Shown piece after piece: positions 1 through 30,083 of a stretch of DNA of 30,083 nucleotides. This DNA comes from a virus. The stretch's first letter is position 1. Every line of letters starts with the position of its first letter. The notes under the pieces are model-generated. The model had not been told where the DNA came from. It searched no databases and saw nothing but the letters and a program-made list of their open reading frames with translations. The stretch covers positions 1-30,083 of IMG/VR virus record IMGVR_UViG_3300042868_001731; one strand, 5' to 3'. The position numbers and the translations under genes are program-made.

Positions 1-1
1 G

Positions 2-1024
2 CGCAGCAAGGTCACCAAGGCCAAGCTGGACACCACTGGCGTCCACAAGCGTGGTGGCGAGTTCATCGAGTCCGAGCTGCAGGCTGCAGTCGACACCGAC
101 GACAACAACCAGAAGGTGGTGCGCGAGGTCATCGACCTGGCTGGCGACCGCAAGGCCTGGCTCGTGTTCTGCACTGGCGTCAAGCACGCCCAGCACGTGG
201 CCGAAGTCCTGCGCCAGCATGGGGTGACGGCCGAGTGCGTGACAGGAGAGACTCCGAAGAAGGAGCGCGAACGCCTGCTGGCCGAGTTCAAAGCAGGCCG
301 CATCCGCGCGCTGACCAACGCCAACGTCCTGACCACCGGCTTTGACTACCCTGACATTGACCTGATCGCCATGCTTCGCCCAACCATGTCGGCCAGCCTG
401 TACGTGCAGATGGCAGGCCGGGGCATGCGGGTCAAGAGCCACACCGACCACTGCCTGGTGCTGGACTTCGCCGGGGTGGTGGCCACGCATGGGCCGATCA
501 CGGCCGTGCAGCCGCCCAAGAAGGCAGGCGACGGCAACGGGGAAGCGCCGGTCAAGGTCTGCGACAACTGCGGAGAGTTGTGCGCCATCGCGGTGGCCAC
601 ATGCCCGGCCTGCGGCCATCCTTTCCCAGAGCCGGAGCGCAAGAAGCTGGAGCTGCGCAACGACGACATCATGGGCCTGGAAGGCAGCGACCTGGAGGTC
701 ACTTCCTGGAGCTGGCGCAAGCACGTCAGCCGCGCATCAGGCAAGGAGATGCTGTCCTGCACCTACTATGGCAGTCTGTCGGACAAGCCCATCACCGAGT
801 ACCTGCCGGTGCTGCATGAAGGATATGCCGGCCAGCGTGCGCTGCAGCAGCTCTTCACGATGGCCAATGCTGCTGGCGCGCATCTGGCTGATGCAGTCAA
901 GATGGAAGGCAGCGAAGGCCTGGAGTACCTGGCCGCGCAGATGAGCAGCAGCAGGCCGCCAAAGGCCATCGAGTACCGCATGGATGGGAAGTTTCACCGA
1001 GTCATCAAAAGGAGTTGGACATGA
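2..1024 (+). CDS. Superfamily II DNA/RNA helicase, C-terminal part (5' end outside window)
   Basis: The frame is open from the first complete codon at base 2, so the gene starts left of the window; a GTG at 116 is internal, not a real start. The visible part holds the second RecA-like domain: motif IV region VFCTG (about bases 164-178), motif V-like TTGFDYPD (about 332-355) and motif VI QMAGRGMR (407-430), which supplies the arginine finger. A four-cysteine zinc ribbon follows (CxxC at about 560-571 and CPAC at about 602-613), then a C-terminal region I do not recognise. Phage proteins of this type unwind or remodel DNA during replication or recombination. The ATP-binding Walker A and DEAD/DEAH box would lie outside the window. 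It overlaps the next gene by ATGA, so the two are probably translationally coupled. Confidence 0.88.
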   Translation, partial: RSKVTKAKLDTTGVHKRGGEFIESELQAAVDTDDNNQKVVREVIDLAGDRKAWLVFCTGVKHAQHVAEVLRQHGVTAECVTGETPKKERERLLAEFKAGRIRALTNANVLTTGFDYPDIDLIAMLRPTMSASLYVQMAGRGMRVKSHTDHCLVLDFAGVVATHGPITAVQPPKKAGDGNGEAPVKVCDNCGELCAIAVATCPACGHPFPEPERKKLELRNDDIMGLEGSDLEVTSWSWRKHVSRASGKEMLSCTYYGSLSDKPITEYLPVLHEGYAGQRALQQLFTMANAAGAHLADAVKMEGSEGLEYLAAQMSSSRPPKAIEYRMDGKFHRVIKRSWT

Positions 1025-1329
1025 GCTGGTCAGAGATTGAAATGAAGGTCATCAGGTGGGCCGAGGACAGGCGCATCATTCCCAATGGCACGCCTGTGAG
1101 CCAGTTGCTCAAGGCCGTGAGCGAGATGGGAGAGCTGGCCGATGCCGAAGGTAAGCGCGACCGTGCCGCCATCGAGGACGCTGTGGGTGATGTCCTAGTG
1201 TGCCTGATCAACTACTGCGCGCTGCGCGACCTGGACATGACGCGCTGCCTGGCCGGTGCCTATGAGCAGATCAAGGACCGTCGAGGCACGCTGATGCCTG
1301 ATGGCACGTTTGTGAAGGCACAGGCATGA
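1021..1329 (+). CDS. MazG-like nucleotide pyrophosphohydrolase
   Basis: A 102-residue all-alpha protein. I chose ATG 1021 because GGAG at 1011-1014 lies six bases upstream and the ATG overlaps the helicase stop (ATGA). Residues about 34-41 (SEMGELAD) and 51-63 (IEDAVGDVLVCLI) match the acidic magnesium-binding helices of MazG-type enzymes; E35, E38, D53 and D57 are the likely metal ligands. The family hydrolyses (d)NTPs to monophosphates and pyrophosphate. In phages it is thought to adjust nucleotide pools or (p)ppGpp, but the substrate cannot be read from sequence. Its place between a helicase and a nuclease fits a nucleotide/DNA metabolism operon. Confidence 0.8.
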   Translation: MSWSEIEMKVIRWAEDRRIIPNGTPVSQLLKAVSEMGELADAEGKRDRAAIEDAVGDVLVCLINYCALRDLDMTRCLAGAYEQIKDRRGTLMPDGTFVKAQA

Positions 1330-1523
1330 CCACCAGACCACCAGAGCCAGAGTTCCTGATCCAGTGGCGCGAGTGGATGCGCGCCGGGCCGCCCAAGTGC
1401 TGCCATACCTGCGAGCACTACGGGATCGACGGCCTGTGCGTGGAGTTCTTCATGCGGCCGCCTGACGACTTTGCAGCCACTGTGGACGCCTGCGACAAGT
1501 GGGAATGGGAGATTCCGTTTTGA
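1326..1523 (+). CDS. Small cysteine-rich hypothetical protein
   Basis: A 65-residue protein starting at ATG 1326 in an ATGA overlap with the MazG-like gene. It has a CCHTCEHY segment near residues 25-32, then C38 and C55, a spacing that could bind one zinc ion. It is rich in Trp, Phe and acidic residues and ends with WEWEIPF. Small CxxC proteins like this are common in phage early operons, but I cannot assign a role. The next gene starts inside its last codons, so co-translation is likely. Confidence 0.75.
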   Translation: MTTRPPEPEFLIQWREWMRAGPPKCCHTCEHYGIDGLCVEFFMRPPDDFAATVDACDKWEWEIPF

Positions 1524-1879
1524 TCACCGACCGCATACCCACCGAGCACGAGGAGCAGCGCGAGCTGGTGCGCTGGTTTCGGCAGACATGGCCAGGCGTG
1601 CGCATCCATGCCATCCCCAATGGTGGCGCGCGCAGCAAGGCCACCGCTGGCCGCCTGAAGGCCGAAGGCGTGGCCTCTGGCGTGCCCGACCTGTTTGTGC
1701 CGGCCTGGCGCTTGTGGGTCGAGATGAAGCGCGCCAAAGGTGGCAGCCTCAGCCCAGAGCAGAAGGACTGGATCAAATACTTGGAAGGTGTGGGATATTG
1801 GGTTATAGTGGGAAAAGGTGCGGATCATGCCAAGCAGCAGATCAGCGCTTTTTTCACCACCAACCAAGGAACCCAATGA
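1520..1879 (+). CDS. VRR-NUC domain nuclease
   Basis: A 119-residue protein from TTG 1520, which overlaps the previous stop and has GGGAG at 1507-1511 eight bases upstream. An in-frame ATG at 1505 is the alternative. The whole length is one VRR-NUC fold of the PD-(D/E)XK class: HEEQRELVRWF near residues 10-20, NGG at 34-36, GVPDLFV at 54-60 with D57, WVEMKR at 66-71 with E68 and K70, and SPEQ with Q81. These give the D...ExK metal-binding core. Stand-alone VRR-NUC proteins in phages are predicted structure-specific or Holliday-junction nucleases; the neighbouring helicase suggests recombination or branch processing. Confidence 0.88.
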   Translation: MITDRIPTEHEEQRELVRWFRQTWPGVRIHAIPNGGARSKATAGRLKAEGVASGVPDLFVPAWRLWVEMKRAKGGSLSPEQKDWIKYLEGVGYWVIVGKGADHAKQQISAFFTTNQGTQ

Positions 1880-2118
1880 GCACTCGCATCTACCTGGTCA
1901 CCGATACGGAGACCAACAAGCACCGCCTGATCCGTGCAGGCAACCAGGCGCAGGCCATCAGGCATGCTGCCCAGACCCGATTCGACATCGAGGTGGCCGG
2001 TCAGGACGACCTGGTCAGCCTGCTGACGCATGGCGTGCCTGTCGAGCTGGCCACCGGCCAGGCCACCGCCGATATGTTCGAGGAGGCCGCAATGGTCAAT
2101 GCTGGAGGGACTGACTGA
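1876..2118 (+). CDS. Hypothetical early phage protein, 80 aa
   Basis: ATG 1876 overlaps the nuclease stop (ATGA) and has AAGGA at 1866-1870. The product begins with a probable beta strand (TRIYLVTDT), then an Arg/Ala-rich helix (AGNQAQAIRHAAQTRF), then VAGQDDLVSLLTHGVPVE. No cysteines, signal peptide or membrane segment are seen. The pattern, residues that bind or modify something followed by an adapter-like helix, is seen in small phage proteins of unknown role, and I do not recognise a named family. The next gene begins one base before this one ends. Confidence 0.75.
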   Translation: MSTRIYLVTDTETNKHRLIRAGNQAQAIRHAAQTRFDIEVAGQDDLVSLLTHGVPVELATGQATADMFEEAAMVNAGGTD

Positions 2119-2507
2119 TGAAACGCTATGTCGGAACCAAAATCATCCACGCTGTTGATGAGAAGCACAGCGAATCTGGCCTTGAAGGTTACCGCGTGCG
2201 ATATGCAGATGGCTACGAGTCATGGTCGCCAAAAGAAGCGTTCGAGGATGCCTACCGCGAATGTGATTCCATGACATTTGGCCTGGCGCTTGAGCTTCTT
2301 AAGAAAGGCATGCACGTTTGCCGCGCAGGCTGGAATGGCAAAGGCATGTGGCTGGAGTTGCAGCGTCCTGACGAGCACAGCAAGATGACGCTGCCTTACG
2401 TCTACCTGAACTACCCTGCAGACGCACAGAACACACCTGGCGCGCGTGTTCCTTGGCTGGCGAGTCAGACCGACATGCTGGCCGAAGACTGGAAAGTGGT
2501 GATCTGA
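2118..2507 (+). CDS. DUF2829 protein, predicted Tad2-type Thoeris inhibitor with extra N-terminal domain
   Basis: A 129-residue protein with two parts. Residues 1-48 form a small beta-rich module with KRYVGTKII and the aromatic DGYESWSPK (31-39), a module frequent in phage proteins. Residues 51-129 match DUF2829: MTFGLALELLKKG (52-64), CRAGWNGKGMWL (68-79), PYVYLNYP (93-100) and the hallmark VPWLASQTDMLAEDW (111-125). Known family fact: DUF2829 proteins include Tad2, which blocks the Thoeris defence by sequestering its cyclic nucleotide-type signal. Inference: this copy may do the same; the function of the N-terminal module is not known to me. It lies among small early genes, the usual place for counter-defence. 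Confidence 0.85.
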   Translation: MKRYVGTKIIHAVDEKHSESGLEGYRVRYADGYESWSPKEAFEDAYRECDSMTFGLALELLKKGMHVCRAGWNGKGMWLELQRPDEHSKMTLPYVYLNYPADAQNTPGARVPWLASQTDMLAEDWKVVI

Positions 2508-2698
2508 TGAAAGAGCCGACCACTTCCAAGTCGTCGGTTTCGGCCGTCAAGGACCGATACCTGACGATCCGCGTGCCGCCAGAGGTCGAGCTGGCGCTGC
2601 GCCGCCAGGCTGACGCTGACACCAGGACGCTGGCCGCCCAGGTGTTGCACTACATCAAGCAGGGACTGGCCAAGAGCCAGGAGGAGGCTGCCGCATGA
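2507..2698 (+). CDS. Ribbon-helix-helix (Arc/CopG-type) DNA-binding protein
   Basis: A 63-residue protein starting at ATG 2507, where TGATG joins it to the previous stop. Residues 18-23 (YLTIRV) would be the antiparallel ribbon that enters the DNA major groove; helices at about 25-37 (PEVELALRRQADA) and 40-54 follow, then an acidic tail. Size and order match Arc/CopG repressors, which act as dimers of dimers. It is the only clear transcription-factor-like protein in the window and may regulate early genes, but its operator cannot be named from sequence. Confidence 0.78.
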   Translation: MKEPTTSKSSVSAVKDRYLTIRVPPEVELALRRQADADTRTLAAQVLHYIKQGLAKSQEEAAA

Positions 2699-2826
2699 AG
2701 CTGCGTCCTCGCCTTTCTGTGCAGTGGTTTCCTCGCCGCTGGCCATACTTCGCCATTGGATTTAACCGTGGCGAGTTCCACCTGTATCTGTGGATCGTCG
2801 AGATCGAGGTCTGGAGGTCGTACTGA
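2695..2826 (+). CDS. Tiny aromatic-rich hypothetical protein, 43 aa
   Basis: Short but well supported. ATG 2695 overlaps the previous stop by ATGA, GGAGG at 2682-2686 sits eight bases upstream, and its TGA at 2824-2826 overlaps the next ATG (TGATG). Without it there would be an uncharacteristic gap in a fully overlapping operon. The product is basic at the N-terminus and very aromatic: five Trp and several Tyr/Phe, with WFPRRWPYF near residues 11-19 and LYLWIVEIEVW near 30-40. The hydrophobic stretch is too charged for a clear membrane helix; a small beta hairpin is as likely. Function unknown. Confidence 0.65.
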   Translation: MKLRPRLSVQWFPRRWPYFAIGFNRGEFHLYLWIVEIEVWRSY

Positions 2827-2999
2827 TGGCTGCAGACAGCCCAAACGACAAGCGCCACATCCTGGTGGCGATGCTGAGGCCTTCACCGATCAGCCTGGCC
2901 GCGTGCCAGGTCATCGGTGGGCCTCGGCCTCCGGCCGTCGCCGTGTTCTTTGACCGTGAGCAGGGCACTATCAGCCTGGTGGATGTGGTCGCGCCATGA
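2826..2999 (+). CDS. Hypothetical early protein, 57 aa
   Basis: I chose ATG 2826 because GGAGG at 2813-2817 lies eight bases upstream and the ATG shares bases with the previous stop; upstream in-frame codons lack a ribosome site. The product has a charged start (MAADSPNDKRH), a central mostly hydrophobic stretch (LVAMLRPSPISLAACQVIGG) and a final beta-like AVFFDREQGTISLVDVV. No domain is recognised. The stop overlaps the next start (ATGA). Confidence 0.65.
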   Translation: MAADSPNDKRHILVAMLRPSPISLAACQVIGGPRPPAVAVFFDREQGTISLVDVVAP

Positions 3000-3490
3000 A
3001 GAAGTCAGGTAAGCGCCGGCCTGTTGGCAGGCCGGTGACCTACACACACTGGGACGAGCTGATGGCCAGCGCCAGCGAGCCGCTGCCGCAAGAGCAGCGC
3101 ACCTACCAGCTCACGCGCATGTACCAGGGGCTGCACGCCCTGGAGACGGCCGCGGAGCCTGGCAAAGAGGACTGGCGGGTCGTCAGCGATGCCGTCAACA
3201 TGCTGGAGACCCTGGTGGTCGAGATGCAGGTCTGCGAGGACGCCAGTGGCCTGCTGATGGATGCCATCCGCGGCCTGGCAGTGGCCGGCCAGCGCCACAA
3301 GCGCGAAGGCAAACCCATCCGGCTGGACGGTCCTGGCATCCAGGCTGTGCGCACCGTCCTGGCCAACTATGCCGAGCTGCTGGACATGCTGCCGGCACGC
3401 ACCATGATCAGGTGCCACCGCCTGACCGAGAAGCGCATCCACGCCATTCTGGATGGCCGCAAGCGGCCGCACGATGTGGAGATTGTCTAG
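2996..3490 (+). CDS. Hypothetical phage protein, 164 aa
   Basis: A 164-residue, mainly helical protein starting at ATG 2996 (ATGA overlap). The N-terminus is very basic (KKSGKRRPVGRP), then YTHWDELMASASEPLPQEQR, several long amphipathic helices, and a C-terminus with RCHRLTEKRIHAILDGRK. Proteins of this layout occur in phages and plasmids of Betaproteobacteria without known role. The basic ends could contact nucleic acid, but that is inference. It is the last gene of the overlapping early chain; the next gene follows after a 79-base gap. Confidence 0.75.
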   Translation: MKKSGKRRPVGRPVTYTHWDELMASASEPLPQEQRTYQLTRMYQGLHALETAAEPGKEDWRVVSDAVNMLETLVVEMQVCEDASGLLMDAIRGLAVAGQRHKREGKPIRLDGPGIQAVRTVLANYAELLDMLPARTMIRCHRLTEKRIHAILDGRKRPHDVEIV

Positions 3491-3504
3491 GGGTTTTCAC
3501 TTAC

Positions 3505-3535
3505 TTGCGTGCATCGTGGGAAATCGTGGTAAGAT
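3505..3535 (+). promoter_or_regulatory. Possible sigma70-type promoter before the 86-aa gene
   Basis: The 79-base gap at 3491-3569 holds TTGCGT (3505-3510) and TAAGAT (3530-3535) with a 19-base spacer, longer than the preferred 17. Between them is a short direct repeat (ATCGTGG at 3513 and 3524). It lies upstream of a gene with a strong ribosome site. Weak evidence only. Confidence 0.3.
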
Positions 3536-3569
3536 GTGGCCATCGCAACCAACCAGCAAGGAGCTGACC

Positions 3570-3830
3570 GTGAATGCAACCACCACCACCAAGCAAGTCA
3601 ACCAGCAAGCCGTCTACGGCTGCAACATCGAGGACTTCGTCGACAACGTCTTCGAGTCCATCACCTACCAAGCCTGTGGCGTCAACATGGTTGTGTCTGG
3701 CCTGATGTCTGATGCCCAAGAGCAGATGGCGCATGGCGATGTCGAAGGCGCACGCCAGACACTGAATCGTGCCAAGTACCTGATGTCGCAGACGATGCAA
3801 GGCAAGCTGATGGCCGTGCGTGGCGTCTGA
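3570..3830 (+). CDS. Hypothetical protein, 86 aa
   Basis: GTG 3570 is the likely start because AAGGAG at 3558-3563 lies six bases upstream; the longer open frame upstream runs through the previous gene. The product begins with a Thr/Asn-rich stretch, then a helical region (NIEDFVDNVFESITYQACG, residues about 20-38) and a Met/Gln-rich second half (SDAQEQMAHGDVEGARQTL). It has no membrane segment. It stands alone between a possible promoter and a stable hairpin, so it may be expressed strongly and separately, but its function is unknown. Confidence 0.75.
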   Translation: MNATTTTKQVNQQAVYGCNIEDFVDNVFESITYQACGVNMVVSGLMSDAQEQMAHGDVEGARQTLNRAKYLMSQTMQGKLMAVRGV

Positions 3831-3836
3831 TCAACC

Positions 3837-3854
3837 AGCGCCCTCCGGGGCGCT
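3837..3854 (+). other. Stable UCCG-tetraloop hairpin, no U-tract
   Basis: AGCGCCC (3837-3843), loop TCCG, GGGCGCT (3848-3854): seven perfect base pairs closed by C(UCCG)G, a UNCG-class tetraloop. It is followed by TCAACAACC, not a T-run, so it is a poor intrinsic terminator. A role in stabilising the upstream mRNA or in processing is more likely. Confidence 0.6.
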
Positions 3855-3878
3855 TCAACAACCACCAAGGAGAACACC

Positions 3879-4082
3879 ATGAACAAGACCCAGAAGCGCG
3901 AGATCGAGAAGGCGCGCGACTTCCACAGCCTTGGCCACTACGAGACGGCCGCGCGCATCCTGTCCACCTGCCAGCGCTGCTCCATGACCAAGCGCGACCA
4001 GCAGGCCATCATCGAAGTGGCGCAGGAGCTGGACCTGATGCGCTTCATGCGCATCGAGAACGGCTGCCTCGTGACCGACTGA
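3879..4082 (+). CDS. Hypothetical protein, 67 aa
   Basis: ATG 3879 follows AAGGAG at 3869-3874. The product is a helical, charged protein: KTQKREIEKARDFHSLGHYETAARIL-type layout, a pair of cysteines (TCQRC, residues about 30-34) and a C-terminal acidic helix. Similar small proteins starting MNK(T/S)QK are common in phage early regions and have no known function. No membrane segment. Confidence 0.75.
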   Translation: MNKTQKREIEKARDFHSLGHYETAARILSTCQRCSMTKRDQQAIIEVAQELDLMRFMRIENGCLVTD

Positions 4083-4093
4083 AGGAGACCACC

Positions 4094-4285
4094 ATGCAAC
4101 TCAAGCGCTACCACGTCATCCTGGGCCTGATCGGCCTGGTGATCGCAATGGGCATCGTCGGCCAGTCCGACTTCGAGGAGGCAGAGCGCCAGCAGGCCGA
4201 ATACTGCGAGATGGTCAAGCTGTGGAAGCAGACCAAAGGCCAGGCCGGCTGGCCTGCCTACAACGGTGAAGGCATGTGCCGGTGA
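4094..4285 (+). CDS. Small membrane-anchored hypothetical protein, 63 aa
   Basis: ATG 4094 follows GGAG (4083-4086). Residues 8-23 (VILGLIGLVIAMGIVG) form a single hydrophobic helix after a short basic start (MQLKRYH), giving an N-in membrane anchor or uncleaved signal. The rest is soluble with YCEMVKLWK (about 37-45) and GWPAYNG (52-58) and two cysteines. The EYC...GWPxYNG arrangement recurs in small phage membrane proteins; role unknown. The following gene starts in its stop (GTGA). Confidence 0.72.
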   Translation: MQLKRYHVILGLIGLVIAMGIVGQSDFEEAERQQAEYCEMVKLWKQTKGQAGWPAYNGEGMCR

Positions 4286-4479
4286 GCTGCAATCAGAACT
4301 GCCGCCAGGGCCGGTCCTGCAACTGCGCAGGTTGGCATGTGGTGCCGCTGCATGACCTGCGCGAGCACGAGGTCAATGGCTCGTGCTGGTGTAAGCCCAC
4401 GCTGGACGAAAGCGTCTGGCTGCACCATTCGATGGATGGCCGGGAGGCCTTTGAGACTGGCGAGCGCCAGCCGTCTTGA
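4282..4479 (+). CDS. Small Cys/His-rich hypothetical protein, 65 aa
   Basis: GTG 4282 overlaps the previous stop (GTGA) and has GAAGG nine bases upstream; GTG 4276 is the alternative. The sequence has many possible metal ligands: CNQNCRQGRSCNC near the start, then HEVNGSCWCKP and WLHHSMDGREAFE. The H..CWC.P and HHSxDGRE pattern is recurrent in small phage proteins of unknown function; zinc binding is a fair guess. Its TGA (4477-4479) touches the stop of the opposing lysis gene. Confidence 0.72.
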   Translation: MSCNQNCRQGRSCNCAGWHVVPLHDLREHEVNGSCWCKPTLDESVWLHHSMDGREAFETGERQPS

Positions 4480-4869
4480 TCAGCGCTTGAGCGCGCCTGC
4501 AATGCTCGGTGCGATCTTTTCGACGCTGCGGCCGACCACATAGCCGCCCAGGCCGAACTCGATGATCGACCACAGCTTGAGGTACTCGGCCTCGCTGAGG
4601 TTCGGAGCCACCCAGCCCATCCACCTGGCCACGATCAGTGCCGTGAACGTGATCATGGTCAATGGCCGCCAGTTGGCTGCCAGCCAGTGCGTGCTGGCCG
4701 CTTCGGTCTGGATGATCTTGGCCGCCGCCTGCTCGATCTCGCCCTGGTGCTCCAGGAGCTGCCGCAAGGCCTCTGCTTCGGCCTTGGCGCGTTCCGCAGG
4801 GTCTGGGAATAGGTTGGCCACCACCTTGCCGACAATCGGTGCCAGGGCTGGTATCAGGGCTTGAATCAT
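4480..4869 (-). CDS. Holin of the 3-TM (GTA-holin) family
   Basis: A 129-residue protein from ATG 4869, with GGAGG eight bases upstream and ATGA overlap with the endolysin stop. It has hydrophobic segments at about 4-20, 70-88 and 98-113, separated by an Ala/Glu-rich amphipathic helix (26-57). HWLAANWRPLTM (61-72) and GLGGYVVGRS.EK (106-118) are characteristic of the 3-TM holins first described in gene-transfer agents. Such holins form the inner-membrane lesions that let endolysin out. It is the last gene of the late operon and ends stop-to-stop against the early arm. Confidence 0.85.
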   Translation of the reverse strand: MIQALIPALAPIVGKVVANLFPDPAERAKAEAEALRQLLEHQGEIEQAAAKIIQTEAASTHWLAANWRPLTMITFTALIVARWMGWVAPNLSEAEYLKLWSIIEFGLGGYVVGRSVEKIAPSIAGALKR

Positions 4870-5246
4870 GGGTATTTCCTCCGGTCCAGCTCAAAGTGGG
4901 GGCCGTCCTTGAATGTGCGCCAGTCACCACCCCAGACGATGGCCACGTCCAGCTCCTTGGCAGCCTCTTTCATGGCCGCCGCGATCTTGTGATACAGCGG
5001 CCAATCCCAGCGCACCTCCTCATCGATCCATGCGCCAAGATCGACAGCGTGGCCGGTGATGTGGCGTGAGTTGAGCGTCTGACTGGCACCTGCCTCGACC
5101 AGCTTCTTCTGGCGCAGTGGATCGCGCAGACCCTCCAGCACCGTGAAGTCCACCGTGGTGATCTCGATGGCGCGCTCGACAACCTTCACCAGGTCTTCAT
5201 GCACGCCTCTGAGCCTTGCAATCGAACGGGGGCCGAGCTTGTACAT
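4866..5246 (-). CDS. Endolysin, L-alanyl-D-glutamate-type M15 peptidase
   Basis: A 126-residue enzyme starting at ATG 5246 (MYKLGPRS); longer upstream codons run through the preceding gene. The zinc site is visible: SRHITGHAVDL (60-70) gives H62 and D69, and DGPHFEL (114-120) gives D114 and H117. The H-x6-D and D-xx-H spacings equal those of the phage T5 endolysin, whose family cuts the L-Ala-D-Glu bond of peptidoglycan. No signal peptide is seen, so it needs a holin. The ribosome site is weak (TGGAAA), possibly relying on coupling to the preceding gene two bases upstream. Confidence 0.9.
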   Translation of the reverse strand: MYKLGPRSIARLRGVHEDLVKVVERAIEITTVDFTVLEGLRDPLRQKKLVEAGASQTLNSRHITGHAVDLGAWIDEEVRWDWPLYHKIAAAMKEAAKELDVAIVWGGDWRTFKDGPHFELDRRKYP

Positions 5247-5248
5247 GG

Positions 5249-5482
5249 TCAGTGTTTCCAGAGGCTGATGATGTAGCCGATTAGGACTGAGATGCCAGAC
5301 ACGATGCTCATGCCGAACCACAGGCCGCCCTTACCCTTGTTGGCCAGGGCCAGCAGCTCCTCAATGTTGCGCTCCAGCTTGTCGACCTTTTTGTCCATCT
5401 CCTGGACCTTCTGCCAGAGCACGCCATACTTGACCAGGTCAATGCCCTCTTGTTGTTCCTGCAGCATCGTGTCTGCCTCCAT
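5249..5482 (-). CDS. Coiled-coil, single-TM lysis protein (XhlA/holin-like)
   Basis: A 77-residue protein with an acidic N-terminus, a coiled coil at about 22-50 (heptad-like VQEMDKKVDKLERNIEELL) and one C-terminal membrane helix at about 54-74 (GLWFGMSIVSGISVLIGYI) followed by WKH. This is the layout of XhlA-like haemolysin/holin accessory proteins. Starts: ATG 5482 has GAAGG six bases upstream; a second in-frame ATG 5467 has a perfect GGAGG eight bases upstream, so two forms could be made. The place directly before the endolysin supports a lysis role. Alternative: an inner-membrane spanin-like or antiholin partner. Confidence 0.7.
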   Translation of the reverse strand: MEADTMLQEQQEGIDLVKYGVLWQKVQEMDKKVDKLERNIEELLALANKGKGGLWFGMSIVSGISVLIGYIISLWKH

Positions 5483-5832
5483 CACAGGCCTTCGCCTGGG
5501 GTCATGTAGACCGTCGAGGCAGCACCACCAGCACTGAAATACGACCCAGCAGGGAAGCGCAGGATTTCAACTGCGCCAGGAAGCAGAGGGATGCCAGGAG
5601 CCGGATTGCCTGACACAGCAGCGGCTGCGTTTGTCTGAGCTGCAGTTGCAGTCGGTCCAAAACCAAGATGGACCAGGTTAGCTCCTGCATTGACGACACG
5701 CATCTGTCCTGCCACATGAGCTGAGAAACGCTCATAAACAGGTGCCTGAACGCCAACAGGAGCCAGAGCTGCGGCTGTGATGGCGATGGTCTCGCCTTGC
5801 GGGTTGAATGCGATCTGGGAATTGATGGCCAT
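5482..5832 (-). CDS. Hypothetical structural protein, 116 aa
   Basis: ATG 5832 follows AAGGAG five bases upstream. The protein is Ala/Gly/Pro-rich and predicted beta-rich, without lysines: GETIAITAAALAPVGVQAP, MRVVNAGANLVHLGFG, then GIPLLPGAVEILRFPAGSYFS. This looks like a small beta-sandwich typical of head or tail decoration proteins, with the C-terminal YMTPGEGL. No catalytic motif is visible. It lies between tail accessory and lysis genes. A decoration or tail accessory role is inference. Confidence 0.7.
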   Translation of the reverse strand: MAINSQIAFNPQGETIAITAAALAPVGVQAPVYERFSAHVAGQMRVVNAGANLVHLGFGPTATAAQTNAAAAVSGNPAPGIPLLPGAVEILRFPAGSYFSAGGAASTVYMTPGEGL

Positions 5833-5841
5833 GATGACTCC

Positions 5842-7065
5842 TTAGAAAATTGATGGTTGAACGACTTTGTTCTTTCGACGTGTGTACATATACCGACCCA
5901 CACCAGCGATTTGGTTTCCAGTGTAGTAGTTGATGCTCGCCAGGTGCCCGTTGAGATAGTTTGTCCCATCCGATCCAATCCTGGCCTGCGTCACAGTCGG
6001 AATTGATGCGCTGGTGTCCGTGACAGGAGTTCCGTTGTTCAGCTTGGCTGCGCAGTTGTTCGTGTTCCAAATGCCGAACAGGTTGTAGGCAGTGTTTGCA
6101 GCAATGGTTCCAGCATCAATCTGTGCTTGTGGAGCGCCGTTGTCGACGATGTACAGCTCCGGGTTGGTGGTGTTTCCACGCAGCACGATGATCTCGTTTG
6201 CAGTGCCATCATCAAACTGAATCAGAGGCCTTGTTCCAGAGACTGTCGATGGCGTAGCTTGCACCTGGGCACCACCGGCCAATGCTTGCCAAAAGCTGCT
6301 GAAGTTCACACCAGTGATGGTGGCCACATCGGCATTGCGTGTCACGAGAGCAGTCGTTGTCGGGATGTAGCTGGACAAAACCAGCCCTGGCTCAAACTGA
6401 GCGCCCCAGCAAACCATAGCGTTCGCAGGGTTGCCAACGTAGGTAGCAGCAATACCTCCACTTGCGCCGTTGTTGTTGATGCGGATGGTCGTGTTGGCAA
6501 GAACTCCTGCGACACCAACATACAGCCGATACCAGCCATTGCCGTAATTGACCGCGCCGAATGTCGTCGCACCTACGTTGACAACAGCACCGTTATTCAA
6601 GTCGATGTATGCGCCAACACCAGAAATTCTGATCGACGCATATCGACTTCCTGCGCTTTTGATGAAGCAACTGAAGGTGTAATCGCCTGCTGCGTTGACC
6701 AGCACCTTGTCGAGCCGATGCTGGGCATTGGCCGCAGTCTCGAACAACGAGTCGGCGTTCTGAGTCCCATCTGGCGAGACCGTGGTGTTTGCAGATGGAG
6801 TCAAGTTGATCGCACCCCATCCAGTGACACCGCCATTGGTGAAGTCCTGGCTGTAGGTGCAGATGTTGTTCGTCTGCCCTTCAACCAACAGGCCTCGCGC
6901 AGCCAAAGTGACTGGCGTGTAATCGAAGCGTGGCGTGTCGGCAGCGACAGTCTCAACCAGCCCTGATGCGTTCACGCGGGTGGCAGTTGCGCCAGCCCTT
7001 GTGAACGTGATCAGAGGATCGAGAGACCCGCTGAGGAAGTTCAGCGCCAGAGCTGGCGTCGTCAT
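5842..7065 (-). CDS. Tail accessory protein with carbohydrate-binding and LamG-like domains
   Basis: A 407-residue protein, ATG 7065 with GGAG seven bases upstream and ATGA overlap with the tailspike. The N-terminus (LNFLSGSLDPLITFTRAG, then PRFDY and RGLLVEGQTNN near 46-67) matches a recurrent phage module that precedes a carbohydrate-binding-like beta sandwich (about 70-230). The last ~150 residues look like a concanavalin/LamG sandwich ending LNGHLASINYYTGN. These features suggest binding of cell-surface sugars or a second receptor-binding protein. No enzymatic residues are recognised. Position next to the tailspike supports a tail location. Confidence 0.75.
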   Translation of the reverse strand: MTTPALALNFLSGSLDPLITFTRAGATATRVNASGLVETVAADTPRFDYTPVTLAARGLLVEGQTNNICTYSQDFTNGGVTGWGAINLTPSANTTVSPDGTQNADSLFETAANAQHRLDKVLVNAAGDYTFSCFIKSAGSRYASIRISGVGAYIDLNNGAVVNVGATTFGAVNYGNGWYRLYVGVAGVLANTTIRINNNGASGGIAATYVGNPANAMVCWGAQFEPGLVLSSYIPTTTALVTRNADVATITGVNFSSFWQALAGGAQVQATPSTVSGTRPLIQFDDGTANEIIVLRGNTTNPELYIVDNGAPQAQIDAGTIAANTAYNLFGIWNTNNCAAKLNNGTPVTDTSASIPTVTQARIGSDGTNYLNGHLASINYYTGNQIAGVGRYMYTRRKNKVVQPSIF

Positions 7066-9341
7066 ACCACTGCTCCAGTCGCGTCAACCCAGTTTGTACC
7101 ATTGAACCAGATCGGCTTCCCAGCAGCAGCCAGCGTGGTGTCGAGGTACAGCAAGCCAATCTGAGCAGACGCCGTTGAGGTCACGCTCGGACGGTTCGGC
7201 GTTGTTCCGATATACGTCTGTGCGCCAATTTGACGCCAGCCAAGCGTGTCGTTGTAGACGAATATCTCGTTGGAAATTGTCGCTCCAGAGTTGCCAACGC
7301 TGAACGTGATGTCGCCATCAACAGGCGCCTGCTGACCAGTAAAAACACCGGGAGTGGCTAGGTATTCCTCCACACGCTCACGGCCACCATGAACAATACG
7401 GAAAGGAGCACCAAAATCGCCACTGAACCCATCGATTTGAACAGCGCCAGGGCCTGTGAGATCAAGCCCGTTGGTTGGTCCGTTGTAGTAGTTGTAGGTG
7501 CTGAACTCGTTGTACCCGATGCGAAAGGTAGAGCTTACGCCCTTGTCCTCCCAGATGATTGTTGCACTTGCGTGACCAGACAGCGTGCAATTCTTCAGTG
7601 AACCTGCAAATACAGGAACGGTATATGGGGCCAGCGTGTTTGCTGGGTCGATTGTCATTTCCACGCCGTCCATGTGCAACTCATAGGACGATGGCGTTGA
7701 GATTCCGAACGAAAGTGCCGTCGCAGCAGGGTTGCGCAGGTTCCACTCGGTGTCTTTGATAAACAGCCGAGCAGTCCCAATGCCGCCAGAGCCAACACGA
7801 GTACCACCGTTGCCGTCAATCACACAGTTCTCGATGTAGAAGTCACCGATGTAACCTGGTGTAGTTCCAATCGTGAACGGGTTGATGCGCAGACATGCTG
7901 CGTTGTTGATCGACGCGCCAACACTGCTCAAATACGCGCCGTTGATAAAACGAATGTTGGTAATACCGCCATCCATAGAAGATCCGCCGCTAACATAGAG
8001 AACTGCTTGCCCAGCGATATATTGACCGCCATCAAAAACAATTTCCTCTACGTTATATCCAGCCACATTGGAACCGTCAATGTAGATCGCACCAGCAGTC
8101 GATGCTGCCTGCTCATCCACATCGGCATTGATGATTCGCACGTTGCGGGTGTTGATGAAGTTGAAAGCGCCGCGCTGGTTGTTGCGGGTCTTAATGTTGA
8201 TGACTGTCCAATTAGTCTGCGTGTTGCCGTTGTTCGGTTCCCAGTCAATGGCGTGACCAAACGACGACCCATTGGTGTCTCGAATCTCTCCGCCGATGAT
8301 GGTGCCGTCATCGTTTCGGACAACAGAAATGCCCTGCCGGTAGTTGGCGATCATGACCGGGTTGATGACCGTGTGACCGTAGCCACCGAACGCATCACCG
8401 TATGCAGTGCCGAAGTACAGGCCATCCGTGCCCCACAGGTAGCAGGTCACGTTCTCGGTGAGCGTGTTGGTGCAGCCGCGATAGATGACGCCCATCGCAG
8501 CGCCATCGGCGTAGCCAAGACCACCAGCCGCAGGCAGCGTAGCAGTTGCCTCGATGCGCAGACCTTTCACACCAACATGGTCGCAATCACCTTGGGCAGC
8601 GCTGGCACGGAACTGGAACACAGACTCGTCCAGCGAAGCCACGTTCGGGTTGCCGCGATACCAGGCTGGGTTCATGTTGAACTTTGCTGTTGCGCCGTAC
8701 CCTGTGTGGTAGCAGTTCTTCACGTCGACCAGTTCAACAGCACCACGCCACAGATTCGGAGTGCCGTTGTAGGTCGGGTTCAAATATGCGGTGAACTCGT
8801 ACGGGTCATCTGCGCCAGGCCAGACGATCTCGCAGTTGCCTCCGAGGCTGTTGACGTATGTGGCCAGGTTCGCATAGTTGTCGCAGTTTGTGATGGCATT
8901 CGCTGCGCCTGGCAGCACGCCAAAGTCCTGCACATTGATCTGCCGACGAAGCACGCTCTGCACAGTGGTCTGGACTGCTCCAGCGCCTGCGGCCGTGTAC
9001 GTCACCTGAGATGCATCGACTCCAGTGATGACGGCCTCGCTGTAGCGCTCAGTCGCCACTGGAGCGCTGTAGACAGTGCTGCCATTGCGGTTCATCACGC
9101 GGATGCTGTAGTCGCTGTTGACGTACAGGCGCGCAGGCGTGCCACTGTTGACCGGATAGCCGCCACGAGTGCGAATTGGCTGGCCTGCCGGGATGGTCAA
9201 GGCCGCGTCCCAGTAGACGGTAATCGGATTGCCTTGCGGGTCAAGGTTGGCCTGACCGATCCAGACAAAGCCATCCTCAAGAGGTTGGCCATCGATGTCC
9301 GTGAAAATCGGATAGGTGGGTTGAATGGAAAGTGCGCTCAT
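7062..9341 (-). CDS. Tailspike protein with P22-type head-binding domain
   Basis: A 759-residue protein (P22 gp9 is about 667). Residues 9-93 closely match the head-binding domain of P22 tailspike: YPIFTDIDGQPLEDGFVWIG, then NPITVYWDAALTIPAGQPIR, SGTPARLYVNSDYSIRV. A linker with VLRRQINVQDFGVLPG (about 130-145) starts a right-handed beta-helix: many Gly/Asn-rich repeated strands to about residue 600, then a C-terminal part with GTTPNRPSV. Such trimers bind and often cleave host O-antigen or capsule, attached to the gp10-type hub. ATG 9341 has AGGAGA upstream and overlaps the previous stop. Host specificity cannot be read. Confidence 0.9.
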   Translation of the reverse strand: MSALSIQPTYPIFTDIDGQPLEDGFVWIGQANLDPQGNPITVYWDAALTIPAGQPIRTRGGYPVNSGTPARLYVNSDYSIRVMNRNGSTVYSAPVATERYSEAVITGVDASQVTYTAAGAGAVQTTVQSVLRRQINVQDFGVLPGAANAITNCDNYANLATYVNSLGGNCEIVWPGADDPYEFTAYLNPTYNGTPNLWRGAVELVDVKNCYHTGYGATAKFNMNPAWYRGNPNVASLDESVFQFRASAAQGDCDHVGVKGLRIEATATLPAAGGLGYADGAAMGVIYRGCTNTLTENVTCYLWGTDGLYFGTAYGDAFGGYGHTVINPVMIANYRQGISVVRNDDGTIIGGEIRDTNGSSFGHAIDWEPNNGNTQTNWTVINIKTRNNQRGAFNFINTRNVRIINADVDEQAASTAGAIYIDGSNVAGYNVEEIVFDGGQYIAGQAVLYVSGGSSMDGGITNIRFINGAYLSSVGASINNAACLRINPFTIGTTPGYIGDFYIENCVIDGNGGTRVGSGGIGTARLFIKDTEWNLRNPAATALSFGISTPSSYELHMDGVEMTIDPANTLAPYTVPVFAGSLKNCTLSGHASATIIWEDKGVSSTFRIGYNEFSTYNYYNGPTNGLDLTGPGAVQIDGFSGDFGAPFRIVHGGRERVEEYLATPGVFTGQQAPVDGDITFSVGNSGATISNEIFVYNDTLGWRQIGAQTYIGTTPNRPSVTSTASAQIGLLYLDTTLAAAGKPIWFNGTNWVDATGAVV

Positions 9342-11899
9342 CGTTGGTTCTCCTGATCAAATTGTCCTGCAGCTTGCATGGATTGCACAAGCCAGCGCTC
9401 GCGCCAGCTCAACTCTCGCGGCATCTTGGCCGCATCGGCAAAGCGCCGGAAGGCACCAGAAAGCGCCACAGCTCTCACCGCGGCCTGGCTTGGTGTGGTC
9501 CTGGTAGCGCCCTCGACTGCCAGCCTCTGGAACTCAGGCGAGGCAATCAGCTCGTCTGCAGCCTTGGCCACCTCGGTCTTGACGCCTTTGGTCAGCGCTG
9601 CCGTCAGGCCTGACGCGATTCCAGCGCCAGGCAGGCCGACTGCCGTGGTGGCCGCCTCAGCAGGCAGACCGATGGCTGCGCGCTTGGCCACGTTGAAGAT
9701 GTTGCCCACCAGCGTGTCAGCGCCCTGCAGCTCCTGCTGGACGGCCTGGATGCGGCCGGTGGTGATGCGTTCGCGGGTGGCTTTGCGCACGTTGTCGGCC
9801 ACTCGGTAGAGGTCCGACAGTGACTTCCTGGCCGGCTGCGGCAGGTTGTTCATCAGCGCCGCATAGGCCTGCTTGTTCTGCAGCAGACCCTCGTACCAGT
9901 TGGCGTAGGTGTTGAAGTTCAGCGCGCCGTTTTGCGTGGCCTTGCCAAAGGCCGTGTTCAGGGCCGATGCCGCCACCATCTGGCGCATGTCCTGGGGGAT
10001 GGCCTTCAGAATGTTGACCAGCTTGTCGGCATCACCCTTGGTCAGCGCCTGAGTGGCCGTCGACAGCTTGGTGACCAGGCTCTGGTCGAGCTGCTTGCCG
10101 AACAGCGAGACCATGTCGTCCTCGAAGCCCTTGCGCATGGCCACCAGACTCTTGGCCAGCCGATACTGCTCGCCGCGGCCGACCGTCTCAGCCAGGCTGA
10201 ACTGGTCATCATCGATCAGCGCATACAGGCGCTTGGCCAGGCCAGTGTCGGCATCAGCGAACGGCCCTTGCTGGCGCGCAGCCGCGCCGATGTCGCGCCG
10301 CACGTCATCGATCAGCGCATAGGTTGGATAGCGCATGCCGACCACATTGCCTGCTTCGTCCTTGATCTCGCGCGGGGTCAGCTTGCGCCGCACCGACTTC
10401 TCCAGGCTGGAGAGGTTCTGTGGACCATCCAGGTCCAGCGCACGCTGCTCGACGAACGTCAGCACGTTGTCAGCAGGGCCGCGGGTCTGGGCCGGCACGT
10501 TGGCGCGCAGGTCGTCGTAGACCTTGTTGGCCTGGCGCTCCAGGTTGGTGACCGTCTGGTCCAGGTTCGTGCGCACCGCCTGGTTCATGCGACTGAGGTC
10601 GGTCATGCCGCCGATGCGGGTGATCAGGTCGTCTGCTTGCTTGCCGACCTGCTCCAGGCCAGCAATCTCAGCCATCCTGGCCTGGCTGCCAGGCACCGAC
10701 TTGACGGCCTGCGCCAGCTCACGGTAGGCCTGGTTCGAGGTCAGATGATCCGGCTGTAGGTACTGCTCGATCTTGAGCCTGCGCGCAGCCTCCAGCACCT
10801 TGGGATCAGGCGCAGCCTGGCCAGCCAGGATCGTGGTGGCTCGGCCTGCGCCAAAGCCGCCACCGGCCGCCTGGCGGGTGGTTGCTGCCAGCTCTTCGGC
10901 CGTCATCATGACTGGAGCTGCAGCAGCCGCAGGAGCTGCAGGAGCCATTGCCGTGCCCATTGGAGCGCCTGCTGGCGCTGTACCTTGCGGAGCCACTGGG
11001 AATGTCACTGCGCCACTGGGTTGCACGCCGGCAGGCATCACAGGAGCCTCGCCAAAGGTTGGCTCGATGCGTGTAGCCGCTGCTGCAGGGCCGCCAGGGG
11101 CCACAGGAGCTGCGCCAGGAGCCGCTGCAGGGGTAGGTGGCACCTCACCGCCTCGGACAGCCCTGACGGCCTGCGGGATGCGTGTGATGGCCTGGCCAGC
11201 GCCGCCGAGTGCTCCAGCCAGTGCCACCTCGCCAGTGTCGAATCGACCGCCAGTGGCAGCCTGGGTGGCCTCGATGCCGGCCTGGGTCGCACCACCGGCC
11301 ACGACAGCACCAGGAATGGTGGTCGCACGGCCGGCAGGCGTGAAAGCAGCCAGCGCGCCAGCAGCACGCGGGATGTCGCTGATCTGGAAGCCAGGCTTGA
11401 TGGCGTACATCTGGCCGTCAATGGACGACTGCAGCACGAAGTTGCCCTTTTCGTCCTGCGCCACTTTGACGCCGGGAAAGTTAGCCTGAATGACTTGGAC
11501 CGTCTCAGCCGGATTGGTCATCATCGTGCCCAGGGCCGTCTTGAGGGACGCCACGCTCATCTGATTGAGTTCCGGCATCGAGGTCCACTCGGGCAGCGTC
11601 TGGGTCTCCGTGGTTGCGCGCCGCGATCCGGTGACCATTTCGCCCAAGGACTCGAAGAAGCCCATCTTTGGAGGTTCTGCCGGTGCAGTCTGGCCGCCAA
11701 ACTGGCTGGCCATGGCCGCATAGTCGACCACCTGTGCAGGCTGCGTCTGTGGAGTCACAGGCAGCGTCTGCTGAACGGCAGCAGGCGTCTGCGGAGTGAC
11801 TGGCAGTGGCGTAGGTGTTGGTGCAGCAGCAGGGGCCGGAGCCGGGCCTGCCACCGTGCCGCCGAACTGTCGTGCGAGTGCTTCGTAGTCGGTTGCCAT
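9338..11899 (-). CDS. Large ejection/internal virion protein (gp16 position)
   Basis: An 853-residue protein, longer than P22 gp16 (609). The first ~90 residues are Pro/Ala/Thr/Gln-rich with two copies of DYxAxAxQFGG (4-14 and 59-69). A hydrophobic Ala/Gly region (about 175-250) and a second Pro/Ala linker (about 255-345) follow; the rest is long charged helices and a hydrophobic Gly/Ala stretch (about 755-800). I see no transglycosylase or protease motif. Gene order after gp7- and gp20-like genes and before the tailspike suggests the third DNA ejection protein. TGATG joins it to the previous gene. Confidence 0.7.
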   Translation of the reverse strand: MATDYEALARQFGGTVAGPAPAPAAAPTPTPLPVTPQTPAAVQQTLPVTPQTQPAQVVDYAAMASQFGGQTAPAEPPKMGFFESLGEMVTGSRRATTETQTLPEWTSMPELNQMSVASLKTALGTMMTNPAETVQVIQANFPGVKVAQDEKGNFVLQSSIDGQMYAIKPGFQISDIPRAAGALAAFTPAGRATTIPGAVVAGGATQAGIEATQAATGGRFDTGEVALAGALGGAGQAITRIPQAVRAVRGGEVPPTPAAAPGAAPVAPGGPAAAATRIEPTFGEAPVMPAGVQPSGAVTFPVAPQGTAPAGAPMGTAMAPAAPAAAAAPVMMTAEELAATTRQAAGGGFGAGRATTILAGQAAPDPKVLEAARRLKIEQYLQPDHLTSNQAYRELAQAVKSVPGSQARMAEIAGLEQVGKQADDLITRIGGMTDLSRMNQAVRTNLDQTVTNLERQANKVYDDLRANVPAQTRGPADNVLTFVEQRALDLDGPQNLSSLEKSVRRKLTPREIKDEAGNVVGMRYPTYALIDDVRRDIGAAARQQGPFADADTGLAKRLYALIDDDQFSLAETVGRGEQYRLAKSLVAMRKGFEDDMVSLFGKQLDQSLVTKLSTATQALTKGDADKLVNILKAIPQDMRQMVAASALNTAFGKATQNGALNFNTYANWYEGLLQNKQAYAALMNNLPQPARKSLSDLYRVADNVRKATRERITTGRIQAVQQELQGADTLVGNIFNVAKRAAIGLPAEAATTAVGLPGAGIASGLTAALTKGVKTEVAKAADELIASPEFQRLAVEGATRTTPSQAAVRAVALSGAFRRFADAAKMPRELSWRERWLVQSMQAAGQFDQENQR

Positions 11900-13242
11900 C
11901 AGCGGATTCCTGCTGCTTTCTTGAAGGCGTCAGCCGCCTGCTGCGACGGGAAGGTCAGCACCTGACCGTTGGGAGCCGTCACCGATACAGGAGCACCAGG
12001 CTGGCGTGGTGCCTCTGGTGCCGTTGGCGCAACTTCGGTCGGGGTGTAGAAGATGTTGGCCGTGTTCAGACCGTAGCCCTTGGCGATTCGCTCGATTCCG
12101 GTGCGCACGGTGGCCTCTTGGGTCTGGGCCTGCTTGTACAGACCTTCGGCTTGCTTGGCAAACATCTTGCGCTGGTCTGGATTCAGACGTTCGCCTTTCA
12201 CCAGGTTGTTGTACAGGTTCTGAATGCGCTCCGGCACGCCGGTGGCGTTCTGCGCCGTGGCGAACTCGCCCTCGCGCACCACAGAGCCTGGGTCCAGCAT
12301 CTTCATGTAGTTGAAGATCAGCGCCAGGTCGCCAGCGGCCGTCTCTTGCGAAGCAAGCACGCGGCCGTAGGCCGACTTGACTTCCTGGTATCCCTTTGTC
12401 TGGTCGCTGTATTCCTTGCGGAACTTGCCCTCAGCTTCGGGCCGCTTTTCCACCGGGATGATGCCTGCAGCCATCTGGTCAGCCTCTGCACGCGCACGCT
12501 GTGCCTCTGCGCCGGACTTCGCAGCCGCAGCATCAGATGCACGACGAGCCGCTTTTGCCTGCTCGATCTGCGACTGTGTAAGATTGATCTCCAGACCGAA
12601 CTTCTGCGGTGCAAACTTTGCCTCAGCTTCTTTGATGATGGCGTCAGCGGTTTCTTTGCGCAGCGTGAACGGCTGCAGTTGTGCAGCGCGACGGTCAGTC
12701 TCAAGCTTTACAGCGCCTTCGATGACCTTGTCACCACCAGGCATCTGCGAGATGGTGAAGCCGAAGTAGTCCTCGGTGGCCTTCGGGTTTTCCTTGGCCA
12801 CATCTCGCCATGTCTCCAGAAACTTGGCACCGGCCTCGTCGCCACTGTTGCGCTTGGCTGCGATCTGACGCTCGATCAGGCCGATGGCGATCTCAGGCTT
12901 CCCAGCCTTGAACGCCGAGAACACCTGACCAGCCTGACCAAGTGCGTTCTGCTGCTGGTCAGCGTTGATCATGCTGAAACTCTCGCGCACGGCCTTGGCC
13001 TGCGTCTCAGGAAGCATCATCGCCAGGTCAGCATAGTCCTTGGCGGTCGCGCCTGGCTGGCGCAGGCGCTGGAAGGCTTGCGAGATCAGCTTCTGTTGCT
13101 CTGCTTGGCGCTGGGATTGCTCCTGCGCCATGCGGGTTTCGGTGATGGCTGTGCCAGTTTTGAACGCCGACAGGAAAGCCTGCGACGGGTCAGGAATGTC
13201 GACGCCGTAGTTGATTGGGCCGGATGGTAGTTGAAGGGCCAT
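11899..13242 (-). CDS. DNA ejection protein (gp20 position)
   Basis: A 447-residue, Ala/Gln/Glu/Lys-rich helical protein (P22 gp20 is about 471). It starts at ATG 13242 after a strong GGGAGG and overlaps the previous stop (TGATG). Visible parts: N-terminal GPINYGVDIPDP, coiled-coil stretches at about 60-75 and 205-260, the segment GYQEVKSAYGRVLAS, and a C-terminal domain with TAPNGQVLTFPSQQAADAF. Such proteins are injected with the genome and help DNA cross the envelope. Assignment rests on order, size and composition rather than on a conserved motif. Confidence 0.65.
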   Translation of the reverse strand: MALQLPSGPINYGVDIPDPSQAFLSAFKTGTAITETRMAQEQSQRQAEQQKLISQAFQRLRQPGATAKDYADLAMMLPETQAKAVRESFSMINADQQQNALGQAGQVFSAFKAGKPEIAIGLIERQIAAKRNSGDEAGAKFLETWRDVAKENPKATEDYFGFTISQMPGGDKVIEGAVKLETDRRAAQLQPFTLRKETADAIIKEAEAKFAPQKFGLEINLTQSQIEQAKAARRASDAAAAKSGAEAQRARAEADQMAAGIIPVEKRPEAEGKFRKEYSDQTKGYQEVKSAYGRVLASQETAAGDLALIFNYMKMLDPGSVVREGEFATAQNATGVPERIQNLYNNLVKGERLNPDQRKMFAKQAEGLYKQAQTQEATVRTGIERIAKGYGLNTANIFYTPTEVAPTAPEAPRQPGAPVSVTAPNGQVLTFPSQQAADAFKKAAGIR

Positions 13243-13964
13243 CAGAATTTACCTCCCAGGCCAGAGAAGATGCCCAGGCCGCCAGAGATGGCTGCGGGAA
13301 TGGATGCGAACGCACGGCCTTGGGCCATCTGCGCGCCAGCTTGTGCAGCGCCTTGCTGGGCCAGCAGGCTGGCGATGTTCGCGCCGCTTTCCTGCGCAGC
13401 CGCGCCGGTGCCAGCGGCAGATGCTTGGCCAAGGCGCGCCAGGTTCGAAGTGGTCTCCTGGCCAAGTGCGGTCAGGCCGCCAAGACGGCTGTACTGCTGG
13501 CCAATCAACTCGGACAGCACCTGCGGCCGGAACTGTGCCAGGGCCGCCTGAATGTTGCCGCCGCGCAGCCCACCAGTGGCAGATGCCTGCTGCAGCAGTG
13601 CGTTCTCGCCTTGCTGGACCAGCGCCTGCATCTGCGGACCGGCCGCCAGTTCGGCAATGGCCTTGCGCTGCGCCTCTGGGCCAGCCAGACCGAGCAGAGC
13701 CTGCTGGGCCTGCATGGCAGGGACACCAGCTTCAGCGTAAGGCTGCAGCCCTTCAATCGCGCCGGTACCGGCTTCGACGTAGGGCTTGAGCAGTTCTTGA
13801 ACCTTGTCGAACTGGCGACGCTGTTCAGCGATGCCAGCCTCCGATGCTTGGGTTTGTGCTGCTGCCGCAGACTCGGCAGCGTCGGCCTGTGCCAGGCCAG
13901 ATACGAGCGTTGCGCCGCCAACGGCAATGCCTGCCAGCGCTGCTCCAGATAAACCGAAACTCAT
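13242..13964 (-). CDS. DNA ejection protein (gp7 position)
   Basis: A 240-residue Ala/Gly/Gln-rich protein (P22 gp7 is about 229). ATG 13964 overlaps the cupin-like gene's stop (ATGA). The N-terminus is hydrophobic (GLSGAALAGIAVGGATLVSG, residues 4-23), the middle is a helical segment with QRRQFDKVQELLKPY and YAEAGVPAMQAQQAL, and the C-terminus is a Gly-rich hydrophobic IPAAISGGLGIFSGLGG. This layout is frequent in phage DNA transfer proteins that insert in the host membrane. Order gp7-gp20-gp16 is as in P22. Confidence 0.7.
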   Translation of the reverse strand: MSFGLSGAALAGIAVGGATLVSGLAQADAAESAAAAQTQASEAGIAEQRRQFDKVQELLKPYVEAGTGAIEGLQPYAEAGVPAMQAQQALLGLAGPEAQRKAIAELAAGPQMQALVQQGENALLQQASATGGLRGGNIQAALAQFRPQVLSELIGQQYSRLGGLTALGQETTSNLARLGQASAAGTGAAAQESGANIASLLAQQGAAQAGAQMAQGRAFASIPAAISGGLGIFSGLGGKF

Positions 13965-14425
13965 TGTTTGCCCTCCAGGTGCGGGTGTTGGACGGCCTCA
14001 AGGACAGGAGCAGGTGCCGGGACGGTGTACATGTCCCAGATAGCCTGCGGGTCTGTCTCGTTCGTCGGGTTTGCGTGGAAGGTGGTGACCTCAACGTCCG
14101 TCAGCGCCACGCCAGCACGCTTGGTGTTGGACTTGGTGACGCTCATGAAGCCGGGGCCAACCTGGGCCGAGCCGTCGTCAGTGGTGACGATTAGGTGGCC
14201 TTTGCGAACCACGAAGAATGACTCGTCCTTGTGCACTGCGCCAGTCAAGACGGTGCCTGCCGGGATGTGCATGGTCCGAGCGTAGAGGCCGTTGCAGAAG
14301 TCGTGATCGACAGGCATGTCGACCTGGGGCAACTTGAGCAGTTCAGCCTCCAGGCGGTAGATCGGCAAGTGCTCCGCAGGCACACCGGACTGCTTGGCAA
14401 CTTCCTGAACCGCGACATCGCTCAT
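13961..14425 (-). CDS. Cupin-like protein in the tail cluster
   Basis: A 154-residue protein. I chose ATG 14425 because AGGAGG lies upstream, although the frame is open to 14494. Residues about 47-120 look like a small jelly-roll/cupin barrel: YARTMHIPAGTVLTGAVHK, ESFFVVRKGHLIVTTDDG, GPGFMSVTKSNTKRAGVA, then TFHANPTNETD. Two His lie in plausible metal positions (H65, H116 approximately). It sits where P22 has gene 14. Role unknown; it could be a structural jelly-roll rather than an enzyme. An intergenic region with a promoter candidate lies upstream. Confidence 0.68.
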   Translation of the reverse strand: MSDVAVQEVAKQSGVPAEHLPIYRLEAELLKLPQVDMPVDHDFCNGLYARTMHIPAGTVLTGAVHKDESFFVVRKGHLIVTTDDGSAQVGPGFMSVTKSNTKRAGVALTDVEVTTFHANPTNETDPQAIWDMYTVPAPAPVLEAVQHPHLEGKQ

Positions 14426-14464
14426 CGAATCCTCCTGCTGGGGGCTGTGAGCTACTGGCTGCTC

Positions 14465-14496
14465 GAACGGCTCAGTAATGGTATTTTCCCACATTT
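14465..14496 (-). repeat. Bipartite repeated element, copy 1
   Basis: On the minus strand: AAATGTGGGAAA, 12 bases, AGCCGTTC. The same two blocks with exactly the same 12-base separation occur at 21887-21918. The spacers match at only a few bases, as expected for a bipartite protein-binding site or a promoter-associated box. It overlaps the -10 of the promoter candidate at 14483-14510. Confidence 0.5.
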
Positions 14497-14510
14497 GAAT
14501 GGCCTGTCAA
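14483..14510 (-). promoter_or_regulatory. Candidate sigma70 promoter before the cupin-like gene
   Basis: Read on the minus strand: TTGACA (14505-14510, perfect -35), 16-base spacer, GAAAAT (14483-14488; four of six matches to TATAAT). It lies in the only sizeable gap of the tail cluster (14426-14506) and points at the cupin-like/ejection genes. Confidence 0.42.
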
Positions 14511-14914
14511 TCTTGCTCGAACTCGCGCTCTTCCCAGGCTTGGCAGGAGCGCATGTCGTGGCAGATGAACTCGAATTTGTGGCAGTAGCCACGGTAGCCA
14601 GCGCCATCGTCCCAATCGTTCTGGGGGATGCGCTCCATCTTGGCCTGCATCATGGTGCTGTTGTCGTAGTACTCGCAGTTCGAGCACCGACGACGACGCG
14701 CCTCTTTCTCATCGACTTGCATGGCCTTGGCCAGCTTCATCCAGTAGGGCTTGTTGGCTCCGCGCTCGTTGCTGGGCTTTTCAGGGCCGAGCATCCAGTC
14801 GTCGATCACCACCTGGGTGTTCTTTTTGTTCTCGGCCGCCGTGATGAATGGCTCCTCGTATGGGATGCCACCAAAGCCGGCCAGCATCATCTTGGGCATT
14901 TTTGCGTCTTCCAT
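14507..14914 (-). CDS. Hypothetical cysteine-containing protein, 135 aa
   Basis: Two ATGs are adjacent (14917 and 14914); AAGGAG is three and six bases upstream, so 14914 is better placed. The N-terminal half is acidic/helical (KMMLAGFGGIPYEEPF, VVIDDWMLGPE); the second half has RRRRCSNCEYY (about 76-86), then GYCHKFEFICHDMRSCQAW, i.e. five cysteines that could hold a metal. No known domain. It lies between a small structural protein and the cupin-like gene, so it may be virion-associated, but cysteine-rich small proteins are more often non-structural. Confidence 0.7.
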   Translation of the reverse strand: MEDAKMPKMMLAGFGGIPYEEPFITAAENKKNTQVVIDDWMLGPEKPSNERGANKPYWMKLAKAMQVDEKEARRRRCSNCEYYDNSTMMQAKMERIPQNDWDDGAGYRGYCHKFEFICHDMRSCQAWEEREFEQD

Positions 14915-14925
14915 CATGGACTCCT

Positions 14926-15261
14926 TCAGGTGATCTCGCGGCCGGAAATGCGCAGCGTCAGCGAGGTGGCATTGCTGGCGATGGTACTGATGAATGCACC
15001 AGGGTCCAGCTCTTGTCCGACCAGCTCAGGGCAGAGATAAGTCTCGCCAGGCACCACCGAACGGTCGTCGATGATCAGGTTGGCATTGCCAGCAACACCA
15101 CCAACCTGAACCAGGTTCACGCTGAACGTGCGGTTCACTGTGTCGGTGTTGGTGACCGTAGCCTTGTCGATCAGCGCCTTGGCTGCAGTGGCTGTGTACT
15201 GCGTGGTCTGGACAGCCTCCATCTGCTTGGGAGGCACGAGGGTTTTTACGATGACGGTCAT
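14926..15261 (-). CDS. Small beta-rich virion-type protein, 111 aa
   Basis: ATG 15261 after GGAGG, in ATGA overlap with the needle-like gene. The sequence suggests a single beta-sandwich: AVQTTQYTATAAKALIDKA, TFSVNLVQVGG, NLIIDDRSVVPGETYLCPEL, GQELDPGAFISTIASNA and a final SGREIT. Proteins ending SGREIT with the PGETYxCPELVG segment are recurrent next to phage tail genes. I infer a small head/tail accessory or needle-associated protein; no experimental role is known to me. Confidence 0.7.
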   Translation of the reverse strand: MTVIVKTLVPPKQMEAVQTTQYTATAAKALIDKATVTNTDTVNRTFSVNLVQVGGVAGNANLIIDDRSVVPGETYLCPELVGQELDPGAFISTIASNATSLTLRISGREIT

Positions 15262-16127
15262 TGGATACCTCCGATGTTGTTTGCGACAGTAAGAATGATG
15301 GACGGAATGCCTGGATGTGGTGCTACAGGACCAGAGGCCAGAAGCTGCACGCCAAGATTGCTCACGCTGAACATGACCTCGACGTAGTCTCCTGCCTTCA
15401 AGTTGAAAAACAAATTCAGAGCCACAAACACTTCAGCATTGTTGCCCTGAATGCGCACTTGGCTGGCTGAATTGGTGACATCAGCTCCATTGAGTCTGAA
15501 CCACACATAGAACTCTTCAGCCGTTGCGACTGTCGAATCAAGCTGCACAGAAATCTGGAAGTTGTAGATGCCTTCAGTGTCGACGTAGACGCGCGAAGTT
15601 GGCGTGCCAAGGTAAACGCCATGACTCAAGTCTGTGGTGTTGAACGTAATGGCCTTGGCCGTGTTGATGACTGTGGCAGTCTGCGTGGTGGTGTCGTAGA
15701 ACGAGCCATACCGGCTGCGCTTGAACTCGCGCTTCGGTGGCAGCATCTGCAGCCCTTCGACAGCCTCAGCCAGCCTGGATAGCAGCGCCATCGCCTGGTT
15801 GGCTTTGTTCTCTGCTGACGCAATGCTGACTGCTGTTTCCTGTGCCAGCATGGCGATTTGGTCCAGCGCTTGTGTGGCTTTGATGTCACTGACCGAGCAG
15901 CAGACAGCCACCTCCTGCGCCAGTGCAGCGATCTGACCGAGTGCCTGCACAGCCTTTGTATCGGCATTGCCGGCCAAAATGGTGGCCACCTCCACCTGAT
16001 CAGGGGCCACCGAAGCAGCCACCGCAAACAGGTTCTCGAACTGCTTGATCTGCTCGAAGTCCTTCAAGAACGTGGCGAGCTGATCTCGGGTCAGGCCGAG
16101 TGGTGGGATGCGTGGATTGGTGGCCAT
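15258..16127 (-). CDS. Tail needle/fibre-like protein: coiled-coil repeats plus C1q/TNF-like knob
   Basis: A 289-residue protein with three parts. Residues 1-55 are helical. Residues 56-80 and 81-105 are two near-copies of a 25-residue unit (DTKAVQALGQIAALAQEVAV / DIKATQALDQIAMLAQETAV), and a third partial copy starts at 106 (ENKANQAM), giving a long coiled coil. From about 138 (RYGSFYDTTTQT) to the end is a C1q/TNF-like beta sandwich (GVYLG, EGIYNFQISVQL, YVWFRLNGADV, LKAGDYVEVMF). It lies directly after the gp10-like gene, the gp26 (needle) position in P22; phage Sf6's needle ends in a TNF-like knob. It may also be a head fibre. Confidence 0.68.
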   Translation of the reverse strand: MATNPRIPPLGLTRDQLATFLKDFEQIKQFENLFAVAASVAPDQVEVATILAGNADTKAVQALGQIAALAQEVAVCCSVSDIKATQALDQIAMLAQETAVSIASAENKANQAMALLSRLAEAVEGLQMLPPKREFKRSRYGSFYDTTTQTATVINTAKAITFNTTDLSHGVYLGTPTSRVYVDTEGIYNFQISVQLDSTVATAEEFYVWFRLNGADVTNSASQVRIQGNNAEVFVALNLFFNLKAGDYVEVMFSVSNLGVQLLASGPVAPHPGIPSIILTVANNIGGIQ

Positions 16128-17530
16128 CAGTAGAGCAGCCCTTCAATCTGCGCTTCCAGCCGTGCGAAGGCCAGATGCGCATCGCTGTCGCCGCGGAAGC
16201 GCTGGATGCGCCAGTTGCGCATGCTGCCCTGCTGGAACCACGCCAGGCGCTTCTTGGTGTTGCCGATGGTGCCAGCACGCAGTGGCCGATCCTGGCTCCA
16301 TGACAGGCCGTCCAGGCTGTAGCTGGTGGTGATGATTGGGTCGACGCCAAGCGCCACGCGGCCGGTCAAGCTGACCAGCTCCAGCTCATGGAACAGAGCG
16401 CCGTTGCCCTCGTTGTAGGCAATCAGCGTGCCGAACTCCCAGCGCACTTTCTGACCCCAGTGCGTGCCAATGGTGTCCACCAGATAGCCGATGTTGCTCG
16501 ACTGCGGATCACCGACAAGCCACTTGTCGTAGGCCCAGACCAGGTTGCGCGCACGGTACTGACTGAACCCGACGACCGTGGTCGTCAGCGTGAACCAGAC
16601 CAGCTCGCCCAGCGCCTCGCTGGCCGCTGCGTCATAGACCAGCGTGCGGTCAGGCAGGTGGACGTAGAGGTGCTGGTGCGCCTTGTCGTTGCGCGCCTCC
16701 AGCTTCACCGTGGCGAGCTGCGCCTCGGTGTACTGCAGCAGAATCTCGTCGATCTCCTGCGTGCTCACCTTGGTGGCAGTGGCGTTGGCGCCCATGTAGA
16801 TGCCTGGCGCTTCGTTGCGGCCGCTGCCCAAAAAAGCCACCTGCTCCATGAAAACGCAGCATCCAAACGTGCCAATGACGCCCTTCTGAACCTGTGCGCC
16901 ATCGATGCGTTGGAACGGGAAGAAGTCGCCGCCCACGTTGTCGAACACCTCGATGGTATTGCGGTTCAGTGCATAGACCTCGTTGCGCAGCTTCAGCAGC
17001 GCCACCACCGGGTCAGGATCGACCTCGCTGGAGCCGTACTTCAGCGGGTTGACCTGAGTTGGGTCTGACAGCTCGGTCACCACCAGGCTTGAACCATCGG
17101 TGGTCATGAAGTAGCCGTCCACCCAGCAAAAATCCAGCACCACACCAAGATCAGGATCAGTCACCTGCGTGAGGACGCCGTTCCAGTAGTACAGCCTGCC
17201 GCCAGACGCAATGGCCAAGCGGTCGAAGCTGTAGTCCATCGTCACCAGCGTGTTGATTGGTCCACCAACCTCGCCAAGCACGGTCACAGCGCCATTGCTG
17301 GCCACAGTCACGAGCTTGGTGCCCATGACGCGATAGCAGGTGCCGTTCCAGTTGATGCCGCCGCGGTCAATGCCAGGGCCGCTGCCGTTGGCCACGATGC
17401 CGTCACCTGGCCGCAGGAAGCCGGAGCTGATGCCGCTGTTCTTGGGCACTGGCACCATGTTGACCGGGTAGGACGTGCGGAAATCCGGTCCGTTGTCGGT
17501 GTAGATGCCGTTCAGGATTGGAATCTGCAT
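16127..17530 (-). CDS. Tail hub / DNA stabilisation protein, P22 gp10-like
   Basis: A 467-residue protein (P22 gp10 is about 472). Features: N-terminal MQIPILNGIYTDNGPDFRTS and YPVNMVPVPKNSG, RPGDGIV, then repeated beta blades (RLYYWNGVL, FCWVDGYFMTTDG, FFPFQRIDGAQVQKG, GCCVFMEQVAFLG), matching the beta-propeller-like tail accessory factor that forms the hub beneath the portal and holds the tailspikes and needle. C-terminal SMRNWRIQRFRGDSD is typical. It follows gp4-like and two small genes, nearly the P22 order. Confidence is high because both termini and length fit. Confidence 0.88.
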   Translation of the reverse strand: MQIPILNGIYTDNGPDFRTSYPVNMVPVPKNSGISSGFLRPGDGIVANGSGPGIDRGGINWNGTCYRVMGTKLVTVASNGAVTVLGEVGGPINTLVTMDYSFDRLAIASGGRLYYWNGVLTQVTDPDLGVVLDFCWVDGYFMTTDGSSLVVTELSDPTQVNPLKYGSSEVDPDPVVALLKLRNEVYALNRNTIEVFDNVGGDFFPFQRIDGAQVQKGVIGTFGCCVFMEQVAFLGSGRNEAPGIYMGANATATKVSTQEIDEILLQYTEAQLATVKLEARNDKAHQHLYVHLPDRTLVYDAAASEALGELVWFTLTTTVVGFSQYRARNLVWAYDKWLVGDPQSSNIGYLVDTIGTHWGQKVRWEFGTLIAYNEGNGALFHELELVSLTGRVALGVDPIITTSYSLDGLSWSQDRPLRAGTIGNTKKRLAWFQQGSMRNWRIQRFRGDSDAHLAFARLEAQIEGLLY

Positions 17531-17534
17531 GGCC

Positions 17535-17822
17535 TTACCACTTCACCTTGTCTGCCCAGTAGGCAGCGCTCATCTTTCCCTTGGCGATGTTGCCGGCATG
17601 CCTGGCCTTGAATGACTCGCGCCTTGCCTTGTCTGCTTTGGACTCGCCTTCCTTCTTGGGGCTGCCAGAGACGCCTTGCTGGCCGAACCTGATCGTCTTG
17701 ACCTGGTCGCCAGACTTGGCCACCACGACATGCGACTTGGTCGGATGCCCAGGCGTGCGCTTGGGCTTATTGAAGCCCTCGACGCCAACACGCTCCAGCC
17801 GTGGGTCTTTCTTGGCCGCCAT
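17535..17822 (-). CDS. Basic conserved phage protein, 95 aa
   Basis: ATG 17822 is preferred over TTG 17828, which overlaps the previous stop. The protein is very basic: MAAKKDPRLERVG, KPKRTPGHPTKSHVVVAK, IRFGQQGVSG and the conserved end ARHAGNIAKGKMSAAYWADK. This ending (KAR..NI.KGKMSAAYWADKVKW) is widely found in phage structural clusters; I recall a DUF6321-type family but cannot confirm the number. Nucleic-acid contact in the head is a possible role. Coupled to the 151-residue gene. Confidence 0.75.
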   Translation of the reverse strand: MAAKKDPRLERVGVEGFNKPKRTPGHPTKSHVVVAKSGDQVKTIRFGQQGVSGSPKKEGESKADKARRESFKARHAGNIAKGKMSAAYWADKVKW

Positions 17823-17824
17823 GA

Positions 17825-18280
17825 TCAAGCAATCCGATACCAGGAGTTGGTGGCCTGCACGAAGCGCATGCGGAAGAAGTCTTCGGCAGCCAGCGTGGCT
17901 GGAGCACCATAGGCCGCCGCGGCACCGTTCAGCGCCAGCGTGAATGCCGTGATCTGCTGAGTGGTGGTGATCAGCACCTCGGTACCGTCAGGCGTGCCAG
18001 TGTTCAGCGGCAGCGTCACCGTGCCAGTGGCCAGCGTGCCGGCCGGCTGGATCAGCATCCACTGCTGCTGCGCCACAGGCGTGGGCACGGCCAGGTTGAA
18101 GCCGGTGCCAGGCGTGTAGACGTTGGTGGCCAGCGTGGGGCTGGCAAAGGTCTGCTGGAAGTAGGCCAGCAGCGCACTGATCGGCAGACGCCTTGCATCG
18201 CCGTTGTTCGGGCTGTAGATCGGAACCTGGTCACCAGGCGATACCTGGGCCAGCAGGGGGAGTTGGTAGATTTGCGGCAT
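17825..18280 (-). CDS. Hypothetical virion-type protein, 151 aa
   Basis: ATG 18280 with GAGGA seven bases upstream. The N-terminus (PQIYQLPLLAQVSPGDQVPI, SPNNGDARRLPISALLAYFQ) is a repeated phage pattern; the rest is a beta-rich Thr/Ala domain (NVYTPGTGFNLAVPTPVAQ, TVTLPLNTGTPDGTEVLITT, ITAFTLALNGAAAAYG, FFRMRFVQATNSWYR), resembling a small jelly-roll. It sits between the gp4- and gp10-like genes. It may be a minor head or tail-joining protein; no named family is certain. Confidence 0.7.
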   Translation of the reverse strand: MPQIYQLPLLAQVSPGDQVPIYSPNNGDARRLPISALLAYFQQTFASPTLATNVYTPGTGFNLAVPTPVAQQQWMLIQPAGTLATGTVTLPLNTGTPDGTEVLITTTQQITAFTLALNGAAAAYGAPATLAAEDFFRMRFVQATNSWYRIA

Positions 18281-18290
18281 GGTGTGTTCC

Positions 18291-18773
18291 TCAGTTGTAC
18301 TCGATGGGGCCGTCCGGTCCTGCAGTGACCGGGTCGACCGGCTGACTCAGGAACGGGTTGTCGTACACGCGCCAGGGCTTGTTGCCGGCACCGGATGGCA
18401 TCGTGTTCGGGAATTGCTGCTCCAGCGGAGCTGTGGCGCGCTGCAGCAGGGTGTCGTATCCCTGCTTGGCCGTGGCCTTGGTCTCGTTCATGACCTGCTT
18501 GCCGTAGCTCGGAGCCAGGCGCACGCCAAGATTGCAGATGATGGTCTCGTAGGCCGAGTCCGGCACGTTGGTCTGCTCGTCGATGCTGCCATCCTGGGGG
18601 CTGGCCGGGATCGGGTAGCCGAGCCGAATGCCCTTGCCATTCCAATCGGCCATCATGGCATCGAGCCTGCGCCTGGCTGTCTCAAGCTGCTCCGGCTGCA
18701 GGTCGAAGACGTAGGACGCAAGGCCGATCTCCTCGAAGGCTGCATAGACGAACTGGCGCTTGCTGTATCCCAT
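18291..18773 (-). CDS. Tail accessory factor, P22 gp4-like
   Basis: A 160-residue helical protein (P22 gp4 is about 166). ATG 18773 has AGGAGA five bases upstream. The N-terminus GYSKRQFVYAAFEEIGLASY, DLQPEQLETARRRLDAMMAD, WNGKGIRLGYPIP and AYETIICNLGVRLAPSYGK are the characteristic segments of gp4-like adaptor proteins, which bind the portal after packaging and retain DNA. Followed after two genes by the gp10-like hub, as in P22 (4-10-26). Confidence 0.88.
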   Translation of the reverse strand: MGYSKRQFVYAAFEEIGLASYVFDLQPEQLETARRRLDAMMADWNGKGIRLGYPIPASPQDGSIDEQTNVPDSAYETIICNLGVRLAPSYGKQVMNETKATAKQGYDTLLQRATAPLEQQFPNTMPSGAGNKPWRVYDNPFLSQPVDPVTAGPDGPIEYN

Positions 18774-18774
18774 G

Positions 18775-19260
18775 TCACTCTCCTGATGTCTGCTGTGCGA
18801 GCGCCGTCTCGATCATGCTGGCCAGTTTCTTGTCGGACGTGCGCTTGTTGAATGGTATCGCCAGCTCGGTGGCTTTGGCCTCCAGTTCCTCGCGTGTCGG
18901 TGGTGCGTTGTCCTCGACGACAGGCGCAGCAGGTTCTGGTGCTGGAGCTGGTTCTGGTGCTGGCTCTGGTGCTGGCGCAGGGGCTGGTTTTTTGGCCGCC
19001 TTGACCACCGATGCGCGCCGTTCGACAGGCGGTTTCTGTTTCACAGGCGTGCGCCTGGGGTTCTTGGACTTGCGCCCCATCAGATGGCGCGCTGCCAGCG
19101 GTCCTGCTGCCTCGATGGCCGCCTCCAGCGTCATGTGCCAGCCGGCTGCCAGCTTGGCATCCAGTTGCGCCTGGCCATGCATCGGCATGGCGTCATAGGA
19201 ATAGCGTGCGCGCTGGATCGAGCCAGGCGCGCGATAGACGAGGCAGGGGAATGTGGTCAT
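18775..19260 (-). CDS. Hypothetical protein with Pro/Ala/Glu linker and C-terminal HeH/LEM-like motif
   Basis: A 161-residue protein. Residues 1-60 form a small domain (FPCLVYRAPGSIQRARYSY, HGQAQLDAKLAAGWHMTLEA) that is common in phages; 61-90 are very basic (RKSKNPRRTPVKQKPPVERR); 91-115 are a PAPEPAP repeat linker; 121-158 (PTREELEAKATELAIPFNKR, SDKKLASMIETAL) resemble a HeH/LEM/SAP-type helix-extension-helix. The linker is clear in the DNA as GGT/GCT-rich repeats (18931-18985). ATG 19260 overlaps the previous stop. A connector between DNA and head is only a guess. Confidence 0.7.
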   Translation of the reverse strand: MTTFPCLVYRAPGSIQRARYSYDAMPMHGQAQLDAKLAAGWHMTLEAAIEAAGPLAARHLMGRKSKNPRRTPVKQKPPVERRASVVKAAKKPAPAPAPEPAPEPAPAPEPAAPVVEDNAPPTREELEAKATELAIPFNKRTSDKKLASMIETALAQQTSGE

Positions 19261-19430
19261 TTCTTGGCCTTTGGTTTCTTGGCGGTCTTGGCCGCGGCCT
19301 TGAATGCGGCCTCAGTCGGTGCGCCTCTGGTTCCAGGCTTTCGCATGCGCTCAGGCGTCTTGCCTGCGGCCTTCTGGCGCTCGATGCGCTCGCGCTTGGC
19401 GTGGATGTTGGCGTAGAGGCCGGCTTTCAC
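19257..19430 (-). CDS. Small Lys-rich conserved phage protein, 57 aa
   Basis: GTG 19430 overlaps the stop of the preceding gene (GTGA); the long open frame upstream is a shadow. The sequence MKAGLYANIHAKRERIERQK, KMRKPGTRGAPT-like middle (here ERMRKPGTRGAPT) and AKTAKKPKAKK end is a recurrent phage protein found beside coat or tail genes. Extremely basic (about 18 Lys/Arg). Possibly DNA-associated; unknown function. Confidence 0.8.
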   Translation of the reverse strand: MKAGLYANIHAKRERIERQKAAGKTPERMRKPGTRGAPTEAAFKAAAKTAKKPKAKK

Positions 19431-19597
19431 TTCTTGGCCTTCTTCGGTGCTTTGCTGGGCTTTCCTGCGGCCTTGGCAGCCGTGCGCGCAGTGGACAGCG
19501 CCACAGCGACAGCCTGCTTCTGGGGCATGCCCTTCTTCATCTCCTTGGAGATGTTCTTGCTGATGGACTTCTGCGAATAACCCTTGGTCAGTGGCAT
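19427..19597 (-). CDS. Small Lys-rich conserved phage protein, 56 aa
   Basis: ATG 19597 with AAGGAG seven bases upstream. The start MPLTKGYSQKSISKNISKEM and the middle QKQAVAVALSTARTAAKAAG are the signature of a small basic protein very common in phages, of unknown role. It is the first gene after the coat-gene hairpin. The end KAPKKAKK gives a highly basic tail; it overlaps the next gene by four bases (GTGA). This gene is read in a different frame from the long open frame at 19257-19637. Confidence 0.8.
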   Translation of the reverse strand: MPLTKGYSQKSISKNISKEMKKGMPQKQAVAVALSTARTAAKAAGKPSKAPKKAKK

Positions 19598-19615
19598 GTG
19601 TGTCTCCTTGGCAAT

Positions 19616-19635
19616 GGGGGGACCGAAGTCCCCCC
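19616..19635 (-). other. Very stable UUCG-tetraloop hairpin after the coat gene
   Basis: On the minus strand: GGGGGGAC-TTCG-GTCCCCCC, eight GC-rich pairs closed by C(UUCG)G, in the 53-base gap between the coat stop (19651) and the next start (19597). No U-tract follows, so complete intrinsic termination is unlikely; partial attenuation or protection of coat mRNA is more plausible. Confidence 0.75.
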
Positions 19636-19650
19636 ACTCTTGCCGTCAGC

Positions 19651-20943
19651 TTACTGGTTGAACAACAAGATGCCGGACATCTCGGGCTGCTTGTTCACCA
19701 CACCGAACAGCGTGTCGAGACGATACTTGATCGTCATGCTGTCGATGTCGTAGAACTTCTGCATCACCACTTCGATGTTGTTGTCGGTGGTAGCGCGCAT
19801 CACTGCGGTACCAGCGTCAGACGGGACAGCGTAGCGGCCAGGCAGCAGCTCAAGTGCATCACGCTGCCAGAACACGTTCACTGCAGCAGTGTTCACGTTC
19901 AGGAAGGTGATGGCAGCAGCAGCCGCAGGCGTCACGATCACGTTCTGATACTGGAGTTCAGCATCAGAGCCACCCTGGGCCGAGATGATCGGCGGGGTGA
20001 TGACCAGATCGGTACCACCGGCAGGCACGCTCACCACGCGGAAGGTCTTGGGCTGGCCAGTACCTTGCTTGGTGATGTGATGCACGGCCTCGACGCCATC
20101 GATGGTGAACGCATCGCCAGCCACAATACCAGCCGTCGCGTTGACGGTGATGGTCTGGAAGCGGTTGTCCACGTTCTGGGTTTCGCCAGAGATGGCGGTC
20201 GAGGTGGCTTGCGGGACGTAGTAGTTGTTCGCCGCGGCCTGGGTGTCGATGGTGACAGGAGCTGCGGGAGCAGCGCCGACCAGACGGTTGGCGTAGTCGA
20301 ACTTGAACGTCTCGAAGCCAGCGACCATGCCGACGAACGAGCGCTCGAAGGCGCTGTTCGACTTGTTGCCGTTGAACGAACGAGCTGCGGTACCAGTCGC
20401 GCCGGTAGCGATGTTGCCAGCCAGGCCGTTGTAGTCGCGGCTGGACAGCGCCAGGTAGCGGTCATAGTTGGCCACGCCCTGCTCGTTCATGATGCTGTCG
20501 CACAAAGCGACATCATCATAGGTGCCAGCAGGAGCGCCAACGTCCACCACCAGCGAGCCGAGGTTCGCAGCAGCGTTCATGATCGCCAGGTTGATGTCCG
20601 AAGCCAGCTTCTGCTTGGCAGCCTCGCCCAGACGGCCTTCCTGCAGTGCATCACGCAGGTCAAGCGCAGTCATGGTCCAGGGCACCGTGCGGCTGAAGCC
20701 GATGGTGGCCGGGACAGCCAACTGCGTCATGTCCTGGTAGCCAGGGATGGCCACACCGGGAGTCGAGGAAATCGACTGCGCGATGTAGGGCTGGGGACGC
20801 CAGATGATGTCGTTGGTACGAGCCATCATCGTCTGGTCGGTGTTGTAGATGCTCACGTTGCGCGAGAGCACCAGGGCATCGTGAAAGCCTTCGAGCAGGT
20901 TCTCGAACGCAACACGCTCTTCTTTGGAAAAACTATTCGCCAT
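19651..20943 (-). CDS. Major coat protein, P22 gp5-like
   Basis: A 430-residue protein, the same length as P22 gp5. ATG 20943 has AGGAG six bases upstream. N-terminal helix and arm (FSKEERVAFENLLEGFHDAL, NVSIYNTDQTMM), DIIWRPQPYIAQ and a P-domain segment (TMTALDLRDALQEGRLGEAA) fit the HK97-fold coat of the P22 branch. Residues about 215-340 are a Thr/Val/Ala-rich beta insertion, the position of the P22 I-domain. The C-terminus has VMQKFYDIDSMTIKYRLDTLFGVV and LLFNQ. The scaffold gene precedes it, and a stable hairpin follows, fitting high expression. Confidence 0.92.
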   Translation of the reverse strand: MANSFSKEERVAFENLLEGFHDALVLSRNVSIYNTDQTMMARTNDIIWRPQPYIAQSISSTPGVAIPGYQDMTQLAVPATIGFSRTVPWTMTALDLRDALQEGRLGEAAKQKLASDINLAIMNAAANLGSLVVDVGAPAGTYDDVALCDSIMNEQGVANYDRYLALSSRDYNGLAGNIATGATGTAARSFNGNKSNSAFERSFVGMVAGFETFKFDYANRLVGAAPAAPVTIDTQAAANNYYVPQATSTAISGETQNVDNRFQTITVNATAGIVAGDAFTIDGVEAVHHITKQGTGQPKTFRVVSVPAGGTDLVITPPIISAQGGSDAELQYQNVIVTPAAAAAITFLNVNTAAVNVFWQRDALELLPGRYAVPSDAGTAVMRATTDNNIEVVMQKFYDIDSMTIKYRLDTLFGVVNKQPEMSGILLFNQ

Positions 20944-20964
20944 GATTGGCTCCTATTTCAAAAA

Positions 20965-21879
20965 TCAGTTTCTGGATGCTGCTTGCTTCTGCCGTTTGTA
21001 CTGGAGCACCTTGGTGTAGTTTCCAGTCTTCTCAGCTTCGGCACGCAGCCGTTCAAGGGTTGAGTCCACCGTGCCAGATGCTCGACCAGTTCCCTGGACG
21101 ATGCGCTCAGGCGCGGGTGCTGCTCTGCGATTTGTGACTTTCAATTCTTTCTCCAGTCTTGCCACCGCAAAAGCAAACTTCACGGGGTCGGTAATCTTTG
21201 AGAGGTCGGCTGCCTTCTTTGGGTTCTTTCCGAGTGCGTACACCACCAGCGCAGGGTTTTCAGCTCCTTGCAGGATCACGCCTTGCTGGGTGACGCTGAA
21301 GACCTCCTGGGCAATCGCCTCGGCATCCTCATAGTCTCGGACCTTCAGCTCGGCCTTGGCCTTGCTGTAGCCCTCCAGCTTGGCTTGCCAGGCCTGATGC
21401 TGCTGCTGCTCTGCCATCCTGGCCTGTTCGACCATGAAGTCATGCTGCCGCTTGCGCTCATGCCAAGCATCCAATGCCTGCTCGAATCTCTCGGCATCGT
21501 AGTCGTGGTCCTCCAGCTTCGGTTTCGGTCCCAACTGCACTGGTTTGTTCTCAGGTGCAGAGGTTGCGAGCTTTGCTTCGAGTTCACGAATCCGGCGCTC
21601 TTTTTCCCTGTTGGCCTTGCGTAGCTCTCGAACCCATTCAGGTGCGCGAACTTCCTCTTCGGTGGGTGGCGACTCCTCACCTATGGAGACCACAACTTCG
21701 TCTGACTCCTCCGCGTGCTCGTCATCGGAACCCACAGCCTGCTGGCCATCAGCGGAATCGTCCTCGCTGACTTCAATCTCAACAGGTTGCTGCTCGTCAT
21801 CCAGCACCGCGGCCTCGCCGCCGTTGTCGTTTTCTCCTGCTTCTGCCTTCAAATTCATCGTTGACCCCATCAAACTCAC
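20965..21879 (-). CDS. Scaffolding protein, P22 gp8-like
   Basis: A 304-residue protein (P22 gp8 is 303) directly before the coat gene. The first ~75 residues are very acidic (EIEVSEDDSADGQQ, DDEHAEESDEVVV), followed by charged coiled-coil (VRELRKANREKERRIRELEA, 87-106), a Glu/Gln/Lys-rich helix and a basic C-terminus (YTKVLQYKRQKQAASRN) that would bind coat subunits. Starts are uncertain: GTG 21879 overlaps the previous stop (GTGA), ATG 21870 and ATG 21858 are alternatives, none with a strong ribosome site. Scaffolds guide procapsid assembly and leave before packaging. Confidence 0.82.
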   Translation of the reverse strand: MSLMGSTMNLKAEAGENDNGGEAAVLDDEQQPVEIEVSEDDSADGQQAVGSDDEHAEESDEVVVSIGEESPPTEEEVRAPEWVRELRKANREKERRIRELEAKLATSAPENKPVQLGPKPKLEDHDYDAERFEQALDAWHERKRQHDFMVEQARMAEQQQHQAWQAKLEGYSKAKAELKVRDYEDAEAIAQEVFSVTQQGVILQGAENPALVVYALGKNPKKAADLSKITDPVKFAFAVARLEKELKVTNRRAAPAPERIVQGTGRASGTVDSTLERLRAEAEKTGNYTKVLQYKRQKQAASRN

Positions 21880-22070
21880 TCAATTTGAACGGCTGAGTGG
21901 TTACCGTTTCCCACATTTTCACTCATTCCGAGCGCTCTGCGCAAGGCCGCATAGACCAGGCGCAATCGCAGCTCGGTCTCAGCCTTGAACTCGGCTGGCT
22001 CCGGCTGCTCTGACTCGATGGCCGAGTGGATGTACTCGACCAGGCGCTCGAACTCGTCTTGTGTGCTCAT
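21876..22070 (-). CDS. Hypothetical protein, 64 aa
   Basis: ATG 22070 overlaps the previous stop (ATGA), so it is preferred over the longer open frame to 22118. The product is helical and acidic: MSTQDEFERLVEYIHSAIES, ETELRLRLVYAALRRALGM, then a Gly/Asn-rich tail (SENVGNGNHSAVQIE) that coincides with the repeated DNA element. Unknown function; placed between the 423-codon gene and scaffold in the capsid operon. Confidence 0.65.
   Translation of the reverse strand: MSTQDEFERLVEYIHSAIESEQPEPAEFKAETELRLRLVYAALRRALGMSENVGNGNHSAVQIE
21887..21918 (-). repeat. Bipartite repeated element, copy 2
   Basis: Minus strand AAATGTGGGAAA-N12-AGCCGTTC, identical blocks and spacing to 14465-14496. It lies in the last codons of the 64-residue gene, just upstream of the scaffold gene. 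Confidence 0.5.
21915..21944 (-). promoter_or_regulatory. Candidate promoter before the scaffold/coat genes
   Basis: Minus strand TTGCGC (21939-21944), 18-base spacer, GAAAAT (21915-21920). It shares the -10 hexamer with the candidates at 14483 and 25393, and overlaps the repeated element. The site is inside the 64-residue gene; the -35 is a half match. Confidence 0.28.
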
Positions 22071-22904
22071 CGCCCGGTCCTCGTAGATTCCATGAAACGC
22101 ATCAGGCTGTCGACCCATTCCTGGGTGGCTTGCTGCACCGGGTTCGATAGCTGGAACGACCGGATGTCGCCAGCCGGATCAGTGCCGGCAGCGCGCCTGG
22201 CCTGCGTGAACTCGGAAAACAGCAGCTCGCGCGGTATGGGTTGCTCGAAGCCGCCGACATACTGGCCGGCCAGTTGCGTGTTGTAGGTGGTGTGCGGGGC
22301 TGGCGACTCGGTGATGATGCGGCCTGTCGGGTCCATCTTGGCAATCGAGAAACCACCAGCATGGATCGGTGCGTCCATCAGCGACTGTTCGGTGATTGCC
22401 GCGCGTGTGGTCGGAAGGTCCGGGAATCCAGCCGTCTTGAACTGGTCCAGCGTCATGCGGTCGATGAAGGCATGCCGCAGCGCGCCATTGGCGTTGAGCT
22501 GGTCGCGCGCAGTCGGATCGTCGACGCCTTTCCATTCAGGCCTGAACCTGCGCACCTCTTTGTCAAACTCGCGCTTGGCCTTCTTGGTGATCTTGCCGCC
22601 CTTGATCTGCTCCAGCAGCGCATCGGACATCATGGTCGAGAAGTCGCCGCCGACATGACTCATCGGGGTGTAGACCATGTAAACATCGCCGCTGCCCTTG
22701 CCGGCCGCCTCCTGGACGCGCCTGGACAGGCCGGTGATCGGTCCCTTGTCAGACGCCCAGGCCGCACCGAATGGCAGGTGCGTGCGCATGAAGTCGGGGC
22801 CGCCTTCCAGCGCCACCGGAGTCGGCAGGCGCACGCCCTCGATCTCGGTCAGCATGCGGCCGGCTGCCGTGCGGTCACCAGTGGCCGGCAAGATGGTTGC
22901 ACCC
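22067..22904 (-). CDS. Minor capsid-region protein, C-terminal part (frameshifted from 22875-23339)
   Basis: This frame continues the 5' part after a one-base shift near 22902-22904 and is open further upstream (to 23179), but that extension is a shadow. Clear protein-like segments: ATGDRTAAGRMLTEIEG, LEGGPDFMRTHLPFG, VYMVYTPMSHVGGDFSTMMS, IKGGKITKKAKREFDKEVRR, and a C-terminal LMRFMESTRTGR. Deleting one base at the GGG (minus strand) joins ISPERLAG to ATILPATGDR and gives a continuous 423-residue protein. I know similar proteins only as unnamed phage/capsid-region genes with the conserved LEGGPDF and VYTPM segments. Real frameshift or sequence error cannot be told apart here. Confidence 0.65.
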
Positions 22905-23339
22905 TGCCAGGCGCTCCGGGCTGATGATCTGCCGCGGGGGAAGGTCTTTGACCACCTCCTGGGTGAACTGCATCTCGCTGACTGGTTTCTCCAGCTTCTT
23001 GCCCTCGCCAATCGGGTGGTACAGGCCGCGTGCGATGTTCTCGGCCTTGCTGGCTCGTGGCACTGCAGCCATGCCGGCCAGCATTGCGCCACCCTTGGCC
23101 ATGCCTCCAGGTGTTGGCACGGCCATCGATGCCAGGAACTCCTGGATCGGTGCCCTGGCAGAGCTGACCAGGCCGGCACGCTCCATCTGCCGGCCGATGT
23201 ACTCGCTGCTGCCGACGACCTGCTCGTCTGGCGTGCGGTAACCGAACGGCCGCATGGCCATCGTGGCCAGGTCGACTGGCGTGCCGACCACTGAGGCCAG
23301 CGCCCGATAGGCCAGGTCTTTGATGCTTGGATCAGCCAC
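22875..23339 (-). CDS. Minor capsid-region protein, N-terminal part (frameshifted)
   Basis: GTG 23339 overlaps the portal stop by eight bases. The product (154 residues as sequenced) starts MADPSIKDLAYRALASVVGT and has hydrophobic Ala/Gly segments (VPTPGGMAKGGAMLAGMAAV, about 74-93) and VKDLPPRQIISPERLAG. The last residues CNHLAGHW are out of frame; the true continuation is at 22067-22904. Position between portal and scaffold suggests a virion or packaging role, perhaps a minor head protein. P22 has no gene at this place. Confidence 0.65.
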   Translation of the reverse strand: MADPSIKDLAYRALASVVGTPVDLATMAMRPFGYRTPDEQVVGSSEYIGRQMERAGLVSSARAPIQEFLASMAVPTPGGMAKGGAMLAGMAAVPRASKAENIARGLYHPIGEGKKLEKPVSEMQFTQEVVKDLPPRQIISPERLAGCNHLAGHW

Positions 23340-25371
23340 GTCCGGTCACCATGTTGGAGATTGTGCGAGCAGATTCGACTGCCAGGCGCTGGTCCTCGTT
23401 GTCGATGTTGGCCAGCGTCTCGGCCGTCTTGGCTCGTTTGTACTCGGCATCTGCGATGGTGTCCACCGTGTCTGCGCGAGCCTTGGCCGCCTTGGCAATC
23501 GCCTCCTCGGCCGCGGCCTGCAGGAATATCTTGTTCGGGTCTTCGGGCTGGCCTTGCAGCTCGACCATCATCTCTTCCTGCTCCTGCTCGGTGGGCTTGA
23601 CCACGCCCATGCGCACGAGCTGCTTGCGGAAGAAGTCGCGCACCTCGCCAATGCCCTCGCCCTCCATGTTCATCATGGCCATTGCCTGCAGCACCTGCTT
23701 GGTCTGCTGGTCGTCGGTGATGGCCATCATGCCGGTGAGTGCGCGCACGGTCGCCGCGCGCTTGCTGGTGCTGGACGGGCCGACATCGACGTTCACATCG
23801 AACTTGGCACGGCTGAGGTCGTTCTCCATGACCACCTCACCGGTCTCGCTGACCATCGGCCGCATCAGCTCGATCATGCCGACCGACTCGTCGGCCTCGA
23901 CGACCTTCATCTTGCGGCCTTCCTCGACGTAGATGTCGCGCGCCATCGAGAGCCAGATTTCGCCGCAGCGCTTCATGCCCTTGGCGAAGTTGCTCATGTA
24001 GATGAAGGTCTGCATGTCCAGACGGGTCTGGATCATCTCGATGGCCTTGCCGGAGATGTTCGAGACCATCTTGTCGGCTTGCTGCGAGCTGCCCAGGATG
24101 TCCTGCATGTCCTGCTCGGTGATCTGCAGCAGGGCTGCCATCGCCGGTGGAATCTGGGGGCTGCGGGTGTAGGCCACTGGGCCGCTGATCTGCTGGCTGC
24201 CGTCCGGTCCGGTGATCGGGTTCACCAGCAGGTATGGGTAGTTGCGCAGGTTGTCGTCTGCCCACATGACCTGGTGGCCAGCCACCTGCTCGGGCACCAG
24301 GATCGGTTTCTCGACGCTGGACAGCGCACTGATCTCGCCCAGCTTGGAGAGCTGCATGTTCTTCAGGCGCTGCGCATCCTTAGCCAGGCGCACATGGCCC
24401 ATGCAGCGCTCGACGTTGTCGACGAACCAGCGCTTGCCGTAGACCGGCACGATGGGGATTTCCTTGCCTGCGATGTAGCCGGCATCCTCCAGAATCTTGC
24501 CGCCCGACATGATGTACTTGTGAACGCGCCTAGACTTGATCTTGCGCTGCCGGACCTCCTGGCTGCCGATGGCCGCCAGCGTCTCTTCGAGCGCCGGATC
24601 GGCATCGAAGTCGGCCTGGCGGTAGCGCTCCTCGGTGCCGTCGATGGCGCGGAAGATGCGCACGGTCTCGGTCACGTCCTCGACCTTGTAATACTCGGCC
24701 ACATAGACCACGTCAGGCGTACACCAGTCGAACTCGTACTGGTGGATGATCTTCGGCCAGTCGGTCGGATCGTCGCCCCACTCTTCCTTGTAGCTGGCGC
24801 GGGTCATCGAGGTGACCACGAAGGCAAAGCGCGCATCGGCCTTGTCCTGGCGCTTGGCGTTCAGGTCAAAGAAGACCGAGCTGTCGGCATCGAAAATCGG
24901 TTCGATGCGAATGCGCTGCTTCTCGTTGTCCTCGTCCTCTTCGTCCTCGTAAACCGTGCGCAGCCGCCAGGCACCAAAGCCACCGCCCACCGCCTCCTCG
25001 AAGGCGTTGTCGTAAGCCTCATCGGCCACCGAGTCCTGCTCGTCGGCACGGTACAGGCCATCGCAGGTCTCGGCCAGCTTGTCGTTCTCGCTGCCGTCCT
25101 TGCTGACGTAGTCGACCGTGATGCGGTTGTTGCGGTACTCGTTGATGATGCGGATGACGGCCAGGTGGACCTTGTTCACCTCGAACCTGGGCTTGTTCTC
25201 GTAGACATCCCAGAGTGGGCCTTCCCACTGGCTGCCGGCCAGGCTGTAGAAGCGCCGGTCCTGCAGGCACTGCAAGCGCTCGTCGCGCAGAGCAGTTTGG
25301 ATGTCGTTGAATTGATTCAGCGCATCACTGTGGAGATTGTTCAGGTACTGCTCTTTTGACATGCGTGCCAT
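23332..25371 (-). CDS. Portal protein, P22 gp1-like
   Basis: A 679-residue protein (P22 gp1 is 725), ATG 25371 with AGGGG seven bases upstream. Characteristic segments: DRRFYSLAGSQWEGPLWD, RPRFEVNKVHLAVIRIIN-like core (here KPRFEVNKVHLAVIRI), NRITVDYVSKDGSENDK, FDAD..VFFDLNAKRQDKAD, GKRWFVDNVERCMGHVRL, KPILVPEQVAGH and the long C-terminal coiled coil (EEAIAKAAKARADTVD, about 610-660), which recalls the P22 barrel. It forms the dodecameric DNA gate, docking site for TerL and the gp4-like factor. It follows TerL as in P22. Confidence 0.9.
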   Translation of the reverse strand: MARMSKEQYLNNLHSDALNQFNDIQTALRDERLQCLQDRRFYSLAGSQWEGPLWDVYENKPRFEVNKVHLAVIRIINEYRNNRITVDYVSKDGSENDKLAETCDGLYRADEQDSVADEAYDNAFEEAVGGGFGAWRLRTVYEDEEDEDNEKQRIRIEPIFDADSSVFFDLNAKRQDKADARFAFVVTSMTRASYKEEWGDDPTDWPKIIHQYEFDWCTPDVVYVAEYYKVEDVTETVRIFRAIDGTEERYRQADFDADPALEETLAAIGSQEVRQRKIKSRRVHKYIMSGGKILEDAGYIAGKEIPIVPVYGKRWFVDNVERCMGHVRLAKDAQRLKNMQLSKLGEISALSSVEKPILVPEQVAGHQVMWADDNLRNYPYLLVNPITGPDGSQQISGPVAYTRSPQIPPAMAALLQITEQDMQDILGSSQQADKMVSNISGKAIEMIQTRLDMQTFIYMSNFAKGMKRCGEIWLSMARDIYVEEGRKMKVVEADESVGMIELMRPMVSETGEVVMENDLSRAKFDVNVDVGPSSTSKRAATVRALTGMMAITDDQQTKQVLQAMAMMNMEGEGIGEVRDFFRKQLVRMGVVKPTEQEQEEMMVELQGQPEDPNKIFLQAAAEEAIAKAAKARADTVDTIADAEYKRAKTAETLANIDNEDQRLAVESARTISNMVTGRG

Positions 25372-25392
25372 ATATCGCCCCTATTTGCAAGT

Positions 25393-25421
25393 ATTTTCTA
25401 CCATTTACTGGTCACCGGCAA
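25393..25421 (-). promoter_or_regulatory. Candidate promoter before the portal gene
   Basis: Minus strand TTGCCG (25416-25421), 17-base spacer, GAAAAT (25393-25398), at the end of TerL and 22 bases upstream of the portal ATG. Its surroundings share AAATGnnnGAAAATAC with the 14483 site (13 of 16 bases). Confidence 0.3.
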
Positions 25422-26630
25422 TGGTGTGAAGTCCACCTGCCTGCTGACCACCGCGGCACGCCTGACGCCTTCGCATGCGTAGCGCAGTGCGTCAATGACG
25501 TGGTTTTGCTTGTCCTGCAGCACCGGCAGCACCTTGCCGGTCAGCGGGTCCGTCTTGTAGCTGTAAAACGTCAGCTCGTCGATGGTGTGCGTGCAGCGTG
25601 GATGGACCACGATGTCGTAGGACTTCAGCCACTCGACGCCCTCGACCACGGAGTCCTTGCCCTTGACGGCCGGCATGATCTTCGGGAACCCGTTCTTGCG
25701 CATGTGGCTGATGGTCTCGGGCCTGGAGCTGTCGGCCACCAGTGGCCACTTCTCGGCCTCCGGCACGGTCATGAACAGCTCTGGCGTGTTCATGATCTCG
25801 CAGCCCACCATGTAGGCCTCGTGATCGATGTACAGCGTGCGGCCGACGATGTGGCAGCGCACCAGGACGGTCGGGTCGGTGGCAAAGCCCCAGTCAGCGC
25901 CGAGCCGGTGGATGGCGTCCTTCGGTGCCTCAAACTCTTCGATCTTCCAGTTGCGGAAGACGCGCGCGCTGCTGTTCTGCAGATAGCCGCCACGCCAGAC
26001 GTGCGCATACTTGTCTGGATCGCGTGACTTGTCGTACTCCATCTCGGAGCGCAGCACGTCAGGAAACCAGGGGTTATCGTCGAAGTTGACCTCCAGCACC
26101 ACCGAGTCCGGTGGTGGCTTGTCGCCACGCAGGAGCTGGTCGACCGGATCGCTCGACTGGCTTGGGTTCCAGGTGAACCACAGCTCGGAGCCTGGCTTGC
26201 GAATGGTCGGCCGCAGCAGGTCCAGGCTGCGCTGTGACAGGCTCTGCGCCTCCTCGCACCAGGCACGGTCGTAGCCCTCCAGCGACTTGATCGAGTCGGC
26301 TGTGTGGTTCTGCATGCCCTGGAAGATGATCAGGCCGTCGCCCTTCTTGGACTTGATGACGGCCTCCTGCACCTCGAAGTAGGCGCCGGCATTCATGGAC
26401 TCGATCTTCAGCTCCAGCAGGCGCTTGACCGACTGCGCCAAGGACTTCTGGACCTCACGCACACAGACCGACCGGCTGGCCTGGTCCATGATGTGCGCCT
26501 CGATCAGCATCTCGGCAAAGGTGTGCGACTTGCCGGAGCCGCGGCCGCCGTAGGCTGCCTTGTAACGCGCCGGCTGGAGCAGCGGCAGCGCCCACTCAGG
26601 CGTCTGAATTTTCAGCGTCTGCTTTGCCAC
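25398..26630 (-). CDS. Terminase large subunit
   Basis: A 410-residue protein; GTG 26630 gives MAKQTLKIQTPEW and is preferred, as a TTG at 26657 is poorly placed. ATPase domain: Walker A GGRGSGKS (28-35), Walker B/catalytic acid RAWCEEA (122-128), coupling motif TWNPS (153-157). RNase H-like nuclease: GADWG with D246, VAD at 298-300 with D300, HVIDALRY with D380. Together these power DNA translocation into the prohead and cut the concatemer. The family resembles the PBSX/Terminase_3 type rather than P22 gp2. It overlaps the small subunit gene by 35 bases. Confidence 0.93.
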   Translation of the reverse strand: MAKQTLKIQTPEWALPLLQPARYKAAYGGRGSGKSHTFAEMLIEAHIMDQASRSVCVREVQKSLAQSVKRLLELKIESMNAGAYFEVQEAVIKSKKGDGLIIFQGMQNHTADSIKSLEGYDRAWCEEAQSLSQRSLDLLRPTIRKPGSELWFTWNPSQSSDPVDQLLRGDKPPPDSVVLEVNFDDNPWFPDVLRSEMEYDKSRDPDKYAHVWRGGYLQNSSARVFRNWKIEEFEAPKDAIHRLGADWGFATDPTVLVRCHIVGRTLYIDHEAYMVGCEIMNTPELFMTVPEAEKWPLVADSSRPETISHMRKNGFPKIMPAVKGKDSVVEGVEWLKSYDIVVHPRCTHTIDELTFYSYKTDPLTGKVLPVLQDKQNHVIDALRYACEGVRRAAVVSRQVDFTPLPVTSKW

Positions 26631-27036
26631 GGATGACCACTCGTTCGATCTTTGCAAACTCCAGGGGCGCGCCGTCTGCGCCGGTCAGCTCGTGCGCCTG
26701 GGTTTCCTTCCACTTCATCTGGGTCTTGGACCACCAGATCATGGCCGCCGTGTCGCCGCCCATTGCCTTCTGGAACAGAGTGCGACCGACGCCAGAGTTG
26801 GCCTTGGCCTTGCCGGCCACCAGCTCGGTGGCAAAGTGCTTGCGCAGCGTGTCGGTGTCGATTCCATCGCGCACCAGCACTGCGATCTGCTCGATCGGCA
26901 GGCCGTATCCTGAGAGCGCTTCGACCTGTTTGCGCTCGGCATCGGTCGGCTCAAATGCTGGCCTGCCAGCGCCTGGTCGAGCACCGCCATTGGGTCCTCG
27001 CTTTTTTAAGACCGATTTTTCAGTTTTCGTTGCCAT
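26596..27036 (-). CDS. Terminase small subunit
   Basis: A 146-residue protein, ATG 27036 with GGAGG six bases upstream. It has a basic start with NGGARPGAGRPAF (16-28), then a helix-turn-helix-like part (LSGYGLPIEQIAVLVRDGI, about 41-59, and DTLRKHFATELVAG) and a helical oligomerisation region (LFQKAMGGDTAAMIWWSKTQ). The GARPGAGRP motif plus HTH followed by TerL is typical. Small terminases recognise the packaging site. It overlaps the methyltransferase gene by 17 bases. Confidence 0.88.
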   Translation of the reverse strand: MATKTEKSVLKKRGPNGGARPGAGRPAFEPTDAERKQVEALSGYGLPIEQIAVLVRDGIDTDTLRKHFATELVAGKAKANSGVGRTLFQKAMGGDTAAMIWWSKTQMKWKETQAHELTGADGAPLEFAKIERVVIRGKADAENSDA

Positions 27037-28111
27037 TTTTTACCTCCGCGAAAGGTTTTCCGGTTTCTGCGTGTGTTGCGATTTTGCCAGTGAAGTCCTG
27101 CCAACGCTTGACGATCACATCGACAAACTTTGGGTCCAGTTCCATCAGTCTTGCTTTGCGTCCAGTCTTTTCGCATGCGATCAGCGTTGATCCAGAGCCA
27201 CCAAACAAATCCAAGATGATCTGGTCTTTTTTGCTGCTGTTGTTGATTGCACGTTCTGGCAACTCAATTGGTTTCTGTGTTGGGTGAAAATCGTTGCGCT
27301 GCTCTTTTTTCAATTCCCAGACTGTCTTTTCATCTGTCGGACCAAACCACTGAGGCGATGAACCATCCTTGTGAGCATAAATGCATGGCTCGCAGTTTGG
27401 TATGTACTGAGACATGAAAGCACCAAGACCAGATCGAACTTTGTACCACTGGATGATCGCTCTCAGTTTTAGTGGTAAATCAGATAATGCCGCAAATGTT
27501 TCGACGCTTTTTCCAGATGCATACCAGACATAAAACGCAGCATGATCATGCGTGACAATGTGCGCGACTGACAATGCACCATAAAACAGACCTGTCAGAT
27601 TTTCACCTTCTAGTGCATCATTTTTGATCTGAGTGCGCTTTTTTGTATTGTGACCACCTTCGTATGCAACACCATAAGGTGGATCAGTGAACACCATGTC
27701 AGCCTTCTGGCCATCCATGAGTTTCTCCACCGCATCGATGCTAGTCGAGTCACCACACATTAGCCGGTGCTTTCCCAGAATCCAAACATCGCCAAGAACA
27801 GTGACTGGATTCACTGGCACTTCTGGAACATCATCCTCGTCAGTTTGACCAGGCTCGATTTCCTCTGGCATCAAGGCTGCGATCTCCTCATCTGTGAACC
27901 CCACCAAGTCCAGATCAAATCCAAGATCACCTAGCTCGCCCAGCTCGAGCGCCAGCAGCTCGTTGTCCCAGCCAGCGTTCAGCGCCAGCTTGTTGTCAGC
28001 GATGACGTAGGCGCGCTTCTGGGCATCGGTCCAGCCTGCCGCGACCATGACCGGCAATGATGCCATGCCGAGTTTGCGAGCTGCCATCACGCGACCATGA
28101 CCGGCAATGAT
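27020..28111 (-). CDS. DNA N4/N6 methyltransferase (C-terminal part of ParB-N/methylase, frame-shifted by duplication)
   Basis: The frame homologous to the family runs from about 28111 (second IIAGHGR copy) to the stop at 27020; it is formally open to a GTG at 28294. Motif IV DPPY lies at 27674-27685 and the SAM-binding FGGSGS at about 27188-27205, with HPTQKP between; DPPY before FxGxG is the beta-type order of N6-adenine/N4-cytosine methylases. The ParB/Srx-like N-terminal domain is encoded by 28087-28341 in another frame because of the 50-bp duplication. Restored length is 423 residues. An internal ATG at 28087 could give a truncated enzyme. The catalytic half is markedly AT-richer than its surroundings. 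Likely protects phage DNA from restriction. Confidence 0.85.
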   Translation of the reverse strand: MIAGHGRVMAARKLGMASLPVMVAAGWTDAQKRAYVIADNKLALNAGWDNELLALELGELGDLGFDLDLVGFTDEEIAALMPEEIEPGQTDEDDVPEVPVNPVTVLGDVWILGKHRLMCGDSTSIDAVEKLMDGQKADMVFTDPPYGVAYEGGHNTKKRTQIKNDALEGENLTGLFYGALSVAHIVTHDHAAFYVWYASGKSVETFAALSDLPLKLRAIIQWYKVRSGLGAFMSQYIPNCEPCIYAHKDGSSPQWFGPTDEKTVWELKKEQRNDFHPTQKPIELPERAINNSSKKDQIILDLFGGSGSTLIACEKTGRKARLMELDPKFVDVIVKRWQDFTGKIATHAETGKPFAEVKNGNEN

Positions 28112-28162
28112 GCCATGCCGAGTTTGCGAGCTGCCATCACGCGACCATGACCGGCAATGATG
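28041..28162 (-). repeat. 50-bp tandem repeat, 2.44 copies, breaking a reading frame
   Basis: Two exact 50-base units (28041-28090 and 28091-28140) are followed by the first 22 bases of a third (28141-28162). Fifty is not a multiple of three, so the extra unit shifts the ParB-N/methyltransferase frame. Removing one unit rejoins both frames. Confidence 0.95.
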
Positions 28163-28341
28163 CTGCCGGACTCGTCCACCAGGACAGCGGTCGTGAAGCC
28201 CCACTCGCGGATGCTTGCCGCGATCTGGGCCACCTGTTCCTCGCTGTGCGTGCGCGAGTTCTTGGCGTATGGCACCAGCTTTTCGATGGGCCACTGCGCG
28301 ACCTTATCGGCTGGATTTGTTTTGTGGGATTTTGTGGTCAT
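28087..28341 (-). CDS. ParB-N domain part of the methyltransferase gene (truncated by duplication)
   Basis: ATG 28341 with GGAGGAG upstream and ATGA overlap with the DUF3310 gene is the authentic start. The 84 residues form a ParB/Srx-type N-terminal domain: VAQWPIEKLVPYAKNSRTHS, QIAASIREWGFTTAVLVDES and the hallmark IIAGHGRVMAARKLGM with LPVMVA. The family places this domain before a DNA methylase, where it probably helps DNA binding. The stop TGA at 28087 arises only because of the repeated unit; without one copy the frame continues AAGWTDAQKRAYVIADNKLA into the methylase. As it stands, the product is a short ParB-N peptide. Confidence 0.82.
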   Translation of the reverse strand: MTTKSHKTNPADKVAQWPIEKLVPYAKNSRTHSEEQVAQIAASIREWGFTTAVLVDESGSIIAGHGRVMAARKLGMASLPVMVA

Positions 28342-28553
28342 GCTGCATTCTCCTCCAACTCGATCAACTTGTCCAAGTAGTGCCTGGCTTTGCGCAGGTC
28401 GTCGACGCCGCCCTTGTCACGCCATCGGCTGACGTACTTGACGATGTTGCCCTCGAAGTAGCCGAGCTGGTTGGCTGCGATGAAGTCCCAGGGCTGGATG
28501 GTCTTGGCCTTGTAGTGCTGGCCGCCGACCTGGATGTCGTTTGCTGCTGTCAT
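28338..28553 (-). CDS. DUF3310 protein
   Basis: A 71-residue protein, ATG 28553 with GAGGAAG seven bases upstream. QVGGQHYKAKTIQPWDFIAA (8-27), YFEGNIVKYVSRWRDKGG (32-49) and DDLRKARHYLDKLIEL (51-66) match DUF3310 (SaV-type) proteins, small helical proteins common in phage replication regions and sometimes called nucleotide kinases without proof. It is the first gene after the candidate origin and overlaps the methylase gene by four bases. Confidence 0.88.
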   Translation of the reverse strand: MTAANDIQVGGQHYKAKTIQPWDFIAANQLGYFEGNIVKYVSRWRDKGGVDDLRKARHYLDKLIELEENAA

Positions 28554-28573
28554 GTTAGTGCTTCCTCACTTTC

Positions 28574-28775
28574 CTGTGGATAACTTTTCACCACGTTCTA
28601 TGTGGCCTCGGTACCGAAAAGCGCCGCAGCGTTTGGTAACTGGTAACCCCCCCTAAAGGGGGGGATTACGTTACGTTACCGAAATCGCCGCCTTTGCCCC
28701 AGGTAACTCATATCGTTTTTTTCCGTTCTGTTACCAGTTACCGATGCCTGCCTGTGGATAACTCTGTGGATAACT
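28574..28775. other. Candidate replication origin: three DnaA boxes and GGTAAC repeats
   Basis: This lies in the 227-base gap 28554-28780. TGTGGATAA (perfect DnaA box TTATCCACA on the minus strand) occurs at 28575-28583, 28753-28761 and 28765-28773, each within a 12-base CTGTGGATAACT; the last two are head-to-tail. Six GGTAAC/GTTACC hexamers stand between them, including an exact 13-bp inverted repeat (28635-28647 and 28730-28742), a C7-TAAA-G7 hairpin (28647-28664) and an AT-rich patch near 28709-28722. The gene upstream in transcription is the replication ATPase. No coding sequence is seen. Confidence 0.6.
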
Positions 28776-28780
28776 CATGG

Positions 28781-30083
28781 TCATCGCTCCGACTTTCGGA
28801 TCAGCATGGAGCTGGCGTGCGCATCGTTGACCACCAACCAGCCATGCTCGAAGGCCTCGATGATCTCGGCCACCAGCAGGTCTGCGATGGGTTTGCCGGG
28901 GCTGCTGGGCTTGATGTACTGCTTGGCCGAGGCCTCGCTCACGTCCATCTTCTGGACCAGGTAGTCGACCATTGCCGACCTGCTTAGGTAGGGTAAACCA
29001 TTACGCTCCTCGGCACCTGATGACCACCAGGCGTTCTCGAAGGTCTTGCGATGGCTGTCGATCTTGCTGTCCTTCTTGGCTGCTGCTGGCGCCTGAGCTT
29101 GCGCAATCACCGCGGAGGTGACCGGCTGGTTGTCCTCGTCATACCAGCCAGGGATGGTGACCTGCTGCAGCTCGACGTGGACGGTCTGGGCCAGCTCGGC
29201 GTCCTTGGACTTGCGCTGGACGATCTGCATGGGCACGCCATCCTTGCCTGGCACGATGCTGATCTCGATGTCCAGAGCGCCGCGCCAGGCGCTGGAGCCG
29301 CGTGCTCGGTGCTGGGCCTCTTCGGCCACGCCAGTGTGGTGGACCAGGATCACGCTGCAGTTGAACTCGTTCATCAGGCTGTTGCAGGCATCCAGCATGG
29401 TCTTGGCATCCTGGGCACTGTTCTCATCGCCGGCCAGGAATCGGTGCAGGGTGTCGACCACGATGATGGCCGGGTTCTCCGGCAGGCCTCGCACCTGTTC
29501 GACCACCTGCAGATAGCCGGCCGGGGTGTTGAGGTCGCAGCCGTCCTTGGACAGCCACATGGCCAGGGAGCCGGCCTGGTGGTGGTGCTTCCAGGCTGCC
29601 ACGCGCCCACGCAGGCCGTGGTGGCCTTCGCCGGCCAGGTAGACCACATTGCCTGGCCGCACCTTCTGGCCGCACCAGTCGGACATGCCGCTGGCCATGC
29701 GCAGGCACCAGTCCAGGACCACGAAGGTCTTGCCGCCACCCGATGGGCCGTGGACCATGATCAGCGCCTGGCTCTGCAGCCAGCGCTTGACCAGCCAGGA
29801 GATCGGGGCCGGCTGGGCCGAGAAGTCGTCGGCCGGGATCAGCCAGTTGTCCTTTGCCGGTGAAAGCAGCCCTGCCAGGTCATGGCCTGCCTGTGCATAA
29901 TCGTTGGCATCCATGCCCTCGATTGGAGGCATCACCACGCGCGCGCCGAACTTGGCGCTGGCCTGGTCGGCATACTTCTGGCCGACACCTCCCTTGTCAT
30001 GATCGGCCACGATGACGATGGTCTGCTGCTGGCCATACATCTCGCGCAGTGTGCCTGTCACCGGCACCAGGTTGCTGGCGCTG
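28781..30083 (-). CDS. TOPRIM domain plus RepA-like AAA ATPase, replicative helicase/primase (5' end outside window)
   Basis: The frame is open to the right edge, so the start is outside; GTG 30067 is internal. Residue numbers here count from that GTG. The end of a TOPRIM domain (IVIVADHDKGGVG, 17-29; DANDY, 53-57) is followed by a RecA/RepA-type ATPase: Walker A GPSGGGKT (107-114), Walker B IIVVDTLHRF (201-210) and sensor VILVHHTG (239-246) with RGSSAWRG (256-263). The C-terminus has a predicted winged helix-like part (LSRSAMVDYLVQKMDV). Such proteins combine primase-type TOPRIM with hexameric helicase, in the manner of phage primase-helicases. It ends next to the candidate origin. Confidence 0.87.
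   Translation of the reverse strand, partial: SASNLVPVTGTLREMYGQQQTIVIVADHDKGGVGQKYADQASAKFGARVVMPPIEGMDANDYAQAGHDLAGLLSPAKDNWLIPADDFSAQPAPISWLVKRWLQSQALIMVHGPSGGGKTFVVLDWCLRMASGMSDWCGQKVRPGNVVYLAGEGHHGLRGRVAAWKHHHQAGSLAMWLSKDGCDLNTPAGYLQVVEQVRGLPENPAIIVVDTLHRFLAGDENSAQDAKTMLDACNSLMNEFNCSVILVHHTGVAEEAQHRARGSSAWRGALDIEISIVPGKDGVPMQIVQRKSKDAELAQTVHVELQQVTIPGWYDEDNQPVTSAVIAQAQAPAAAKKDSKIDSHRKTFENAWWSSGAEERNGLPYLSRSAMVDYLVQKMDVSEASAKQYIKPSSPGKPIADLLVAEIIEAFEHGWLVVNDAHASSMLIRKSER

Follow-up and report, generated by a model that had tools for sequence, protein, structure and literature searches.

Analysis of the 227-bp gap behind the primase-helicase gene of this phage (positions 28554-28780) revealed a compact set of conserved elements, and the gap with its DnaA boxes is very probably the replication origin of the phage. 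Judging by its sequence, we hold with high confidence that the primase-helicase encoded by the phage itself would recognise this origin, while host DnaA would be an accessory factor at flanking boxes in this clade. The window, by which we mean the whole stretch of DNA that was analysed, covers 30,083 bases of a tailed phage genome, a fragment encoding a P22-type portal, a terminase and head proteins. All genes around the gap lie on the minus strand, and the gap separates the stop codon (28781) of a Toprim plus AAA_25 (RSF1010 RepA-like) primase-helicase gene (28781-30083, minus strand, 5' end outside the window) from the start codon (28553) of a DUF3310 gene (28338-28553, minus strand), the downstream border of the putative origin. 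The single strand of the gap folds better than shuffled sequences (z −2.6), and the gap gave no Rfam match to a known structured RNA.

Several features of the adjoining region were recorded alongside. The DUF3310 gene matches gene bbp48 of Bordetella phage BPP-1 at the DNA level (74% over 180 bp). Within the neighbouring ParB_N/DNA-methylase gene, a 50-bp unit is repeated 2.5 times at 100% identity (28040-28163) so that the ParB_N and methylase domains are read in different frames (ORFs 28087-28341 and 27020-28294); this could be a fault of the assembly or a genuine repeat that switches frames. The methylase stretch (27001-28000) has a G+C content of 48% compared with about 60% in its surroundings, which suggests recent acquisition.

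Three exact copies of the DnaA box TTATCCACA occur in the gap, all on the minus strand, and these are the only exact copies in the whole window, for which a first-order Markov model predicts 0.056. Box 1 (28765-28773), located right after the primase-helicase stop codon, and box 2 (28753-28761) follow each other head-to-tail with a 12-bp step as CTGTGGATAACT units (28752-28776), while box 3 (28575-28583), about 22 nt upstream of the DUF3310 start codon, starts 178 bases from the start of box 2 at 28753. The probability of three exact boxes in one 202-nt stretch is approximately 2e-9 over the window, while boxes allowing one mismatch are not enriched (five in total, three exact and two with one mismatch, versus 2.6 expected). 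The initial annotation of this DNA had described three same-strand boxes, a tandem pair and one 178 bases away, and had called a chance occurrence very unlikely; its description is correct in every detail and the figures bear out its judgement. It had also proposed a search for the same boxes in related phages, and among the 65 clade relatives with enough sequence (window included) at least two exact boxes were found in 60, with near-fixed spacing. Three exact boxes are present in 47 of these relatives, two in 13, one in two and none in three, so that at least one is found in 62 of 65, and the clade holds 169 exact boxes against 0.1 expected. Among the 47 three-box relatives, the step from box 1 to box 2 is 12 bp in 35 and 11 bp in 12, and that from box 2 to box 3 is 178-179 in 35.

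In 20 long relatives, nearly all boxes were located in the primase region, with one extra box in a 60-kb contig. This distribution bears on DnaA titration by the phage, also raised in the initial annotation. In such a scheme, growing numbers of phage copies would sequester host DnaA at the boxes and so stop host initiation. DnaA would indeed be expected to bind high-affinity consensus boxes carried on replicating DNA, but titration requires neither position nor spacing, and only three boxes per genome are found, all at the putative origin and at fixed spacing, with no other exact ones in nearly all long relatives. Titration is thus not supported and appears very improbable.

Six GGTAAC/GTTACC iterons, overlooked in the initial annotation, lie between the DnaA boxes, three on each strand. 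Iterons 1 (28737-28742), 2 (28730-28735) and 4 (28675-28680) read GGTAAC on the minus strand, and iterons 3 (28702-28707), 5 (28642-28647) and 6 (28635-28640) have the opposite orientation on the plus strand. Such a density of six copies in 230 nt was not approached in 1000 shuffles, where any six-letter word reached at most four copies. The boxes also enclose three further elements that had been missed, all listed on the minus strand: an A7 tract (28716-28722) that is conserved in the clade and represents a candidate bend or unwinding element, a GGGGCAA element (28694-28700), and a hairpin of the form CCCCCCC-TTTA-GGGGGGG (28647-28664). In addition, a CGCTGCGGCG element (28622-28631, minus strand) follows the right-hand iterons. 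A role of the hairpin as an intrinsic terminator was considered and rejected, as no such terminator was found and no T run is present.

This arrangement extends beyond the clade. A repeated short word was detected at the same place behind the primase-helicase gene in 137 relatives, using more than 25 different words (GGTAAC, GGGAAC, GGTACA, GGTTCA, GGGACA, GGGTCA, GGGGGC and many more), and the copies within a locus change in concert. Most iteron-bearing relatives share the layout with a different word, with or without DnaA boxes. Among 99 representatives, a GGGGCR element is present in 67 (15.6 expected), TGCGG in 58 (21 expected), and a hairpin with a TTTA/TATA-type apex in 67, the latter with 38 different stems; the stem sequence thus varies among relatives, while pairing and apex are kept. 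Loci of the L095-L112 and L175-L214 type carry a longer insertion in the recognition region of the protein (GSRRNLIDGK) and have neither a gap nor iterons behind the primase gene, so their origin must lie elsewhere.

The DnaA boxes are distributed differently from the iterons. Outside the clade, exact boxes were found in only one of 77 other iteron phages (L216, with three), and inside it one subclade (L047, L053, L054, L061 and L066) has lost its boxes or retains degenerate ones. Because the boxes are mostly missing outside the clade, we regard them as the add-on and the iterons as the constant part, and as the subclade and most distant relatives do without intact boxes, origins of this type cannot depend on DnaA. 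Several iteron classes have boxes on either side of the array, as a pair towards the primase gene and a single one beyond, or show part of this pattern; loci of the L071 type have one box, on the far side. In locus L082, whose iteron word GGGTCA differs from that of the window, three boxes in the same two-plus-one layout lie 0-200 nt past the primase stop codon, in the orientation opposite to that of the window clade.

These observations also bear on the suggestion that iterons and primase-helicase constitute the origin while the boxes act on transcription, with DnaA repressing or timing the DUF3310/late operon or forming a roadblock behind the primase gene. DnaA is generally known as a transcription regulator, and box 3 lies close to the DUF3310 start codon; however, no promoter-like site was found in the gap (one weak site is located at 28375-28347), and the boxes flank the array in several iteron classes, with their spacing kept while the downstream gene changes. 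We therefore consider a purely transcriptional role unlikely and favour a role of the boxes in replication from the putative origin.

The proposed reader of the iterons is encoded directly in front of them. The last approximately 100 residues of the primase-helicase are predicted with high confidence (pLDDT 94.6) to adopt a winged-helix fold (28784-29065, minus strand; residues 340-433 of the partial protein), so that primase, helicase and C-terminal winged helix are all part of one protein. Fold matches of this domain comprise linker histones, SmtB/ArsR-type repressors and other winged helices (Z ≤ 6.9), and the P4 origin-binding domain is absent among these listed, generic matches. The helicase core matches RSF1010 RepA by sequence (E 4e-07), and its best Foldseek match is 1nlf. 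The same C-terminal winged helix is also present in a Prim_Pol-named protein of another phage (BFVD A0A6J5RWR5; 48% identity, TM 0.95), which indicates that the origin reader may move between replication proteins. In loci L242-L246, the winged-helix C-terminus is swapped for unrelated sequence, yet a GGTACA iteron array directly follows, and a second type of reader may therefore exist.

Direct comparison of protein and repeat revealed that the iteron word and the recognition helix covary. In the window, the recognition helix and the following loop are encoded at 28898-28936 (minus strand), including the codon of Q388 (28919-28921, minus strand), which corresponds to residue 628 of full-length relatives. 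Across 59 close relatives, residue 628 is Q in 34 of 34 GGTAAC loci and V in 25 of 25 GGAAC loci, and when both groups were compared over the whole 673-residue protein, the positions separating them were found in or just past the recognition helix (628, 634 and 635, more weakly 612). In a wider set, GGTAAC occurs with Q in 42 cases, M in seven and L in one, and GGAAC with V in 28 of 28; distant followers of the rule include L161 (V, GGAACA) as well as L107, L120, L191 and L197 (Q, GGTAAC). A single residue is not the whole code, as L174 carries Q but has GGTACA iterons. On a tree built without the winged-helix domain, word and residue 628 each switch 10 times, with agreement in all six supported independent pairs (sign test on those six pairs alone, p 0.03). 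Among 94 representatives, a partial Mantel test showed that a 14-residue recognition segment predicts the word after correction for the remaining domain and the protein body (r 0.49, 0 of 999 permutations); the latter two have almost no predictive value (0.09 and 0.10).

Helix and iterons lie within approximately 250 nt of each other and modules clearly move between phages, so their agreement could in principle come from neighbouring DNA being exchanged as one block by recombination, with no contact between protein and repeat. However, protein columns nearer the iterons carry little information on the word, and two pairs, L005/L009 and L069/L012, have different helix codons followed by approximately 110 nt of near identity that include the gene end and box 1; identity then drops to only about 60% in the iteron region, before box 3 and the following gene match again. 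A single recombination block is insufficient here, because both helix codons and iterons differ across a stretch that stays nearly identical. The proteins of L006 and L009 differ at 13 positions, three of them in the recognition region, and their iterons differ throughout. As the agreement furthermore extends to the distant lineages L107, L161 and L191, we judge block exchange to be a most unlikely explanation and prefer recognition of the iterons by the winged helix.

The small HTH regulator gene (phrog_18104) located upstream of the primase in relatives was evaluated as another candidate reader and rejected, since none of its three families follows the iteron word. The same result weighs against the view that the site is a control region instead of an origin, with the repeats acting as operators for a phage repressor or regulator. 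Iteron-like operators do exist and this HTH gene would be a candidate partner, but it is the C-terminus of the primase-helicase that tracks the word, and the gap holds no promoter. Because a repeat-binding helicase-primase points to an origin, we assign only a slight probability to the control-region reading and retain that of an origin.

GC skew, a further check put forward in the initial annotation, was computed for six longer genomes and the window and speaks neither for nor against an origin at the site. The minimum lies 113 bp from the site in G009 only, with no clean switch at the site elsewhere: in XX1924, PB15 and G002 it falls 2.4-2.5 kb upstream, near a divergent promoter, and in G004, G016 and the window it lies elsewhere, with no signal at the site.

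From these sequence features and from known systems, we infer the following mechanism. The recognition helix of the winged-helix domain would bind the six GGTAAC iterons that immediately follow its gene, thereby loading the RepA-like helicase next to them at the A-tract, the GGGGCAA element and the hairpin; there the primase-helicase would unwind the DNA and prime synthesis. In this clade, host DnaA bound at the two primase-side boxes and the one far-side box may help to open or shape the origin, a contribution that, taken alone, we propose with moderate confidence. DnaA-assisted initiation, as suggested in the initial annotation, is thus the best-supported role of the boxes, given their conservation at a very probable phage origin, but the core of the site appears to be the iterons read by the phage primase-helicase and not DnaA.

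On the basis of sequence, a candidate origin and its reader can be recognised in considerably more than a hundred uncultured phages as well as in four isolates, namely Idiomarinaceae phage 1N2-2, Alteromonas phages PB15 and XX1924 (both with GGTTCA iterons in the gap that follows the primase gene), and Salicola phage CGphi29. A search of bacterial genomes for a host retrieved no close relative and 16 distant ones, nearly all located on short contigs of metagenome bins; L251, from a Comamonadaceae bin, combines CGTAAC iterons with one DnaA box. No description of these origins was found in the open-access literature, a coverage that leaves out most subscription journals. We consider it likely that these loci form an origin family, widespread in phages, in which one protein serves as initiator, helicase and primase; helix and iterons would switch together through more than 25 words (Q or V with GGTAAC or GGAAC), amounting to a natural recognition code that defines separate replication-compatibility groups, and some clades would have added host DnaA boxes. 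Host DnaA would accordingly be an optional addition and not the core of the origin, and it is more surprising that a proposed initiator helix and origin repeats covary in nature. While the origins of most phages known from metagenomes only are unknown, here a candidate origin and its reader can both be identified. Because helix and repeat change as a pair, initiator specificity, its evolution and the competition between co-infecting phages become open to direct testing.

Several known systems share parts of this organisation. Iteron plasmids such as P1 oriR, RK2 oriV, pSC101 and F combine iterons and host DnaA boxes with a winged-helix initiator, and P1 oriR has two arrays of DnaA boxes (PMC4980987). 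The present site likewise places multiple copies of a single short repeat next to DnaA boxes; however, these plasmids use separate Rep proteins that recruit host DnaB, whereas the proposed iteron reader described here forms one protein with the helicase and primase of a phage, not a plasmid. In RSF1010, iterons, helicase and primase work together and hairpins are priming sites (PMC4234260). Its RepA resembles the helicase core described here in both sequence and fold, but RepA, RepB' and RepC are three separate proteins as opposed to one, and our clade adds DnaA boxes. The crenarchaeal plasmid pRN1 has a stem-loop origin directly downstream of the ORF904 gene, as shown by deletion (PMC4234260); ORF904 is also a primase-helicase with a C-terminal winged helix, although it combines a Prim-Pol domain with an SF3 helicase and has no iterons. 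The P4 alpha protein unites primase, helicase and a repeat-binding winged helix in one polypeptide acting at its own origin (PMC4234260), an architecture shared by the protein described here, for which repeat binding is predicted. In contrast to P4 alpha with its SF3 helicase, the helicase is RecA/RepA-like (AAA_25), the iteron words differ by lineage, the iterons lie directly behind the gene, and DnaA boxes are added in the clade. The system would thus work like P4 alpha but stand outside that family, because its helicase belongs to another superfamily, and by analogy its nearest mechanisms are those of P4 alpha and pRN1 ORF904.
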